Assembly: GCA_002898535.1 (NCBI GenBank)
Contig: BEHN01000003.1
Location: forward strand, 62,001 to 126,000
Origin: a bacterium HR11
GTDB lineage: Bacteria; Acidobacteriota; HRBIN11
Reading direction: 5' to 3'
Length of the DNA: 64,000 nt
The position numbers and the translations under genes were made by a program. Positions 1-64,000 of the stretch are shown one piece after another (positions within the stretch are counted from its first letter, which is position 1; every line of letters begins with the position of its first letter). The notes beneath the pieces are model-generated. The model searched no databases, was not told where the DNA came from, and worked only from the letters and a program-made list of their open reading frames with translations.

Positions 1-2
1 TG

Positions 3-1256
3 ACCGCTCTCGTCTTGATCGCCGGCGGGACCGGCGTGGCCTGGTACGTTCGGAACAATCGGGCGGCGGACTTCAACTTTCGGACCGTCCCGGTCGAGCG
101 GGGACCCCTCCGGGTGACCGTGACGGCGACGGGGACCCTGAGCGCCATCACGACGGTTCAGGTCGGGACCCAGGTGTCGGGCACGATCGCCCGGATTTAC
201 GTGGACTTCAACGACCGTGTCCGGAAGGGGCAGGTCCTGGCCGAGCTGGACAAGCGGCCGCTGATCGCCGCCCTGAACGACGCCGAGGCCGCCTATGAAC
301 GGGCCTTGGCGGAAGTCCGGCAGACGGAGCGCAACTTAGAGCGGGCCAAGCGTCTGCTGGCCCAAAACCTCATCGCCCAGGCCGACTACGACGCGGCCCT
401 GTCGAACTACGAGACGGCCGTCGCCAACCTGAAGTCGGCCGAGGCCAACCTGAGTCGGGCCCGGACGAATCTGTTCTATGCGACCATCACGTCGCCCATC
501 GACGGGGTCGTCGTCTCCCGGAACGTCGACGTGGGTCAGACGGTCGCGGCGAGCTTCAACACGCCGACCCTTTTTGTCATCGCCAACGACCTCCGCAAGA
601 TGCAGGTCCTGGCCAACGTCGATGAGGCGGACGTCGGCCGCGTCCGGGTCGGCCAATCGGTGACCTTTACGGTGGATTCTTACCCGGACCGGGTCTTTCA
701 CGGGCGGGTCGAGCAGATCCGGCTTCAGCCGACGGTCAACCAGAACGTCGTCACGTACACGGTCGTCATCGACGCCCCGAATCCGGAGGGCCTGCTTCTG
801 CCGGGGATGACGGCCAACGTGACGATCCTGGTCGCCGAGAAGCCGGACGTCGTGAAGGTCCCGATGATGGCCCTGCGGTTTATGCCGCCGCGGGAGTACC
901 TGGAGCGACTCCGGTCCGAAGGCCCGGGGTGGGGTCGCCGACGGGAGCCGACGGCGGCCCGGGACGATAGACGGTCGGCCATGTCGTCGGCCTCCGACGG
1001 GACCGAGGGCCGACCGGCGTGGTTCGGACCCCGGGACCCCTCGCGGGGCCTCCTGTGGGTCCTGGACCCGGCGACCCAGCGCATTCGGCCCGTCCCGGTC
1101 CGGACGGGTCTTTCCGACGGGACTTACGTCGAGGTCCAGGGGGACGTGGCGCCCGGCATGGAAGTCGTCGTCGGCATGGTGAGCACCTCGGAGCGGGCGG
1201 CCCGGGGTCCCAACCCGCCACAGTCGCCGAATCCCTTCATGTTCCGCAGATTCTGA
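3..1256 (+). CDS. macA: MacA-like periplasmic adaptor of an efflux pump (5' partial)
   Basis: This is the membrane-fusion (HlyD/RND adaptor) subunit of a tripartite efflux pump, linking an inner-membrane MacB transporter to an outer-membrane channel. The frame is open from base 3, so the true start and part of the N-terminal membrane anchor lie outside the window; the first Met/Leu start inside it is at 15. Visible parts, in order: hydrophobic anchor ([13 protein letters not shown]), first lipoyl half ([21 protein letters not shown]), a coiled-coil hairpin (about residues 90-145), the second lipoyl half ([20 protein letters not shown]) and beta-barrel/membrane-proximal domains. The MacB ATPase starts 1 bp after the stop, so this is the first known gene of a macA-macB operon. 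A Gly/Arg/Pro-rich insert (about residues 295-345) before the last beta domain is less typical. Confidence 0.9.
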
Positions 1257-1257
1257 T

Positions 1258-2001
1258 ATGGCTGAAGCGCCGATCATTTCGATCCGTAACTTGACGAAGG
1301 TCTATCGTCTCGGCGAAGTCGAATTCCCGGCCCTCCGCGGGGTCGACCTCGACATCTATCGGGGGGAGTTTGTCGCCATCATGGGGCCCAGCGGGTCGGG
1401 CAAGTCCACGCTGATGAACCTGATCGGCTGTATGGACGTGCCGACGAGCGGCGAATATTACCTGGACGGCGTCGACGTCCGGCGCCTGTCGAAGAACGAC
1501 CTGGCCCGCATCCGAAACAAGAAAATCGGCTTTGTCTTTCAGGCCTTCAACCTCTTGGCCCGGGCGACGGTCCTGGAAAACGTCGAACTCCCCCTGATCT
1601 ATGCGGACGGGATCCCCGGTCGAGAGCGTCGGGCTCGGGCCCTCCGGGCCCTCGAACTCGTCGGGTTGGCCGACCGGGCGCACTCCTACCCGACCCAGCT
1701 ATCGGGCGGCCAACAGCAACGGGTCGCCATCGCCCGGGCCATCGTCAACGAACCCCTGTTGATCCTGGCGGACGAGCCGACGGGCAACCTGGACACGCAG
1801 ACGAGCGTCGAGATCATGGGCGTTTTTCAGGACCTCAATGAGCGGGGCATTACGATCGTCTTGGTGACGCACGAGCCGGACATCGCCCAGTTTGCCATGC
1901 GGGTCGTGGAGATGCGGGACGGCCGGATTCATCGGATCCGGCCCGTCGAGAACCGTCGGCGGGCCAAAGCCGCGGGAGCGGTATTGGGGGTTGGGTCTTA
2001 G
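1258..2001 (+). CDS. macB: MacB-type ABC transporter ATP-binding protein
   Basis: This ATPase drives the MacAB-type export system. It has Walker A (GPSGSGKST, about residue 42), the Q-loop (FVFQAFNLL), the ABC signature (LSGGQQQR), Walker B with catalytic Glu (LILADEPTG) and the switch His (VLVTHEPD). Its 247 residues fit the LolD/MacB ATPase subfamily. Unlike E. coli MacB, the ATPase and permease are separate genes. It follows the adaptor by 1 bp and the permease lies about 200 bp downstream, separated by a repeat element. The C-terminal tail ([14 protein letters not shown]) is not conserved in the family and runs towards that repeat. Confidence 0.93.
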
Positions 2002-2071
2002 GTATCAGGCGCTGGGTGGTAGGCCGCTTCAAACATCGAACATCCGACACCTGACACTTGATGGGAACCCG

Positions 2072-2200
2072 TCTCATCCATCCGACGGGACCGGGATCGG
2101 ACCCTTGATATCCGACCACAGACCATGGACCATAGACCGGCTGGGGCCCCGGGGGTCCATGGTCCATGGTCTATGGTCCATGGTCTATGGTCGTTTATGA
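2072..2200. repeat. MITE-like element E, copy 1, with GTCYATG heptamers
   Basis: Ends TCTCATCCATCCGAC and GTTTATGAGGG are imperfect inverted repeats of the element ends seen at 35597, 55208 and 56077. The inside holds the conserved stretch GGGACCGGGATCGGACCC and a run of 7-bp units GTCCATG/GTCTATG around 2116-2190. The right end merges into the ribosome binding site of the permease gene. Confidence 0.7.
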
Positions 2201-2208
2201 GGGAAGCC

Positions 2209-3426
2209 ATGCGATACGTCAGCATCTTGCGGGTCGCTTACCGGGCCTTGGGTCAGAACAAACTGCGGTCCTTCCTGACGATGTTAGGGATCATCATCGG
2301 CGTCGCCGCCGTCATCGCCATGCTGGCCATCGGACAGGGCGCCCGGGATGCCGTCCAGGCCCAGATCGCCAGCCTGGGAACGAACGTCCTCATCGTCTTC
2401 CCCGGGGCGGCCAACCAGGGCGGCGTCCGGATGGAGGCCGGCACGGCCCAGCGGTTGACCGAGGACGACGCCACGGCCATTCGGCGATACTGCCCGGCCG
2501 TACAGTACGTGACGCCCGTCGTGCGGACGGGTGCCCAGGTCGTCGCCGGTGCCCAGAACTGGCGGACCGTCGTCTACGGGGTCTATCCCGAATACTTCAT
2601 CATCCGGGACTGGTCCCTGGAGCGGGGCCAACTGTTTACGGACACGGACCTGCGGGGGGCGACGAAGGTCTGCATTATCGGCCGGACGGTCGCCACTCAG
2701 CTCTTTGGCGACGCCGACCCCGTCGGCCAGACGATCCGCATCCGAAACATCCCCTTTAAGGTCCTCGGCGTCCTGGCCCCCAAGGGGCAGAACGCCTTCG
2801 GCCAGGACCAGGACGACCTCATCGTGGCTCCCTTCTCGACCGTCCAGAAGCGCCTGATGGGCGTGACCCACGCCAACACGATCCTGGCTTCGGCCCGGTC
2901 CGTCCTGGAGATTCGGGAAGCCGAGGCGCAGATCACCCAGCTCCTGCGGGACCGCCACCGGCTGATGCCTACTGAGGAAAACGACTTCACCATCCGGACG
3001 CAGGTCGACATCGCCAACGCGGCGGACGCCACCTCCCGGACAATGGCGATGCTGTTGGCCAGCATCGCCGGTATTTCCCTCATCGTCGGGGGGATCGGCG
3101 TCATGAACATCATGCTCGTGTCGGTCACCGAGCGGACCCGGGAGATCGGCATCCGCATGGCCGTCGGGGCTCGGGAGGTCGATATCATGGCCCAGTTCCT
3201 GATCGAGGCCGTCGTCCTGAGCGTCTCGGGGGGCCTCATCGGCATCGTCCTGGGGGTCTTTGCCTCTCGGACCCTGACCCGCCTGCAGGGTTGGCCCGTC
3301 TCGCTCCCGCCTCAGGCGATCGCCCTGGCCTTTCTGTTTGCCGTGGCCGTCGGCGTCTTCTTCGGCTGGTACCCGGCCCGCAAGGCCGCCCGTCTGAACC
3401 CCATCGAGGCCCTGCGCTACGAGTAA
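2209..3426 (+). CDS. MacB-like ABC transporter permease
   Basis: Membrane subunit of the MacAB-type pump; 405 residues. The order is typical of FtsX/MacB permeases: N-terminal membrane helix (about residues 20-45, SFLTMLGIIIGVAAVIAML), a large periplasmic MacB_PCD domain (about 50-270) and three C-terminal helices with the family's hallmark (GGIGVMNIMLVSVTERTREI). I chose ATG 2209 because GAGGGA lies 4-9 bp upstream; ATG 2197 is an alternative four codons earlier, and the longer frame back to 2125 only translates repeat sequence. It is separated from the ATPase by element E but clearly belongs to the same operon. Confidence 0.92.
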   Translation: MRYVSILRVAYRALGQNKLRSFLTMLGIIIGVAAVIAMLAIGQGARDAVQAQIASLGTNVLIVFPGAANQGGVRMEAGTAQRLTEDDATAIRRYCPAVQYVTPVVRTGAQVVAGAQNWRTVVYGVYPEYFIIRDWSLERGQLFTDTDLRGATKVCIIGRTVATQLFGDADPVGQTIRIRNIPFKVLGVLAPKGQNAFGQDQDDLIVAPFSTVQKRLMGVTHANTILASARSVLEIREAEAQITQLLRDRHRLMPTEENDFTIRTQVDIANAADATSRTMAMLLASIAGISLIVGGIGVMNIMLVSVTERTREIGIRMAVGAREVDIMAQFLIEAVVLSVSGGLIGIVLGVFASRTLTRLQGWPVSLPPQAIALAFLFAVAVGVFFGWYPARKAARLNPIEALRYE

Positions 3427-3429
3427 CGG

Positions 3430-4164
3430 TCACGTCCCCCGGCCCGGGCCGATGGTCGAGCCCACGGGTTCGCCCAGGACGATCCGCCGCAGGTTGCCCG
3501 CCTCCCAGATGTTGAAGACGATGACCGGCAGGCCGTGTTCCATGCATAGGGAGATGGCCGTCGAGTCCATGACCCGGAGGCCCATCTGGAGGAAATCTTG
3601 ATAGCTGACGTGGGCCAGCTTGCGGGCCGACAGGTTCTTGAGGGGGTCGTCGGTGAAGATGCCCTCGACCTTGGTCGCCTTCAGGAGGACGTCGGCCTTA
3701 ATTTCCAGGGCCCGGAGGGCCGCCGCCGTATCGGTCGAGAAGAAGGGATTTCCCGTCCCGGCGGCAAAGATGACGATCCGCCCCTTCTCCAGGTGCCGGA
3801 TGGCCCGGCGGCGAATGAGCGGCTCGGCGACCTCCTTGACCTCCAGGGCCGACTGACAACGGGTGACCATCCCGTGCCGTTCCAGCATGTCCTGTAAGGC
3901 CAGGGCATTCATCAGGGTCGCCAGCATGCCGATGTAGTCGGCCAGGGCCCGGTCCAGGCCCTGCAGGGCGGCCTCGCTTCCCCGGAGGATGTTGCCGCCC
4001 CCGACGACGATGGCGACCTCTACGCCGAGCTCGTGGACGCTCCCGATTTCCTGGGCCATGTACTTAAGGAATTCGTAGTCGATGCCGTAAGGCTGACGGC
4101 CCCGGAAGGCCTCCCCGCTGAGCTTCAGCAGGACCCGACGGTACCGAAGACTTTCATGAGGCAT
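3430..4164 (-). CDS. pyrH: UMP kinase
   Basis: Phosphorylates UMP to UDP with ATP in pyrimidine nucleotide synthesis; cytoplasmic hexamer in bacteria. The 244-residue protein shows the amino-acid-kinase fold signatures: LLKLSGEAF near the N-terminus, [10 protein letters not shown] (phosphate loop), an [13 protein letters not shown] segment, the ATP-site [20 protein letters not shown] and [13 protein letters not shown]. Start ATG 4164 follows GGAG at about 8 bp and matches family length; the longer frame upstream is repeat-derived. It is convergent with the MacB permease (4 bp between stops). The usual rpsB-tsf-frr neighbours are absent. Confidence 0.95.
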
Positions 4165-4189
4165 GAAAATACTCCATCTCGCAGGTTGC

Positions 4190-4350
4190 CCGGATGTAGG
4201 GTACAGGATGCAGGATACAGGATGCAAGATGGGAATGAGTATCCCGTCCCTGTTCGGGAGCGCGGGGTCTGGAACGATTCGAAAGCTCGGAAATTCGGCC
4301 GGTAGGCCATTTGCATCCCGGCCTCGCTCGCTTGAGCGGGGCCGCGGAAA
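4190..4350. repeat. ATRCARG heptamers plus GC hairpin (gap 4165-4477)
   Basis: The gap between pyrH and the transglycosylase carries tandem 7-bp units (ATGCAGG, ATACAGG, ATGCAAG) at about 4199-4231, then a hairpin-forming CTCGCTTGAGCGGGG copy of the GC hairpin family near 4325-4345. No coding potential is seen. Confidence 0.7.
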
Positions 4351-4414
4351 ATGCGGTCCCCCGCTCCTGTCGATTCGATACCCAACAGCCGATCCCGAAA
4401 AAGGGTAGCAAAGG

Positions 4415-4443
4415 TTGACCCCCCGGCGGGTCTCATGTATGAT
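4415..4443 (+). promoter_or_regulatory. Sigma-70-type promoter of the lytic transglycosylase gene
   Basis: TTGACC (4415-4420), a 17-bp spacer and TATGAT (4438-4443) precede the start codon at 4478 by 34 bp. The match to the -35/-10 consensus is very good and the spacing ideal. Confidence 0.7.
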
Positions 4444-4477
4444 GGCTCTGGACTTTGGGGACTCCGGGAGGGCCCCT

Positions 4478-5281
4478 ATGAGACAGTCCCTCTGGAAATG
4501 GGCAGGTCTCGCATGGGTCGTGCTGACGTCCGGGGCGGGATGGACCCAATCGACATGGCGGAAGGTGACGGACGAAAAGGGACATGTCACCTACACTAAT
4601 GCCGGCCTACCGTCGGCCCGTCCGATGGGACGGTATGCACTGAGTCCGACAAAGTACCGGGCCTTCGAGGCCTATATCGATACCCTGGCGCGGGAACACG
4701 GCCTCAGCAAGAAGCTGATCCTGGCCGTCATCGCCATCGAGTCGGACTTTCAGACGCGGGCCCTGTCTCCGAAGGGCGCCGTCGGCCTCATGCAGTTGCT
4801 ACCCGAAACGGCTCGGCTGTATGGGGTGCGGAATCTGTGGGACCCTTATGAGAACTTGCGGGCCGGGGTCGCCCACCTGGCCTATCTGGTCCGGCGGTAC
4901 CAGGGAAACCTCCGACTGGCCCTGGCCGCCTACAATGCCGGGGAGGACGACGTGGACCGCCATGGCGGCGTCCCGCCCTTTGCAGAGACCCAGGCCTACG
5001 TCAAGAAGGTCTTGGAGATCTATGGTCAGCCCCATACATACGTCTACCGCTTTGAGGACGAGAAGGGAATCCTGCACTATGCCTTTGAAGCACCGGACCC
5101 GCAACGTTATCGAAACATCCGCCGCATCCCCCTGACGGCCCAAGTCTGGGACAGCGGGCCGGACGCCCGGCGGGTCCCTGATCGACAGACAGACCCAGGG
5201 GCGGCGGGACGGCCTCGTCCGACGGAGGGTAGCACTTCTACTTTCGCAGGGGGTGCCCCAGGGGAGCCTGAATCCAAGTGA
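4478..5281 (+). CDS. Secreted lytic transglycosylase (SLT domain)
   Basis: Cleaves the glycan strands of peptidoglycan in the periplasm. 267 residues: a signal peptide (about 1-23, ends near SGAGWTQS), a short DUF4124-like stretch with [15 protein letters not shown], then a Slt/MltC-type domain (about 65-190) with catalytic Glu in VIAIESDFQ, the substrate-groove motif [11 protein letters not shown], and [10 protein letters not shown]. The C-terminus is low complexity. Start 4478 follows GGGAGGG at good spacing and sits just downstream of a strong promoter; upstream ATGs at 4436 and 4441 are before the likely transcript start. The adjacent TPR/AIM24 gene starts 25 bp after the stop. Confidence 0.9.
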
Positions 5282-5306
5282 GCCGAGAAAGGATGGGGAG
5301 ATCGAG

Positions 5307-7160
5307 ATGCCCAATTTAGAAGCCTTATTCTTAGAAAACCTGACGAAGGGGAAATCCCTTTTGGACCAAGGTCAGTACGAAGAGGCCATCGCCTACCTGG
5401 AACGGGCGTATCGGATCAAGCCCGACGACATCAAAGTCCTTAACATGTTGGGGACGGCTTACTTTAAGGCCGAACGCCTGGACAGCGCCGAGGAAATTTA
5501 CGAAATCCTGGCTCGCAAAAACCCGAATGTCCCCGTCCTTCATTCCAACCTGGGGATGATCCGTCTGAAGAAGAAGGACTGGGAAGGCGCCGAGATGGCC
5601 TTCCAGCGGGTCGTCGAGCTTCAGCCGGATAACAAGCGGGCCTACGGGTACCTGGGACTCATCTATGAACAGCAGGGGCTCTTGGAACAGGCCCTGACAT
5701 ATTACGAGCGGGCCGGCGCCGAGGGCCCGGCCGAGCGGGTGCGGGCCCGTTTGCGGACCATGCGTCCGGCGGCGGCCGTCGGGACCGAGGAACCCATCGA
5801 CGAGGCGGACATCGTGGCGGCCGAGCCTTTGGCGGCTCGGGCCCCGGAACCCCCGCCTCCGCCGACACCCGCTGTGCCTACACAGCCGTCGACCCCGGAG
5901 CCGGTGCCGGCTTGGGGCGGGCCTCCGCCGGCGCCGTCCGCCCCGGTACCGGGTGAAACGACGACCCGTCCCTTGGAAGAAGTCATCCGGGCGCTTCAGT
6001 CCCAACCCATGCCCTGGGAACCGCCGGTCCCGCCGCCCCCGACGACGGCGTCCGAGCCGCCGGTCCCGCCGCCCGAGTCCGTCCCGTCAGGTCCGGAAGC
6101 TGTCTCGGCATCGGCCCCCCCGGCGCCCCCGGCGGAGTTCGTTCCCCCGACGCCGGTCCCACCCCCGCCGACGGAGACGGCCCCGTCGGCCGGCCGTCCG
6201 CCTGATTGGAGCCTCGGGATGGTGATCCCGATTCCCCCGCCGGAGGCGCCCCCGCCGAGTCCGGCGCCCCCGACCGAGGAAATGCAGACGCCCCCCGTCG
6301 TCCCGCCTGCACCCGCCCCAGAGTTTCCACTTGCTGAGACGGTGTCCCCCGCACCGGCCGAAGCCGAGGAGCCCGTCGAGCCGGCGCAGACGACGCCGCG
6401 ACCCTTCGTCCCCCCGCCGGAGCCGCCCCCGGTCTCGATCCAGGAACGGGTCCAGCCGACCCTCATGCCGAGCGCCGAGGTCACGGCCCAAATCCCGACG
6501 GGCCGGCCGGTCAACCTGGGAATCTACGCCCGGGAGCAACTTTACGTCTATCCGCCTGTCGGTTCGGAACGGTTTTTGCTTCTGGAACCCCACCTGTTAG
6601 AGGTCGTCCTGTCAGACCGTATCTTGTTCCGAGAGGGTTCGTTGGTCGGTTACTCGGGCGACTTGCGCTTTGAGGCCGTCGAGATCCCGAGCGGGCCGCC
6701 CGTCGTGATGGCCCAGGGCTTCGGCCTCATGTTTCTGGCTTACGAACGGCGGTCGATTCATCTGATCTCCCTCAACGAAGAGACGATTTACGTCGCCATG
6801 CCGTGTTTTCTGGTCGCCCAAGCGACGCTCCACATTCAGCCCCGGGTGATCGCCGAGAGCAACAACCGGATGTTTGCCTACATGGAGATTTCGGGGACGG
6901 GCACGGTCGGCTTTGTCATCCGGAGCAAACCCCTGATCCTGAAGGTCTTGCGCCACATGCCGGCCGTCGTTCACTCGGACGCCGTCGTCGCGTGGACGGG
7001 TACGATGCGGGTCGCCCCCGTCGAGGACCCGTACTCCCGAGCCCTCATCCGGACGTATAGTGAGACGGCGATTCCCTTACGGTTTGAGGGGGCCGGCGAC
7101 CTGGTCACGGAGCAGAGCGCCATGTGGGGCGAGCGCCGTACGGGGTCGAGTCCGGCCTGA
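5307..7160 (+). CDS. TPR protein with Pro-rich linker and AIM24 domain
   Basis: 617 residues in three parts. Residues about 10-150 are at least three tetratricopeptide repeats (for example YEEAIAYLERAYRIKPDD, AEEIYEILARKNPNVPVLH, GYLGLIYEQQGLLEQALTYY). Residues about 160-400 are a Pro/Ala/Glu-rich linker. Residues about 410-610 resemble the AIM24/TerB-family beta domain (SGTGTVGFVIRSK). TPRs bind partner proteins; the role of bacterial AIM24 domains is not settled. No signal peptide is seen, so a cytoplasmic location is likely. Start 5307 is preceded by GGGGAG. It lies between two lytic transglycosylases, which hints at a cell-wall link (inference). Confidence 0.8.
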   Translation: MPNLEALFLENLTKGKSLLDQGQYEEAIAYLERAYRIKPDDIKVLNMLGTAYFKAERLDSAEEIYEILARKNPNVPVLHSNLGMIRLKKKDWEGAEMAFQRVVELQPDNKRAYGYLGLIYEQQGLLEQALTYYERAGAEGPAERVRARLRTMRPAAAVGTEEPIDEADIVAAEPLAARAPEPPPPPTPAVPTQPSTPEPVPAWGGPPPAPSAPVPGETTTRPLEEVIRALQSQPMPWEPPVPPPPTTASEPPVPPPESVPSGPEAVSASAPPAPPAEFVPPTPVPPPPTETAPSAGRPPDWSLGMVIPIPPPEAPPPSPAPPTEEMQTPPVVPPAPAPEFPLAETVSPAPAEAEEPVEPAQTTPRPFVPPPEPPPVSIQERVQPTLMPSAEVTAQIPTGRPVNLGIYAREQLYVYPPVGSERFLLLEPHLLEVVLSDRILFREGSLVGYSGDLRFEAVEIPSGPPVVMAQGFGLMFLAYERRSIHLISLNEETIYVAMPCFLVAQATLHIQPRVIAESNNRMFAYMEISGTGTVGFVIRSKPLILKVLRHMPAVVHSDAVVAWTGTMRVAPVEDPYSRALIRTYSETAIPLRFEGAGDLVTEQSAMWGERRTGSSPA

Positions 7161-7215
7161 CCGGCCGGCGTCGGCCTCTCGCCGGGCCCCCAGGCCGAGA
7201 CAGAGAGCCGGGACG

Positions 7216-8559
7216 ATGAGAAGCCACGGGCGGAAGCTTTGGGTTCACGGAATCGTGGGAGCTCTTCTCTGGGGGGCATGGGGCGCAAGTACCTGCCTGT
7301 ATGCCCAAGCCCAGAGCGTGGGTCCCTTCCCCTTGCCGCCGGAGCTGGAGCCCACGGTCCAGTTCTGGGTCCAGGTCTTTACCCAGTATTCCGGTCGGCA
7401 GGCCCTCATCGTGGATGCCGATGCCCCCCATCGGGTCCTGCGAATCGTCGTCGTCGAGGGCGTCGACCCGATGGATGAGGCGACCCAGCGGGCCGTCCGG
7501 TCGGCTTTGGAGGAACAAGTTCGTCAGGTCCAGGCGGCCTTAGACGACCTCGACGGCCGGGGCGCTGAGGCCGCCGAGCAAAGTCCCCAGCACCGATGGC
7601 TGTGGCAAGTCTACGGTCCGGAGCGGGCCCATCGCCCCTCCGTATTTCAGGAGACCCGGAACCGTCTACGTATTCAGTGGGGTCACAAGGAGAAGTTCCA
7701 GCAAGCGCTCCAGCGGATGTACCGCTTTCTGCCCCACGTGCGGGCCATCCTGGTGGCCGAGGGCTTGCCGCCGGAGGTCGCTTACCTCCCCCTCATCGAG
7801 TCCGGCTACAACCCCTATGCGGCCTCCTTCGCCGGGGCCCGGGGTCTGTGGCAACTGATGCCGACGGCCGCCCGGAAGATGGGCCTTACCCTGGACACCT
7901 GGGTCGACCAACGTCTGGACCCCCTGTATGCGACGGTCGCCGCCGCCCGGTATCTAAAGCAGGCCTATCAGGAGTTTGGGAATTGGCCGCTGGCGATTAC
8001 TTCGTACAACCATGGCCTGGAGGGCGTTCGCCGGGCCGTTCGCGAGCTCGGGACGACCGACTATGTCCGGGTCTGGCGGGAATACCGGGGCCCCCTCTTC
8101 GGGTTTGCCTCTCGCAATTTCTATCCCGAATTTCTGGCCGCCATCATCGTCGCCGGGTCGCCCGAGCGGTACTTCCCGGGCTTCCAAGCCGACGGCGTAT
8201 GGGAGTTTGCGACCTACGTCGTGCCGCAGGAGATGGGTCTCCGGGACATCCCGGAACGGCTGGGCGTGTCGCTGACGGCCTTCATCCAGCACAATCCCCA
8301 GTTTCTCCTGCCGGCCTATTTTCGAAACGTGCGGGTCTCGGCGGGGACGTCCGTCCGGATCCCCCTGGCGAGTTCGACCGATACGGCCGTTCATGTCGTC
8401 CGGCCCGGGGAGACCCTGGCCTCGATCGCCCGTCTGTACGGCGTCCGGGCCGATGCCCTCCGGCAGTGGAATCCCGCCCTCTGGGCCAGCGACCGGCTCC
8501 GACCGGGCACGGTCCTCCGGATCCCTGCCGCCGGGTCTGATGTGGGCTCGACCCCGTGA
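7216..8559 (+). CDS. MltD-like lytic transglycosylase with LysM domain
   Basis: Periplasmic murein-cleaving enzyme, 447 residues. A signal peptide (residues 1-30, ending STCLYAQA) is followed by an unassigned N-terminal region. The SLT domain lies at about 155-290, with catalytic Glu in YLPLIESGYNPYA, then SFAGARGLWQLMPTAAR and ITSYNHGLEGVRRA, all as in MltD. A C-terminal LysM peptidoglycan-binding domain (HVVRPGETLASIARLYGV) follows. E. coli MltD has two or more LysM; one clear copy is visible here. Start 7216 follows the GGGAC region and gives a complete signal peptide; earlier codons translate as non-conserved Arg/Pro-rich sequence. Confidence 0.9.
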   Translation: MRSHGRKLWVHGIVGALLWGAWGASTCLYAQAQSVGPFPLPPELEPTVQFWVQVFTQYSGRQALIVDADAPHRVLRIVVVEGVDPMDEATQRAVRSALEEQVRQVQAALDDLDGRGAEAAEQSPQHRWLWQVYGPERAHRPSVFQETRNRLRIQWGHKEKFQQALQRMYRFLPHVRAILVAEGLPPEVAYLPLIESGYNPYAASFAGARGLWQLMPTAARKMGLTLDTWVDQRLDPLYATVAAARYLKQAYQEFGNWPLAITSYNHGLEGVRRAVRELGTTDYVRVWREYRGPLFGFASRNFYPEFLAAIIVAGSPERYFPGFQADGVWEFATYVVPQEMGLRDIPERLGVSLTAFIQHNPQFLLPAYFRNVRVSAGTSVRIPLASSTDTAVHVVRPGETLASIARLYGVRADALRQWNPALWASDRLRPGTVLRIPAAGSDVGSTP

Positions 8560-8622
8560 GGGGCCTCGGGGCGGGGGGATTCGCGGGCGGCCGTCCTGTC
8601 ACCGCCCTCACTCGATAGGCCG

Positions 8623-10137
8623 ATGGAATCGGGAGCACCCCTTCGACAGGTCCTCCGGAACACGCTTTGGAACATCGGGGGCCAAGTCTTTAGCTTCTTG
8701 GTCCAATTCGTCACCCTCCCGTGGATCGTCCACGGCGTCGGGGTGGCCGCCTTTGGCGTCTGGGGCCTCATCGGCGTCCTGTTGAGCTACTTTGCGTTCC
8801 TGGACCTGAGTCTGCGTCTGGCCGTCGTCCGCTTCGTGAGTCAGGGGATGACCCGAGAGGACGCCGCCGGTGTCCGTCAGGCCGTCTGGAGTGCCGTGTG
8901 GATTTTGGGCCTCCAGAGTCTGGCCGGACTCGTCGTATTGATTCTCCTGACGCGACCGCTATTTCAGCACGTCTTTGCCATTCCGGCCGGATGGTATCGG
9001 GTCGCCGCCTGGGTCTTCTGGGTCCGGGCCGCCGGATTTTTACTGGAACTGATGACCGGCCTCTTCCGGGCCGTGCCGGTGGCCCTTCAGCGGATGGACC
9101 GGGTCATCCGTCGGACCGCCCTCTTGACGTTTATCCAGTCGGTCGGCCTGGCCGGGATGGCTCAACTCGGATGGGGCCTCTTGCGGATGGCCACCTGGGT
9201 CCTCCTCATGCAGGTCGTGAGCCTGGGGGTCTTTTACCGATTGGCCCTCCGGATGGTCCCGGACCTCCGTCTGCCTGCATGGGACAAGGCGACGGCCCGG
9301 TCGCTCCTTCGCTTCGGCGGTTGGTCGACCGTCAGCTACCTGGTCGAGCCCGTCCTTTTACATACGGAGAAGCTCCTCATCGGCCGATGGGCCGGCGTGG
9401 CCCAACTGACGTATTACGTCGTGCCCTACCAGCTGGTCACCCGGCTGTGGAGCGTGACGACGGGCTTCAGCACGGCCCTCCTGCCGGCCTTGAGCGAGAC
9501 GGATGCCCGCCGGGACCAGGTCGCCCAGCAGGACCTGACGCTCCAAAGTATCCGCATCATCAGCGGCGTCATGGCCTGGCCCGTCCTCCTGATGGTCGTC
9601 TTCGCCCGACCCCTCCTGACGTTCTGGATGGGCCGGGAATTCGCCGAGCGGGGCACGATCCCCCTCCAGGTCCTGGCCGTCGGCCTGTGGATCAACGTCA
9701 TCAACTGGCCGGTCTTTGCGCTCTTTCAGGCCAAGGGCCGTCCGGACCGACCGGCCCTGTACCATCTGGGGGAGGCGTGCGTGTACGTCCCCCTGGCATA
9801 CGTCGGGGTGCGGGTCCTCGGTCTACCGGGAGCGGCCCTGGCCTGGACCCTCCGGATGGCGCTGGATTCCTATCTCCTGCTTCGGGGGAGCGTGCGGGCT
9901 GGCTTTTTGCCGGCTCGGGGACTCGGGTCCGCTCTGGCGAATCCCCTCGCCGTCACGGCTCTCCTGGCAGGCCTCTCTCTCGGGGCCCTCCAGACGTGGA
10001 CTGCCCGACCGGCGTTCGTCCTCACCGCCACGGCCGGCTGGCTGGTTCTCGGGGCCTACACGTTCTGGAACCGTGTCCTGCCACCCCAGGAACGACGCCA
10101 GTTCCTCCGCTTCTGGACCCGATGGTTCGAGGCTTAA
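8623..10137 (+). CDS. Polysaccharide flippase (MATE/Wzx-like)
   Basis: Multispanning membrane protein of 504 residues, with about 12-14 hydrophobic helices spread over its whole length, of the MOP exporter superfamily (Wzx/MurJ-like). Its likely job is to flip lipid-linked oligosaccharides across the inner membrane for O-antigen or exopolysaccharide assembly. Supporting features are the N-terminal NTLWNIGGQVFSFLVQFVTL pattern, the central FGGWSTVSYLVEPVLLHTEK segment with a membrane Lys, and the length. No other glycan-assembly genes are adjacent, so the substrate cannot be named. A MATE drug exporter is less likely because the MATE motifs are not obvious. Confidence 0.8.
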   Translation: MESGAPLRQVLRNTLWNIGGQVFSFLVQFVTLPWIVHGVGVAAFGVWGLIGVLLSYFAFLDLSLRLAVVRFVSQGMTREDAAGVRQAVWSAVWILGLQSLAGLVVLILLTRPLFQHVFAIPAGWYRVAAWVFWVRAAGFLLELMTGLFRAVPVALQRMDRVIRRTALLTFIQSVGLAGMAQLGWGLLRMATWVLLMQVVSLGVFYRLALRMVPDLRLPAWDKATARSLLRFGGWSTVSYLVEPVLLHTEKLLIGRWAGVAQLTYYVVPYQLVTRLWSVTTGFSTALLPALSETDARRDQVAQQDLTLQSIRIISGVMAWPVLLMVVFARPLLTFWMGREFAERGTIPLQVLAVGLWINVINWPVFALFQAKGRPDRPALYHLGEACVYVPLAYVGVRVLGLPGAALAWTLRMALDSYLLLRGSVRAGFLPARGLGSALANPLAVTALLAGLSLGALQTWTARPAFVLTATAGWLVLGAYTFWNRVLPPQERRQFLRFWTRWFEA

Positions 10138-10234
10138 GCCGGCCGGGATGTGGGATGCGAGTGGGGCACGCGGGAACTGCACTGCGAAGGAATGAACTTC
10201 CCGCCCGGAAGTCAAAAAGCGGGATTTCAGTCGG

Positions 10235-10306
10235 TGAGGCGGGAGGGGGTCGAACCCTCGACCCCTGGCTTAAAAGGCCAGTGCTCTACCACTGAGCTAC
10301 CGCCTC
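10235..10306 (-). tRNA. tRNA-Lys (anticodon UUU)
   Basis: Read on the minus strand, a GAGGCGG/CCGCCUC acceptor stem, a D-arm with GGUAG, an anticodon arm CUGGC-CUUUUAA-GCCAG and a T-arm with GGUUCGACC fold into a full cloverleaf of 72 nt. The anticodon loop reads UUU. CCA is not encoded. Confidence 0.95.
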
Positions 10307-10328
10307 GACGAACTGCGTTGGCACGGAT

Positions 10329-10358
10329 AGTATAAAATGGCCGATACGCCGGTGCCAG
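10329..10358 (-). promoter_or_regulatory. Promoter of tRNA-Lys
   Basis: On the minus strand CTGGCA (10358-10353), an 18-bp spacer and TATACT (10334-10329) lie 23 bp upstream of the tRNA 5' end, giving a leader of about 16 nt. Confidence 0.55.
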
Positions 10359-10440
10359 TCGGAGCGGGATGCCAGCCATCGGGGGAAAGCAGTACTGCTT
10401 TCCATCATGTCGTCCCGAGATGGCCTCACCGCCCGATTAT

Positions 10441-10707
10441 CTTATCAGAGCCGTTCGGTTCGTGAGAATGGCGTCGGAACAACCTTTCCCAACGCCCGGA
10501 AAGCACGGTTTTTCAAGCATCCGGCCGATGGGCAGGTCGGCAGATAGGCAGATAGAAGCCGGGTGGGCAAGGATCAGCCCCAGGGCTTTTGGGACCATCT
10601 GCCCATCTGCCGAACTGCCTATCTGCCAAAGCTTGAAAAACCGTCTTTCCCGAAGGGTCGAAAAAGCCGAATCCATGGGGTTTTCACCGACCGAACGGCT
10701 CTGTTAT
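10441..10707. mobile_element. MITE-like element M, copy 1 (CAGAGCCGTTCGG ends)
   Basis: Left end TTATCAGAGCCGTTCGGTT and right end ACCGAACGGCTCTGTTAT-like are inverted repeats. A second inverted pair lies inside (GTTTTTCAAGC at about 10508 versus GCTTGAAAAAC at about 10632). The centre has 8-bp units of the GGTCGGCA/GATGGGCA type facing their own reverse complement. There is no transposase; it fills the gap between tRNA-Lys and the hydrolase gene. Confidence 0.75.
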
Positions 10708-10730
10708 GGCCCAATACTTCGGGGGCACGC

Positions 10731-11588
10731 ATGGTCGTCCAGGGATTCACAGGAGGCGGACGACCGGACGGGGGTTCAGGGGTCCCGGCGGTCAGGGACC
10801 TCGGGGCCGTCGTCCGGGGGAGCTTCTATCGGACCGGCCGGGGCGAGCCCTTCCTGTGGCTTCCCTCGGCCCAGGGCCACTGGCGCTTTTACGATACTTG
10901 GGCCGACGCCTTGGGCGAGACTTTTACCGTGTTGGTCCCGACCCTCCGGGGCGAGCGGGACTTCGACCCGACGCCGGACTTCGACTGGGACGTCCTGGTC
11001 GCCGACGTCTTGGCCGACATGGACGCCGTCGGCTGGCGTCGGGCCTGGGTCGGCGGAGCGTCCTTCGGGGCGGCCCTGGCCCTCGTCTGCCTGAGTCGGG
11101 CCCCGGAGCGCTTCAAAGGGGCCGTCCTGTACGGCACGCCCTGGGACCGGCCGGGCCCGTGGCTTCGGCGGGTCTTCCGATGGATCGACCGGCGTCGGGC
11201 CTGGGACCGCCTGGGTCGAGTTTTCCGCACCTGGGCCCTCCTCACGCTGACCCACGAGTTCCTCCGTCTGCCCCCGAGCTTGCGGGCATCGTACCGGCAG
11301 TGGTTCTTCGAGCGGTGGCCCCAGTATGGCGTCCCGCTCGCCGTCCTGGGGCGTCGGGTCGCCCTCCTGGGCCGTCTGGCGGATCATGTCCGACCCGAGC
11401 AGATCGACGTCCCCGTGTGGGTCCTGGCGGGGGCCCGGGACTGGCTCGTTCGGCCCCGGTACCAACGGGCCCTGGCCCGACGCCTCCCGCGGGCGGTCTT
11501 TGTGTGCATCCCCGGCGTCGGTCATCTGGCGCCTCAGACCCATCCGTCCGTCTTGGCGGGATGGATCGCCCGGCTGTTGACGGCGTGA
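10731..11588 (+). CDS. Alpha/beta hydrolase
   Basis: 285-residue alpha/beta-hydrolase-fold enzyme with unknown substrate. The nucleophile elbow is GGASFGAALAL (about residue 108), preceded by the oxyanion-type strand and HWRFYDTWADALGETF; the acid is probably Asp in LAGARDWLVRPRY and the catalytic His is in IPGVGHLAPQTH. These three in this order and spacing make an active hydrolase likely. Start 10731 is the first ATG after element M with GGGGG 5-9 bp upstream; the longer upstream frame is repeat-derived. pyrE starts 46 bp downstream, so the two may be co-transcribed. Confidence 0.82.
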   Translation: MVVQGFTGGGRPDGGSGVPAVRDLGAVVRGSFYRTGRGEPFLWLPSAQGHWRFYDTWADALGETFTVLVPTLRGERDFDPTPDFDWDVLVADVLADMDAVGWRRAWVGGASFGAALALVCLSRAPERFKGAVLYGTPWDRPGPWLRRVFRWIDRRRAWDRLGRVFRTWALLTLTHEFLRLPPSLRASYRQWFFERWPQYGVPLAVLGRRVALLGRLADHVRPEQIDVPVWVLAGARDWLVRPRYQRALARRLPRAVFVCIPGVGHLAPQTHPSVLAGWIARLLTA

Positions 11589-11633
11589 GCGACCTGTGGG
11601 ACGATGGATGCGGGTCGACCCCGGAGGCCGGCG

Positions 11634-12239
11634 ATGCCCTTGATTCCAAGCCGAGACGAAGTCCTGGAACTCCTCCGCCGGACGGGGGCGTTGCGACAGG
11701 GTCACTTCGTCCTTCCTTCGGGCCTTCACACGGACCACTTTTTCCAAATGCCCCTGGCGATGCGGTACTACGATAACGTCCGGCGCCTGGGGGTCGCCCT
11801 CGGCCGACTCTTGCGGGACGTCCCCCGCGTGACGCAATCCCTGCCTCGCTGTACGGTCGTGGCCCCGGCCAGCGGCGGGATTCCCGTGGCCTTCGCCGTC
11901 CGGGACGCCCTGGAGGCCGAGCAGGTCGTGTGGGCCGAAAAACGAGCCGGCCGACTGTACTTTCGGCCCTTCACGGCCGTCCAGGCGGGCGACCGGTGCG
12001 TCCTGGTCGACGACATCGTCCTGACGGGGACCACGCTCGAGCAGTTGATCCGTCTCGTGTGGGACCACGGCGGCGAGATCTTGGCCGTCGGCGTCCTGGT
12101 CGATTCAGGCGTCCGGGCCTTTCGTCCCGACCCGATCCCCGTCGTCCGCCTCATCGAGTTTCAGACCCAGGCCTATCCAGACGCCGCCCGGTGCGAACTC
12201 TGTCGGGCCGGCGTGCCGGCCGTGACCGTGGAGTTTTAG
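11634..12239 (+). CDS. pyrE: Orotate phosphoribosyltransferase
   Basis: Transfers phosphoribosyl from PRPP to orotate, giving OMP in pyrimidine synthesis. 201 residues. The PRPP-binding loop is VLVDDIVLTGTT (about 120-131); FVLPSGLHTDHFFQ matches the N-terminal orotate/PRPP segment (family: SGxxSxxYxD), with His-Thr-Asp in place of Ser-Xaa-Tyr, and PASGGIPVA is the phosphate-contacting loop. The C-terminus holds two Cys (CELCRAG), as in PyrE proteins of some thermophiles. Start 11634 has GGAGG at 7 bp. pyrH is 7 kb away on the other strand, so pyrimidine genes are scattered. Confidence 0.9.
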   Translation: MPLIPSRDEVLELLRRTGALRQGHFVLPSGLHTDHFFQMPLAMRYYDNVRRLGVALGRLLRDVPRVTQSLPRCTVVAPASGGIPVAFAVRDALEAEQVVWAEKRAGRLYFRPFTAVQAGDRCVLVDDIVLTGTTLEQLIRLVWDHGGEILAVGVLVDSGVRAFRPDPIPVVRLIEFQTQAYPDAARCELCRAGVPAVTVEF

Positions 12240-12355
12240 GTGTCGAAGGCCCGACCGCCGGATATGGACTGCAAGGGCATCCATGGCCGATGAGACGTCC
12301 GTGGGACCTGGCTCCTGCCCACGGCCGGGAAAAGACCCTGCGATGGAGGCTTTCC

Positions 12356-14131
12356 ATGACGGCCCGATCAAACCCATGGTGGACGCTCATCGTCTTGGCC
12401 CTGACGCTGGGCTTACTTGGAGGCCTCGGTTGGGGCGCCCTGCACATCCGAAGGCCGGCTCGGTCCTTTATGCTCCGGACGCCGGATGCGACGGCCTTCG
12501 GGGCCAATCTTAACGGGTTGCGACCCGTCGTCGTATTCCCCGTCCGACAGGACGTGTCGCCGCCCCTCCGGTCCATGCGGCCGGCCCCGCCGCGTCAGCG
12601 TCTGGACGAAGACCGCGTGCGGTCCATCGAAATCCTGCCGAAGGCCCTGAACACGACCCTCCCCCAGACGCCTGACTCGGTCGTCCAACGCTCGACGGCC
12701 TTAGTGGCGACCCCGCCGCCGCTGACGACCTTCGAGGGTCAGACGAACGTCGACAACTTCAACGCTATCGGCTTCCGCGTGCTCCCGCCTGATACGAACG
12801 GCGACATTGGTCCGGGCCACTATGTCCAGATGGTCAACCTCGTCACGGCCATCTATGACAGGGGCGGAAATCGCATCTTCGGCCCCGTCCCGAATAATTT
12901 CTTCTGGCAGGGATTTGGCGGACCTTGCGAGGCGGACAACGACGGCGACCCCATCGTCCTGTATGACCCCCTCGCCGACCGCTGGCTCGTCAGCCAGTTC
13001 ACCTTCGAGGGCGGCCCGCCGTTCTTCGAGTGCGTGGCCATTTCCACGTCGGGCGACCCGACGGGGTCCTACTTCCGGTACGCCTTCGAGTGGCCCGGCG
13101 GCAAGTTTCCCGACTATCCCAAGTTCGGCGTGTGGCCGGACGCCTACTACATGTCCGTCAATCAGTTTGCCGTCACGGCCGGCGGCTTCTCCTTTGCCGG
13201 CGCCGGCGTCGCCGCACTGGAACGGGACAGGATGCTGGCCGGCCAGACGGCTCGGATGGTCGTCTTCGACCTGAGCGCCGTCGACATCCGCTTCGGCGGG
13301 ATGCTCCCGGCCGACTTTGACGGGACGGACCGTCCGCCCCCGGGGATGCCGAACTTCTTCGCCGAGGTGGACGACGAAAACTGGATTCCGCCCATCGATG
13401 CCCTGCGGCTGTGGGCCTTCCGGGTCGACTGGCGGGACCCGAGTCAATCGACCTTCGGTCAAAACGGCCAGCCGGACTTCATCCTGCCGACGGCACCCTG
13501 GGAGCCGATCCCGTGTTTTCGGGTACTGAACTGCATCCTTCAGCAAGCCCCTCAAGTGCCTCTCGATGCGCTGGGCGACCGGCTGATGTACCGACTTCAG
13601 TACCGGCGTCTGGGGGCTCGGCAATCGCTGGTCACCAATCACACCGTGTGGGTCGACGGCAAGCGGACGGGCGTTCGGTGGTACCACGTCGTCCTGACCG
13701 AGTCCCGGGACCGGGAGTGCGGGGGCGCGCCGCCGTGCATCTGGCGGCAGGCGACGCAGGCCCCTGACGACGGACTGTCCCGGTGGATGGGCTCGGCGGC
13801 CCTCGACGGGGCCGACCACCTGTGCGTCGGCTACAGTGCGTCGAGCGCCTTCACCTTTCCGGACATCCGGTATGCCTGCTGGTCCGGCGGCGGGACGACC
13901 TACGACGGCGAGCAGGTCCTGTTCGCCGGCGGCGGCTCCCAGACGCATGACTCCGGCCGGTGGGGAGACTACAGCATGTTGGCCGTCGACCCGACGGACG
14001 ACTGCACGTTCTGGTACACCCAAGAATACTACCGGGTGACGAACGAGGCGTGTCCCCTCACGTCGTCCCGGGCCTGCTGGCATACCCGAGTCGGGACATT
14101 CCGCTACCCGAACTGCGGGCGGTCCCGTTAG
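12356..14131 (+). CDS. Large secreted protein of unknown function
   Basis: 591 residues with an N-terminal signal anchor (about 10-32, TLIVLALTLGLLGGLGW). The mature part is rich in Asp/Gly/Trp and shows repeated blade-like motifs (DTNGDIGPGHYVQMVN, NDGDPIVLYDPLADRWLVSQ, GRWGDYSMLAVDPTDDCTFW), suggesting a calcium-binding beta-propeller or exo-repeat surface protein. Several Cys pairs imply disulphides outside the cytoplasm. Proteins with this DTNGDxGPxHYVQMVN pattern occur in secreted families of several phyla, but I cannot give a function. Start 12356 is supported by GGAGG at 7 bp and the intact signal; the longer frame back to 11930 overlaps pyrE. Confidence 0.75.
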   Translation: MTARSNPWWTLIVLALTLGLLGGLGWGALHIRRPARSFMLRTPDATAFGANLNGLRPVVVFPVRQDVSPPLRSMRPAPPRQRLDEDRVRSIEILPKALNTTLPQTPDSVVQRSTALVATPPPLTTFEGQTNVDNFNAIGFRVLPPDTNGDIGPGHYVQMVNLVTAIYDRGGNRIFGPVPNNFFWQGFGGPCEADNDGDPIVLYDPLADRWLVSQFTFEGGPPFFECVAISTSGDPTGSYFRYAFEWPGGKFPDYPKFGVWPDAYYMSVNQFAVTAGGFSFAGAGVAALERDRMLAGQTARMVVFDLSAVDIRFGGMLPADFDGTDRPPPGMPNFFAEVDDENWIPPIDALRLWAFRVDWRDPSQSTFGQNGQPDFILPTAPWEPIPCFRVLNCILQQAPQVPLDALGDRLMYRLQYRRLGARQSLVTNHTVWVDGKRTGVRWYHVVLTESRDRECGGAPPCIWRQATQAPDDGLSRWMGSAALDGADHLCVGYSASSAFTFPDIRYACWSGGGTTYDGEQVLFAGGGSQTHDSGRWGDYSMLAVDPTDDCTFWYTQEYYRVTNEACPLTSSRACWHTRVGTFRYPNCGRSR

Positions 14132-14155
14132 CCCCGACCATCGTCCGTTTTGGAC

Positions 14156-14656
14156 CTATGAGCGGGCCGACCATAGGCGGGTGAGGAGGGCGACCTGGCC
14201 GGCGTGGTGGGCCGCATGCTCGATGAGATGATGGAGAATCCCGGCCCGGCGGACGGGAATCCGCCGACGGCCGACTGGCCGGGGCTCGTCCAGGGCTTCA
14301 TCAGGCAGGGCAAGGATACGTCCTCGGATACCGGTCAGGGTCTGACGAACCTCGGCGAGGAGATCCGTCTTCGGGCGGCCGGTCGTCGCCCAGTCCTGTT
14401 CGGCCGAGGCGGCCAGGGCGTTGGGGTCATAGTCCTCTTCCAGGGCATAGGTCGCCAGCCGGGAAGAGGCGCCGACGACGTGCTGAAGCCGGGCGCCGAT
14501 AGACGGCACGTTCGGGGCCGGCGTCCACCAGAGGGCCTCGTCGGGCAGGTCCCGCAGGTGAGTTTCCAGCAGATAAAGGACCTGGTCGAGGCCCTTCAGG
14601 AGGTCGGCTTTTCGGGGTGAGACGCCGGGTTCATCTGGTGTCAGCCATGGTTCCAT
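14156..14656 (-). CDS. DinB-family protein
   Basis: 166-residue four-helix protein of the DinB/YfiT superfamily, whose members bind a divalent metal through three His and often act in thiol transfer or stress. The candidate metal ligands are His in RLQHVVGASS (about 57) and the His pair in HLIEHAAHHAGQ (about 147-151), at the spacing typical of the family. ATG 14656 follows GGGAGGC at suitable distance; upstream codons are octamer-repeat translation. It is convergent with the secreted protein gene. Confidence 0.8.
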   Translation of the reverse strand: MEPWLTPDEPGVSPRKADLLKGLDQVLYLLETHLRDLPDEALWWTPAPNVPSIGARLQHVVGASSRLATYALEEDYDPNALAASAEQDWATTGRPKTDLLAEVRQTLTGIRGRILALPDEALDEPRPVGRRRIPVRRAGILHHLIEHAAHHAGQVALLTRLWSARS

Positions 14657-14670
14657 CGGGAGCCTCCCTC

Positions 14671-14723
14671 TATTCGGTAGTTCGGGAATTCGGCAACTCG
14701 GGAGTTCGGGAATTCGGCAGATA
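14671..14723. repeat. Octamer repeat (GTTCGGGA type)
   Basis: Seven imperfect 8-bp units (TTCGGTAG, TTCGGGAA, TTCGGCAA, CTCGGGAG and similar) lie between the dinB start and the apbE end. The rest of the gap (14724-14917) is A/T-richer with no gene seen, then resumes octamers and a GC hairpin at about 14871-15024. Confidence 0.75.
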
Positions 14724-14870
14724 GAGCCTGTTTCAAAGCTCACCGCCGAGGCCCGGAGGACGCAGAGGACGAGTTTTTCTTTGATTTTTCTTTACGTTCT
14801 CGGCATTTTAACTGTGAAATGGAGGTTTTAAAATACGTTCCGGACGGAAAAATCCTGACCTGCCCATCCG

Positions 14871-15024
14871 CCGAACTCCCGAGTCCCTGCACTGCCGGAT
14901 GGCTCCGGACCCCGCTCTCAGGCGAGCGGGGCTTGGATGAAAATGGCCCACCTGCCGAATTCCCGAACTCCCGAATTCCCGAATTCCCGGACTCCCGAGT
15001 TACCGGATTCCCGAACTGCCGGCG
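14871..15024. repeat. Octamer repeat with GC hairpin, running into apbE
   Basis: CCCGAACT/CCCGAATT-type octamers (reverse of the TTCGGGA family) flank a hairpin GACCCCGCTC..GAGCGGGGC at about 14911-14932. The right-hand block (about 14955-15020) is read in frame as the last ~30 codons of apbE. Confidence 0.75.
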
Positions 15025-16105
15025 TCGTGGCCGGGCACGGACGGGGCGGCCAGACAGACCGGGGGTCCTCGACCAGGCGACGACCTTGCCGGCGAATCCA
15101 GAGGACGTACCGACATCGGTCAGGCCCGACGAGGGCCTGGGCCCGCTCGGGTCCCATCACCAAGAAGGCCGTCGAGAGGGCGTCGGCCTCGGTCGCCGAC
15201 GGCGTCACGACGGTCACGCTGACGACATCCGTCTCGACGGGCCGGCCCGTCCACGGGGAAAGGATGTGGCCGTAACGTCGGCCTCGGACGACAAAAAAAC
15301 GCTCGTAGTCACCGCTCGTCGAGACGGCCATGTCTCGGACCTGAAACGCTTGCCAAGCCTGGTCGGGACGTCGAGGATGGCGGACGGCCAGGGTCCAGGG
15401 CTGATCGGTACCGTCTGAAGCGCCCATCGCATAGATTTCCCCGCCGAAGTTGAGGAGGCCGTGGCGAAGGCCCGCCTGTCGGAGCCGCTCGACGGCCCGG
15501 TCGAGGGCGTAGCCCTTGGCGATGCCGCCGAAGTCGAGGACCATCCCGGGGGTCGCCAGCCGGACCGTGCGACGTAGGGGGTCCAGCTCTATCTTCCTGT
15601 AGCCTACCCGAGTCCGAGCCTGAGCGATTTCCTCGTCGGACGGAACGCGGCGGGGCCCTTCCAGGAACCCCCAGAGCTGGACGAGCGGTCCGACCGTGAC
15701 GTCGAAGGCGCCCTCTGTCTCCCGGCTGTAGGCGAGGGCCTGCTCGAGGACGTCCCACAGGGGTTCGCTGACGGGGACGGGCGGTCCCCCGGCCCGTCGG
15801 TTGAGGGCCCACAGCTCGCTGGACGGGTCGTATAGCGTAAACCGGCGGTCCAGGTCCTGCACGAGGCCGATGACGCCGTCCAGGACCCGCTCGGCGTACG
15901 CCGGGTCGTCGTGGAAGACCCGCACCGTCAGGTAAGTCCCCATCACGACCCACGTCCGTTGGACCCACTCGCCGGTCCCGGCGGCCGGCGGTCCGCTTCC
16001 CCAGAGACTGACGGCCAGAGCGATGGCGGCCCAGCCGTGTCCGACGGCCGGCCTCGCGCCACGACCTTTTGGATGCAGACGCCTTATGCTACAATGCCCG
16101 CTCAT
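14918..16105 (-). CDS. apbE: FAD:protein FMN transferase (ApbE) with repeat-encoded tail
   Basis: Attaches FMN covalently to Thr/Ser of exported flavoproteins such as NqrB/C and RnfG/D. 395 residues. Family motifs are visible: MGTYLTVRV near the N-terminus, VDFGG-like LDFGGIAKGYALDRAVE, SGDYERFF, GHILSPWTGRP and ATEADALSTAFLVMG (Mg and FAD site). A hydrophobic N-terminal segment (about 24-42) indicates export. The last ~35 residues (VRESGNSGVREFG and repeats of it) are translated octamer repeat, not family sequence; the enzyme domain ends at about residue 350. The start codon lacks a strong ribosome site, so a downstream start is possible. No nqr/rnf genes are in the window. Confidence 0.9.
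   Translation of the reverse strand: MSGHCSIRRLHPKGRGARPAVGHGWAAIALAVSLWGSGPPAAGTGEWVQRTWVVMGTYLTVRVFHDDPAYAERVLDGVIGLVQDLDRRFTLYDPSSELWALNRRAGGPPVPVSEPLWDVLEQALAYSRETEGAFDVTVGPLVQLWGFLEGPRRVPSDEEIAQARTRVGYRKIELDPLRRTVRLATPGMVLDFGGIAKGYALDRAVERLRQAGLRHGLLNFGGEIYAMGASDGTDQPWTLAVRHPRRPDQAWQAFQVRDMAVSTSGDYERFFVVRGRRYGHILSPWTGRPVETDVVSVTVVTPSATEADALSTAFLVMGPERAQALVGPDRCRYVLWIRRQGRRLVEDPRSVWPPRPCPATTPAVRESGNSGVREFGNSGVREFGRWAIFIQAPLA
16067..16095 (+). promoter_or_regulatory. Possible promoter for the UspA gene
   Basis: TTTTGG, 17 bp, TACAAT. The -10 is good and the -35 poor. It overlaps the apbE start on the other strand and would give a ~130-nt leader for the UspA gene. Confidence 0.3.
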
Positions 16106-16230
16106 CGTACCGGCTTCGTGACGACGGGCCGAAAGGGCTCCCCGACGGCGGCCGGCGCCGTTCGGAGGCTCGGTCCCTGCCGCCCCGTCACACGTGACCC
16201 GTCATCCGCTACTCACGAAGGAGTCGGCCC

Positions 16231-16710
16231 ATGCGGTTGCCCGTGCAGATCCGACAGATTCTATTTGCGACGGACTTCTCCCGCTACTCGGACCGGGCCC
16301 GGGACTATGCACTGACCCTGGCCCGGAAGCATCGGGCCCACGTGTACGTCGTCCACGCCCTCGAGGTCCTCTACTACATGAACGAGAAGGACCCGGAACT
16401 CCGGGAGTGGTTTAGGACCATCGAGCGGGCGATGGAGCGCAAGATGGCCGACGAGGTCGCCTTCTTCCAGTCCCACGGCGTGTCGGCGACAGGCGAGGTC
16501 GTCATCGGGACACCCTGGAAAGTGATCCTTCGCTTTGCCGAGGAGGCCGGGGTCGACCTGATCGTCATCGGGAGCCACGGGGTCGGGACGGAAGAGGGTC
16601 GGATCCTCCTCGGGACGACCTCCCACAAGGTCGCCCTGGCCTCCAAGATCCCCGTCCTGATCGTGCGGCCCGAGACGGCCGAGGCCGCCGAAGTCCCGGA
16701 ACTCGGATGA
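16231..16710 (+). CDS. Universal stress protein (UspA family)
   Basis: 159-residue single Usp domain, cytoplasmic dimer in this family. ILFATDFSRYSDRARDYAL matches the N-terminal nucleotide-site strand and helix; the C-terminal ATP-binding pattern is IVIGSHGVGTEEGRILLGTT, i.e. G-2x-G-9x-G-(S/T) type, so ATP binding is plausible. The insert with YYMNEKDPELREW is common in longer UspAs. Start 16231 follows GAAGGAG at 7 bp. It is divergent from apbE and followed by repeat DNA. Confidence 0.9.
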   Translation: MRLPVQIRQILFATDFSRYSDRARDYALTLARKHRAHVYVVHALEVLYYMNEKDPELREWFRTIERAMERKMADEVAFFQSHGVSATGEVVIGTPWKVILRFAEEAGVDLIVIGSHGVGTEEGRILLGTTSHKVALASKIPVLIVRPETAEAAEVPELG

Positions 16711-16858
16711 TAGGGCGGCAGGTCGGCCGATGGGCGGGTCGGGAGATAGGCAGTCGGCAGATGGGCAGGTCGGGAGATAGGGGAAATGGGGATCTATTCG
16801 CCATTCGCCATTCGCCACTCGCCACTCGCCACTCGCCATTCGCTATTCGCCGTTCGCC
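16711..16858. repeat. Octamer (GGTCGGCA) and heptamer (CATTCGC/CACTCGC) block
   Basis: Octamers of GGTCGGCA/GATGGGCA type fill about 16716-16785 and 7-bp units CATTCGC/CACTCGC fill about 16800-16858. The heptamer block supplies the final codons and stop of the minus-strand lipoprotein gene. Confidence 0.8.
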
Positions 16859-18396
16859 ATCCGGGCGGGGTGGGCTTGCCGCCAGCGGCCCCATAGGTAG
16901 GTCTGCAAGAAGGCCTGGAACGTCGGGTCGAAAGCGGCCCGGCTACGGGGGTTCAGGACCACGAAGGGCCCCGGCCGGCCGTCTTGGACCCACAGGACGC
17001 CGTCGTAGGTGGCGATGAAACCGCCCTGGCGCGTGGAGCCCAGGGCGATGGCCTCGGGGGGTGTCTCCCGGTAGAACAGCCACGCCAGTCGGCTCTCCCC
17101 GTCCCAACGGGCGTCCTTGCGGGACACGTCAAACCAGTCGCTCAGGGTCGGGACGACGTCCAGGCCGGACATCGGCGCCCGCACGACGGGCGTCGGGACC
17201 AGCACGCCCGTCGGAAGCCGACAGGCCAGAAATCCCGGCCGGACCTGTCCGTCCTCAACCCGGCCGGTCCCCAGGACGCAGAGGTCCACGGAAGTGGCCC
17301 GGCCGGCTTCCGCCGACAGCGCCCGCCGCAGAGTCCCCAGCCAGGCGTCCAGGCCCTGCGTCTCGACAGACGGGTCACTCAGCCGAAGGATGCGGGCGAT
17401 GAAGGCCTTTTCCCGGCGGGCCTGATGATAACGAAGCCGGTCCCGGATGCGGTCGACCTCCCGGTCCGGCGTCGAGACTATCGAAGACGCCTTTTCCACC
17501 GTGTGAAATGCCCGGCCCAGGTCCGCCCAGAGGGCCCCGTCTGCCGGGATGAAGCCGTAGGTCTGATACAAGCCCCGCCGAAACACGGCGCTCAAGGGGA
17601 CCGGCGAGAGACCCGTCCGGACGCCGTTCCAGAAGGCGGCCAGGTTTCGGTCCGGATCGTCGTAGACGGGATACACCGCCGTGAAGACGGCCGCCCCCGC
17701 CAGGAGGGCCTCCAGGTTCGGCCACGGCGTCTGACCCGGCGTCTCCAGATTCAGGTCCGTGTAGGCCAGCCGGTCGGCGACGACGAGGACGACGTGAAAT
17801 CGGCTGTTCAGGCGACGGAATTCCTGAAAGGCCTCGACGGGCTTTTCGACCGGCGCCCATGGAGACGACGCCTCCGGGACGGTCCGATACAGCATGGGCT
17901 CGACCAGCCAGACCCGGTCGGCTTGGACGCCCTGCGGTTCCAGGGCGATCCGCAAGACGGCCCACTGACGGGCCAGGGGACTCAGGTCGACCTGAAAGGA
18001 CCGAACGGCGTGGGCCAGCTCGGCGGCCGCGACGTCCGTCGGGGGCAGGAGGTCGATAGGGGCCGCTCCCTGGACGGGGCGGAGACCCTGCACGTGGACC
18101 CGGACGGTCCCGGCCGTGATCCCCTGGGCCCCGATGCCCCATGCCAGGACGGCGCCCGGCGGGACCCACGTCGGAAATTCGACCTGAAGCGAAGAACTCA
18201 CCGGAAGGGCTCGGTACTGGCGGCCGTGGATGAGAGCCAGGACCGGACCCGTTTCGGTGCCCTGCACGTTCAACCGTTCCGGGAGCGTCAGGAGGTAAAC
18301 GACGCCATACGGTCGGGACGGCGTGCCGACGGATTGACAGCCGCAGAGTACGGTGAGACCGAGGGTCACGCTCAGCCATCGAAGCTTTCGGGTCAT
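16843..18396 (-). CDS. Lipoprotein with sulfatase/phosphatase-like C-terminal region
   Basis: 517 residues with a clear lipobox (LTVLCGC, Cys about 20), so it is membrane-anchored outside the cytoplasm. The N-terminal half (about 30-180) looks like a beta domain. The part from about 195 resembles the alkaline phosphatase/sulfatase superfamily (VVLVVADRLAYTDLN, PNLEALLAGAAVFTAVYPV, SGLDVVPTLSDWFDV), but the expected N-terminal Asp pair and the Cys/Ser nucleophile motif are not evident, so it may be inactive or divergent. The final residues (MANGE) and the stop come from heptamer repeat. No neighbour gives a pathway. Confidence 0.6.
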   Translation of the reverse strand: MTRKLRWLSVTLGLTVLCGCQSVGTPSRPYGVVYLLTLPERLNVQGTETGPVLALIHGRQYRALPVSSSLQVEFPTWVPPGAVLAWGIGAQGITAGTVRVHVQGLRPVQGAAPIDLLPPTDVAAAELAHAVRSFQVDLSPLARQWAVLRIALEPQGVQADRVWLVEPMLYRTVPEASSPWAPVEKPVEAFQEFRRLNSRFHVVLVVADRLAYTDLNLETPGQTPWPNLEALLAGAAVFTAVYPVYDDPDRNLAAFWNGVRTGLSPVPLSAVFRRGLYQTYGFIPADGALWADLGRAFHTVEKASSIVSTPDREVDRIRDRLRYHQARREKAFIARILRLSDPSVETQGLDAWLGTLRRALSAEAGRATSVDLCVLGTGRVEDGQVRPGFLACRLPTGVLVPTPVVRAPMSGLDVVPTLSDWFDVSRKDARWDGESRLAWLFYRETPPEAIALGSTRQGGFIATYDGVLWVQDGRPGPFVVLNPRSRAAFDPTFQAFLQTYLWGRWRQAHPARMANGE

Positions 18397-18580
18397 GCCG
18401 ACGTCTCCAGACTGCTGGGCCGGTTCTCATAATGACGGGACGCCAGGGAGATAGTCGAAACCACCGGCCGGCCATGTCCGTCCCGTCTCACACCATCAGG
18501 GCATCTCGGCCGGCCTTAGACCCGCCCCGGGAGCCTCGTCGGGGAGTGAAGCCCATCGGGAGTCTCTTCCCCGGGACCCC

Positions 18581-19237
18581 TTACAAGATGCGCCCGTAGC
18601 CGGCCGCCTGCCAGTCTTTCAGAAATCGTTCCAGCCCGATGTCCGTCAGGGGATGCTTCAAGAGCTGTTCGAAGACCTTCGGCGGCATCGTGGCGATGTC
18701 GGCCCCCAGGAGAGCCGCCTCCAGGACGTGGAGGGGATGCCGAATCGAGGCGACCAGGACCTGGGTCCGAATTTGGTAGTGGCGGAAGATGGCTATCGTC
18801 TGACGAATGACCTGCATCCCCCGGTGGGCGATGTCGTCCAGCCGGCCCACGAAGGGGCTGACGATGTAGGCCCCGGCCTTGGCGGCCAGGAGGGCCTGGA
18901 TGGGCGTGAAGATCAGGGTCGTGTTGACCCGAATGCCCTCCCGGGCGAGGACCCGGATCGCCCGGAGGCCCTCGGCCGTCATGGGGATCTTGACGACAAT
19001 ATGCGGGTCCAGGGCGGCCAGCCGACGGGCCTCGGCGATCATCTCCTCATGATGCGTCGCCACGACTTCGGCGCTGACGTCCCCCTGGACGATGGCGCAG
19101 ATCTCCTTGAGGACTTCCAGGGGGTTCCCGCCCTGCTGGGCGAGCAGGGTCGGGTTCGTCGTGATCCCGTCGATCACGCCGGTCGCCGCCAGGCGTCGGA
19201 TCTCATCGACGTTGGCCGTGTCTAAGAAGATCTTCAT
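18581..19237 (-). CDS. Small transaldolase / fructose-6-phosphate aldolase type
   Basis: 218-residue TIM-barrel enzyme of the short transaldolase (TalC/FSA) subfamily; it exchanges dihydroxyacetone units in the non-oxidative pentose phosphate pathway. Start [13 protein letters not shown] is exactly the family N-terminus; [13 protein letters not shown], the Schiff-base Lys in HIVVKIPMT (about 86), [17 protein letters not shown] and [10 protein letters not shown] are conserved. FSA and transaldolase activities cannot be separated by eye. rpiB at 55.5 kb belongs to the same pathway. Upstream codons of the longer frame are heptamer repeat. Confidence 0.92.
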
Positions 19238-19256
19238 CGGCCTGCCTCGACGGTTC

Positions 19257-19385
19257 GTGGACAGGATGCAAGATGCAAGATACAGGATGCAAGACGCAGG
19301 ATGCAAGATGCGAAATGGGGAGATAGGGAAGTAGGGATCTATTCGCCATTCGCCATTCGCCACTCGCTATTCGCCACTCGCCACG
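19257..19385. repeat. ATRCARG and CATTCGC heptamer block
   Basis: Between the transaldolase start and the cinA end are about seven ATGCAAG/ATACAGG units (19259-19312), a spacer GAAATGGGGAGATAGGG shared with 16785, and CATTCGC/CACTCGC units (19340-19385) that enter the cinA 3' end. Confidence 0.8.
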
Positions 19386-20608
19386 AGTCGCCGGCGGAGG
19401 AGGTCCAGGGCCATCTGGGCCGACTGTTCCTTGATGAGCTCCCGGGTCCCCCGAAATTGAAACCGCCGGTGTGTCGTCCCGTCCGGCCCGGCGACGGCGA
19501 TGTGGACGGTCCCGACGGGTTTCTCGGGCGTCCCGCCCGTCGGGCCGGCAATCCCCGTGATGGCGACGGCCCAGTCGGTCCCGGCCCGTCGGCGGGCGCC
19601 CTCGGCCATCTGCCGGGCGACCGGCTCGCTGACGGCGCCGTACTGACGAATGGCCTCGGGGTCCACCCCCAGGAGGTCGACCTTCGCTTCATTGCTGTAA
19701 GCGACGTAGCCCCGCATGTAGTAGTCCGAGCTCCCGGGCACGTTCGTGATCCGATGGCCCAGCAGGCCGCCCGTACAAGACTCGGCCGTCGCTAAAGTCT
19801 GCCGCCGGTCCCGGAGGCGCTGGCCGACGACCGCCTCGATGGAGACGTCCCCCTCGGCGTAAAGGTCCTCGCCGAGGGCCTGCCGGAGGCGTTCCAGGAG
19901 TTGTTCCCACACCGATTCGTCGCCCGGTCCCGTCCACCGGACCTCCAGGTCGACCCGGGCCGGTCCCGGCAGGATCGACCACGCCACGTCCGACCGGTCC
20001 AAGATGGCCTGGACCCGCTCGGCGATGCGGGACTCGGGGACGCCGCTCGTTCGTAGGAGGACCGACTTCGGTGGGGGCTGAGGCGCCCGCCGGCGGAGGC
20101 GCTCTTCCAGATGGGCCTGGTAGATGCCCTGAAGCTCTGGCGGCGGACCGGGCAGGAGAATGTACACGTGACCGCCGACCTCGATCCACTGGCCCGGGGC
20201 GGCACCGACCGGGTTCGGCAGGACTTCGGCTCCCTCCACGACCTGAGCCATCCGGAAGACCATCGGCGGAAGCGAAAGCCCCCGCGCCGCGAGGTCGGCC
20301 TCCATCCGGCGGCGCCAGTCGGCGTCCTCGACGACGGCCCGGCCCAGCCATCCGGCGACGGCCTCCCGGGTGACGTCGTCGTGCGTCGGCCCGAGGCCGC
20401 CCGTCACGATGAGGACGTCGGCCCGGTCCCGGAAAAAGGCCAGGCCCGCCTGAATCGCCGAGACGTCGTCGGGCACGACGAGGCGACCGACGACCGTAAA
20501 GCCCAGCGCCCGTAGACGGGCCGAGAGCCAGGGTCCGTTCGTATCGACCCGCCCGCCGTCCAGCAGTTCCGTCCCGACGGCGATGATGGCGACCCGCTTG
20601 GCCTGCAT
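19367..20608 (-). CDS. cinA: CinA-like protein (competence/damage-inducible, NMN deamidase)
   Basis: 413 residues. The N-terminal molybdopterin-binding-like (COG1058) domain (about 1-170) has IIAVGTELLDG and TGGLGPTHDD; the C-terminal CinA domain (about 255-405), which deamidates NMN in characterised homologues, has ATAESCTGGLLGHRI, YVAYSNEAKVDLLGV and ITGIAGPTGG. Start ATG 20608 follows AGGAGGG at 7 bp; the longer upstream frame is repeat-derived. The last residues (LVASGE) fall in heptamer sequence. Transcribed towards the transaldolase with 129 bp of repeat between them. Confidence 0.92.
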   Translation of the reverse strand: MQAKRVAIIAVGTELLDGGRVDTNGPWLSARLRALGFTVVGRLVVPDDVSAIQAGLAFFRDRADVLIVTGGLGPTHDDVTREAVAGWLGRAVVEDADWRRRMEADLAARGLSLPPMVFRMAQVVEGAEVLPNPVGAAPGQWIEVGGHVYILLPGPPPELQGIYQAHLEERLRRRAPQPPPKSVLLRTSGVPESRIAERVQAILDRSDVAWSILPGPARVDLEVRWTGPGDESVWEQLLERLRQALGEDLYAEGDVSIEAVVGQRLRDRRQTLATAESCTGGLLGHRITNVPGSSDYYMRGYVAYSNEAKVDLLGVDPEAIRQYGAVSEPVARQMAEGARRRAGTDWAVAITGIAGPTGGTPEKPVGTVHIAVAGPDGTTHRRFQFRGTRELIKEQSAQMALDLLRRRLVASGE

Positions 20609-20630
20609 AGGAACCCTCCTGAGGGAGCGG

Positions 20631-20762
20631 AGGATACAGGATGCAAGATACAGGATACAAGATGGGAATGCAGAATGGACGTCCCGGCCCCGCTCGCCAG
20701 AGCAGGGTCCCATGCGGTGCAGGATGCAGAATACAAGATGCAGACCCGGTGGACACGCTTCA
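20631..20762. repeat. ATRCARG heptamers around a GC hairpin
   Basis: Two blocks of ATACAGG/ATGCAAG-type units (20631-20665 and 20716-20745) flank CCCCGCTCGCCAGAGCAGGG. This lies in the 564-bp gap 20609-21172; between 20763 and 20940 I see no gene or motif. Confidence 0.7.
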
Positions 20763-20941
20763 GCAGCGACCCGCCCCTCCGGCGTATCGCGGAACGCCGC
20801 AGGACGGCCTGCGTCCGCATTGACAGCGAGGGCCCTACTGCATTGTTCAGTGGGACTTTAGGGATTCGGTCTTATGGGTCGGGTGGAACCCCTATCCCGA
20901 CGCCCGGTCCTTCCCGCCCGATGGCGGTCGCTTCCAGGACC

Positions 20942-20970
20942 TTGAAATTTAGGGCTTTTCCAGGTATAAT
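20942..20970 (+). promoter_or_regulatory. Strong sigma-70-type promoter of the TonB receptor gene
   Basis: TTGAAA, 17-bp spacer, perfect TATAAT. The transcript would start near 20977 and carry a leader of about 196 nt before ATG 21173. The leader begins with a small hairpin (ACGAC-AATTA-GTCGT). Confidence 0.75.
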
Positions 20971-21172
20971 ACGACAATTAGTCGTGATCGCCATGGGGCA
21001 GATGCCTGCGGACGGCCGGCGTGCCGAGGTACCACGTACGGATTGATCACGGCTGGCAATGAGTTTTAGAAGGGGCCGCTTCAGGCCCATGGAGCCATGC
21101 ACAGGGGGAGAGGTGAGAGTCCCCTCATGGGAGGGAGGGTCCTTATCCTTCTCGTCGCCAAGGAGGTTCGTC

Positions 21173-24100
21173 ATGAGGCACGCATGGCTCTGGTGGGCCT
21201 TCGTGGGCCTCTGGGTCGGGGGACTTGCGTGGGCCCAGGAAAGCGCGACGACGGGTTCCCTCTTCGGGAAAGTCGTGGACCCGGAGGGCAAGCCCCTACC
21301 GGGCGTGGCCGTCACGGCTGTCTCCGAGACGGGCGTTTCCCGACGGGCCCTGACGGACGACAACGGCGAATTCTCCTTCCCCTTTCTGACGCCCGGCCAG
21401 TATGAGGTCTTTTTCAGCCTGACGGGGTTTGCGCCCTACAAGCTGTCGGCCACGGTCGCCCTGGGTCAGCGGACGATCTTGCAGGTGACGCTTCGGCGGG
21501 AAGAGGTCGTCGAGGTCGTGGCGACGCCCGTCGTGGACGTGACCTCGGCGAGCACCGGCGTGGCGGTCACCGACACCCTCATGCGGTCCGTGCCCCTGGG
21601 TCGTTCCTTCTCGTCGGCGGCCTATATCGGGGCGTCCGCGACGAGCGGCTTTGGGGCGGCGAACCCGACCGTCGGCGGCGCCACGGGTTTGGAAAACACC
21701 TACATCGTCGAGGGCCTCTCCATCACGAACGCCGGCTACGGGGCCTTGGGTTCTTACTCGATCCAGCTCGGCTCGATGGGGTCGGCCATCCCCTTTGACT
21801 TCGTCAAGGAAGTCCAGGTCAAGAGCGGCGGCTACGAACCCGAGTACGGCGAGGCCCTGGGCGGCGTCATCAACATCATCACGAAGTCGGGCGGCAACCA
21901 GTTCGCCGGGGACGTCTTCGCCTACTGGCGGCCGGCGGCTCTGGAGGGGAGCCGGAAGCACACGGGGACGACGTTTGCCCCGGAGGTCTATACGAAGGGC
22001 ATCACGAACTTCGACGCCGGATTTGCCGTCGGCGGACGTCTCGTGCAGGACAAGCTGTTCTGGTTCCTGGCCTTCGACCCGACCCAGGACCGCATCACCC
22101 GGGTCGCCCCGGCGGGCTTCCCCCTGGCCTCATTGGGGGACGTGACCTCGACCCGGTGGACGTTCCCCTACTCGGGCAAGCTGACCTGGAACGCCGGCGC
22201 CGACCACGTCATCGAGGCGGCGGCCTTCGGGGACCCCGGCCGAATGCAGAAGGGTCTATGGTTCTCCCAGGCCTTTCTGGCCAGTCGTCAAGAAGATGCC
22301 GAGATCGGGGCGACCTTTGGCGGTCACAACGCTCTGGTCCGTTGGACAGGCCTGTTTGGGAGCCACCTCTTAGCCGAGGCGACGGTCGGATATCACTACG
22401 ACTCCATTAAGAATCGGGACTTCTTAAACCAGGACTCTATCCAGGACAACCGGGGTCCGACGGTCGTCCTGAAGGGCGGTTTGCAGGGACGGTTGATCGA
22501 TGGGACCAGCCGGATCCCCCAGGCGGTGGGCAAGCTGACCTATGTGGTCCCCGACCTGCTGGGTCGCCACGAGTTCAAGGTCGGTGCCCAATGGCAACGC
22601 ATCGAGTGGGATCACACGTGGGTTTTCCCGGGTGAGCCTAAGGAGTGGACGTACATCAAGACCGACACGGGTGAGGTCAAACGCCAGCGTTCGACGACGG
22701 GCCATCAGATTTTCATCGACCGGATCGATGACCCCGCCGTTTGCGGCCGGGTCGGCCTTCCGGCTCCCTGTGCTCAGTTCCGCCTCTACCGGGACGGTCA
22801 CCGCACATCGCCCAACTCGCTGGCCACGCGGGGGACTTATTTCTCGTGGTTCGCCCAGGACAGCTGGAATCCCATCCCGAACCTGACCTTGAAATTAGGC
22901 GTCCGGTGGGACCGACAGACGCTGAAGGGAGCCGGGGCGGTCGGCCAGGAGATGACCATCAGTAATCAGTGGGCGCCCCGTCTCGGCTTCGTGTGGGACT
23001 TCCTGAACGACCGCAAGGGGAAGGTCTTTGGCTACTACGGCTGGTTCTTCGAGAAAATCCCGATGGATATCGCCGCCCGTTCCCTGTCGTCGGAGACGAA
23101 CATCGAGATCCTGGCCCTGGCCCCCCTCGACACGCCGGCGGAGGACTACTACTCGGTCCTGAACGACCTGTCCCGGCAGATCTTCGGTGGGGAATACGGT
23201 GCCGTCGGGATCCCCGAGTACGTGTGCGACGGAAAACCCGGCTTTGACGTGGCCGGCAACCGCTATGATGACGACCCCGCCTGCATGGGTCAGCGCCTGA
23301 AGGGCCAGTACGTCGGCGAATGGCTGGTCGGTATCGAACGGCAGGTCTGGAAGAACTTAGTCGTCTCGGCTCGCTTCCAGCGGCGGTGGATCGGACGCGT
23401 CATCGAGGACATCCAGATGAACGCCCATGAGGACATCGTCGCCGGGCGGGCCGACTTCGGGACATGGGTCATCACGAACCCGAGTGACAAACTCGTGTGT
23501 ACGGAGCCGATCTACGACCCGACGGGCTTCCTCGTCGGGTGCAGTTCGCCGGGCCAGCTCTTCCCGAAGCCCGAGCGGAACTACACGGCCTTCGAGGTCA
23601 CGGTCACCAAGCGGTACAGCGACAACTGGCAACTCATCGCTTCCTACCGGTGGTCCCGCCTGCGGGGCTTTTACGCCGGCTACAACTGGCGGGAGCGGCG
23701 CTACACGGGCCTCCTGGACGAGCTCGGCCAGCCCGACCCCAACATCACGGGCCTGTTCGACTTCCCCTGCAACCCGGCCCTGTTCCCAGACCTGAAGGAA
23801 ACCTGCACGAGTGGCCCCCTCTTCGCCGATAAGACGCACCTGTTCCGGGTTTACGGCTCCTACACCCTTCCGATGGGCCTGAACCTCGGGGCCGGCGTGT
23901 CCGTCGAGTCGGGCACGCCGATGGGCAAGCTGGGCGCCCTCATCTTCTACCCGCCGGGCACCCGCTACGTCGGCCCCCGGGGCGAACTCGGTCGGACCGA
24001 CACGATCTTCAACGTCGACCTCCATGCCGACTACACCGTCAAGCTGACCCAGCGGAACCGCCTCACGTTGATCGTCGACGTCTTCAACCTGTTTAACCGG

Positions 24101-24262
24101 CAGGCCGCCGTCGATAAGGACACGGTCGTCGAGTTCGTGTACGGCCAGTACAAGGCGGGCATGACGGACGCCCAGATCCGGCAGATCAACCCGGACTACC
24201 TGAAGCCCCGGTTCTTCTCGCCCCCGCTGGCCGTGCGGTTCGGCGCCCGCCTGTCCTTCTAA
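21173..24262 (+). CDS. TonB-dependent receptor with carboxypeptidase-regulatory-like domain
   Basis: 1029-residue outer-membrane receptor. Signal peptide residues 1-22 (ends GGLAWAQ), then a CarboxypepD_reg-like/Ig domain (about 28-110, GSLFGKVVDPEGKPLPGVAV), a plug domain (about 120-260, with VQVKSGGYEPEYGEALGGVINI) and a C-terminal beta barrel ending in the aromatic LAVRFGARLSF. This architecture is the Oar-like type abundant in Acidobacteriota and Bacteroidota and usually takes up oligosaccharides, peptides or siderophores; the ligand cannot be told. ATG 21173 has AAGGAGG at 7 bp. It stands alone with its own promoter; no SusD, TonB or ExbBD genes are nearby. Confidence 0.93.
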   Translation: MRHAWLWWAFVGLWVGGLAWAQESATTGSLFGKVVDPEGKPLPGVAVTAVSETGVSRRALTDDNGEFSFPFLTPGQYEVFFSLTGFAPYKLSATVALGQRTILQVTLRREEVVEVVATPVVDVTSASTGVAVTDTLMRSVPLGRSFSSAAYIGASATSGFGAANPTVGGATGLENTYIVEGLSITNAGYGALGSYSIQLGSMGSAIPFDFVKEVQVKSGGYEPEYGEALGGVINIITKSGGNQFAGDVFAYWRPAALEGSRKHTGTTFAPEVYTKGITNFDAGFAVGGRLVQDKLFWFLAFDPTQDRITRVAPAGFPLASLGDVTSTRWTFPYSGKLTWNAGADHVIEAAAFGDPGRMQKGLWFSQAFLASRQEDAEIGATFGGHNALVRWTGLFGSHLLAEATVGYHYDSIKNRDFLNQDSIQDNRGPTVVLKGGLQGRLIDGTSRIPQAVGKLTYVVPDLLGRHEFKVGAQWQRIEWDHTWVFPGEPKEWTYIKTDTGEVKRQRSTTGHQIFIDRIDDPAVCGRVGLPAPCAQFRLYRDGHRTSPNSLATRGTYFSWFAQDSWNPIPNLTLKLGVRWDRQTLKGAGAVGQEMTISNQWAPRLGFVWDFLNDRKGKVFGYYGWFFEKIPMDIAARSLSSETNIEILALAPLDTPAEDYYSVLNDLSRQIFGGEYGAVGIPEYVCDGKPGFDVAGNRYDDDPACMGQRLKGQYVGEWLVGIERQVWKNLVVSARFQRRWIGRVIEDIQMNAHEDIVAGRADFGTWVITNPSDKLVCTEPIYDPTGFLVGCSSPGQLFPKPERNYTAFEVTVTKRYSDNWQLIASYRWSRLRGFYAGYNWRERRYTGLLDELGQPDPNITGLFDFPCNPALFPDLKETCTSGPLFADKTHLFRVYGSYTLPMGLNLGAGVSVESGTPMGKLGALIFYPPGTRYVGPRGELGRTDTIFNVDLHADYTVKLTQRNRLTLIVDVFNLFNRQAAVDKDTVVEFVYGQYKAGMTDAQIRQINPDYLKPRFFSPPLAVRFGARLSF

Positions 24263-24374
24263 AGCGGAAACGGGGGTGCCCTATGCCGATGGGCGTGGGG
24301 TGCCCCCACGTCGTCATGAGCAGGTCGGCAGATGGACGAGAGGTGATCATTTTTCCGTCGCGTCGCTACGGCGC

Positions 24375-24405
24375 ACAGGAGGGGCGGGACATGCCCCTAC
24401 CTCGC
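24375..24405. repeat. GGGGC..GCCCC palindrome
   Basis: GGGGCGGGACATGCCCCTAC forms a short hairpin of the GTAGGGGC..GCCCCTAC family also seen at 40814 and twice at 62734-62854. It lies between the convergent receptor and epimerase genes and could act as a bidirectional 3' end, but no T-tract follows. Confidence 0.5.
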
Positions 24406-24419
24406 CAGGCCCCGGGACT

Positions 24420-25433
24420 TCAGTCCTGGAACGGCTCGATGTACACGTCCCAGTACCGTTCGTAGAACTCGACGGTCTGCCGGAGGCCCGTGCGGAGGTC
24501 CGTCCGGGGCGTCCAGCCCAAGCGCTCCCGGATCTTCCGGAAGTCGGTCTGGAAGTCCCCGACCTCGATGGCCTTGTGCTGGGACGGAAAGGGCGTTAGC
24601 CGGATGCGGCCCCGACCCGTCAGCTCGACGATCTGTTCGGCGATCTCCAGGACCGTGTGGGTCTCCGTGGCGCCCAGATTGAAGACCTCGCCGGCGACGT
24701 CGGTCGCCGCCCCGACCCGCAGGAAGGCCTCGACGACGTCGTCGACGTAGTTGAGGTCCCGCCTCTGCTGGCCCGTCCCGAAGACGGGCACCTCCCGGTC
24801 CTCCAGGGCCAGCCGCAGAAGCCAGTGAACGAAGCACCCCCGGGGGGACTTCATCTGATGACGGGGCCCGTAGGTGTTGATGAGCCGGAGGGAGACCGTG
24901 GGAATGCCGTAGAGGTGATGGTACAGCCAGTGGTAGGCTTCGGCGGCCATCTTGTGAATCCCGTTGGGGTCGAGAGGCTGGAGGGGATGGTCCTCATCGA
25001 CGGGCAGGCGCCGGGCCCGGCCATACTCGGACCGGGTCGCCGCATAGACGACCCGTACCGTGGGGTTCAGCCGGCGGCAGGCTTCCAGGAGGACGATGTG
25101 GCCCGTCAGGTTGTAGTGCAGGTCGGCGAAGGGGTCCTCCAAGCTGGCGATGTGGCTGACCTGACCGGCTAAGTTAAAGATGACCTCTGCCTCGGCGACG
25201 AGGGGTTCGACGATCTCCCTCTGGCGCAGGTCGGCGATAACGACTCGGACTTGGTCCTCGAGGGGGTGGAGATTAAAGGGGTGACCCCCGTGAGCCTCGA
25301 CGAGGGCGTCGATGACGGTTACGCGGCTCCCCAGGCGGACGAGGACGTGGACCAGGTTACTACCGATGAAGCCCAGGCCGCCGGTGACCAAGACGGCACG
25401 GTCTCGATAAAATTCGACCCATGGTGGATGCAT
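24420..25433 (-). CDS. NAD-dependent nucleotide-sugar epimerase/dehydratase (extended SDR)
   Basis: 337 residues. Rossmann NAD site TGGLGFIGSNLVHVLVR (about 17-33), YAATRSEYGR with the upstream Ser/Thr, an YxxxK-like position changed to HKMAAEAYHW, and RLINTYGPRHQMK, RRDLNYVDDVVEAFL as in dTDP-glucose dehydratase/UDP-glucose epimerase relatives. The tyrosine usually found before xxxK appears to be His-containing (GIHKMAAEAY), known in some members where catalysis is altered, so activity is uncertain. Start 25433 gives a normal N-terminus. The GT2 gene lies upstream on the same strand across element E, suggesting a surface-glycan or glycolipid unit. Confidence 0.82.
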   Translation of the reverse strand: MHPPWVEFYRDRAVLVTGGLGFIGSNLVHVLVRLGSRVTVIDALVEAHGGHPFNLHPLEDQVRVVIADLRQREIVEPLVAEAEVIFNLAGQVSHIASLEDPFADLHYNLTGHIVLLEACRRLNPTVRVVYAATRSEYGRARRLPVDEDHPLQPLDPNGIHKMAAEAYHWLYHHLYGIPTVSLRLINTYGPRHQMKSPRGCFVHWLLRLALEDREVPVFGTGQQRRDLNYVDDVVEAFLRVGAATDVAGEVFNLGATETHTVLEIAEQIVELTGRGRIRLTPFPSQHKAIEVGDFQTDFRKIRERLGWTPRTDLRTGLRQTVEFYERYWDVYIEPFQD

Positions 25434-25469
25434 GGGAATTCCGCAAAGGTCCCGGGTCCTGAAAGAAGG

Positions 25470-25615
25470 GACCCCAGACCATAGACCACAGACCGGCTTG
25501 GGCCCAGGGGGTCTATGGTCCATGGTCTGAGGTCTAATATCGAGGGTCCGATCCCGGTCCCGTCGGATTGATGAGACTGGTTCTATAGTCTGTAGTCCGT
25601 GGTTTGGGGTCCTTT
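25470..25615. repeat. MITE-like element E, copy 2, with GTCYATG-type heptamers
   Basis: The conserved half (TATCGAGGGTCCGATCCC..GTCGGATTGATGAGA, ending about 25576) is in reverse orientation to copies 1 and 3. The other end is not clear. Heptamers (ACCATAG, ACCACAG, GTCTATG) continue on both sides and into the 3' end of the GT2 gene. Confidence 0.65.
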
Positions 25616-26368
25616 TTCCAGGACCCGCAGGGCCTCCAGGGGCGCCCGGCGGACCGGACGGCGCCAGAGGTCCCATCGAAGCTTCAGCAGGTCCCGGGCG
25701 ACTTGCAGGATCCGGCGGAGGCGGAAGAACTGGGAGGCCCCATACCGCCGGGGGTAGTGCTTCACGGGAAGCTCGATGATCCGATAGCCGCTGTCCTGGA
25801 TTTTCTTCATCATCTCGACGCACACGACGCCGCTGTCGTAGTGAAGGGTCACGTGGTCAAAGATACTCCGCCGCATGAGCCGGAAATCACAGTCCACGTC
25901 CCGCAGGCGGATGTTGAAGAGCCACCGGGCGATCCAGTAGTAGACCTTCCCAAAGAGCCATCGGGACCAGGGGTCGGCCCGCTTGATCTTATATCCGTTG
26001 ATGACGTCGGCCCGGTCGATGTACTCGACGAAGTGCCGGAGCTCGGCGACGTCGTACTGGGCGTCCCCGTCGGTATAGAAGACCCACTCCTTGGTGGCGT
26101 TCGTGAAGCCCGTCCGCAAGGCCGCCCCGTAGCCTCGATTCTGCGGATGGTGGATGACCCGCACATGAGGGACCTCTCGGGCGACCCGTTCGGCAATTTC
26201 CCCGGATCGGTCCTGGCTCCCGTCGTTGACGGCGATGATCTCGAAGTCGTCCGTGATTTCAGAAAGGACCTCGTAGGATTTACGGATCATGTACTCGACG
26301 GTGCCTTCGTCGTTGTACACCGGGAAGAATACGGTAATGGAGGGTCGCTTCTGTCCCGACTCGGCCAT
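25583..26368 (-). CDS. Family 2 glycosyltransferase (DPM/GtrB-like)
   Basis: 261 residues, GT-A fold. SITVFFPVYNDEGTVEYMI is the nucleotide-binding start; the metal-binding DxD is in YTDGDAQYDVAEL, and DVDCDFRLMRR plus KHYPRRYGASQFF match polyprenyl-phosphate sugar transferases. No C-terminal membrane helices are visible, unlike GtrB. ATG 26368 has GAGGGA at 6 bp. The last ten residues (KGPQTTDYRL) are translated heptamer sequence, so the true domain ends near residue 250. Same strand as the epimerase. Confidence 0.88.
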   Translation of the reverse strand: MAESGQKRPSITVFFPVYNDEGTVEYMIRKSYEVLSEITDDFEIIAVNDGSQDRSGEIAERVAREVPHVRVIHHPQNRGYGAALRTGFTNATKEWVFYTDGDAQYDVAELRHFVEYIDRADVINGYKIKRADPWSRWLFGKVYYWIARWLFNIRLRDVDCDFRLMRRSIFDHVTLHYDSGVVCVEMMKKIQDSGYRIIELPVKHYPRRYGASQFFRLRRILQVARDLLKLRWDLWRRPVRRAPLEALRVLEKGPQTTDYRL

Positions 26369-26453
26369 GCGTAATCCCTCGCCCCCTTCATCCGGCGGGT
26401 CGTCAAGAAAGGCCAGTATACCAAAGGCCGCTCGGTCCAATCAAATCGGCCTG

Positions 26454-26473
26454 ATCCGTCGGATCCGACGGAT
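26454..26473. repeat. 20-bp perfect palindrome ATCCGTCGGATCCGACGGAT
   Basis: Perfect self-complementary 20-mer between tRNA-Arg and the GT2 gene. It could form a hairpin in the tRNA-Arg read-through transcript or be an operator; no T-tract follows, so a simple terminator is unlikely. The rest of 26369-26571 holds nothing recognisable. Confidence 0.5.
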
Positions 26474-26571
26474 TCTTTGGGGTCGTAGGGAGCATAGGTC
26501 TCCAGCCTGCGGCGTCACGCGGGAGGGCTTACGGAGGACGGGGATCTCTGGCGTCTGAGCATAGGCCGTGG

Positions 26572-26646
26572 CGCGCCCGGAGGGACTTGAACCCCCAACC
26601 TTGTGATCCGTAGTCACACGCTCTATCCAAGTTGAGCTACGGGCGC
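26572..26646 (-). tRNA. tRNA-Arg (anticodon ACG)
   Basis: On the minus strand a GCGCCCG/CGGGCGC acceptor, D-arm, anticodon arm UGUGA-CUACGGA-UCACA (ACG, read as ICG after deamination in bacteria) and T-arm GGGGGUUCAAGUCCC make a full cloverleaf. CCA is not encoded. Confidence 0.95.
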
Positions 26647-26784
26647 CCGTGCGGGATATGCGCCGGATGCACGTCCAAAAAGAAACATGAGAGGCCAGAT
26701 GGGGGACTCTTTCATTGCCCATCCGGCCCTCGTGCATCCTGCATCTTCATGTCTGATCATAGTCCGGAGGATGGCCGGTGGCAA

Positions 26785-27735
26785 CTATCCGGTCTCGGCG
26801 GTCGGCGGGGGGAAGTTGATAGCCGGATGAAGCCATTCGGGATACTCGACCCGGGCGATGGCGGCCAGGCGACCGTCGGTCGTGAAGACCCGCAGGTAGG
26901 GGAATTCCAGGAGCCTTTCCGGGGCTTCGATGAAGCGGAGCAGGGGCGGCAAGGGGACGCGCTGGCCGTGGAGGAGCCGCTCGACGACCCGCGGATGGGC
27001 CGACAGACGGGGCCAGTGGGGTTCCACGTGTTCCAGACTCAAGAAGTGGGGGGCTACCAGGGTCGGGTCGGCGAGAAAGTCCTTCAGGGAGATCGTCTCG
27101 GACACGTCGTGGGGCCCCCACCGGGTGCGTCGGATTTCGAAGACGACGGCCCCGACCCCCAGGGCTCGGCCCAGGTCCCGGGCCAGGGCCCGGATGTAAG
27201 CCCCAGCTGAACAGTGGATGCGCAAGGTCAGAAACGGGGGGTCGTATCGAAGGACCCGAATCTCGTGAAAGCGGACGGGCTTGGGCGGCGGCTCGGGCAC
27301 GGGTTTCCCATGACGGACCCACCAGTACAGGGGACGGCCCTTGTACTTCTTCGCCGAGATCAGAGGCGGCACCTGCTGGATTTCACCGACGAAGGCCTGG
27401 ACCTTTTCGGTGATCATCGCCTCGTTCAGGTCCGGGGGAATGGGATATTCCGCCAAGACATGGCCGGTCCGGTCGTGGGTGTCCGTCTCGACGCCCAGGC
27501 GGAAGGTCGTCTCATAGACCTTATCGTAATGAGTCAGGATCGGGGCCAGGCGGGTGGCCCATCCGAGGGCCAGGGGCAAGAGGCCTTCGGCGATGGGGTC
27601 TAACGTGCCCAAGTGGCCGACCCGCCGCTGTTTCAGGGCCTTGCGCACAGCATCGACCACGTCATGGGAAGTCGGCCCGGAGGGTTTATCGATCAGCAGG
27701 AGGCCGTGAACCAGGGGCTTCGGGGCTCTTTCCAC
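26785..27735 (-). CDS. truB: tRNA pseudouridine-55 synthase
   Basis: Makes pseudouridine 55 in the T-loop of tRNAs. 316 residues. GLLLIDKPSGPTSHDVV, the catalytic Asp in GHLGTLDPIAEGLLPLALG, YDKVYETTFRLG and CSAGAYIRALARDLG are signature TruB motifs; a PUA-like C-terminal domain follows. Start choice: AGGAGG directly abuts ATG 27741, which leaves no spacing, whereas GTG 27735 sits 6 bp after it, so I prefer GTG. The frame overlaps the end of the ftsB-like gene by about 50 bp, indicating coupling in a phosphohexomutase-ftsB-truB operon. Confidence 0.93.
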   Translation of the reverse strand: MERAPKPLVHGLLLIDKPSGPTSHDVVDAVRKALKQRRVGHLGTLDPIAEGLLPLALGWATRLAPILTHYDKVYETTFRLGVETDTHDRTGHVLAEYPIPPDLNEAMITEKVQAFVGEIQQVPPLISAKKYKGRPLYWWVRHGKPVPEPPPKPVRFHEIRVLRYDPPFLTLRIHCSAGAYIRALARDLGRALGVGAVVFEIRRTRWGPHDVSETISLKDFLADPTLVAPHFLSLEHVEPHWPRLSAHPRVVERLLHGQRVPLPPLLRFIEAPERLLEFPYLRVFTTDGRLAAIARVEYPEWLHPAINFPPPTAETG

Positions 27736-28045
27736 TTTCATCCTCCTCGGGGGTCTCCGAGAGTGGCACAGGGATGACCTGTTCGTCGGGTCGAGCATAC
27801 ATGAGCTGTTCCCGAGCGATCTTTTCGATCAGGCTGAGGTCGGTCTGGAGGCGTCGGTTCATCTGCTGGAGGAACTCGATCCGACGACGCATCTCACGGA
27901 GTTCGACCTGCAGTTGTTGCTCCTGCCGGGAGAGTTGCATCCACAGGGCCACGCCCTTCGGGTCGACGAAGGGCCAGAGCAGGGTCGCCAGGCTCAAAGC
28001 GGCGCATGCGTAAAAGAACGTCCGGGCATTCCAGGCGGGCCTCAT
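27686..28045 (-). CDS. FtsB/DivIC-like septum formation protein
   Basis: 119 residues: short cytoplasmic N-terminus, one membrane helix (about 10-28, FFYACAALSLATLLWPFV), then a leucine-zipper coiled coil (about 35-80) ending in the family motif EKIAREQLMYARPDE. FtsB/DivIC joins FtsL and FtsQ in the divisome. It overlaps the upstream phosphohexomutase stop as ATGA (28042-28045), and the downstream truB start. The Pro/Glu-rich tail after residue 95 is variable in the family. Confidence 0.85.
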   Translation of the reverse strand: MRPAWNARTFFYACAALSLATLLWPFVDPKGVALWMQLSRQEQQLQVELREMRRRIEFLQQMNRRLQTDLSLIEKIAREQLMYARPDEQVIPVPLSETPEEDESGKSPEAPGSRPPADR

Positions 28046-29454
28046 CCGTCGTCCCCCCGTATGGAACGAATGGCCGTTTGGACCAAACGGCGGGCCGTAT
28101 CCCGATGAGGGCTCTCGGCGTACACCCGAATGAGGGGCTCGGTGCCGGCCATACGGACCAGAAGCCATGTCTCGGCGTCGATGTATAGTTTGATCCCGTC
28201 CAGGGTTTCCACGCGGCGGACCCCGTAAGGGCCGATGGCCGTCGGGGGCGAGTGGAGCCACTGCTGATACTGCCGGAGGGCCTGCTCGTCGCAGGCGCAG
28301 TGGCCCTTGGCCTGATAGAGGGGACCGTACTTTTCGACGATCTTCTGCCAATAGGCCGTCAGGGGCTCGCCCGTCTGGGCGACGACCTCGGTCGCGAGTA
28401 GGCAGGCCAGCATGCCGTCCTTGTCGGGGATGTGGGGCCGGAGCGTGAAACCGGCGCTCTCCTCGACGGCGACCAGGATGTCGTCCCGCCACAGGTAGGG
28501 CGCCGCGTTCTTATACCCAATGGGGGTCTGAATCACGGGCTGGCCGTGGGCCTGGGCGATCCGGTCCAGCAGGTGGGTCGTGGCGATGTTCCGCACGACG
28601 CCGCCCCGCTCGCCCCGGCCCTCTAAGAGGTAATCGTACAGGATGCACAGGACCTGCTCGGGTTGCACGTAGACGCCGTCCCGGTCGACGATCCCGAAGC
28701 GGTCGCCGTCTCCGTCCATCGCCAGACCGAGGTCGAACTGACCGTCCCGGACAAATCGGATGAGCTCCTGGAGGTTCTCCCGGGTCGCCTCCGGGCCATA
28801 GCCCCCGAAGTAGGGGTCCTTGAAGCTGTGAAGCGGCTCGACTTCCATGGGAGTCCGCTCGGTCAGATAGCTCTCCAGGTACTCCCGGGTCGAACCGTAC
28901 AGGGGGTCGACGACGACCCGGAGCCGCCGCTGGAGGCGCTCTGGTGGAACCAGTCGGGCCAGTTGCTCCAGGTAATCCGGCCGGGGATCGATCGGCGTTA
29001 CCCACTGTTCGTCGTAAGTCAGGGTGATGACCGAGTGATTCGAATAGGCCGTCACATCGGCTTCCCACTGGCGGGTGACTTCGTCCCCCACCAGGCCGCC
29101 CCGTTCGTCGATGACCTTGATTCCGCTGTATTGGGGAAGATTATGACTGCCCGTGAAGTTCAGGCCCAGGGCGGCGCCCCGTCGCACGACGGCCCAGCTA
29201 ATCGCCGGATGGGGGGCGTCCCGCTGGCACAACCAGACGGGGACCCGGGCGCGGGCGAAGACCCGGGCACTCTGTTCGGCAAACCGTTCGGACAGGAAAC
29301 GGGTATCATAGCCGATGACGACCCGAGGACTCTCATACCGGGTCTGAAGCCAGTGGGCCAGGACGACCGAGAGGCGCCGCACGTTCGCAAACGTGAAGTC
29401 CTCCCCGATGACCCCACGCCATCCGGCCGTCCCAAAGCGAATCACCGCTTCCAT
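28042..29454 (-). CDS. Phosphoglucomutase/phosphomannomutase family enzyme
   Basis: 470-residue alpha-D-phosphohexomutase. IRFGTAGWRG is the N-terminal motif; the phospho-Ser loop is FTGSHNLPQYSGIK (Ser about 99, with Gly-Ser-His in place of the usual Thr/Ala-Ser-His), the Mg loop DGDGDRFGIVD is intact, EESAG (sugar loop) and the phosphate-binding RMAGTEPLIRVYAE are present. It interconverts hexose 1- and 6-phosphates; glucose versus mannose versus glucosamine cannot be decided by eye. ATG 29454 has GGAG at 6 bp; ATG 29466 is an alternative. First gene of the operon with ftsB and truB, divergent from speE. Confidence 0.9.
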   Translation of the reverse strand: MEAVIRFGTAGWRGVIGEDFTFANVRRLSVVLAHWLQTRYESPRVVIGYDTRFLSERFAEQSARVFARARVPVWLCQRDAPHPAISWAVVRRGAALGLNFTGSHNLPQYSGIKVIDERGGLVGDEVTRQWEADVTAYSNHSVITLTYDEQWVTPIDPRPDYLEQLARLVPPERLQRRLRVVVDPLYGSTREYLESYLTERTPMEVEPLHSFKDPYFGGYGPEATRENLQELIRFVRDGQFDLGLAMDGDGDRFGIVDRDGVYVQPEQVLCILYDYLLEGRGERGGVVRNIATTHLLDRIAQAHGQPVIQTPIGYKNAAPYLWRDDILVAVEESAGFTLRPHIPDKDGMLACLLATEVVAQTGEPLTAYWQKIVEKYGPLYQAKGHCACDEQALRQYQQWLHSPPTAIGPYGVRRVETLDGIKLYIDAETWLLVRMAGTEPLIRVYAESPHRDTARRLVQTAIRSIRGDDG

Positions 29455-29489
29455 CGAAGTCTCCATCGGCGAAACATCCCACGCACGAT

Positions 29490-29635
29490 CCCGGATGCAG
29501 GATACAAGATGCCGGCCCCGGGATGCAAGATGGGATGTAGATCGCGGATTGGGAATGGGGAATTTCGCCATTCGCGATCCGCCATCCGCTCTTGCATCCC
29601 CCATCTGGCATCCTGTATCTTGCACCTCACAGCTC
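29490..29635. repeat. ATRCARG and GCGAATG heptamers between divergent genes
   Basis: ATGCAGG/ATACAAG units (29494-29533) face their reverse complement (29593-29632), so the block can form a long imperfect hairpin; CGCCATTCGC units lie between. This occupies the shared promoter region of the phosphohexomutase and speE genes. Confidence 0.7.
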
Positions 29636-29655
29636 GGCCGGAGGAGGTCGCCCGG

Positions 29656-30540
29656 ATGGATATGCCTGTCGGGAGCGGGACCCTCTACTGGTTCGTCGAA
29701 CGGCACCGAGAAGACACGGGCCTCTTCATGGGCGCCCGCCGCGTGTGGACCTACCGGAGTAACTTTCAAGACATCGCCGTCCTGGAGACCGAGACCTGGG
29801 GTCGCGTCTTGGTCCTGGACGGCCTCGTCCAGATGACCGACCGGGACGAGTTCATCTACCACGAGATGCTGGCCCACGTACCCCTGATGACGCATCCGGA
29901 CCCCCGGCGGGTCCTGATCATCGGGGGCGGCGACGGCGGGGTCTTGCGGGAAGTCCTCCGCCACCCGGAGGTCACGCGGGCCGTCCTGTGCGAGATCGAC
30001 CCGATGGTCATCGAGGTCGTCCGCCGGCACTGGCCCGAGCACGGGGCGGTCTTCGACGACCCCCGGGTCCAGGTCCTCAACGAAGACGGGAGTCAATTCG
30101 TCCAGACGACGTACGAGCGTTACGACGTCGTCATCGTCGATTCGTCGGACCCCGTGTCTTACTCCCGGAGCCTCTTCAGCCCTCACTTTCTGGCGGCCGT
30201 CCGGCGGGTCTTGTACCCCTCAGGCCTCTATGCGACCCAATGCATGTCCCTATTGTATCATCTGGACTTCGTGAAGGGCTTTTATCGTCAGCTCCAGGCG
30301 GCCTTTTCCAACGTGGCCCTTTACACGGCCCCTGTTCCCAGCTATCCGACCGGTTGGTGGAACTTTGCGATGGGCTCAATAGAATTATCTTTAGATCCAG
30401 ACCATCTGCCCCTGAAGGGGCGCTCGATAGAATTCCTCCGGCTGACACGCTACTACAGCCTGGAAATCCATCGGAGCGCCTTCACGCTCCCGAACTTTCT
30501 GGTCCAGGAGTTGCAGTATGCGCATGGAACCGATCGTTGA
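29656..30540 (+). CDS. speE: Polyamine aminopropyltransferase (spermidine synthase)
   Basis: 294 residues. Transfers the aminopropyl group from decarboxylated S-adenosylmethionine to a polyamine acceptor. N-terminal beta domain (YRSNFQDIAVLETETWGRVL), then the Rossmann-like fold with VLIIGGGDGGVLREVLRH, CEIDPMVIEVV, the acceptor-site segment VIVDSSDPV and ESFY-like region. YHEMLAHVPL is also typical. Thermophilic homologues use agmatine or several acceptors; specificity cannot be told here. GGAGGAGG precedes ATG 29656. It overlaps bpsA by 23 bp, so both are translated from one message. Confidence 0.93.
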   Translation: MDMPVGSGTLYWFVERHREDTGLFMGARRVWTYRSNFQDIAVLETETWGRVLVLDGLVQMTDRDEFIYHEMLAHVPLMTHPDPRRVLIIGGGDGGVLREVLRHPEVTRAVLCEIDPMVIEVVRRHWPEHGAVFDDPRVQVLNEDGSQFVQTTYERYDVVIVDSSDPVSYSRSLFSPHFLAAVRRVLYPSGLYATQCMSLLYHLDFVKGFYRQLQAAFSNVALYTAPVPSYPTGWWNFAMGSIELSLDPDHLPLKGRSIEFLRLTRYYSLEIHRSAFTLPNFLVQELQYAHGTDR

Positions 30541-31576
30541 ACGGGTCGCCGAACGGACGGGCCTGCCCCTGAACGCCCGGACCGTCGAGCGGGTCCTGCG
30601 GGCCCTTTTGGGCCACCACGATTTCTGGGAAATCGTGGACGCCGCCGACGAGGTCGTCCCCATCGTCGCCGAGACGATCCGCGTCCTGGACGAGCAGGGC
30701 TGGCTCCGGGTGGAACCCCACGGTATCTTCCTGCGGGAGTCGGCACGGGAGACCCTCGAGCGGGAATGGGGCCTCCGGCCTTTACCGGACTTCCGATGCC
30801 TCGCCTGTGAAGGCCGGGGTATCGACCCCTTGCGACTCCCGTCGGAGGGCATCGAGACTTTTATGGCCATCCAGGCCGAGCGACCCCGGGCGATCATCGA
30901 CTACGACCAGGGCTACATCACGCCCGAGTCGACCCTGGCCCGGTTTGCCTTCGCCTTCATGCGGGGCGACATCCAGGGCCGCCGGGTCCTGATCCTGGGC
31001 GACGACGACCTGGTCAGCGTCGCCATCTGTCTGATGGGTGCTCCCCAAGAGGTCGTCGTCGTCGAGATCGACCGCCGCCTGGTCGAGTTCCTCGAGTACT
31101 GGGCGAACCAGATGCGCTGGCCCTTAACAGTTCACCAGCTGGACCTCAGCCAGCCGCTTCCGGTGTCCTTCCTTCGGGCCTTTGACACATTCCTGACGGA
31201 CCCGCCCGAGTCGATCGCCGCCTTTCGGGCCTTCGTCGGACGCGGCCTGGCGGCCCTCCGGGGTCCCGGCAGTGCGGGTTACTTCGGCCTGACCCGGCGA
31301 GAGGCCAGCCTGTTCAAATGGCACCAGGTCCAGCGGTATCTCATCGAGCAGGGGGCCGTCCTCACGGACGTCGTCCAGAACTTCCACGCCTACGTGAATT
31401 GGGACTACGCGCCCAAGACACGGGCCTGGCGGCTGGCGCCCGTGAAGTCCCTGCCCGACAAGCCCTGGTACCGGTCCAGTCTGTACCGGATCGAGCTCCT
31501 CACCGAGGTGGTCGGGGAGGTCGACACGGTCTTCGACGTCCACACCTTTAACGACGCCGAGGCTTCCACGACCTGA
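30518..31576 (+). CDS. bpsA: N4-bis(aminopropyl)spermidine synthase (branched-chain polyamines)
   Basis: 352 residues, the usual BpsA length. In Thermococcus and Thermus this enzyme adds two aminopropyl groups to the N4 of spermidine, giving quaternary branched polyamines that stabilise nucleic acids at high temperature. Winged-helix-like N-terminal domain (about 1-90), a CLACEGRG segment, YDQGYITPESTLARFAF, then the catalytic GDDDLVSVA (Gly-Asp-Asp-Asp motif, Asp 162-164) and VVEIDRRLVEFL, LTDPPESIAAF. The speE overlap and the next gene's one-base overlap indicate a tight operon. This is the best marker of a thermophilic life style in the window. Confidence 0.9.
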   Translation: MRMEPIVERVAERTGLPLNARTVERVLRALLGHHDFWEIVDAADEVVPIVAETIRVLDEQGWLRVEPHGIFLRESARETLEREWGLRPLPDFRCLACEGRGIDPLRLPSEGIETFMAIQAERPRAIIDYDQGYITPESTLARFAFAFMRGDIQGRRVLILGDDDLVSVAICLMGAPQEVVVVEIDRRLVEFLEYWANQMRWPLTVHQLDLSQPLPVSFLRAFDTFLTDPPESIAAFRAFVGRGLAALRGPGSAGYFGLTRREASLFKWHQVQRYLIEQGAVLTDVVQNFHAYVNWDYAPKTRAWRLAPVKSLPDKPWYRSSLYRIELLTEVVGEVDTVFDVHTFNDAEASTT

Positions 31577-32547
31577 TGACAGGTGGCGAAGGCAGGACCC
31601 ACGATACGGGATGCGAGATACGAGATGTGGGGCGCCGGTCCTGGGACCCGGTCCCTGGGACCCGGCACCTCTTATCTTGCATCCTCGGGGCGATCAGTTT
31701 CGCTCTATTGCAGTCAGGGGGTGGCGCCGGCCTTGGGCCTGTGGGTCGGATACCGCCGGGGGGGTCTGCCTGTCCGCCCTGCCTCCAAGTGGCCCGGGGC
31801 GAGGCTCGGCCCCCGACCTCGTCGAATCCGCTCCCGGTCCGTCGGCCCGACCTGCGGAACTTTCTATACGTAGAGACCGACCACTTCGTCCTTTACTGTC
31901 ATCCCGGCCTGCTCCCGTCGACCCTGGCCTGGGTCCAGTACTTCCTGGAGGCGACGTACCGGGAGGTCGTCCGGTACATGGGCCTTGCTTTCGATAAGCC
32001 CGTCGTGGTCATCCTGTATACGGAGGCCGCTTACGAGGCCGAGCGGCGGTGGCGCCAGGTCCCGGCATGGGGCGGGGCCATGTACGACGGACGGGTCCAC
32101 CTGCCCGTCCCCAACGTCCGCCCCCTCCCCTCCACGCTCCGCCGCCGAGTCCGTCACGAGCTGTGCCACGCCGTCCTGGACCGCTACACGCTGGGCCAAG
32201 CCCCCCTGTGGCTTCAGGAGGGGATCGCTTACGGGTGTGAATACATGGACGACCCGGCGTTCCTGGAAGACGCCTTTCAGTCGATCCGGGACCTACGTCG
32301 GGTCCCGTCGGCCGACGTCCTCCGTCGGTCCGACTATGCGGCCCTGGGGGAGCAAACCGTGCGGGACGTGTATACAGCCGCTCACCGGTGGGTCCAGCAT
32401 CTGATCGAGCAGTACGGCCGGGACGCCTTCGAACGGTGGCTGGACCGCATGGCTCAGGGACGTCCCTGGGAAACGGCCTTCCAGGAGGTCTACGGGGCCG
32501 ACTTCTCGAACCTGTACGAGGCATGGCGTGCCGACCTACAGAAGTAG
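31576..32547 (+). CDS. MA-family (gluzincin) metallopeptidase-like protein
   Basis: 323 residues. The zinc motif HELCH (in VRHELCHAVLDRYT) with a downstream Glu in LQEGIAYGCEYMDD fits HExxH plus E gluzincins of the peptidase-MA-like group. Residues from about 90 (NFLYVETDHFVLYCH) to the end are protein-like. The first ~50 codons translate ATRCARG-type heptamers; within them a GTG at 31627 would give a sequence with Arg-Arg followed by LLSCILGAISFALL, a plausible signal peptide. The ATG at 31576 overlaps the bpsA stop by one base, so translation may be coupled. Substrate unknown. Confidence 0.75.
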   Translation: MTGGEGRTHDTGCEIRDVGRRSWDPVPGTRHLLSCILGAISFALLQSGGGAGLGPVGRIPPGGSACPPCLQVARGEARPPTSSNPLPVRRPDLRNFLYVETDHFVLYCHPGLLPSTLAWVQYFLEATYREVVRYMGLAFDKPVVVILYTEAAYEAERRWRQVPAWGGAMYDGRVHLPVPNVRPLPSTLRRRVRHELCHAVLDRYTLGQAPLWLQEGIAYGCEYMDDPAFLEDAFQSIRDLRRVPSADVLRRSDYAALGEQTVRDVYTAAHRWVQHLIEQYGRDAFERWLDRMAQGRPWETAFQEVYGADFSNLYEAWRADLQK

Positions 32548-32846
32548 CAGAGCCGTTCGGTCGGGAGAAATGCTGCTTCCATCCGGGAAAACGGTGGCCC
32601 AGCGATCTCAATTTTTCAAGCTTCCTCCGGATGACCCGGCCATGACGGGCGGTGCATGAGGAGGACGCCCGCAGGACGGCCGGTGTTCCGAGGATAGACG
32701 CCCGTCGCCCGACCGGCCGACCTGCCGACTGCCCATCTGCCGACCTGCCCATCTGCCTATCTGCCGACTGCCCATCTGCCGAATGCTTGAAACATCGTGC
32801 TTTCGCGGAGGTGCCCTTTCCACTCTCCATCTCACTTCTCACCTCT
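32548..32846. mobile_element. MITE-like element M, copy 2, right end lost
   Basis: CAGAGCCGTTCGG directly follows the peptidase stop. The core is nearly identical to copies 3 and 4 (ATCCGGGAAAACG, CAAGCTTCCTCCGGATGACC, GAAACATCGTGCTTTCG), with octamers CCGACCTG/CCCATCTG at about 32715-32785. The right terminal repeat is missing where the element meets the mscS 3' end. It fills the gap 32548-32849. Confidence 0.75.
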
Positions 32847-32849
32847 GGC

Positions 32850-33908
32850 CTAAGAGGCTCGCTCGCCATCCCCCGGGTCCCGCCCCAAGGCCGAGACCGC
32901 TTCCCGGACATAGACCGTCCGGATGGGGAAGGGAATCTCGATCCCCTCCTGCCGATAGCGACGGTGGAGTCGCTTGATAAATTCGTGGCGGAGGAGAGGC
33001 TGGTCGGGATAGGTCTGCCCCCGTAAGACGACCGTGAAGTTGATGCTGGAATCCCCAAACGTATGGTACCGAATGAGAGGCTCGAACCCAGGCACGCCGC
33101 CGGGCACCGTTCGCAGGACCTCCCGGGCGACCTCGAGGGTGACCCGTTCGACCCGCTCGAGGTCGCTGTCGTAACTGACGCCGACCTGCACGAGGACGGC
33201 CGTCTCGGACTCGGGCAGGCTGTAGTTCGTCACGATCGTACTCGCCAGCTTTGTGTTCGGGATGATGACCAGGTTGTTGGGGAGCGTCCGAATCGTCGTG
33301 TTGCGCCATCCGATATCGACGACGTAGCCCTCCTCGCCGGACTCGAGCCGGACGTAATCCCCGGGCCGAATCTGCCGGACGGCCAGGATGTGGAGGCCGG
33401 CAAAGAGGTTGGCCAGGGTATCCTGAAGGGCCAGGGCGACGGCCAGGCCGCCGACACCGAGGGCCGTCAGGATGGGCGTGACATTGACGCCCAGGGTCTG
33501 GAAAATGACCAGCAGGCCGACGACGAGGACGCCGACCCGGACGATGGCCCGAAAGGCGCTGGTCGTGGCCGGGACGGGGATATACTGACCGGCATAGTGA
33601 ACGACGACGTCCGACAGGAACCGCATCAGGGCGACCGTCCCGGCCAAGAGGGCCAGGGCCACGATGGCTTTGGACAGGATTTGCTCGTAGGTCGGCGGCA
33701 GATGCCAGTATGGCAGGGCCAGATGGAGGCCCAACAGGGTCATGAGGAGGAAGACGACGCCCCGAAGGGCGTCGATGACGATCTCGTCGAGCTTCCAGGT
33801 CGTGCGGGCGGCCCACCGGCGGAGGCGATTCAAGACGATCCGCTCGACGATGAGGCCCACCAGCAGGCCGCCGCCGATAAAGACGTAAGGCAGGAGGAAG
33901 GCTGGCAC
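32850..33908 (-). CDS. MscS-type mechanosensitive channel
   Basis: 352 residues with four N-terminal hydrophobic segments, then the pore-lining helix motif (VTPILTALGVGGLAVALALQ) and the beta domain DTLANLFAGLHILAVRQIRPGDYV typical of small-conductance mechanosensitive channels, which release solutes after osmotic downshock. The cytoplasmic alpha-beta domain ends with HRRYRQEGIEIPFPIRTVYV. I chose GTG 33908 because GGGGGA precedes it at 7 bp; the frame upstream is not protein-like. The stop abuts element M copy 2. Confidence 0.9.
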   Translation of the reverse strand: MPAFLLPYVFIGGGLLVGLIVERIVLNRLRRWAARTTWKLDEIVIDALRGVVFLLMTLLGLHLALPYWHLPPTYEQILSKAIVALALLAGTVALMRFLSDVVVHYAGQYIPVPATTSAFRAIVRVGVLVVGLLVIFQTLGVNVTPILTALGVGGLAVALALQDTLANLFAGLHILAVRQIRPGDYVRLESGEEGYVVDIGWRNTTIRTLPNNLVIIPNTKLASTIVTNYSLPESETAVLVQVGVSYDSDLERVERVTLEVAREVLRTVPGGVPGFEPLIRYHTFGDSSINFTVVLRGQTYPDQPLLRHEFIKRLHRRYRQEGIEIPFPIRTVYVREAVSALGRDPGDGERAS

Positions 33909-34125
33909 GCCGGGTCCCCCATCGTATGGAAGCCGTCGGGCAGTCGGAAACGAGCTTTCGCCCTCGCTGGCCGGCAGATGGGTTCTTACTCTACCACGAC
34001 GCTGGGCTTCCTGTAAAATCGTCTTTCGTATTACCGCGCCTCCAGATACTCCCGGATCCGCTCCCCAAGCTGGTCCGGGATGGACACGACCCCGCTTTCG
34101 CGGGCGGAGCCGAGACGATACGGTC

Positions 34126-35427
34126 ATGGGGTGGCTGAATCTGTACTCCCTGGGCGGGGCAGTCGTCTGTATCTTCTTGGCGTGGCTGACGTCGGTTCGC
34201 CGACGGGCGTTCCCCTGGCGGACGGTCCTGTGGAGCGGCGCCCTGCTGGTCGGGATGGCGGCCGTCGTGTTCTGGTGGCCGCCGTTTCGGCAAGTCCTGC
34301 TCTGGGTTAATCAGGCCGTCACGGTGCTGATCGCCGCCGCCGACGAGGGGGCCCGCTTCCTGTTCGGGCCGTTGGCCCTGTCGCCGCCGGCATCCGGGAG
34401 CATCGGCTTCATCATCGCCTTTCAGGTCCTGCCGGCCGTCGTGTTCTTCAGCGTCGTGACGGCGTTTCTGTACTACGTCGGGCTCCTCCCCCGGGTCGTC
34501 CGGTGGATGGCCCGGGCCGTCTATCGGAACCTCCGCCTGAGCGGGGCCGAGACGCTGGCCGCCGTCAGCAACATCTTCCTGGGTGTCGAATCGGCCCTGA
34601 TGGTCCGCCCGTATTTAGAGCGGATGACTCGGTCCGAGCTTCTCTTGATCCTGACGTCGGGCCTGGCGACCATCGCCTCGACGGTCTTGGCCTTTTACGT
34701 CCGCCTGCTGGAGTCGGTCTTCCCCCTGATCGCCGGTCACCTGATTTCGGCCTCCTTTCTGAGCATCCCGGCGGCCATCCTCATCAGTAAAGTCCTGTAC
34801 CCCGAGACGGAGACGCCGGAGACGATGGGCCGGGTCCCCGAAGTCGAGCGGGTCGTGCCGGCCGAGCACTGGATGGGGAGCATCATCTGGGGGGCCTGGG
34901 AGGGCGTGCGCCTGGGCGTCGGGATCGGCGCTTTGCTCATCGGGATGCTGGGCCTCGTCCGTCTGGTCGACCTCGGCCTCGGCGGGATCACGGGCTGGGT
35001 GACGGCTCACGTGACGGGCACCCGGCACGTCTGGACCCTCCGGGACCTGGCGACGGTGGTGGCCTATCCCCTGGGGCTCCTCTTGGGCCTCCGGCCGGAC
35101 GAGTGGTCGGCGGCGGCCCAGTTGATCGGCGAGCGGTGGCTCCTGACGGAGGTCATCTCCTATCAGGACCTGGCGGCCTTGGTCCGAGAGGGCCGGGTCT
35201 CGCCCCGGGGCTTACTGGTTCTAAGCTACGCCCTGTGCGGATTCACCCACGTCGCCTCGGTCGCCATCTTCGTCGGCGGGACGGCGGCCCTGGCGCCCGC
35301 CCGCCGGGACGACCTGGCGGCCCTGAGCTGGCGGGCCCTCTGGGCGGCGACCCTGGCGACGGTCCTGACGGGTTGCATCGCCGGGGCCTTCTACTGGGGC
35401 CAGCCGGGCCTCATCCAGCCCCGATAG
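34126..35427 (+). CDS. Concentrative nucleoside transporter (NupC/CNT family)
   Basis: 433-residue inner-membrane nucleoside symporter (H+ or Na+). Two domains of the family are clear: the gate/core region with LSGAETLAAVSNIFLGVESALM and RMTRSELLLILTSGLATIAST, and ISASFLSIPAAILISKVLYPE. The C-terminal FTHVASVAIFVGGTAALAPARR completes it. The Ala-Glu-Thr of GAETLAA replaces GQTEAPL of some members, so the substrate preference is unsure. ATG 34126 has only a weak ribosome site. Divergent from mscS with a 217-bp gap holding a GC hairpin and a possible toxin-antitoxin remnant. Confidence 0.88.
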   Translation: MGWLNLYSLGGAVVCIFLAWLTSVRRRAFPWRTVLWSGALLVGMAAVVFWWPPFRQVLLWVNQAVTVLIAAADEGARFLFGPLALSPPASGSIGFIIAFQVLPAVVFFSVVTAFLYYVGLLPRVVRWMARAVYRNLRLSGAETLAAVSNIFLGVESALMVRPYLERMTRSELLLILTSGLATIASTVLAFYVRLLESVFPLIAGHLISASFLSIPAAILISKVLYPETETPETMGRVPEVERVVPAEHWMGSIIWGAWEGVRLGVGIGALLIGMLGLVRLVDLGLGGITGWVTAHVTGTRHVWTLRDLATVVAYPLGLLLGLRPDEWSAAAQLIGERWLLTEVISYQDLAALVREGRVSPRGLLVLSYALCGFTHVASVAIFVGGTAALAPARRDDLAALSWRALWAATLATVLTGCIAGAFYWGQPGLIQPR

Positions 35428-35446
35428 TCCCAGGCTGAGGTGCCGG

Positions 35447-35476
35447 TTGATCGGGGCGCCGGGTCGGGCTTAAAAT
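35447..35476 (+). promoter_or_regulatory. Promoter of tRNA-Gly
   Basis: TTGATC, 18-bp spacer, TAAAAT, ending 19 bp before the tRNA 5' end. Confidence 0.55.
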
Positions 35477-35495
35477 GGAAAATGAAGTCAGGCGA

Positions 35496-35570
35496 GCGGG
35501 CGTAACTCAGGGGTAGAGTGCGAGCTTCCCAAGCTCGAAGTCGCGGGTTCAAATCCCGTCGCCCGCTCCA
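35496..35570 (+). tRNA. tRNA-Gly (anticodon CCC), CCA encoded
   Basis: GCGGGCG/CGCCCGC acceptor, D-arm ACUC..GAGU, anticodon arm CGAGC-UUCCCAA-GCUCG and T-arm GCGGGUUCAAAUCCCGU form a full cloverleaf. Unlike the other two tRNAs in the window, the 3' CCA is encoded. Confidence 0.95.
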
Positions 35571-35587
35571 TGGGTAGCTATAGTAGG

Positions 35588-35703
35588 TAGAACCAGTCTC
35601 ATCAATCCGACGGGACCGGGATCGGACCCTCGATATCCGACCCCAGACCATGGACCCCCGGGGCCCAAGCCGGTCTATGGTCGGATTTATGAGATCGCTT
35701 GTA
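35588..35703. mobile_element. MITE-like element E, copy 3
   Basis: Starts at TAGAACCAG, terminal repeats TCTCATCAATCCGAC and GTCGGATTTATGAGA, ends ATCGCTTGTA. The middle has GGGACCGGGATCGGACCC and a short run of heptamers with a GGGGCCC centre. It lies immediately downstream of tRNA-Gly. Confidence 0.75.
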
Positions 35704-35777
35704 GGCATAGAGCCAAGGGCATGGGACCCAGCATAGGCTGGGCGTTTTGCCCTATGCACTTGGCTCTATGCCTTTTG
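35704..35777. repeat. 14-bp inverted repeat with T-tract (possible terminator)
   Basis: GGCATAGAGCCAAG (35704-35717) pairs perfectly with CTTGGCTCTATGCC (35759-35772), followed by TTTT. The loop has a second nested inverted pair (GCATAGGC/GCCCTATGC). It may terminate tRNA-Gly transcription or be another small palindromic element. The rest of the gap to 35899 shows nothing. Confidence 0.55.
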
Positions 35778-35899
35778 TTATCTACCGACCTGCCGTCATT
35801 TTGTGGGGGAGGGTGAGCCCTATCTGCATGCTCGCCGGTCATGGAACCCTGCGAACCCCCAACACCCGGCACCGAATCCCCGGAAGATAGGTGGGGGCT

Positions 35900-36370
35900 A
35901 TGGGGCTTTTCGAAAAGGAAAAGAAGGACGCCGGACGCTCGGTCGCGCCCGTCGTGGCGACGCCGCCGGCCGGCACCTCCGAGGTGGGTCTGAAGGGGTC
36001 GCCGACTCGTACGGTCATCAGTGCAAACGTTTCCATCCGAGGGGAAATCGACGCTTCGGACGACGTCGTCATCGAGGGCACGGTCGAGGGCCACGTCCAG
36101 AGCCGTCGGAGCGTGATCGTGGGACCCCAGGGCCGGGTCCACGCCGACATCCAGGCCCAGGTCATCGAAGTCCAGGGGCACGTCCAAGGCAACTTGAAGG
36201 CCTACGAGCGCCTTCGGCTGGGCGAGAACGCCCGGGTCGAGGGTGACATCCTGACCCGCCGGCTGACGGTCGAGGAGACGGCCTTCGTGAAAGGGCGCAT
36301 CGAGATGCTGACCGAGACGCCGGAAGCTCGGGAGGTGGAGGCATCCCTCCAGGAGGCGCCATCCGGATGA
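35900..36370 (+). CDS. Bactofilin
   Basis: 156-residue polymer-forming cytoskeletal protein (DUF583). Residues about 40-130 are the beta-helical core with regularly spaced hydrophobics and Gly (VSIRGEIDASDDVVIEGTVE, VIVGPQGRVHADIQAQVIEV, LRLGENARVEGDILTRRLTV), flanked by flexible tails, as usual. Bactofilins form filaments that set cell shape or anchor wall enzymes; this window also holds several murein enzymes. ATG 35900 is preceded by GGGGG. The stop overlaps the next start as ATGA. Confidence 0.92.
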   Translation: MGLFEKEKKDAGRSVAPVVATPPAGTSEVGLKGSPTRTVISANVSIRGEIDASDDVVIEGTVEGHVQSRRSVIVGPQGRVHADIQAQVIEVQGHVQGNLKAYERLRLGENARVEGDILTRRLTVEETAFVKGRIEMLTETPEAREVEASLQEAPSG

Positions 36371-37032
36371 CGTCGGCCGGTCCGATCGTCGAAATCCGGG
36401 TCTTTGCCGTGCCCCCGTTTTACAAAAACGGCTATGTCGTCGCCTGTCCGATGTCCGGCGCGGCGGTCCTCGTCGACCCCGGGGATGAAGTCGACTCGCT
36501 GATTCAGGCCGTCGAGGCCGAGGGCTGGACGCTGGCGGCCGTCCTGATCACCCATGGTCACGTAGACCACATCAGCGGGGTCGGGCGCGTCCTCCAGCGC
36601 TGGGCCGTGCCCGTGTATCTCCATCGGGCCGACCTCTTTTTGTACGAAGCCCTGCCCGAACAGACCCGGTGGATCGGGCTCGACCTCACGTATGAGCCCG
36701 TCCCTCCGCCGGACCGGTTTTACGACCATGGGGATGAAATCCCCGTGGGCACGCTGACGGTCCGGGTCCATCACACGCCGGGCCACACGCCGGGTAGCGT
36801 ATGCCTCCAGGTCGACTGTCACCTCTTCACGGGGGACACGCTGTTTGCCGGGACGGTCGGGCGGACCGACCTGCCGGGCGGGTCCTACGAGGCGCTCCTT
36901 CGGTCGATCATGACCCGCATCCTGCCCCTGGGAGACGACGTCGTGATCCACCCGGGCCACGGTCCCGAGTCGACCGTCGGGCGGGAGCGGCTGACGAATC
37001 CGTTCCTCCAGGTCCCCTACGTGATCCTGTAG
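36367..37032 (+). CDS. Metallo-beta-lactamase-fold hydrolase (glyoxalase II-like)
   Basis: 221 residues. The metal-binding motif is THGHVDHISG (HxHxDH), followed by HHTPGHTPGS, the bridging Asp in LFTGDTLFAGTVGRTDL and a distal His in VIHPGHGPES. This set is typical of hydroxyacylglutathione-hydrolase-like thioester hydrolases and YcbL/GloB proteins; the physiological substrate is unknown. ATGA overlap with the bactofilin stop, prmA 37 bp downstream: one operon. Confidence 0.88.
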   Translation: MTSAGPIVEIRVFAVPPFYKNGYVVACPMSGAAVLVDPGDEVDSLIQAVEAEGWTLAAVLITHGHVDHISGVGRVLQRWAVPVYLHRADLFLYEALPEQTRWIGLDLTYEPVPPPDRFYDHGDEIPVGTLTVRVHHTPGHTPGSVCLQVDCHLFTGDTLFAGTVGRTDLPGGSYEALLRSIMTRILPLGDDVVIHPGHGPESTVGRERLTNPFLQVPYVIL

Positions 37033-37069
37033 TACGGCGTTCAGGAATCCCTGAAGCGCAGAGGCCGTC

Positions 37070-37942
37070 ATGAGGCATTCGGCATCTGGCCGTTCCGTCT
37101 GGGAAGTCGTCATCGAGTTCCATCGGCCCGAGATGGAGGAATGGTTCGTCGAGCGGGTCGCGGCCTTTCGGAACGTCGGGATGTACTGGACCGTCCGGGG
37201 GCCTATCCTCTCCGCCCACGTGTTCACGGATGCGCCCCCCGAGGCCCGGTCGCTTTGGGAAGAACTGGCCCGCTTAGACCCGGAAGTCCAGGTCCGCCAG
37301 CGAATCCTGAAATACCGGGACTGGCAAAGGCAGTGGCAACGTCGGTGGCGGCCCATCCGGGTCGGCCGCCGATGGATCGTCCGGCCCCCCTGGCGGGAAG
37401 CCCGTCCCGAGGACCGGACTCGACTGCCCATCCTCATCGAGCCCCGGCGGGCCTTCGGGACGGGCCTCCACGAGACGACCCAGCTCATGCTCCGCTGGAT
37501 GGAGACCCTGGACTTGGAGGGTCGGACCGTCGCCGACGTCGGGACCGGCACGGGCGTCCTGTCCATCGCCGCCGCCCGCGCCGGGGCCGTGAAAGTCTAT
37601 GCCCTGGACATCGACCCGGAAGCCGTCGAGGAGGCCCGGTCCAACGTGCGTCTCAACGGCCTGACGGACCGAATCGAGTGCCTCGTGGGGTCCTTCGAGA
37701 AGCTATCCGACGGGTCGGTCGACATCCTGCTGGCCAATCTGGAGTTGGAGCCCCTGATCGAGGCCGTCCCGGCCGCCGCCCGGGTCTTGCGGCCCGGCGG
37801 CGTCTGGATCGTCAGCGGCATCTTCCGAGACCACCACGACGTCTTCCAGGCCGCCCTCCGTTCGAGCCCCTTCCGCATCACGGGCCGGCGCCGCCGGGGC
37901 GAGTGGATGAGCTATCGGCTGGCGTTTCGCGATGCGGGATAG
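37070..37942 (+). CDS. prmA: Ribosomal protein L11 methyltransferase
   Basis: 290 residues. SAM-dependent enzyme that trimethylates L11 of the large ribosomal subunit. The class I methyltransferase domain (about 115-285) has VADVGTGTGVLSIAAARAGA, YALDIDPEAVEEA and the catalytic-loop NLELEPLIEAVP (family NPPY/NILA variants). The N-terminal ferredoxin-like recognition domain with TGLHETTQLML linker motif (FGTGLHETT) is diagnostic. Same operon as bactofilin and the metallo-hydrolase. Confidence 0.9.
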   Translation: MRHSASGRSVWEVVIEFHRPEMEEWFVERVAAFRNVGMYWTVRGPILSAHVFTDAPPEARSLWEELARLDPEVQVRQRILKYRDWQRQWQRRWRPIRVGRRWIVRPPWREARPEDRTRLPILIEPRRAFGTGLHETTQLMLRWMETLDLEGRTVADVGTGTGVLSIAAARAGAVKVYALDIDPEAVEEARSNVRLNGLTDRIECLVGSFEKLSDGSVDILLANLELEPLIEAVPAAARVLRPGGVWIVSGIFRDHHDVFQAALRSSPFRITGRRRRGEWMSYRLAFRDAG

Positions 37943-37995
37943 CGACCGGTGCCTGGATTGCCTACTCCGCCGGGACCGACCCCCAAGACCCATGG

Positions 37996-38090
37996 CCGCG
38001 ACCCCGCTCTCGGGCGAGCGGGGCTTAAATCAGGGGCGTATCGCCCGACTGGCACCTCCCGAATTGCCGCATTTCCGGATTCCCGCCGCC
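37996..38090. repeat. GC hairpin with octamers
   Basis: GACCCCGCTC-TCGG-GCGAGCGGGGC-type hairpin at about 38000-38024, then CTCCCGAATTGCCGC octamers up to the barrel gene stop. It sits between convergent genes and could help end both transcripts. Confidence 0.65.
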
Positions 38091-38093
38091 GCC

Positions 38094-38777
38094 CTACCAC
38101 CAGAAGGAGAGACCCGCCGCGAACGTCCAGCCGCTCAGGTCGATCGGCTGAAAGCTCGGGTCGAACTGGGGCCCGAGCTTGCCGTCCAGGCCGGTGTACT
38201 TGGCCTCCCAGTCCAGGGTCGCCCGCCGGCCGATGGGGATTTGCAGGCCCGCCATCACGTGCCATCCCAGGTCCTGGCCTTCGGCCCGGAAGTCTCCGAA
38301 GTCGATGAAGGCGTTCCGCCGGCCGCGGTTAAACACAAAGTCACCCGTCTCGGCGTACCGCCAGAAGTAGATGCCCAGGCCGCCGCCGATGTACGGGATG
38401 GCCTTGCGGCGGTTCCGACCCAGGGGCAAGAACTTGACGCTGACCTCGACGGGCACGATGCTGAGCTGGATGGTCCGTACGATGGGCGTACCGTCCGGAT
38501 ACACGTAATCCCGGTCCTCGACGTCCCGGTCCCGTTCGTAGAAGTACACGGCCGCGGCGACGTTGAACCACCGGCCGGCAAAGAGGTCATACCCGACGCC
38601 CAGGGTGCCGCCGACCATCTGGCCGGTCGTCAGGGTCGTCTCCTGCCGGTTGAGGTCCCAGATATCGCTCTTCCCCCGGGGGACGAAGACGCCCAGGCGG
38701 ACCGAGAGCGTATCGGCCCAGGCAGGGGACGTCAGAAGTATTGCGCCGGCCATGAGACCCCACAGGCTTCGACGCAT
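38094..38777 (-). CDS. Outer-membrane beta-barrel protein
   Basis: 227 residues with a signal peptide (1-21, ends SPAWA) and a series of amphipathic beta-strands (SVRLGVFVPRG, GGTLGVGYDLFAG, FNVAAAVYFYERD, VEVSVKFLPLG, PYIGGGLGIYFW, GWHVMAGLQIPIG, WTFAAGLSFWW). The terminal aromatic residue fits outer-membrane insertion. It resembles small OmpW/opacity-type barrels of 8 strands; function unknown. ATG 38777 has AGGAGGG at 6 bp. Alone on its strand, upstream DNA is repeat. Confidence 0.82.
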   Translation of the reverse strand: MRRSLWGLMAGAILLTSPAWADTLSVRLGVFVPRGKSDIWDLNRQETTLTTGQMVGGTLGVGYDLFAGRWFNVAAAVYFYERDRDVEDRDYVYPDGTPIVRTIQLSIVPVEVSVKFLPLGRNRRKAIPYIGGGLGIYFWRYAETGDFVFNRGRRNAFIDFGDFRAEGQDLGWHVMAGLQIPIGRRATLDWEAKYTGLDGKLGPQFDPSFQPIDLSGWTFAAGLSFWW

Positions 38778-38794
38778 CGTAGCCCTCCTATCGG

Positions 38795-38965
38795 CGATTC
38801 GGCAGTTCGGGGAGTTCAGGAATCCGGCAGTCGGTCGTCTGGCTGGTCGGCAGACGGATAGTCCGGCCCTTTGAGAATGGAGCCGATACCCGAGGCCCGC
38901 TATCTTGGGATGAGGGCATTCGTGGACCTCTCGCAACTCCCGAACTCCCGGATTGCCGGATTCCT
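38795..38965. repeat. Octamer repeat block upstream of the barrel gene
   Basis: Octamers (TTCGGCAG, TTCGGGGA, TTCAGGAA, GGTCGGCA) at about 38795-38860 and their reverse complement (ACTCCCGA, ATTGCCGG) at 38935-38965. Part of the 621-bp gap 38778-39398, which also contains a lone TATAAT near 39131 without a good -35. Confidence 0.65.
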
Positions 38966-39134
38966 GTAGCAAATGCAGTGCCAAACCCGGACGGTGCCTG
39001 AATGCCGGGTCGGTGAGGTCCCGGCCGACTCGAGCGTTCCCCCGGCGGAGACACCTGTCCTACCTGGCGGTCAGGGCGGGGCCGAACGACCCCTTCGGCC
39101 GCCTTCCAGGGACTCCGCGCTTTCTCTATAATCC

Positions 39135-39395
39135 CATTCGGGAGTTCGGGAGTCCGGCAGTTCGGGAGTCGGGCGATGGGGGTGCCGGCGGTTCCATCGT
39201 AAGGTAGGGCATGAGCCAGGGTAGACCCGGAAGGCGGGAGAGCAAAGGGAGGAGCCGAAAAAGTCTTCCTCCGTTCCCGGTCCGCTCGGGCGCCTTATCC
39301 TCATCGCCCGCCATGCCGCATTCCCGAACTGCCGGACTCCCGAATTCCCGAACTCCCGAATTGCCGGATTGCCGAACTCCCGTATCGGGGAGCGG
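39135..39395. repeat. Dispersed element H, copy 1, with octamers
   Basis: A core of about 150 bp (from CGATGGGGGTGCCGGCGG to CCCGCCATGCCGCATTCC, about 39173-39326) is nearly the same as the reverse strand of 59821-59990. It is bordered on both sides by TTCGGGAG-type octamers. Confidence 0.7.
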
Positions 39396-39398
39396 ACG

Positions 39399-40757
39399 AT
39401 GGACCCGACGCTCATGGAGACCCTGCGGATCGCCAAGAAAATTTTCCAGACCCACAAGACCCTCACGCTGGTCACTTCGGCCGACGGCCGGGTCTGGGCC
39501 GGCAAGGTCTACTACGGGGAGGAGGACGGCTACATCTACGTGGCCCTCGAGCAGGGTCGGAACTATCGGAACATCCTGGCCAACCCCCGGGTGTTCTTCG
39601 TCATCGAGCACGGCGTCCCGGACCGGTTCATCCAGGGCGAGGGCATCGCCGAGCGGCTCGGGCCTATCGAGGAACGTCCCGAGCGGCACATCATCTTTCG
39701 GAACGCCCTCGAGCTCGTCGTCTTTGCCAAGTCCTTCCCCGGTGTCGAGGTCTTCCGCATCCGGCCGACGCGGCTGTATGTCTCGGACTTTACGGGGGTC
39801 TGGAAACCCCGGGCCGAGGTCGAGGTCACCGACGAGGTCCTGCGGGTCTTTCAGACGGAGCTCAAGACGCGGGTGCCGGCCTGGAAGGTTTACTGGAAGG
39901 CCACCCGGCCCTTTGCCTTCACGGTGACGGTCATGCCGGTCCTGCTGGGGGCCCTGATGGCGCCTCGATTTTCGTGGGCCTGGTTCCTGCTGACTTTCCT
40001 GGGGGCCTTGCTCCTGCATGCCGGGGTGAACGTCATCAGCGATGCCTTTGACTACCGGCGGGGCGTCGATACGTGGCGGGTCCTGGGCTCGAGCCGGGTC
40101 CTGGTCGACGGCCTGATGGTGCCCGGGGCGCACCTGCGCTGGGGCCTCCTGCTGTTCGGCCTGGGATGCCTGACGGGGTTGGTCTTGACCTATTTCCGGG
40201 GCTGGCCGGTCTTGGCCTTCGGATTGGTCGGGGCCGTCCTGGGCTTCTTCTACACGGCCCCGCCGCTGGGCCTCAAGTACTGGGGTCTCGGGGACCTGGC
40301 CGTCTTTCTGGCCTTCGGGCCTCTGATGGCGATGGGCACGTACTATGTGCAAACGCAGGAAATATCGTGGCGGTTGGCCTGGCTGGCCGTGCCCATCGGC
40401 CTTCTGACGATCGCCATCCTCCACGGCAACAACTTCCGGGACGTCGGGGAGGACGCTCGGGCCGGCTACCGGACGCTGGCCGGCCTGCTGGGACCGCGGG
40501 GGTCCAGCCTGTACTACCTGGGCCTGGTCGGTGGGGCTTACGCCGCCACGGTCGTGTTCGTCGTCCTGGGCTGGCTTCCGATATGGACCTTGCTGGTATT
40601 TGGGACCGTGCCTTACGCTTGGCGGAACATTCGGGTCGCCTTTCAGCCGGCCCGGGTTGCCTTTACGTTCCTGGACCTCCTGACGGCCCAGCTCCACATG
40701 CTGTTCGGGCTGGCCCTGATCGGGGGGCTTCTACTGGGCCGATGGGTCCGGCCGTAA
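39399..40757 (+). CDS. Flavin/PNPOx-like domain fused to UbiA prenyltransferase
   Basis: 452 residues. Residues about 1-150 form a split-barrel FMN-binding/pyridoxamine-oxidase-like domain (TLVTSADGRVWAGKVYYGEE, RNILANPRVFFVIEHG). Residues about 160-452 are a membrane prenyltransferase with eight to nine helices and both Asp-rich motifs (NVISDAFDYRRGVD and DVGEDARAGYRT), closest to MenA (1,4-dihydroxy-2-naphthoate prenyltransferase) of menaquinone synthesis. The fusion suggests a soluble partner domain acting on a quinone precursor, an inference. GGGGAG precedes ATG 39399. No other men genes lie in the window. Confidence 0.85.
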   Translation: MDPTLMETLRIAKKIFQTHKTLTLVTSADGRVWAGKVYYGEEDGYIYVALEQGRNYRNILANPRVFFVIEHGVPDRFIQGEGIAERLGPIEERPERHIIFRNALELVVFAKSFPGVEVFRIRPTRLYVSDFTGVWKPRAEVEVTDEVLRVFQTELKTRVPAWKVYWKATRPFAFTVTVMPVLLGALMAPRFSWAWFLLTFLGALLLHAGVNVISDAFDYRRGVDTWRVLGSSRVLVDGLMVPGAHLRWGLLLFGLGCLTGLVLTYFRGWPVLAFGLVGAVLGFFYTAPPLGLKYWGLGDLAVFLAFGPLMAMGTYYVQTQEISWRLAWLAVPIGLLTIAILHGNNFRDVGEDARAGYRTLAGLLGPRGSSLYYLGLVGGAYAATVVFVVLGWLPIWTLLVFGTVPYAWRNIRVAFQPARVAFTFLDLLTAQLHMLFGLALIGGLLLGRWVRP

Positions 40758-40980
40758 ATTCGGCAGTTCGGGAGTTCGGGAATTCGGCAGTCGGCAGGTC
40801 GGCAGATGGGCAGGTAGGGGCAGGCCTTGTGCCTGCCCTTGAGATAAGGAGCTGGCGGCTCTCTAAGGTAGACACCGGCATGACTGCCGGTGTTCCGAGG
40901 ATGGAGGGTGGGGTGCCGACCTGCCCATCGGCCGACTGCCGGACTCCCGAATGCCCGGACTGCCGAATCAGGGAGGTCGC
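40756..40980. repeat. Mosaic of octamers and palindromes
   Basis: Octamers (TTCGGCAG, TTCGGGAG, GGTCGGCA) at 40758-40815, a GGGGCAGGC..GCCTGCCC hairpin at 40814-40839, ACACCGGCATGACTGCCGGTGT at about 40871-40893 and reversed octamers at 40918-40972. A piece resembles the core of element M. Confidence 0.65.
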
Positions 40981-40982
40981 TC

Positions 40983-41690
40983 ATGTCCGGACAGGTGACC
41001 GTCACGTGGTTGGGCCATGCGGCCTTTCGGGTCGTCTCGCCGGGCGGCCGGGTGATCCTCTTCGACCCCTGGCTGGACAATCCGAAGTGCCCGCCCCAAT
41101 GGAAAAATCTGGACCGGGTCGACTTAATTCTGCCGACCCACGGCCACTTCGACCACCTGGGGAATACGGTCGAGTTGGCCAAGAAGCACAACGCCAAGGT
41201 CGTCGCCATCTATGAAATATCCGTCTGGCTGGAGTCGAAGGGCGTATCGACGGTCATCGGCGCCAACAAGGGCGGCACGGTCGAGGTCGATGGCCTGCGG
41301 GTCACGATGGTCTCGGCGGATCACAGTAGCGGGATCGCCGAGGGCGGCGCGGTCGTCTACGGCGGAGACCCCGTCGGCTTCGTCGTCCAGCTCGAGAACG
41401 GCTTTCGGATTTACCATGCCGGCGACACGAACGTCTTCGGGGACATGCGGCTCATCGGCCGTCTCTATCGGCCGGACCTGGCCCTGCTTCCCATCGGGGG
41501 CCACTTCACGATGGGCCCCCTCGAAGCGGCCGAGGCGATCCGCCTCCTGGGCGTCTCCCGGGTCATCCCGATGCACTACGGGACGTTCCCGCTCCTGACG
41601 GGTACGCCGGACCAGCTCCGGGAGTTCACGCGCGACGTCCCGGGCTTGCAGATTTACGCCCTCCAGCCCGGCGAATCCGTCACGTTCTGA
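40983..41690 (+). CDS. UPF0173-type metal-dependent hydrolase
   Basis: 235 residues, metallo-beta-lactamase fold. VTWLGHAAFRV is the UPF0173 N-terminus; LPTHGHFDHLGN is the HxHxDH metal site, with YHAGDTNVFGDM and a final His in VIPMHYGTFPLL. Substrate unknown; close to UlaG-like and YtkL proteins. GGGAGG precedes ATG 40983 at 8 bp. The dehydratase gene follows 13 bp downstream, so they are co-transcribed. Confidence 0.9.
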   Translation: MSGQVTVTWLGHAAFRVVSPGGRVILFDPWLDNPKCPPQWKNLDRVDLILPTHGHFDHLGNTVELAKKHNAKVVAIYEISVWLESKGVSTVIGANKGGTVEVDGLRVTMVSADHSSGIAEGGAVVYGGDPVGFVVQLENGFRIYHAGDTNVFGDMRLIGRLYRPDLALLPIGGHFTMGPLEAAEAIRLLGVSRVIPMHYGTFPLLTGTPDQLREFTRDVPGLQIYALQPGESVTF

Positions 41691-41703
41691 AGGACCGGGG
41701 CCC

Positions 41704-42654
41704 ATGCCGATGGAATGGCCGGAAGGACCGTGGGACGATTGGGACCGGGTCCGCGAACGGGTCTACCGCTTTGCCCGGGTGACGCCTCTGTGGGAGTGCG
41801 AGAGTCTGGGCCTGAAACTCGAGAACCTCCAGGTCACCGGTTCCTTTAAGGTCCGGGGCGTGTCCAACTTCCTGGGCAAGCACGAGGCGGCGGGCCGGGC
41901 CGGCGTCGTCACGGGCTCGTCGGGCAATCACGGCCAGGCCCTGGCATACGTAGCCCACCGGATGGGCTTTCCGGCCATCGTCGTCGTCCCGGAAGACGCC
42001 AGTCCCGTGAAGGCCGAGCGGATCGTTCGCTACGGGGCCGAGCTGGTCTACTGGGGTCGGACCTCGGAGGAACGCATCGAAAAGGCTCGGGCCATCGCCC
42101 GAGACCGGGGCCTCCTGGAGGTCCCGCCCTTCGACCATCCGGACGTCCTCCAGGGCCAGGGCACGATCGGACTGGAACTCCTGGAACAGGTCCCGGACGT
42201 CGGGACCGTGTACGTGCCGGTCAGCGGCGGGGGCCTCATCAGCGGGGTCGCCCTGGCCCTGAAGGCGCACCGGCCCCGCGTCCGGGTCGTCGGCGTGGAG
42301 CCGGCCAGCCTCCGACGCTTCTATGCCTCGGTCCAGGCCGGCCGGCCCACGGAGGTCCCGTGGGCGGCGACCGTCGCCGACGGCCTGCGGGTGACCCGGC
42401 CCGGGCAGTGGACCTGGGCCGTGGCCAGCCGCCTCGTGGACGATTGGGTCGCCGTCACCGACGAAGAGATCCTGGACGCCCTGCGGTGGCTCTGGACGGA
42501 GGTCCGGGTCGTCGCCGAGCCGTCCGGGGCGGCGGCCGTGGCGGCGGCCCGTCGGGACGGCGGGTCGCCGTCCGTCGTGGCCGTCGTCAGCGGGGGCAAC
42601 GTGACCCCGGAGGTCCTCCACCAGGTCCTCGTCGGCAGGTCGGATCGACCGTGA
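41704..42654 (+). CDS. Threonine/serine dehydratase-like PLP enzyme
   Basis: 316 residues, fold type II PLP enzyme. The Schiff-base Lys is in VTGSFKVRGVS (about 52), SSGNHGQALAYVA binds the carboxylate, VPVSGGGLISGVAL holds the phosphate, and VSGGNV ends the fold. It would deaminate threonine or serine to 2-oxo acids; it lacks an ACT regulatory domain and is therefore of the short catabolic or serine-racemase-like type. ATG 41710 is a possible second start. Ends just before element M copy 3. Confidence 0.9.
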   Translation: MPMEWPEGPWDDWDRVRERVYRFARVTPLWECESLGLKLENLQVTGSFKVRGVSNFLGKHEAAGRAGVVTGSSGNHGQALAYVAHRMGFPAIVVVPEDASPVKAERIVRYGAELVYWGRTSEERIEKARAIARDRGLLEVPPFDHPDVLQGQGTIGLELLEQVPDVGTVYVPVSGGGLISGVALALKAHRPRVRVVGVEPASLRRFYASVQAGRPTEVPWAATVADGLRVTRPGQWTWAVASRLVDDWVAVTDEEILDALRWLWTEVRVVAEPSGAAAVAAARRDGGSPSVVAVVSGGNVTPEVLHQVLVGRSDRP

Positions 42655-42697
42655 CGATACGACATGGATCATGGCAGACGGCTCATGGTCATCAGCC

Positions 42698-43042
42698 ATA
42701 ACAGAGCCGTTCGGGAGGTGGGAAGTGAGATGGGAAGCGGAAAGGGCACCTCCACGAAAGCACGATGTTTCAGGCATTCGGCAGTTGGGCAGGTCGGCAG
42801 ATGGGCAGATGGGCAGTTGGGCAGGTCGGCAGATGGGCCGGTCGGGCGACGGGCGTCGATCCCCGGCCCACCGGCCGTCATGCCGGGGGCTTCCGGAGAG
42901 AGCCCGCCGTCCTGCGGGCGTCATCTTCATGAACCGCCCGTCCTGGCCGGGTCATCCGGAGGAAGCTTGAAACATCGAGATCGCTGGACCATCGTTTTCC
43001 CTGATAGCAACCGCATTTCTCCCAACCGAACAGCTCTGATAA
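42698..43042. mobile_element. MITE-like element M, copy 3 (complete, 345 bp)
   Basis: Ends ATAACAGAGCCGTTCGGG and CCGAACAGCTCTGATAA. The inside, in order: AAGGGCACCTCCACGAAAGCACGATGTTTCAG-like core, a run of octamers (about 42779-42850), a hairpin around CCCGCCGTCCTGCGGGC and CGGAGGAAGCTTGAAACATCGAGATCGC. It is the inverted counterpart of copy 4. No open frame with family features. It accounts for nearly all of gap 42655-43087. Confidence 0.85.
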
Positions 43043-43087
43043 ACGAATAGGAACCCCGTCATCCTACCACCATCACGGAGCCTGCCC

Positions 43088-43633
43088 ATGGACGGACAGG
43101 TCGTCGGCACGGGTCGGGTCTTGGGCGTTTTCCGAAAGCCGCATCCTGAGCCGGACGACATCCGCAAGTGGCCCGAGCCGTGGGTCGAGGTCGGACCCGA
43201 CGGCGTCGTCGGGGACTACCACGCCGGGCCTTACAAGCGTCATCCCCGGGTCGACCCGACCCGGCCGAACCTCCGACAGCTGACGATCGTGTCCCAGGAG
43301 CTTCTGGACTGGGTCGCCAGCACCCTGGGCGTGCGCCTCCAGCCGGGCGACCTGGGGGAGAACGTCCTCGTCGAAGGTCTGGGCGACCTGACGGCCGTCT
43401 CGAGCGGGGACCTCCTGGTCTTCGAGGGCGGGGCGGTCCTGGTCGTCACGGGGCCGAACGCGCCGTGCCATAAGGTGAATCGTTATCATCCGGCCCTGCG
43501 GGAGCACCTGGTAGGCCGGCGGGGCCTCACGGCCCGGGTCTACCGGACGGGCCGGATCGGCGTGGGGGACGCCGTCCTGTGGGTCCGGGCCCCGGCGGGT
43601 GACGGCGGACCGGCGGGGCCAGGTGGTTCGTAG
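43088..43633 (+). CDS. MOSC-domain protein
   Basis: 181 residues. The MOSC fold (C-terminal domain of molybdenum-cofactor sulfurases) is indicated by DGVVGDYHAGP, LTIVSQELLDW, PGDLGENVLVEGL and the conserved Cys in GPNAPCHKVN, the residue thought to carry sulfur. Related stand-alone proteins (YiiM, YuaD) act in metal-sulfur or hydroxylated-purine detoxification. No molybdopterin genes are nearby. Ends 20 bp before the mtgA start. Confidence 0.85.
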   Translation: MDGQVVGTGRVLGVFRKPHPEPDDIRKWPEPWVEVGPDGVVGDYHAGPYKRHPRVDPTRPNLRQLTIVSQELLDWVASTLGVRLQPGDLGENVLVEGLGDLTAVSSGDLLVFEGGAVLVVTGPNAPCHKVNRYHPALREHLVGRRGLTARVYRTGRIGVGDAVLWVRAPAGDGGPAGPGGS

Positions 43634-43652
43634 GTCAGGACAGCGAAGACCG

Positions 43653-44453
43653 ATGGGGAGATGGGCAGTTCGGCAGATGGGCAGTTCGGCGCGTCCCATC
43701 CGACGGCGGTGGACCCGGGTCCTGACCGTCGGAGGCGCCGTCCTCTTAGCGGTCGGAGGCGTCGGGGCCGCCGTCTGGTGGACGACGCCCGATGTTTCGT
43801 GGCTCCGGCGGTCGAACCCCATCGAGACGGCCATGATGCGCTACCGAGAGGAACAGCTCCGTCGCCAGGGCCGTCCCGTCCGCCGCCGGTGGTTCTGGGT
43901 CCCCCTGAGCCGCATCTCGCCGTACCTCATCCAGGCGGTCCTCATCGCCGAGGACGATAAGTTTTTCCGACACGAGGGCTTCGACTGGGAGTCCATGCGG
44001 AAGGCCCTGGAGACGAATCTGCGGCGGCGGCGCATCGTATTCGGCGGCTCGACGATCACTCAGCAGTTGGCCAAAAACTTGTTTCTGTCACCGGAGCGGA
44101 GCCTCGTGCGCAAGCTCCGGGAGGCGGCCATCGCTTACAAACTGGAGCAAGAGCTGTCGAAGGAGCGCATCCTGGAGCTGTACCTGAACGTGGTCGAGTG
44201 GGGGCCGGGCGTCTACGGGGCCGAGGCGGCGGCCCGGACGTACTTTCACAAGCCGGCCTCGGAGCTTCGGCTCTCCGAGGCCATCCGTCTGGCCTCCGTC
44301 CTGCCGAACCCCCACCGCTTCTCCCCCCTGGACGACACCAACCGCCGCATGCTTCGAAAGCGCCGGGTCATCGCCCGCCGTATGTTCCAGCGGGGCTGGA
44401 TCGACGAGCCGACCTACCAGGCCGTCCTGGCCGAACTGGGCATTCGTCCGTGA
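43653..44453 (+). CDS. mtgA: Monofunctional peptidoglycan glycosyltransferase
   Basis: 266 residues, GT51. Polymerises lipid II into glycan strands at the outer face of the inner membrane. One N-terminal membrane helix (about 22-45, VLTVGGAVLLAVGGVGAAVWW), then EDDKFFRHEGFDWESM with the catalytic Glu, GGSTITQQLAKNLFLSPERS, RKLREAAIAYKLE with KxxE-type site and LELYLNVVEWGPGVYGAEAAA; all five GT51 motifs are seen. The cytoplasmic tail MGRWAVRQMGSSARP is translated octamer repeat. Followed by repeats and lipA. Confidence 0.9.
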   Translation: MGRWAVRQMGSSARPIRRRWTRVLTVGGAVLLAVGGVGAAVWWTTPDVSWLRRSNPIETAMMRYREEQLRRQGRPVRRRWFWVPLSRISPYLIQAVLIAEDDKFFRHEGFDWESMRKALETNLRRRRIVFGGSTITQQLAKNLFLSPERSLVRKLREAAIAYKLEQELSKERILELYLNVVEWGPGVYGAEAAARTYFHKPASELRLSEAIRLASVLPNPHRFSPLDDTNRRMLRKRRVIARRMFQRGWIDEPTYQAVLAELGIRP

Positions 44454-44474
44454 AGGTCGGCCATCGTCGAACGC

Positions 44475-44560
44475 CGGATGGGACCCCGCTCGGGCAAGCG
44501 GGCTGGGCTTCCCATCCCGCATCTTGCATCCCGTAGCCTGCATCCTGCATCTTAGTACGC
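44475..44560. repeat. GC hairpin and ATRCARG heptamers
   Basis: GACCCCGCTCGGGCAAGCGGG hairpin at about 44482, then CATCTTGCATCC/CCTGCATCC heptamers (reverse of ATRCARG) up to the lipA leader. Confidence 0.65.
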
Positions 44561-44584
44561 ACTTACCCGGCCTGAGGGGCATCC

Positions 44585-45475
44585 ATGGAGCGGAAGCCCG
44601 AATGGCTGAAGGTTCGATTGCCGACGGGACCCGCCGTGCGGCATCTCGGAGAGCGTCTGCGAGCCCTGCGTCTGCACACGGTCTGTGAGGAGGCCCGGTG
44701 CCCCAACCGTGGGGAGTGCTGGGGCGAGGGCACGGCGACCGTCATGATCCTGGGGGATACCTGCACGCGCGGCTGTCGGTTCTGCGCCGTCAAGACGGGC
44801 AATCCCCGGGGATGGCTGGACCCCTTCGAGCCCCTGCATACGGCCCAGATCGTGAAAGAAATGGGCCTTCGGTACGTCGTCATCACTTCCGTCGACCGAG
44901 ACGACTTACCGGACGAGGGGGCCGAGCACTTCGCCCGCACGATCCGGGTCGTCCGCCATCACAACCCCCACACGATGATCGAAGTCCTGATCCCGGACTT
45001 CCACGCCCGGCCGGAATGCCTGCAGGTCATCGCCCAGGCCCGGCCCGACGTGGTCGCCCACAACATCGAGACGGTCCGCCGTCTCACGCCCCGGGTCCGG
45101 GACCGGCGGGCCGGCTACGATCAGTCCCTACAGGTCCTGGCCTACTTCCGGGACCATGCCCCGGACCTCTACCGGAAGTCCTCCATCATGGTCGGCCTCG
45201 GGGAGACCTTCGACGAGGTCGTCGAGACGATGCGGGACTTGCGGGACGCCGGCTGTCAGATCTTGACCATCGGTCAATACCTGCGGCCGACGCCCCGGCA
45301 TCTCCCGGTCGTTCGGTACGTGCCGCCGGAGGAGTTCGAGGCCTGGCGACAGGTCGGCATGGAGATGGGCTTCCTGTACGTATTCGCCGGCCCCCTCGTC
45401 CGGTCCTCCTACCGGGCGGCCGAGGCCTTCCTGCAGGCCCTTAAAGCGCCTCAGACGGCGGCCCAGCCGATCTGA
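44585..45475 (+). CDS. lipA: Lipoyl synthase
   Basis: 296 residues. Radical-SAM enzyme inserting two sulfurs into octanoyl-lipoyl domains. Auxiliary cluster Cys in [14 protein letters not shown] (C-x4-C-x5-C), radical-SAM [13 protein letters not shown] (CxxxCxxC), and a C-terminal Arg-Ser-Ser-Tyr ([11 protein letters not shown]) that caps the auxiliary cluster. All functional motifs are present. lipB and the 2-oxoacid dehydrogenase genes are not in the window. Its 3' end overlaps the convergent orphan gene by 25 bp. Confidence 0.95.
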
Positions 45476-46062
45476 GGGCGGGCCTCCGCTCGAAGTCGAT
45501 TCGGTGAAGCGTCCGCCAGCTCGGGCGACGCGGCCGAGACGCGGGCCGACGGCTCGGACTTCTGGATGGCTTCGAGGACCTGCCGGACGACGGCCCGGTC
45601 CCCGGCGGGCCGGTTCTCGCTGACCTTGACCAGGTATTCCAGCCACGTGGCCGGGACAGCCTCAGGCCGGAGGACGCCCGCTTGCAGGGCTTTCCAGAGG
45701 CCTTCGGCGAAACCCCGAGGGTGGAACTGGATGCACATCAAGGGAATGGCCGAGTGGAGCAGGGCCGCCGGCCAACCCCGGAGGGCCCAATACACCAGAT
45801 GGTCCATCCACAGGGACCTCCGCTGGGCCGCTTCCAGGAGCCACCCGACGACGACCGGGGCCCACGCGGGGTCATGCGGTCGATGGCGGATTAGGAGCTG
45901 GGCCAACTGGACGTACAGCCACCCGTCTCGGACCCGGTGGGCGACCTGAATCCAGGCCCGCAGACGTTCCTCGGAAACGGGTCCCTCCCCCCGGAGGGCC
46001 TCCCGGACTTCCTGAACGGTCCGGAGAAACGTCGCGATCTCCGACGTCTTACCCTTTTCCAT
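45451..46062 (-). CDS. Orphan helical protein, 203 aa
   Basis: Unrecognised protein, strongly alpha-helical and Trp/Leu/Arg-rich (about 20-160: [40 protein letters not shown]), with a low-complexity tail that overlaps the lipA 3' end on the other strand. No signal peptide or membrane helix of full length. ATG 46062 is preceded by a near-perfect AGGAGG at 7 bp, which argues strongly that it is translated. It could be a HEAT-like or four-helix protein. Confidence 0.55.
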
Positions 46063-46343
46063 GACCTTCCTCCTACGTGTCAATACGGGTCCAATGCGAT
46101 ACATGTAGCGGAGCAACCTACTAAAGTTTGTATCAAACTCTGTGCCATTCCGGAAAATGGAGTCCTGCGGCCGCAAAGGCCGGACCCGCTGGGAGCTCGA
46201 TGTGTCTCACGGACACGGCGTCCTTGAAGGAATCCCGATCCGGCGAGACTTTCTGTGTCTCAGGTGATACAGCGGGTTGGCAGCAGCTGACGTTATTGTG
46301 GCTTTTTGGGTCATGAATAGCGGATGGCGAGTAGCGAGTAGAC

Positions 46344-46372
46344 TTGACATTTCCCGGCCCTTTGCGAAAATA
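46344..46372 (+). promoter_or_regulatory. Promoter candidate for the 46.4-46.7 kb RNA
   Basis: A perfect TTGACA (46344-46349), 17-bp spacer and AAAATA (46367-46372). A transcript would begin near 46379, directly before a long hairpin. Confidence 0.5.
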
Positions 46373-46376
46373 AGGT

Positions 46377-46422
46377 AAAAAGCCGTCCCGTATGCGAGCC
46401 AGCCAAGCTCAAGAGGGACGGC
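46377..46422 (-). terminator. Terminator-like hairpin with U-tract (minus strand)
   Basis: Read on the minus strand, GCCGTCCC..GGGACGGC (8 bp) with an inner GAGC..GCTC is followed by TTTTT. It could end read-through from the homoserine-dehydrogenase-like gene or a minus-strand RNA. The same DNA is the first hairpin of the plus-strand RNA candidate. Confidence 0.45.
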
Positions 46423-46661
46423 GCGGGGTGTCCTGTGGAGCCTGGGGTCTCCGGGCGCACCGGCGGCGCGTGGGGGCTGTCGGACGCGGCCGGAGGGCGC
46501 TCCAGGCGAAAGCGGGCGCAAGCCTGCGGGCCGGGTCCGAGCCGTGCCCGGCGTCGGGGATAGGTCGGGCCGTAGGGCGGCTTCTCTCGGGCGCGAGGGC
46601 CGTTCTGCGTCTGACCGAAAAAGGTTTGGTCGTGGAGGCCGACCCCGGGGGTCTGGTGGCC
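46379..46661 (+). ncRNA. Candidate structured RNA of unknown family
   Basis: A GC-rich stretch with no credible protein lies in the 776-bp gap 46063-46838. Hairpins seen: GCCGTCCC (46382-46389) with GGGACGGC (46415-46422); GCGGGC-GCAA-GCCTGC (46512-46527), a GNRA tetraloop; AGGGCGGCT (46574-46582) with GGCCGTTCT (46598-46606) enclosing CTCG-GGCG-CGAG; and GGCC..GACCCCGGGGGTC..GGCC (46637-46661). I looked for RNase P, tmRNA, SRP and 6S signatures and found none. The strand is inferred from the promoter; a terminator-like hairpin on the other strand leaves this open. Confidence 0.35.
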
Positions 46662-46838
46662 CTGTAAGGTCTCCCGACGAGGCCGAAATCCAAGCCTTCC
46701 GTGATCCGGGAATCAAAGACCCTGGAAGGTGAAACGGTTCAGACGCGAGACATCCGGGGTCCGGAGTGCCCGAGCCGCTCGTGACGGCCTATGAACCGCC
46801 CGCTACGACATCACGCCGTTGCGGCATCACGAAAGCCG

Positions 46839-48143
46839 TCATCGGCGGGGCCCGGCACCGGGGGGCGTCGAGCCGGTTCGGAATACCCGGGTGGGGTCCC
46901 ATCGGAAGACGGCCGGGACCCGAAAGGCCTGGATGGCCTGGACGGCGCTCTGCCGTCGGAGGCCGTTCAAGACGTCGACCATCGTCTGATCGGGTACAGG
47001 CTCGGTCAGGACGACGACTTCCAGGGTCCGGGTCGACTCATGGAGGGTCGTCTCGAGGCGGTGGATGAGGACGTTCGCACGTTCGAGGCCCTCGACGCAC
47101 GTGCGGAGGCTCTCAGACTGCCGGGCCAGGACGAACCGTAACAGGTAGGCGTCCATGGCGTGGTCGGCCCGGTAGCTCTGCCAAGGTTCGATAACAGGGG
47201 TCCGGGGCGTCCAGGCGGTGAGACTCAGGAGGTCAGCGACGAGGGCCGCCGCCGTCGGGAGGGCCCCGCCGCCCAGGCCGACGTAGAGTTGGGGCCCGAT
47301 GTCCTCGTACCAGACGAGGAGCCCACTCTCGTAGCCGGCCAGATGGGCCAGGGGATGCGTCCCGGGGACGGCCATCGGCTCGGCGATAGCCCGATGCCAC
47401 TGGGGGGTCTCCTCCCAAAAGATGAGGGGCTTGATCACGAAGCCCATCCGCTGGGCCGCCGCCAGGTCGGCCGGCTCGATCCCCTGGAGCCCCCGGCGCC
47501 GGATGTGATCCAGCCGAGGGAAGGCACCGGTGATCGTCCGGACGAGGAGGACCAGACTCCATAGGTCCTCCCGTCCGTCCGGTTCCGCCGCAGACCGGGC
47601 GGAGACGTAGCCCGCCTCGGCCATTTCCTGAAGGGCATCCTCAGGCGACTGCCCCTGCGTCATCGCCGTCAGGACCACGTGGCCAGCCCGGTGGAGGACA
47701 CCGCAGACGGCCCGGACGGGAGAGACAAGCGTGTACTCCCGGAGGGCGACCGCCGCCGGCACACCGGCCAGGAGGGCCGCTCGGTACAGGAAGGGGACGT
47801 TCTGTCGAAGGGCCAACTGCTCGAGCTCGAGTCCGTGTTCGGCGACCAAGGCCCGGTTGGCCGTGAGGACGGCCTTCCGGTTTTCCAGGGCCTGAACGAC
47901 GGGGCCATACGCCGCGGCGCTGTCGGGTAAGACGTCGACGACAACCTGGATGTCGGGGTCGCTGACGACGGCCTCCGGTCGGTCCGTGAGTTCCACGGGG
48001 ATGGGGAGCCATCGCTCCCGTTGCGGGTCGGTCACGAGGGCTCGTCGGACCTGGAAGCGGCCCTCGTGCCAGCGGCGTCGTTTCAGGACCTCCAGGAACC
48101 CCGTCCCGACGGTGCCGCATCCCAACATGCCGATGACGGTCAT
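46839..48143 (-). CDS. Homoserine-dehydrogenase-like protein lacking catalytic motifs
   Basis: 434 residues with the architecture of homoserine dehydrogenase: NAD(P) site IGMLGCGTVGTGFLEVL, KAVLTANRALVAEHG, a C-terminal LGGGALPTAAALVADLL and an ACT-like tail (LEVVVLTEPVPDQTMVDVL). The central catalytic segments differ: where the family has EASVxGGIP there is YRAALLAGVP, NGTTNF is GVLHRAGH, and the ADPTxDVEGxDAxxK block reads ARSAAEPDGREDLWSL, so the active-site Glu and Lys appear to be missing. It may be inactive, a regulator, or act on another substrate. No thrB/thrC is adjacent. Start ATG 48143 has AGGAGG at 6-7 bp. Confidence 0.75.
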   Translation of the reverse strand: MTVIGMLGCGTVGTGFLEVLKRRRWHEGRFQVRRALVTDPQRERWLPIPVELTDRPEAVVSDPDIQVVVDVLPDSAAAYGPVVQALENRKAVLTANRALVAEHGLELEQLALRQNVPFLYRAALLAGVPAAVALREYTLVSPVRAVCGVLHRAGHVVLTAMTQGQSPEDALQEMAEAGYVSARSAAEPDGREDLWSLVLLVRTITGAFPRLDHIRRRGLQGIEPADLAAAQRMGFVIKPLIFWEETPQWHRAIAEPMAVPGTHPLAHLAGYESGLLVWYEDIGPQLYVGLGGGALPTAAALVADLLSLTAWTPRTPVIEPWQSYRADHAMDAYLLRFVLARQSESLRTCVEGLERANVLIHRLETTLHESTRTLEVVVLTEPVPDQTMVDVLNGLRRQSAVQAIQAFRVPAVFRWDPTRVFRTGSTPPGAGPRR

Positions 48144-48224
48144 AGGGAAGGTCCTCCTGTGGGTGTCGGGTAATCGAGGGCGTGTCGTGAAAACGCCGGG
48201 TCAGCCGAACGCCCGGCCCGGGCC

Positions 48225-48497
48225 TCAAAGGACGTCCAGGACCATCAGGACTCCTATGAGGATGAACAGGACGCCGGCACCGATGCGCAGGACCCCGGCG
48301 GGGACCCACAGGGTGAGCCACTGGGCCACGGCCACGCCGACGGTCGTGGCGGCGATCAGGGCCAGGGAGGCACCCAGCCAGACCATCCAGGGCGACCGGT
48401 GCCGGGCCGCCAGGGAGACGACCATGAGCTGAGTCTTATCGCCGATCTCGGCCAGAAAGACGGTGATGAACGCCATGAGTAGGGCCCGCCAGTCCAT
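48225..48497 (-). CDS. GDT1/TMEM165 (UPF0016) half-size membrane protein
   Basis: 90 residues with three hydrophobic helices and the family signature FLAEIGDKTQLMVVSLAA (E-x-G-D-K-T). Relatives with two such repeats are Mn2+/Ca2+ transporters; single-repeat proteins presumably form dimers. Manganese export is the best guess. ATG 48497 follows GGAGGG at about 7 bp. 81 bp upstream (in transcript terms) of the homoserine-dehydrogenase-like gene. Confidence 0.85.
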   Translation of the reverse strand: MDWRALLMAFITVFLAEIGDKTQLMVVSLAARHRSPWMVWLGASLALIAATTVGVAVAQWLTLWVPAGVLRIGAGVLFILIGVLMVLDVL

Positions 48498-48562
48498 CGA
48501 AACCCTCCAGGGCTAAGCTCACATAGCCGTTCCGTCCGTCCCGTCGTCCCGCCATCCCGTTA

Positions 48563-48634
48563 CGATGGCGAATGGCGAGTAGCGAACGGCGAATCGCGAA
48601 TGGCGAATGGCGAACGGCGAGTGGCGAATGGTCT
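48563..48634. repeat. GCGAATG/GCGAGTG heptamer array
   Basis: About nine tandem 7-bp units (GCGAATG, GCGAGTA, GCGAACG, GCGAGTG). It is part of the 745-bp gap 48498-49242, which otherwise holds element M copy 4 and GC hairpins; no gene is seen. Confidence 0.85.
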
Positions 48635-48655
48635 GCCGTCTGTCTCCGAGGTCCC

Positions 48656-49017
48656 TTATCAGAGCCGTTCGGTTGGGAGAAATGTTGCTCCCATCCGGGA
48701 AAACGATGGTCCGGCGATCTCGATGTTTCAAGCTTCCTCCGGATGACCCGGCCAGGACGGGCGGTTCATGAAGATGACGCCCGCAGGACGGCGGGCTCTC
48801 TCCGGAAGCCCCCGGCATGACGGCCGGTGGGCCGGGGATCGACGCCCGTCTCTCGACCTGCCCATCTGCCGACCTGCCCAACTGCCCAACTGCCCAACTG
48901 CCCAACTGCCCATCTGCCGACCTGCCCAACTGCCGAATGCCTGAGACATCGTGCTTTCGTGGAGGTGCCCTTTCCGCTTCCCATCGCGCTTCTCACCCCC
49001 CCGAACGGCTCTGTTAT
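48656..49017. mobile_element. MITE-like element M, copy 4 (complete, 362 bp)
   Basis: Ends TTATCAGAGCCGTTCGGTT and CCGAACGGCTCTGTTAT. The interior is nearly identical to the reverse of copy 3 but has more octamers (CCCAACTG repeated at 48875-48905). The two copies stand as inverted repeats 5.6 kb apart. Confidence 0.85.
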
Positions 49018-49041
49018 TCAACCCCGTCCCGACGTCCCGTT

Positions 49042-49225
49042 AAAATGGCGACCCCGTCCCCCGGCGAGCGAGGCCGGGATACGACATGACCCCGCTTTGA
49101 ATGAAGCTGACCTGTTGACCCATCGGCCGAATTCCCGATCCTGGGACCCGGACCGGGTTTTGAAATCTCGCGACCCCGCTCGAATGAGCGGGGCGGGGAT
49201 GGCCATCCCGCATCCTGTATTTTCG
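49042..49225. repeat. GC hairpins (three degenerate copies)
   Basis: GACCCCGTC..GGCGAGCGAGG at about 49050, GACCCCGCTTTG at about 49088 and GACCCCGCTCGAATGAGCGGGGC at about 49171. The last is a perfect stem and lies near the 3' end of the LPS permease gene. Confidence 0.65.
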
Positions 49226-49242
49226 TCTTCGCCTCGAGGGTC

Positions 49243-51579
49243 TCACGTCCGGACGCGTGTAAAGAACCACAGGCCGACCAGGAGGGTAAAGCCATAGGGC
49301 AGGCCGGCGGCGGCCCAGGGCGGCAGGACCTCGACGAGGCCCATCATCTGGGCGAACTGGACGAGGAGCCAGTGGAAAAATCCGATGAGGAGGGCGACGA
49401 CGACGCCGTAGGCCGTGCCCAGGCGGGCGCCCTGGAGCGCCAGGGCCATCGCCAGGGGGAACAGGACGAGGCTCCCCAGGGGGGCGACCCACTTCATCGC
49501 CCAGTAGACTTCCCAGGATCGGCTCCGGTAGCCCTTGGCCTGAAGTTCCCGGATGTATCGGAATAACTGCAGGATATTCATCTGTTCGGGCGGCTGTTGG
49601 GTTGACTCGAAGTAAGTCGGCGGCTCGGGCAGACGGGCAACGGCCCTCGCATAACGGGTGAACCGGGGCGCCGGATGGAACTCGTAGCACCATGCGTCCT
49701 GCAGGTACCAGCCGGGCGCCTCCGGTCGAAAGACCGCCTGTCGGGCCTGGCAGTGCCAGTCCACCTCCCAGCGGGTAGGGTTCAGGCCGTAGATATCGAA
49801 GCCGAACATCTCTCGGCGGGTCGAGTCGAAGGCGTCAAAGTGATAGAGGTAGCCCCGTTGGCCAAAAAGCCACTGGACGGCCAGGGTCGGCTGGAGGGGG
49901 CGGCCCTTGACGACCCGCTTGTAGGCCGTCGCCATCTGGGACGTCCAGGGCAGGATCCGTTCCTGAAGACCGAAGTCCAACACGGCCGTCAGGCCCGTCA
50001 TGACCAGCAGGGGGGCCATGACCCGGTAGTAGCTGATGCCGTGGGCCTTCATGGCCGTGACCTCCCGGAACTTCTCGAGGACGGCCAGGGTGACCATCAA
50101 GCTCATCGCCAAGACCATCGGGAGGAGCTGATGGTAAAAGCCCGGTGCCGCAAAGACCAGGTGGAGGACCAGGGCCGAGAGAGGGGCTTGGCTCCGGACG
50201 ATGTCGTCCACGAGGTGGAAGGCCTCGACGACGAGGTAGATGCTCAGCAAGACGAGGCTGATGGCGATGAAGTACCGGACCCACGTGCGGATGAGGTAGC
50301 TGTCGATGTACGTCAGCCAGGCCCACCGTCGCCAGGGGCCATGCGGGTTTTCCCATGCCGGGACCAGCCGCCAGCGGGTCGGCCAACGGACCCGCCAGGT
50401 CCGCCGGACAGGTCGGTCCAACCGAGTCCAGAGGACGACGGCCGGCAGGCCCAGCAGGAGATGCGGGTTCCAGGCGGCCAACCAAGCCGGGATCCGGCCC
50501 TGGTCGCCCAGGTGCTCTCCCAGGAAGATGCCGATGTAGGCGACCAACATGATGGCGATACTGACGGCGTAACCGTAAAATCGGCCGCTCCGGACGTTCC
50601 GGACGCTGAGCGGATAGCCGATCAGGGCAAAGACGATGGCCGCGCAGGGGATCGCCCACCGCTTGTGATATTCGACGGCCAGATTCTTGTAGTAGAGGTC
50701 GTCAGGCGAACGGGCCGCCATGGCCCGTCGGAGCTCGGTCAGCGTCATCTCCCGGTCGCCCTTGGGATAGTGCTCGGGGGTAACGTTCAGGCCCAACTGG
50801 AGGATGATCTCCAATCGGTCGAAGTCCGACCGGTGATAGTTCCGTTCCTGGCCGAACTCGAGTCGGTAGATGTGGCCCTGAGAAAACGTGATTTGGACCC
50901 GGGGGACGGGGCCGGCCACGTCCCGGACGGAAGCTTCTCGGGCGACGACTAGCCGCCGGGCGCGGGGGTCCCGCCGGTCGACGAAGATGACGTCCTGCCA
51001 GCGGGTCCCGCCCGGGACGACCTCCCGGACGTACAGGATCCCCTCCGGCAGGTCGCCGAAGAACACCCGCGGCTGGAGGCCCGTGAAGGACCGCCGGAAG
51101 GAGAGCTCGATCAGCGTCAGGCTCAGCCGCCGATTGGACCCAGGCATCCCAAAGGCCGTGATGCCCCACGTCAGGCCGGCGACCAGCAGGGCCGCCCCCA
51201 GGACGGGCACGGCCAAGCGTCGGAGGGACCACCCCAGGGTCCGCAGGGCGGCTAATTCCATATCGGCGCCCATCCGGCTAAAGGCCACCAGGACGGCCAT
51301 CAGGAAGCCAATGGGCAGGACGAGGGCCGCCACGGCCGGGACCGTCAGGGCCAACAAGTAGAAGAGCCACCCCAGGGACAGGCCCTTCCGAGCGATCAGT
51401 TCCACGTAATCGATAAGCGGGCCTGACATCAAGATGACCGTCAGGGCCGCTCCGGCGATGCCGAACTGTCGGAAAATTTCGCCGACGACGTAGCGGTCGA
51501 GGCGGGTGAAGCGGAATCGGGCGACGTGGGAAGGGGTGGCTGTCGACGCCTTTCGAGCCACGTCAGTCGTTGCTTCCAT
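49243..51579 (-). CDS. Fused LptG/LptF-type lipopolysaccharide export permease
   Basis: 778 residues containing two YjgP/YjgQ permease units in one chain: about 25-375 (FRFTRLDRYVVGEIFRQF, LVLPIGFLMAVLVAFSRMGADME, FALIGYPLSVRN) and about 425-775 (WLTYIDSYLIRTWVRYF, LLPMVLAMSLMVTLAVLEKFREVTAMKAHGISYYR). In E. coli LptF and LptG are separate and flank the LptB2 ATPase channel; here one gene supplies both halves. Each half has about six helices and a periplasmic beta domain. No lptB/C/A is adjacent. The start (ATG 51579) has a weak ribosome site and lies 138 bp inside the upstream gene, so a later start in the first TM unit is possible. Confidence 0.85.
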   Translation of the reverse strand: MEATTDVARKASTATPSHVARFRFTRLDRYVVGEIFRQFGIAGAALTVILMSGPLIDYVELIARKGLSLGWLFYLLALTVPAVAALVLPIGFLMAVLVAFSRMGADMELAALRTLGWSLRRLAVPVLGAALLVAGLTWGITAFGMPGSNRRLSLTLIELSFRRSFTGLQPRVFFGDLPEGILYVREVVPGGTRWQDVIFVDRRDPRARRLVVAREASVRDVAGPVPRVQITFSQGHIYRLEFGQERNYHRSDFDRLEIILQLGLNVTPEHYPKGDREMTLTELRRAMAARSPDDLYYKNLAVEYHKRWAIPCAAIVFALIGYPLSVRNVRSGRFYGYAVSIAIMLVAYIGIFLGEHLGDQGRIPAWLAAWNPHLLLGLPAVVLWTRLDRPVRRTWRVRWPTRWRLVPAWENPHGPWRRWAWLTYIDSYLIRTWVRYFIAISLVLLSIYLVVEAFHLVDDIVRSQAPLSALVLHLVFAAPGFYHQLLPMVLAMSLMVTLAVLEKFREVTAMKAHGISYYRVMAPLLVMTGLTAVLDFGLQERILPWTSQMATAYKRVVKGRPLQPTLAVQWLFGQRGYLYHFDAFDSTRREMFGFDIYGLNPTRWEVDWHCQARQAVFRPEAPGWYLQDAWCYEFHPAPRFTRYARAVARLPEPPTYFESTQQPPEQMNILQLFRYIRELQAKGYRSRSWEVYWAMKWVAPLGSLVLFPLAMALALQGARLGTAYGVVVALLIGFFHWLLVQFAQMMGLVEVLPPWAAAGLPYGFTLLVGLWFFTRVRT

Positions 51580-52793
51580 CGTTGCCGATCCGAGGGCGCG
51601 ACCCCCCGATGGCGGAGGGCCCGAGCCAGCAAGCAACGCGCCCGATGAGCATCTCGCAAGTAACGATACGCATAGTAAGCGACCCGGGCCCAGGCCGGCG
51701 CCGTCAGGGCCGCCGGCGCTTGGCCGATCAGCCATCGGACCCAACGGTCCAGGTCCGTCCAGGCCCGGAAGCGGCGGATCACGCGGAGGCCCTGGAAGAC
51801 GACGGCCGTTCGTAAGGCGGCCGGAGCCTCGGGGTCCGTCAGGACGGTCTCCCAGACCTCCAAGGCCCACCGCCAGTCCCGATGGAGAAGCCGACGGGCG
51901 ATACGAAAGCGAGTCCCGACGTCCAGGCCGTCGGACCGGGGGTCGTTCAGCCACCGGGCCAGATACAGGGCCAGGCCGGCCAAGCTCCGGACGTCTTGAA
52001 GGTTATGTTCCAGGACTTGATACAGCGCCCCGTGCCATCCCTGCGTCAGATACAGTCGGTAGGCCGACGGGATTTCAGACCCCCGCAGGTCCATCGTCCG
52101 TTCTATGTTCCACAACTGAGCCTCGGCCGTCTGAAGCCGGACGTCTGGCCAGAGGCCGGACCAGAGGCTCCGGACCCAGGGGTACAAGTCGATGTGAGGC
52201 CACGCCCGCAGGTCCAACTCCATCCGGTGGAGCCGGAGCCGATTCCAGAGGACGTGTCGGTCGTAGGCCCGGCCGTTGTACGTCACGATGCCCGGTGCCT
52301 CCCGGAGGTCCTGCTCGACGGCCCACAACATCGCCGGTTCCTCGTCCAGGTCCCGCAGGAAATACTGGCGGACCCGGAGCATGCCGTCCTCCCAGAAGCC
52401 CAGGCCGACCAGGAAGGCCACCACGCCGACGCCGCCGAGGCCCGTCGCCTCGATGTCCAGATAAATCCAGTCGGCCAGGGACCCGACGGCCCAATCCTCG
52501 GCCCGGAGGGCCAGCAGGCGGGCCGGCCAGACCCGGAGTTCGTCCCACGGGAAGCGGGCCTCAGGGATCAGCCACTTCTCCCGGAAAAAGCAGGGTCCGA
52601 AGGGCGTCTCCCGTTCCTGACCCAGGATGTCCGTTTGGATGAGGCCGCCCGGCGAGGTCAACGTCTCGACCGGTCCTCCGCGGGTCCGCCGGTAGGCCAT
52701 CCAGGCGGCCCGCCGGTCCTCCGCCGGGCGGGAGACGCCGACGAACCCACAGCCCCGCTGAACGGCCCGGACACGCTCCTTGAGACCTGCCAT
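51441..52793 (-). CDS. YprB-like ribonuclease-H-fold exonuclease
   Basis: 450 residues. Residues about 110-270 are an RNase-H-like 3'-5' exonuclease domain: IYLDIEATGLGG (catalytic DxE), VTYNGRAYDRHVL, and a last Asp in LEHNLQDVRSLAGLALY, as in YprB. The C-terminal ~170 residues are helical, TPR-like (RRLLHRDWRWALEVWE). The last ~45 residues are Ser/Pro-rich and overlap the lptFG start on the same strand in another frame. Role probably in nucleic-acid processing. Start 52793 has AGGAAAG; ATG 52817 is also possible. Confidence 0.78.
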   Translation of the reverse strand: MAGLKERVRAVQRGCGFVGVSRPAEDRRAAWMAYRRTRGGPVETLTSPGGLIQTDILGQERETPFGPCFFREKWLIPEARFPWDELRVWPARLLALRAEDWAVGSLADWIYLDIEATGLGGVGVVAFLVGLGFWEDGMLRVRQYFLRDLDEEPAMLWAVEQDLREAPGIVTYNGRAYDRHVLWNRLRLHRMELDLRAWPHIDLYPWVRSLWSGLWPDVRLQTAEAQLWNIERTMDLRGSEIPSAYRLYLTQGWHGALYQVLEHNLQDVRSLAGLALYLARWLNDPRSDGLDVGTRFRIARRLLHRDWRWALEVWETVLTDPEAPAALRTAVVFQGLRVIRRFRAWTDLDRWVRWLIGQAPAALTAPAWARVAYYAYRYLRDAHRARCLLARALRHRGVAPSDRQRWKQRLTWLERRRQPPLPTSPDSASPASTATSSAKFSDSSASPERP

Positions 52794-52887
52794 CGGGGTC
52801 TTTCCTCGCACGGCCATTATATATCGAAGTCCCGCGCCGGGCCACAAGGACCGGCATCGGGTGGTGGGCGTTCAGTCCCGGCCATGC

Positions 52888-53721
52888 TCAGTCCTCGACC
52901 GTCGGGCGCCCCCGCGGGGCGGGCCGGTACGGGATCGGGATGTACTCGACCGTCGGGACGTGGCGAATCGGCTGGGGATAGAGTTGCATGAGGGCATAAA
53001 TCTCTCGAGGCACTTCGCAAGAAACGGGCAGGCCCCAGCGGCGCAGTTCCTCGGCCGTGATGGGCCGGTCATGCGTCCAGTAGCCCTCGGCCAGGAGACG
53101 GGCCAATTGTTGCGCTTGGTCCGCCGGCAGTTTGTCGCTGATCAGCTCCAAGACGAGCTGTTCGACCTGACGGGTCGCCTTCTCGGCGAGGTCCAGCAGG
53201 ACGCAGAACTGGTCCGACAGGTTTTGGGGCGACTTCATCCGGGCCGTCCGAACGATGGAGGCGGCCGGGTACTGCCCCAGCTGGGGGTCGACGGGACCGA
53301 GGACGGCATTTTCGTCCATGACGATTTCGTCGGCCGCCAGGGCGATCAGCGTGCCGCCAGACATGGCATAGTGGGGGACGAACACGGTGACCTTTCCCCG
53401 ATGCCGCTTGAGGGCCCGAGCGATCTGGCTGGCCGCCAAGAGGACGCCGCCGGGCGTGTGCAAGATCAGGTCCAGGGGCATGTCCGGGTCTGTCATCTTG
53501 ATGGCCCGCAGGATGGCTTCCGAGTCCTCGATGTCGATGTAACGGTACACGGGGAAGCCTAAGAAACTCATCGTCTCTTGCCGGTGGATCATGACGACGA
53601 CCCGGGACTGCCGCTGGACTTCCAGTTGGCGGATGAGCCGCTGGCGTTGGAATTCCAGAAGCCGGCGGGCGACGTTCGGCCACAACGCCAAGGCGATGAA
53701 GATCAGCCAGAACAAGTCCAT
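52888..53721 (-). CDS. SDH-type (ClpP-class) membrane serine protease
   Basis: 277 residues. An N-terminal membrane segment (about 1-20, MDLFWLIFIALALWP), then the ClpP/crotonase fold with LILHTPGGVLLAASQIARAL and the nucleophile Ser in VPHYAMSGGTLIALAAD, followed by DENAVLGPVDPQLGQYPA, typical of the serine dehydrogenase proteinase family (related to SppA). Likely degrades membrane or signal peptides. ATG 53721 has GGAGG at 7 bp. Lies upstream of the yprB-lptFG pair on the same strand. Confidence 0.88.
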   Translation of the reverse strand: MDLFWLIFIALALWPNVARRLLEFQRQRLIRQLEVQRQSRVVVMIHRQETMSFLGFPVYRYIDIEDSEAILRAIKMTDPDMPLDLILHTPGGVLLAASQIARALKRHRGKVTVFVPHYAMSGGTLIALAADEIVMDENAVLGPVDPQLGQYPAASIVRTARMKSPQNLSDQFCVLLDLAEKATRQVEQLVLELISDKLPADQAQQLARLLAEGYWTHDRPITAEELRRWGLPVSCEVPREIYALMQLYPQPIRHVPTVEYIPIPYRPAPRGRPTVED

Positions 53722-53734
53722 GGACTGGCCTCCA

Positions 53735-53949
53735 AGGCGACGGAGTAACGGTAACGAAGTGACGGAGTGACGATAGAAGGATGATCCCGACCGGCCCGTC
53801 GGCCCAAGACCGTGGCTCGTCACTCCGTCACTCCTTTACTTCAAAAAACCGTCCTCCCCGAAAGGTCGGAAAAGCCGAATTCATGCAGGTTCTCACGAAC
53901 CGAAGGGCTATGATAATCCCGCATCTTGCATCCTGCATCTTGCATCCCT
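53735..53949. repeat. GGAGTGAC octamers, element M remnant, heptamers
   Basis: GGAGTAAC/GAAGTGAC/GGAGTGAC units at 53740-53775 face TCACTCCG units at 53818-53835. Next is a half copy of element M (about 53838-53918), similar to the right half of copy 1, ending ACCGAAGGGCTATGATAAT. Then CATCTTGCATCC heptamers to 53949. Confidence 0.65.
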
Positions 53950-54012
53950 ATCCTAATGCCCCCGTCGTGTTTGTGTACTGTAGTCGCGGCCGCCCCGAGA
54001 CGGAGTGAAGCT

Positions 54013-55194
54013 ATGCTGGCCCAGCGGCTTCAGCGGGTCCAGCCGGCCCGCACGATGGAGATGAACGAGCGGGCCCAGACCCTTCAACGGCAAGGCATTC
54101 CCGTCTGGAACCTGACGGCCGGGGAGCCGGACTTTGCGACACCGGCTTCCATTCAGGAAGCGGCGCTCCAAGCCATGCGGGCTGGACATACACGGTATAC
54201 GGCTCCGGCCGGGATCCCGGAACTGCGGACGGCCCTCGCCCAACGGGAGACGGCTCGCCTGGGCGTAGAGATCCGCCCGAACCAGGTCATCGTCACGTCG
54301 GGCGGTAAACAAGCGCTCTACAACTTTTTTATGGCCTTCCTGAATCCGGGCGATGAGGTCCTGATCCCCACGCCCTGCTGGGTCTCCTTCTACGAACAGG
54401 TCCGTCTGGCCGACGGGGTCCCCGTATTCGTGCCGACTTCGCCGGCCCACGACTTCTTCCCGACGGTCGACGACCTGAACCGGTATCGGACGGCCCGCAC
54501 GCGGGCCCTGATCCTCAATACGCCCAACAACCCGACAGGTCAGGTCATTCAGCCCGAAGCGCTTCGAGACATCGTGACCTGGAGCGTCGAACGGGAGGTC
54601 TTCATCGTATTTGACGAGTGCTATGCCGACCTCACGTTTCCGCCCCACCGCCACTGGCACCCCCTCCAGCTCGTCCCCGAGGCCCAGCCCTGGGTCCTGT
54701 CCGTCAACACCTTCTCGAAGACCTTCTGCATGACGGGCTGGCGGGTCGGATGGGCCGTCGGGCCGGAGGCATGGATCGCCGCCATGACGACGGTCCAGAG
54801 TCACAGTACGTCGCATCCGACGTCCTTCTGCCAGTGGGCCGCCCGGGCCGCTCTTCAGCTCCCGCCTGACTCGATTCAGTCGATGCGGGCGACGTACGAA
54901 CGCCGGGGCCGCTGGGTCTATGACCGGCTGGCTCGACGGCCGGGCCTGCGGCCTTACATGCCTCAGGGCGCCTTCTACGTATGGGTCGACGTCCAAGAGT
55001 GGCTCCGGGCCCTGGAGACGGACGATTTTGGCCTGGCCTTACGGCTCTTGGAAGAGGCCCACGTGGCGACCGTCCCCGGGGAAGCCTTCCAGATGCCGGG
55101 CTACCTGCGGCTTTCGTTTGCCACGTCGGAATCCGTCCTGGAAAACGCCCTGGCGGCCCTGATGGACTTTGCCGACCGTCACGGCCTCCCCTAA
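54013..55194 (+). CDS. Class I/II aminotransferase (aspartate-type)
   Basis: 393-residue PLP enzyme of fold type I, similar to thermophilic aspartate aminotransferases. N-terminal LTAGEPDFATPASIQEAA, PLP-binding TSGGKQALYNFFM, ILNTPNNPTGQVI, DECYADLTF, the Schiff-base Lys in NTFSKTFCMTGWRVGWAVG and the C-terminal Arg in YLRLSFATSE for the substrate carboxylate. Substrate range (Asp, Ala, aromatic) cannot be read off. The longer frame to 53926 translates repeat DNA. Divergent from the SDH protease. Confidence 0.92.
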   Translation: MLAQRLQRVQPARTMEMNERAQTLQRQGIPVWNLTAGEPDFATPASIQEAALQAMRAGHTRYTAPAGIPELRTALAQRETARLGVEIRPNQVIVTSGGKQALYNFFMAFLNPGDEVLIPTPCWVSFYEQVRLADGVPVFVPTSPAHDFFPTVDDLNRYRTARTRALILNTPNNPTGQVIQPEALRDIVTWSVEREVFIVFDECYADLTFPPHRHWHPLQLVPEAQPWVLSVNTFSKTFCMTGWRVGWAVGPEAWIAAMTTVQSHSTSHPTSFCQWAARAALQLPPDSIQSMRATYERRGRWVYDRLARRPGLRPYMPQGAFYVWVDVQEWLRALETDDFGLALRLLEEAHVATVPGEAFQMPGYLRLSFATSESVLENALAALMDFADRHGLP

Positions 55195-55199
55195 AATGT

Positions 55200-55335
55200 A
55201 CAGGCGATCTCATAAATCCGACCATAGACCACGGACCACAGACTGGCTTGGGCCCAAGGGGTCTATGGTCTGGGGTCTGGGGTCGGATATCGGGGGTCCG
55301 ATCCCGATCCCGTCGGATTTATGAGACTGGTCCGA
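55200..55335. mobile_element. MITE-like element E, copy 4
   Basis: Terminal repeats TCTCATAAATCCGAC (55208-55222) and GTCGGATTTATGAGA (to 55326) are perfect. Orientation is opposite to copy 3. Heptamers GTCTATG/GTCTGGG fill the centre. Gap 55195-55518 otherwise has no gene. Confidence 0.8.
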
Positions 55336-55518
55336 GTATGATGGGGGCGTTCGGTGTCGGGGACTGGGCCGTCTTTGGGGTGTGAAGCCGGCCCTCGAGA
55401 GCGTGTATCCACGGCCTCGGCGTATCCCCGTCCCAGACGTACCGGACGGATGGGGGATGGCCCCGCAAGGGGTTAGGGAAAAGACGAATTCAAGCGCTCC
55501 CATGCTGGAGGTGGGACG

Positions 55519-56001
55519 ATGCCGGAAGGGACAAAGACCGTCGTCGTCGGGGCTGATGACGTCTACCCGGCCGCTCGAGCGGCCTACGAATACCTTTCCC
55601 AAAAGGGCTTTTCGGTCATCCCGATGGGAGCTCTGGTGACCGGTAAGGTCGAGCCGTGGCCCGAGGTCGCCTGGGAGGTCGCCCGAAAAGTCGTCAGCGG
55701 CGAGGCCGCCTTTGGGGTCGTCGTCTGCTACACGGGCACGGGGGTCTCCATCGCCGCGAACAAGATCCGGGGCATACGGGCAGCCCTTTGCAACGATGCT
55801 AAGACGGCCCAGGGGGCTCGCCTCTGGAACGACGCCAACGTCTTGGCCATGAGCGGGCGCCTGGTGACCGAGGCGGTCGCCCGAGAGATTTTGGACGCTT
55901 GGCTGTCGGTGACCGAGCCGGACCCGTCCGAACTGGCGAACATCGCCAGTCTTAAACGGAAGGACGGCATCGAGAGTGACTGGCGCATCTCCATCCCGTG
56001 A
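55519..56001 (+). CDS. rpiB: Ribose-5-phosphate isomerase B / LacAB family
   Basis: 160 residues. Interconverts ribose-5-phosphate and ribulose-5-phosphate. VVVGADDVYPAARAAYEYL aligns with the family's GADHAG start, although the usual His is Val-Tyr; VVCYTGTGVSIAANKIRGIRAALCND contains the catalytic-base Cys and the GTGxSIAANK phosphate loop (family CGTGIG), and NDANVLAMSGRLV is typical. Changed residues near position 10 leave room for a different aldose phosphate. GGAGG stands 8 bp upstream. Works with the transaldolase at 18.6 kb in pentose phosphate metabolism. Confidence 0.88.
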   Translation: MPEGTKTVVVGADDVYPAARAAYEYLSQKGFSVIPMGALVTGKVEPWPEVAWEVARKVVSGEAAFGVVVCYTGTGVSIAANKIRGIRAALCNDAKTAQGARLWNDANVLAMSGRLVTEAVAREILDAWLSVTEPDPSELANIASLKRKDGIESDWRISIP

Positions 56002-56069
56002 ACGCCCCGTTCGGTCCGGAGGATAGCCTCGGACATGATTTTTTCAAGCTCCGTGATGACGTCGTTAGA

Positions 56070-56190
56070 ACCAGGCTCATAAATCCGACGGCCTCGATAT
56101 CCGACCCCAGACTATGGACCATAGACCCCCTGGGCCCCAGCCGGTCTATGGTCTGGGGTCTATGGTCGGATTTATGCGATCGCTTGTACT
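56070..56190. mobile_element. MITE-like element E, copy 5
   Basis: Starts AGAACCAGGCTCATAAATCC and ends GTCGGATTTATGCGATCGCTTG, same orientation as copy 3. The conserved GGGACCGGGATCGG piece is shortened to GACGGCCTCGATATCCGACC. Heptamers ACCATAG/GTCTATG flank a GGGCCC centre. Confidence 0.75.
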
Positions 56191-56216
56191 CTACCGGGTC
56201 CTCGGGGAGGTGATCC

Positions 56217-57116
56217 ATGCGCATCGGTATGAAGGGCGTGCTGTGGATACTCTCGGTCGGGTCGAGTATCACGTGGATCGCTGGGACGGCACCGGCCTGC
56301 CGGCGAGAACGACCCGCTGTGTCCGTCCAGGTACGGCTGAATCCCGTCCAAGTCCTGCCGGGTCAGGTCCTGGAAATGCACTACCGCTTTGAAACCCTTC
56401 CCGACTTTCGAGGGATTCCTTACGACGGCTATATATTCGTCCACTTCATCGACCCCCTGGACACGCTGTCCTTCACGGCCGACCACCGGCCGCCGAAGTC
56501 GACACGCGACTGGAAAGCCGGAGAGGCCATCGAGTATCGCCGGGTCGTATTCATCCCGGATTATCTATACCCCGGGACCTATCGGGTCGCCCTGGGGATC
56601 TACGACGTCTCGGGGACCCATCCCCGCATTCCCTTGCAAGGGCCCAAGGAGATGAGCCGCCGGGCTTATCAGGTCGGCGAGGTCGAAGTCCTGCCCCCGC
56701 CCCTCCAGCCCCTGGTCCGCTACGTCGAGGGTTGGTACGACCTGGAGGCCAATCCGGCGGACCCGGTCCAGCGGTGGCGGTGGACGACCCGTCGGGCCGT
56801 CGCCCAGCTCCTGAACCCGAAGAAGAGCGCCCGTCTCTACATCGAGCTGGACTCCAATCGGGATGCCTTTAAGGACGCCCCCCAGCGGGTGACCCTGGCC
56901 TTGAATGGCCAGCCCTTGGACGAGTGGGCGCTTCGGGACCCGGGCCCGGTCTTGAAGGTCTATCCCTTGACGGCAGAACGTTTGGGCCTCGAGGAATATG
57001 TGACCCTCGAGGTCCGGGTCGACCGAACTTTCGTCCCGGCCGCTCTCGGTCTGGGGTCGGACGCCCGTGAGCTGGGCGTCCGGGTCTTTCATTTAGTGTT
57101 GCAAGAGGGAGAATGA
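56217..57116 (+). CDS. Exported protein, possible lipoprotein, unknown function
   Basis: 299 residues. Hydrophobic signal (about 6-27) ending in TAPACRRE, a weak lipobox with Cys about 28. The mature part is mainly beta-sandwich-like: first domain about 35-165 (YDGYIFVHFIDPLDTLSFTADH, PGTYRVALGIYD), second about 175-299 (SARLYIELDSNRDAF, RVTLALNGQPLDEWAL). The pattern resembles accessory beta domains in exported carbohydrate-related proteins, but no enzyme motif is seen. GGGGAGG precedes the ATG at 7 bp. Confidence 0.7.
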   Translation: MRIGMKGVLWILSVGSSITWIAGTAPACRRERPAVSVQVRLNPVQVLPGQVLEMHYRFETLPDFRGIPYDGYIFVHFIDPLDTLSFTADHRPPKSTRDWKAGEAIEYRRVVFIPDYLYPGTYRVALGIYDVSGTHPRIPLQGPKEMSRRAYQVGEVEVLPPPLQPLVRYVEGWYDLEANPADPVQRWRWTTRRAVAQLLNPKKSARLYIELDSNRDAFKDAPQRVTLALNGQPLDEWALRDPGPVLKVYPLTAERLGLEEYVTLEVRVDRTFVPAALGLGSDARELGVRVFHLVLQEGE

Positions 57117-57159
57117 CTTTCTAACTTAGACCGATCCTTCGGCGACGAGTAGTGGTCCC

Positions 57160-57705
57160 ATGGGCATGGAGATTTTCGGTTTCGCAATTACCTTCCTTTC
57201 CATCGTCCTGACGATTATCTCCTGGCGGAACGGGCGGGACATGAAGGCGGCCGTCACGGCTATTCAGGCAGATATCCAGGCGGGCCGGGAGCAGACGGCC
57301 CGCCAGCACGAGGATGCGATGGCCCTCCTGCGGGCCATCCAGGAGGGCATCCAGGCAGGCCGGGAGCAGACGGCCCGCCAGCACGAGCATGTCGTCGGTC
57401 TGATCCAGGCCTTCCAGGAGCAGACGGCCCGCCAGCACGAGGACGTCGTCGGTCTGATCCAGGCCTTCCGGGAGCAGACGGCCCGCCAGCACGAGGATGC
57501 GATGGCCCTCCTGCGGGCCATCCAGGAGGGCATCCAGGCGGGCCGGGAGCAGATGGCCCGCCAGCACGAAGACGTCGTGGCTCTCCTGCAGGCGATGGAC
57601 GAGCGGTCCGAACGGATGCTCCTGCGTCTCGCGGAACTCATCGCGGCGGAGGGCGAACGGACCCGGGCGGCTCTGCAAGATGGAGGGAAGCGGCGGTCCG
57701 AATGA
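57160..57705 (+). CDS. Membrane-anchored coiled-coil protein with tandem repeats
   Basis: 181 residues: an N-terminal membrane helix (about 3-20, FGFAITFLSIVLTIISW), then a long coiled coil built of five copies of EQTARQHE (residues about 44-155), each followed by xxxLLRAIQEGIQAGR or VVGLIQAF. Repeat lengths alternate between about 25 and 18 residues and are also near identical in DNA, so they may expand and contract. The C-terminus is charged. Similar designs occur in tethering or scaffold proteins; no function can be assigned. 43 bp after the lipoprotein gene, 67 bp before the aconitase gene. Confidence 0.75.
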   Translation: MGMEIFGFAITFLSIVLTIISWRNGRDMKAAVTAIQADIQAGREQTARQHEDAMALLRAIQEGIQAGREQTARQHEHVVGLIQAFQEQTARQHEDVVGLIQAFREQTARQHEDAMALLRAIQEGIQAGREQMARQHEDVVALLQAMDERSERMLLRLAELIAAEGERTRAALQDGGKRRSE

Positions 57706-57772
57706 GCAGGCTATCGACTTGGTCCCGACGATGGGGTCCCGGGGATAAGCGGCTGGGGGAGGGAGGCGGACC

Positions 57773-59818
57773 ATGACCCGATGGTTTGATCGACCGATTC
57801 GACGCCGGCCCGACCGACTGGTCTTTCGGGGTCGGGTCCTCTTCCTGACCGAAGACCCGGCCTTGATCCGGCGCCAGCTGGAGGGTGAAGACCTTCCCTG
57901 GGACCCCTCGATCAAGCTCCGGGACGACATCAGCACGGACGAGATCACACCGGCCCACATTTGTTACTACTACGACGAGCGCATCGCCGACTACGTCTAC
58001 ACGGGCCTGAAGGCCGGCGGCGAGTTTCCCATCCGGCCGGGCGATGTCCGGCAGGGCGGCTTCGTGGCCTCCGTATCCGGCAAGCGCCGGGGCAAGGGCT
58101 CCAGTCGGGAACACAGCCCCTTCGCCGAGATGAATGCCGGTATCCAGGTCGTCCTCGCCGAGAACATCGAGCGGATCTACAACCAGAACTGTCAGAACCT
58201 GGGCTTACTCACGAGTACGAATTTCGACCTCATCGAGGACATCCGTCGGGGCCGCCCCATCCCGTTGTCGGCTTTCACGGAGGGCACCGATCCCATCACT
58301 CGGCAGGTCATCGAGTACGGCGGCCTCTTTGGCTTTAACGTGGCCCGCTTTCAGGGTCTGGCGTACGTCCCCCCCATCCGGACGCCCCGGCGGCCGATGA
58401 CTCTGGCCGAGAAGATCATCGCCCGCCACATGCGGGTCGACGCCGTTCGGGACGTCGTCGGCGTCCCGGCCGTCCGGCCCGGCGACGCCGGGTTCGTCGT
58501 CGCCGACTGGCGCTTCAGCCACGAATACGTCACCCCGATGGCGGCCATTTACTTGGAGCGACTCGTCGGTCCCGACGCCCGCGTGACGGACCCCGACTCC
58601 ATCCTCTGCTTCCGGGACCACCTGACCTACCTCGACCTCGTCATGCCGGAGGAAAAACGGCGGATGGGCCTCCTCGACCTGGCCTACGAGCTGAAGGTCC
58701 GACAGGAAGAATTCTGCCGGAAGCAGGGGATCCGGCTCCACGGGGAATTGCCGGACCGACGGGGTTCCGAGGCGATCTGCCACAGCATCATGCTGGAGAC
58801 CTACGCCCTGCCGGGCCAGGTCGTCGTCGGGACGGACTCCCATACGACCCACATCGGCGCCATCGGGTGTTTCGCCTTCGGCATCGGGACGACGGACATT
58901 TTCAACGCTTGGATCACCAAGGACGTCCGGGTCCGAGTCCCCGAGACGGTCTTGGTCCGTATCGAGGGCTCGAAGCCCCGGGGCGTCACGGCCAAAGACA
59001 TCGTCCTGGCCATCCTACGGCACCCCTTCGTGAAGTCGGGCCAAGCCATCGGGAAGGTCATCGAGTTCGACGGCGAGGCGGTCCGGGCCATGAGCGTCGA
59101 TGAGCGGGCGACGCTGACGAACATGACGGCCGAGATCGGCGGCTTCACGGGCATCGTGGCCCCCGACGAGAAGACCGTCGAGTTCCTCGTCGAGCGCCGG
59201 GGGATGGCCCGGTCCGAGGCCGAACGCCTTTGCGAGGGCCTCTTCAGCGACCCGGGCGCCGAATACGCCGAGGTCCTCACCTTCCGGGCCGACGAGCTCC
59301 GGCCCCTCGTGGCCCGGCCGGGCGACCCGGGCAACGGCATCTTCATCGACGAGCTTCCCGGCGAGGTCCAGGTCGACATCGCCTATGGGGGTTCCTGCAC
59401 GGGCGGGAAGGCCGAGGACATGGACATGTATGCCCTCGTCCTCTACGAGGCCCTCGAGCAAGGTCGCCGGGTCCATCCGCGGGTCCGGTTTTACATCCAG
59501 TTCGGCTCTCAAGAGGTCCGCCGGTACTGCGAACGGCGGGGCTACCTGAAGATCTTCGAGGCCGCCGGGGCCATCCTCCTGGAGCCGAGCTGTGGGGCCT
59601 GCATCAACGCCGGTCCCGGCGCCAGCACGTCCCCCGACCAGGTGACCATCAGCGCCCAGAACCGCAACTTCCCGGGCCGGAGCGGGCCCGGTCAGGTCTA
59701 TCTGGCCTCGCCCCTGACGGTCGCCGCCTCCGCCGTGGCCGGCCGGGTCACCGAGTATCGACCCCTGCACGTCGAGTGCGTCGAACGCTTCCTGCACCAC
59801 CGGGGCGAATTGCCGTGA
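57773..59818 (+). CDS. Aconitase/isopropylmalate-dehydratase family enzyme, swivel domain first
   Basis: 681 residues. Residues about 30-200 are the swivel (LeuD-like) domain: KLRDDISTDEITPA and the substrate loop GKGSSREHSPFAEM. Residues about 215-675 are the catalytic (LeuC-like) part: GTDSHTTHIGAIGCFAFGIG, the cluster Cys in YGGSCTGGKAEDM and PSCGACINAGPGAS, and SAQNRNFPGRSG. This order (swivel then catalytic) matches AcnB without its N-terminal HEAT domain; AcnA and LeuCD-type fusions have it reversed. It is a [4Fe-4S] hydro-lyase; citrate/aconitate is more likely than isopropylmalate because no leu genes are adjacent, but this is inference. GGGAGG-type site upstream of ATG 57773. Confidence 0.9.
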   Translation: MTRWFDRPIRRRPDRLVFRGRVLFLTEDPALIRRQLEGEDLPWDPSIKLRDDISTDEITPAHICYYYDERIADYVYTGLKAGGEFPIRPGDVRQGGFVASVSGKRRGKGSSREHSPFAEMNAGIQVVLAENIERIYNQNCQNLGLLTSTNFDLIEDIRRGRPIPLSAFTEGTDPITRQVIEYGGLFGFNVARFQGLAYVPPIRTPRRPMTLAEKIIARHMRVDAVRDVVGVPAVRPGDAGFVVADWRFSHEYVTPMAAIYLERLVGPDARVTDPDSILCFRDHLTYLDLVMPEEKRRMGLLDLAYELKVRQEEFCRKQGIRLHGELPDRRGSEAICHSIMLETYALPGQVVVGTDSHTTHIGAIGCFAFGIGTTDIFNAWITKDVRVRVPETVLVRIEGSKPRGVTAKDIVLAILRHPFVKSGQAIGKVIEFDGEAVRAMSVDERATLTNMTAEIGGFTGIVAPDEKTVEFLVERRGMARSEAERLCEGLFSDPGAEYAEVLTFRADELRPLVARPGDPGNGIFIDELPGEVQVDIAYGGSCTGGKAEDMDMYALVLYEALEQGRRVHPRVRFYIQFGSQEVRRYCERRGYLKIFEAAGAILLEPSCGACINAGPGASTSPDQVTISAQNRNFPGRSGPGQVYLASPLTVAASAVAGRVTEYRPLHVECVERFLHHRGELP

Positions 59819-60010
59819 ATTCGGGAGTTCGGGAATGCGGCATGGCGGGCAATGAGGGTAAGGCGGCCGAGTGGACCGGGAACGGGGGAGGCTCTTTCGG
59901 CTCCTCCCCTTCTTGGCGCCCGCCTTCGGGGCCTGCCTTGCCTCATGCTCTACCTTACGATGGAACCGCCGGCATCCCCATCGCCCAACTCCCGAATTGC
60001 CGGATGGCCC
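59819..60010. repeat. Dispersed element H, copy 2, with octamers
   Basis: Reverse-orientation partner of the element at 39135-39395. The core (CATTGCCCGCCATGC on the minus side to CGCCGGCATCCCCATCG) is bordered by TTCGGGAG and CTCCCGAATTGCCGG octamers. It starts directly at the aconitase stop codon. Confidence 0.7.
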
Positions 60011-60025
60011 GTAAGTGATTATACT
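59997..60025 (+). promoter_or_regulatory. Promoter for the small helical protein gene
   Basis: TTGCCG, 17-bp spacer, TATACT (60020-60025). The -35 hexamer lies within the last octamer of element H, so the repeat appears to contribute to the promoter. Confidence 0.5.
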
Positions 60026-60058
60026 CGGATGACCTTTCACCGGCGGACGGGGTGGAGG

Positions 60059-60391
60059 ATGCTCCGACCTGTAGAAGAAGCTCACCTCCAACAGGTCGAA
60101 CGAGAGCTCCTCGAAGAGAAGGCCCACGCCCTGGGTCGAATTGGACGCCGGCTCTTGGAGCTTTCGCAAACGCTGGCCGAGCTCTGGGCGCGCTGGACCG
60201 CCGGGGACCCCACGGTCGTGGAGGCCTATGTCCGGATTCGTCGGGAGTTCCGGACCTACCTCTGGTATTGGCACGTCCAACGGGAGGCGGTCGGATTCCG
60301 GGCCCATCCGTCCCCGGAGACGTGGCTCTTTGTCCCCCCGCCCCTGCCGGCCGACGGTGGGGACCAGGGGCGAAGAGCGAGTGGCGGATAG
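60059..60391 (+). CDS. Small helical protein of unknown function
   Basis: 110 residues, mostly charged helix: about 5-75 has coiled-coil character (EEAHLQQVERELLEEKAHAL, RIGRRLLELSQTLAELWARW), followed by RIRREFRTYLWYWHVQREAVG, a compact C-terminal motif. The start at 60059 lies 27 nt after the predicted transcript start; ATG 60029 would be at or before it. The final residues (RRASGG) come from heptamer sequence. No family recognised; a YggL- or SlyX-like role cannot be excluded. Confidence 0.55.
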   Translation: MLRPVEEAHLQQVERELLEEKAHALGRIGRRLLELSQTLAELWARWTAGDPTVVEAYVRIRREFRTYLWYWHVQREAVGFRAHPSPETWLFVPPPLPADGGDQGRRASGG

Positions 60392-60447
60392 CGAATGGCG
60401 AATGGCGAGTGGCGAATGGCGAATGGCGAGTGGCGAATGGCGAATAG
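60375..60447. repeat. GCGAATG/GCGAGTG heptamer array
   Basis: About ten tandem 7-bp units (GCGAGTG, GCGGATA, GCGAATG), beginning inside the preceding gene's 3' end and running towards the DHH gene. Confidence 0.85.
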
Positions 60448-60554
60448 TACTGTGTGAACGAAGCCGTCCACCGACGCCGTCACGACGTCACCAAGATTGT
60501 AAGTCAGAAAGATCGAGCGGATGAAGACTCTCACGGGCTGATGGGAGTGAGTCC

Positions 60555-61553
60555 ATGACAGACCATGCGGATACGATGGGCCGCATCTGGCAACGTTTGA
60601 TGGAAGCGGACCGTATCGGTATATGCTCCCATGCCTACCCGGACGGGGACGCCATCGGGAGCCAACTGGCCCTGGCGGAGCTCCTGTGGGCCCAGGGCAA
60701 GGAAGTCATCCTGATGAACCGTCACAACGTCCCGGAGAACCTCCGCTTCCTGAAGGGCTCGGAGGCCGTCCGGGTCGTCGGGGCCGTCCCACCGGGTCTC
60801 GACGTCTTGGTCTTCATCGAGTGTACCGAGCCCCGGCGGGCCGACCTGACCGGTTGGGAGCAGTGCCCCTTGTGGGTCAACATCGACCACCACGCCTGCA
60901 ATACCCGGTACGCCCACCTCAACTGGGTCGCCCCGGGGGCGCCCTGTGTCGGGACGATGCTGTACGAGCTCCAACAACGGTTGGGACTCCCGGCGTCGCC
61001 GGCCTTTTACGAGGACGTATACGTGGCGCTTATATCCGACACGGCCAACTTTCAGTACAACTTGAGGCCGGACACCTTCCGATGGGCCTATGAACTGGTC
61101 CAACGGGGCGTGCCCGCCGAGGAACTGGTCCGTCGGGTCTTTGGACAATACCCGGAGCGCCGATGGCGGCTTCTGCGGATGGCCCTGGACACTCTCCAGT
61201 TGAGGATGGACGGCCGGATCGCCCTGATGACGGTCACGCAGTCGATGCTCCAGGCCGTTGACGCTCGGTATGAAGACACGGATGGCTTTGTGGACTATGC
61301 TCTGAAGACTCGGGGCGTTCAAGTGGCGGCCCTCCTGAAAGAGATCGAGCCGGCTACCTTTCGCGTCAGCCTTCGGGCCAACGGCCAGATCGACCTCTTG
61401 CCGTTGGCGAAACGCTTTGGAGGTGGGGGCCACTCGAGGGCGGCCGCTTTGGTCCTGCGGGGTTCCCTGGGAGAGGTGCAGGCCCGAGTCTTGGCGGCCT
61501 TAGAGGGCCTGCTCAGGGATGAAGGGCGAATGACGAAAGCGAGTAGCGGGTGA
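60555..61553 (+). CDS. DHH/DHHA1 phosphoesterase (NrnA-like oligoribonuclease)
   Basis: 332 residues. The DHH domain has SHAYPDGDAIGSQLALA (metal Asp pair), LVFIECTE (equivalent of the D of motif II, here Glu-Cys-Thr), NIDHHACNTRYA (DHH) and ALISDTANFQY; the DHHA1 substrate domain ends with RFGGGGHSRAAA (GGGH). Such enzymes degrade nano-RNA and pAp or c-di-AMP-derived dinucleotides. The DHH motif is intact. The last residues (MTKASSG) and the stop fall in GCGAGTA-type heptamers. GGGAG precedes ATG 60555. Confidence 0.9.
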   Translation: MTDHADTMGRIWQRLMEADRIGICSHAYPDGDAIGSQLALAELLWAQGKEVILMNRHNVPENLRFLKGSEAVRVVGAVPPGLDVLVFIECTEPRRADLTGWEQCPLWVNIDHHACNTRYAHLNWVAPGAPCVGTMLYELQQRLGLPASPAFYEDVYVALISDTANFQYNLRPDTFRWAYELVQRGVPAEELVRRVFGQYPERRWRLLRMALDTLQLRMDGRIALMTVTQSMLQAVDARYEDTDGFVDYALKTRGVQVAALLKEIEPATFRVSLRANGQIDLLPLAKRFGGGGHSRAAALVLRGSLGEVQARVLAALEGLLRDEGRMTKASSG

Positions 61554-61724
61554 CGCATGGCGCTTTCCCGACATGCCTTGGCCCTGATAAGCTATCAGCT
61601 GGGAGCAATGAGCCAAAAAGCGAGCAAGCTGTATGCGTGGGGTAAAGGGGCCACCGTCTTCCGGCCTTACCGCCCTACATGAGGCCCTATAGTATTAGGT
61701 AGGGGGGATGCTACGATAGCCTAA

Positions 61725-61800
61725 TGGCGGATAGCGGGTAGGGATCCCCTGGGGCGGCAAATGGCTGATGGGGGGAGCTGTTCGTCATCCGCTATTCGTC
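61725..61800. repeat. Degenerate GCGAATG-type heptamers
   Basis: GGCGGATAGCGGGTAGGG and CATCCGCTATTCGTC units sit in gap 61554-61830. Nearby TATAGT (about 61693) and TACGAT (about 61715) are possible -10 boxes for the sensor gene but lack clear -35 partners. A 41-codon frame at 61558 is not convincing. Confidence 0.5.
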
Positions 61801-61830
61801 CCGATGGGGCCTGGGAGCCACGGGTGAGGT

Positions 61831-64000
61831 ATGTTTGAGTATCAATCGTGGCGCTTCTGGCGCCGTGTCTATTATGTCCTGATTGGGGCGGGGGTCGTTA
61901 TCCTGATTCTGACCCTGTGGTATAGCGTATATAGCCTCCGCCGAGGCGAGCGGCTCTGGGAGGAGAATCAGCGAGCGACCCTCCGAGATCAGGTCCTGCC
62001 GGTCCTGGCCCACGGCTATCAGCAGACTGTCCGCCTGCGGGTTCAGTCCATTGAAGACTTCTTGATGTTTCTGAGCGCCCGTATGGAGCGAGCGGTACGA
62101 GGGGCGGTCTCCGGCCGTCCGGGAGAGGGACCGACGCTCTCGTCGGAGGCGGGGTACCGCCTGTCTTCCCAGGGGCAAGTCATACGGGTGGAAGGCACGG
62201 ACGACGAAATCTTGGTGAGTCGGTCCTTGGCCCGAGACCCTGAAGCTTGGCGTCTCATCCGGGCCAGCGAGGCCCTGGTCGAGGACTTTCGGACCCTCCG
62301 CCGGCAATACCCCTTCGTGACTTACTTTTATGTCGTCGCTCGGGGCTTCATGCGTATCTATCCCCGTGTAGACCTGGCCCGTACTTATGGCCCGGACTTC
62401 GAACCCTCAGGCCTGGGTCTGTTTCAACTCGTGGGTTCGGTCGACCCGACCCGCCGCCGCGTCCTCTGGACGGCCCCTTATCCCGATGTGACAGGCCGGG
62501 GGTGGGTCCTCACGGCGGCGATGCCCATCTACGGTTCGGACGGGGCGTACCAGGGTCTGGTCGCCGCCGACATCACCCTGACGGCTTTCTCCGAGATCCT
62601 TCGGAATCCCGTCATCGAGCAAGTCCATGCCGTCGCCCTGATTTTCAACGAGTCGGGCCACCTCGTCAGCGCGTTTCCCCCGACGGCGGCTCGCCAGATA
62701 TGGGGAAGTCCATGGCCGCCGGCCACGCCCGAGGTAGGGGCGACCGGCCGGTCGCCCCTACCCATCGATGGGGTGAACTACCCCTTCCGGCTGGAGGTAT
62801 TAGATCGGCAGATCCGTGGTGCGTCCCCCGTAGGGGCGACCGGCCAGTCACCCCAGGTCCAGACGGTCCGCCTGGCCGACGAAGAGTACTGGGTCGCCCA
62901 TCAGAACCTGGCACCGACAGACTGGCAGTTTTTCCTGTTAGTCCCGACCCGGGCCTGGGCGGCCGACGGATGGGTGACCCGGCAGTTGAAGCACAGCCTC
63001 TGGACGACAGCCGGGATGGCCATCGTCCTGTTTTACTTTTACCTGCTGGCCGTGCTGGTCGTACATTCTTACATGGAGCGCCGCGTATTTCAGCCCCTGG
63101 CGGCCATCGGGGAGGCCCTGGACCAGGGCCGGGAAGTCGTCCCGCCGGACCGGGCCTTGCGTCCGGTCGAGCGGCTCGCCCAGACGATTCGGGATTATCA
63201 GCAGTCGATTCAGGAATCCATCGACCGGCTCCGACGGACGATGGAAGAGAACCGTCTGACGCTTCAGACGGTCCAAGAGGCCTACGTCCGTCTGGATGCC
63301 CAGGGCCGGATTCAGGACGTGAACCCCGCCTTTGAGTCTCTGTTCCGACGGTCTCGGGAGGCCTTGATGGGGGCACCCCTGGAGAGTCTCTTCGGGGAGG
63401 ACAGCCGGTTCTTTATCCGGCACCGCATCCCCCTGTGGGCCCAAGAGCCGGAAGTCATCCAGCAACCCATCGAGATTCACACGGGTCAAGTCCTCCACCT
63501 GCTCTTTTCGGCGTCCCCCCTGGCCATCGACGGCCAGACGACGGGGATCGTCCTGTTCATCCGGGACATGACGGCGCTTCATCAGTTCGAAGTCCAGTTG
63601 ACCCACATGAGTACGACGGACCCCCTGACGGGTCTGATGAACCGGCGTCTGTTCATGGAGTCCCTCGAGTTGATGATCCGCCAGGCGTGGCAACGTCGGC
63701 GGTCCTTCAGCATCGTGATCGTCAACGTCGATTACTTCCGGATGATTGTCTCCCAGCACGGTGTGGCGGTCGCCGACGGTCTCTTGCGATCCCTGCCCGG
63801 CCTTATCGAATGGCCGGAGAACGCCCTGGCCGCCCGGTACGGGGACGACGAGATCGCCGTCCTCCTGCCCGACACTGCGCTGGACGGGGCCCAACGATGG
63901 GCCGAGGAAGTCCGGCGGCGCGTCGAACAGGCGGCCTTCCCCGTTCAAGACCGGACCCTGCGGATCACGGTCAGTTGTAGTGTCGTCGGCTTTCCGGATC
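61831..64000 (+). CDS. Cache-PAS-GGDEF sensor with degenerate GGDEF (3' partial)
   Basis: At least 723 residues, open to the right edge. A TM helix (about 13-33, VYYVLIGAGVVILILTLWYS), a periplasmic dCache-like domain (about 45-385, with TAAMPIYGSDGAYQGLVAAD), second TM helix (about 391-411), a HAMP-like linker, a PAS domain (about 485-585, AYVRLDAQGRIQDVNPAFE) and a GGDEF domain from about 593 (TDPLTGLMNRRLFMESLE). The signature reads RYGDDEIAVLLP rather than RYGGDEF, and the DxDxFKxxND segment is VNVDYFRMIVSQ, so diguanylate cyclase activity is doubtful; it may bind c-di-GMP/GTP or signal to a partner. Start 61831 follows a TGA and GTGAGG. A palindromic repeat lies in frame in the Cache domain. 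Confidence 0.88.
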   Translation, partial: MFEYQSWRFWRRVYYVLIGAGVVILILTLWYSVYSLRRGERLWEENQRATLRDQVLPVLAHGYQQTVRLRVQSIEDFLMFLSARMERAVRGAVSGRPGEGPTLSSEAGYRLSSQGQVIRVEGTDDEILVSRSLARDPEAWRLIRASEALVEDFRTLRRQYPFVTYFYVVARGFMRIYPRVDLARTYGPDFEPSGLGLFQLVGSVDPTRRRVLWTAPYPDVTGRGWVLTAAMPIYGSDGAYQGLVAADITLTAFSEILRNPVIEQVHAVALIFNESGHLVSAFPPTAARQIWGSPWPPATPEVGATGRSPLPIDGVNYPFRLEVLDRQIRGASPVGATGQSPQVQTVRLADEEYWVAHQNLAPTDWQFFLLVPTRAWAADGWVTRQLKHSLWTTAGMAIVLFYFYLLAVLVVHSYMERRVFQPLAAIGEALDQGREVVPPDRALRPVERLAQTIRDYQQSIQESIDRLRRTMEENRLTLQTVQEAYVRLDAQGRIQDVNPAFESLFRRSREALMGAPLESLFGEDSRFFIRHRIPLWAQEPEVIQQPIEIHTGQVLHLLFSASPLAIDGQTTGIVLFIRDMTALHQFEVQLTHMSTTDPLTGLMNRRLFMESLELMIRQAWQRRRSFSIVIVNVDYFRMIVSQHGVAVADGLLRSLPGLIEWPENALAARYGDDEIAVLLPDTALDGAQRWAEEVRRRVEQAAFPVQDRTLRITVSCSVVGFPD
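62734..62761. repeat. 28-bp perfect palindrome GTAGGGGC..GCCCCTAC inside a gene
   Basis: The two 14-bp halves (GTAGGGGCGACCGG and its complement) are perfect. A second, partly decayed copy starts at 62830 (GTAGGGGCGACCGGCC). Both lie in frame inside the Cache domain of the GGDEF gene and encode GATGRSP-like and GATGQSP peptides. Confidence 0.85.

Follow-up and report, generated by a model that had tools for sequence, protein, structure and literature searches.

TnpB elements include the closest described systems for the locus reported here. In ISDra2, the reRNA corresponds to the 3' end of tnpB, the right end of the element, and about 16 nt of the flanking DNA (PMC8612924). TnpB can cut its own mRNA into omegaRNA, or trim the omegaRNA from a longer transcript (PMC10278001). 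Elements of the IS607 family have a GG core (PMC6188088, PMC10711439), and the TnpB of one member, ISXfa1, has GGG as its adjacent motif (PMC10711439).

Our locus lies within a stretch of 64,000 nt of DNA (the window), where a preliminary description proposed a new structured RNA with its own promoter at positions 46344-46661. We are highly confident of another reading: the feature is an internally deleted, decaying, non-autonomous copy of a tnpB-only element of this Acidobacteriota lineage, with an IS1341-like organisation and IS607-like GG ends. Its true extent is 46274-46737 (+ strand), so that 464 bp are left of an insertion element of ~1.53 kb. The ends were set from the junctions, and the full-length copies L010 and L013 and the empty site in a sister genome also support the assignment. 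A structured segment and a promoter-like leader are indeed present, but both come from a mobile element of a known kind and were joined by an internal deletion.

At the level of the boundaries, we aligned 10 left and 13 right junctions, and the limits of the element were sharp, with different flanking DNA each time. The left-end consensus was (N)GGG[TC]TG[GA]CA[AG]CAGCTG..., and the right-end consensus was ...GGAAGGTGAAACGG or a close variant. In the window copy, the left end (46274..46305, + strand) starts with GGGTTGGCAGCAGCTGACGTTATTGTGGC, which is kept in all left ends, and includes an imperfect terminal hairpin (46276-46291) that a scan classed as terminator-like. The tnpB leader follows at 46315..46381 (+ strand), with 82% identity to positions 103-169 of L010, just upstream of the tnpB start. 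Within it, the promoter scan found TTGACA at 46344-46349 and a -10-like GAAAAT/AAAATA at 46366-46372, with the hexamer ending at 46371. The 38 bases that open the feature as first described belong to this conserved leader, and they match two further places in the genome on their own.

The leader ends at the deletion junction (46381..46382), where window position 46381 corresponds to L010 position 169 and 46382 to L010 position 1175. When 1.5 kb around the feature was compared with loci of the same genome, the two halves were 1,005 bp apart in both L010 and L013; thus, ~1,005 bp are gone, including the tnpB start and the greater part of the coding sequence. What remains beyond the junction is the tnpB 3' end (46382..46715, + strand), running from the zinc-finger codons as far as the former stop codon, with its frame broken by indels and stops. 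It contains a GCGGGC-GCAA-GCCTGC hairpin with a GNRA tetraloop (46512..46527, + strand) that intact tnpB copies have too. The right-end hairpin, followed by TGAAACGG, closes the element (46694..46730, + strand); its stem has 12-13 bp in intact copies and is partly decayed here.

We searched the window's own genome (G000, 2.99 Mb, 49 contigs) and found the segment from 46382 onwards in five other long copies, at 86-89% identity, and in many partial ones. The surrounding gap, described earlier as free of repeats, therefore holds a dispersed repeat. Counting intact, decayed, and cut-off copies together, this genome has about a dozen or more. Many of them are located at contig ends, and thus several of the partial copies were probably cut by the assembly. 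The derivatives L014 and L016 have a second internal deletion in common, with identical breakpoints, and inserted tandem-repeat arrays are common to L014, L016, L017, and L019, which suggests that tnpB-less derivatives themselves spread. The deletion junction of the window copy was absent from all other copies compared, and this copy need not have moved since its deletion.

As a separate observation, heptad-like tandem arrays of GCGAATG/GCGAGTA occur across this genome and the sister genomes, and also in the left end of the element. They interrupt the tnpB remnants of the four derivatives named above (in L014, at 4060-4400), and a second array type, ATGAGCC/GGCTCAT, likewise interrupts these remnants. 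In the window, the GCGAATG/GCGAGTA arrays are found at 16775-16850, 48568-48641, and 60376-60443.

The sole gene of the intact element is tnpB, and two copies contain a complete ORF of 442 codons (187-1515 in L010; 4812-6140, minus strand, in L013). The 442-aa protein matches the Cas12f1-like TNB domain PF07282 (E=1.6e-14; 54 bits, with a cut-off of 26.3), and its C-terminal third aligns with Cas12f/TnpB structures. The NCBIfam guided_TnpB model scored 75.9 bits, below the curated cut-off of 100, and we therefore consider it a divergent TnpB. Within the phylum sample, TnpB relatives presented identities of only 25-47%. No close relatives were found among GTDB contigs, viral contigs, and plasmids, the plasmid matches being weak (28-38% identity), and a search of the phylum with the right-end DNA returned only scattered short matches.

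The RuvC-II glutamate is retained in the TnpB copies. The RuvC-III site reads AHRQRVGAVGV in all copies that cover it (L010, L013, L011, L012, and L009), and in the alignment Q360 falls opposite D406 of a solved Cas12f, that is, opposite the RuvC-III aspartate of TnpB/Cas12f relatives. The third catalytic residue of this multi-copy family is atypical and possibly inactive, although atypical RuvC sites can remain active (PMC10278001). A second TnpB family of the genus has a histidine at the same position, within GNRHILAAWNI and MNRHLLAAWNI; its loci are L036 (G000 C8:10964-12049) and L046 (in the genome G002).

In the window copy, positions 46367-46711, when translated, give the C-terminal ~115 residues of TnpB (76% identity), interrupted by two TAA stops, where the preliminary description had seen no protein-like frame. 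It is on this basis that we assign the proposed promoter to the tnpB leader, and the proposed RNA to the tnpB 3' end plus the right end. An ORF at 46392-46667 includes CGAWGLRAHRRRVGAVGRGRRALQAKAGAS, and a 7-bp deletion is found in the tnpB 3' end. The new substitutions of this copy numbered 5, 8, and 10 by codon position, without codon-position bias. We also considered that the remnant might still be coding; the stops, the frameshifting indels, and the absent codon-position bias ruled this out.

The insertion is located between lipA and a homoserine dehydrogenase gene. In the sister genome G001 (Acidobacteria bacterium SKYB104), matched stretches place these two genes ~190 bp apart, and the element is absent from this gap. 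When the flanks at 46273 and 46738 were joined, they aligned continuously to the G001 gap (...ACAGC|TTCAG... vs. ...ACAGCAGGTCCAG...), with a score of 312.5 vs. 251 for the unjoined sequence. This empty site shows small differences from the joined flanks. For the derivative L014, the empty site found in G002, GATGGGCTTACTG, is exact. Both empty sites are compatible with a GG core and no target duplication.

The joined alignment skips window DNA to the left of the element because G001 also lacks a small ORF at 45451-46176. This ORF (minus strand, 241 aa), which had no Pfam match, separates lipA from the element. Closer to the element, ~70 bp on its left side (46200-46272, GTGTCTCACGGACACGG...GAGACTTTCTGTGTCTC) show good conservation in the G001 gap between lipA and the homoserine dehydrogenase gene, and may be a shared terminator or regulatory hairpin.

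The hairpins of the earlier description are real: the stem GCCGTCCC/GGGACGGC pairs 46382-46389 with 46415-46422, and the tetraloop hairpin is there as well. Starting at 46375, a 291-nt stretch has a folding energy of -173 kcal/mol (z = -3.59 relative to dinucleotide shuffles). However, of 48 pieces of 291 nt drawn at random from this GC-rich and repeat-rich window, 3 presented an equal or lower z-score, and folding alone is therefore just moderately unusual. In the intact copy L013, scanned in windows of 160 nt, the structure z-score stayed near 0 along most of the gene and dropped, to between -1.5 and -3.1, only within the final ~400 nt. Since this is where TnpB elements encode their guide RNA, the hairpins probably derive from an omega/reRNA scaffold, predicted here from position and folding. 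A consensus fold of 13 copies contained 62 pairs, of which 99% were kept vs. 37-55% with the partners slid, a value partly built in because the fold was derived from the same 13 sequences. Covariation in these copies amounted to one compensated pair, and they are too similar for a proper test.

For known RNA classes, Rfam at gathering and relaxed thresholds gave nothing relevant for the window or the intact copies, in agreement with the earlier statement that the feature could not be matched to RNase P, tmRNA, SRP, 6S, or a riboswitch class. At gathering score, the window contained only tRNAs, and the feature region had a lone chance match to mir-611 (22.7 bits; cut-off, 90).

Taking these results together, we propose that a tnpB-only element came to lie in the gap that separates lipA from the homoserine dehydrogenase gene, and that an internal deletion of ~1 kb, either in place or in a derivative that then inserted, took away most of the tnpB coding sequence together with its start. 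This deletion placed the leader and its promoter-like motif directly before the tnpB 3' end and the right end, and the hairpins are this 3' segment, which in intact copies is probably the omega/reRNA scaffold. The sub-threshold NCBIfam score and the failure to find a transposase able to move the element weigh against this reading. The promoter-like motif, the strong folding, and the lack of an Rfam match speak for a stand-alone structured RNA gene that has its own promoter and no relation to any mobile element. The TTGACA box with its AT-rich -10-like hexamer is certainly present, as one site in 1.8 kb vs. 0.2 expected; what finds no support is a new RNA gene that evolved independently under a promoter of its own. 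The same DNA belongs to tnpB genes elsewhere in the genome, the ends are those of a mobile element, the orthologous locus of the sister genome lacks it, and random pieces of the window can fold comparably. We give a separate RNA gene practically no chance, as the tnpB homology and the empty site rule it out. A miniature element that lost tnpB, kept both ends, and moves as such when mobilised in trans is a less remote alternative, although still an unlikely one. The window copy has kept its two ends intact, and the deletion and arrays common to several other derivatives make these seem to have spread; however, the junction of the window copy is its own, and neither expected transposase type was found. 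In this 95%-complete genome, neither the serine recombinase tnpA (PF00239) nor the Y1 (HUH) tnpA of the IS200/IS605 type (PF01797) gave a match, and control genomes did for both. This alternative is compatible with the internally deleted element that we favour and differs from it solely in the timing of the deletion.

The remaining alternatives concern a retained RNA function. As an orphan guide-RNA locus, the copy would have the tnpB promoter before the omegaRNA scaffold, and an omegaRNA with its guide starting from ~46738 would be used in trans by an intact TnpB. The leader motif, the 3' structured segment, and the right end are all retained, the genome has intact TnpB genes, and the trimming of omegaRNA from longer transcripts has been described (PMC10278001). 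Against this, substitutions in the truncated copies did not avoid paired positions when each structure was derived from one intact copy (p=0.18-0.78), pairing in the right-end stem is partly disrupted in the window copy, and the intact TnpBs have the atypical RuvC-III motif, all of which leaves the orphan locus very improbable. We give slightly less credence still to a version in which the deletion created a stand-alone guide-RNA gene, whose omegaRNA would guide an intact TnpB in trans in a complex that might bind rather than cut DNA, because the usual RuvC-III aspartate is absent (Q360) in every intact copy. Substitutions at paired positions seemed too few (p=0.01), which would have pointed to selection on RNA structure in the truncated copies, but this signal turned out to be circular and was discarded. 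Synonymous divergence, considered because lower values at the tnpB 3' end could point to an overlapping RNA, varied along the whole gene (pS 0.03-0.24) and had no clear step at the 3' end. With no positive sign of retained RNA function in the truncated copies, the window copy is most likely a non-functional relic.

The sequence feature is real, but its explanation is ordinary: it is a truncated copy that belongs to a mobile element of a known kind, and one supposed new RNA family can be struck from the list of candidates. Besides, it illustrates how, in GC-rich genomes, the 3' end of tnpB can mimic an independent structured RNA gene once the upstream part of the gene is deleted.

Compared with known systems, the structured segment resembles the ISDra2 reRNA and the haloarchaeal sotRNAs (RF02656/RF02657), which occupy the same position, from the tnpB 3' end through the right end, and are rich in stem-loops (PMC8612924, PMC12558985). 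It differs in that even the intact copies have no Rfam match, and in that the upstream tnpB is deleted in the window copy. With the IS1341-type elements (tnpB-only; IS200/IS605/IS607 group), the element shares a single tnpB between conserved ends, multiple copies, and a length of ~1.5 kb, and tnpA is absent from the element, as in the IS1341-type organisation (PMC9956272). Unlike them, it has a divergent TnpB (about 25-47% identity to the relatives found) and GG ends, and most of tnpB is lost in the window copy. GG at both ends and a GG core at the empty sites are held in common with the IS607 family, which has a serine recombinase, whereas this element has none. The family is thus a modest addition to the diversity of TnpB elements: multi-copy and tnpB-only, with GG ends, an atypical RuvC-III, and several tnpB-less derivatives.
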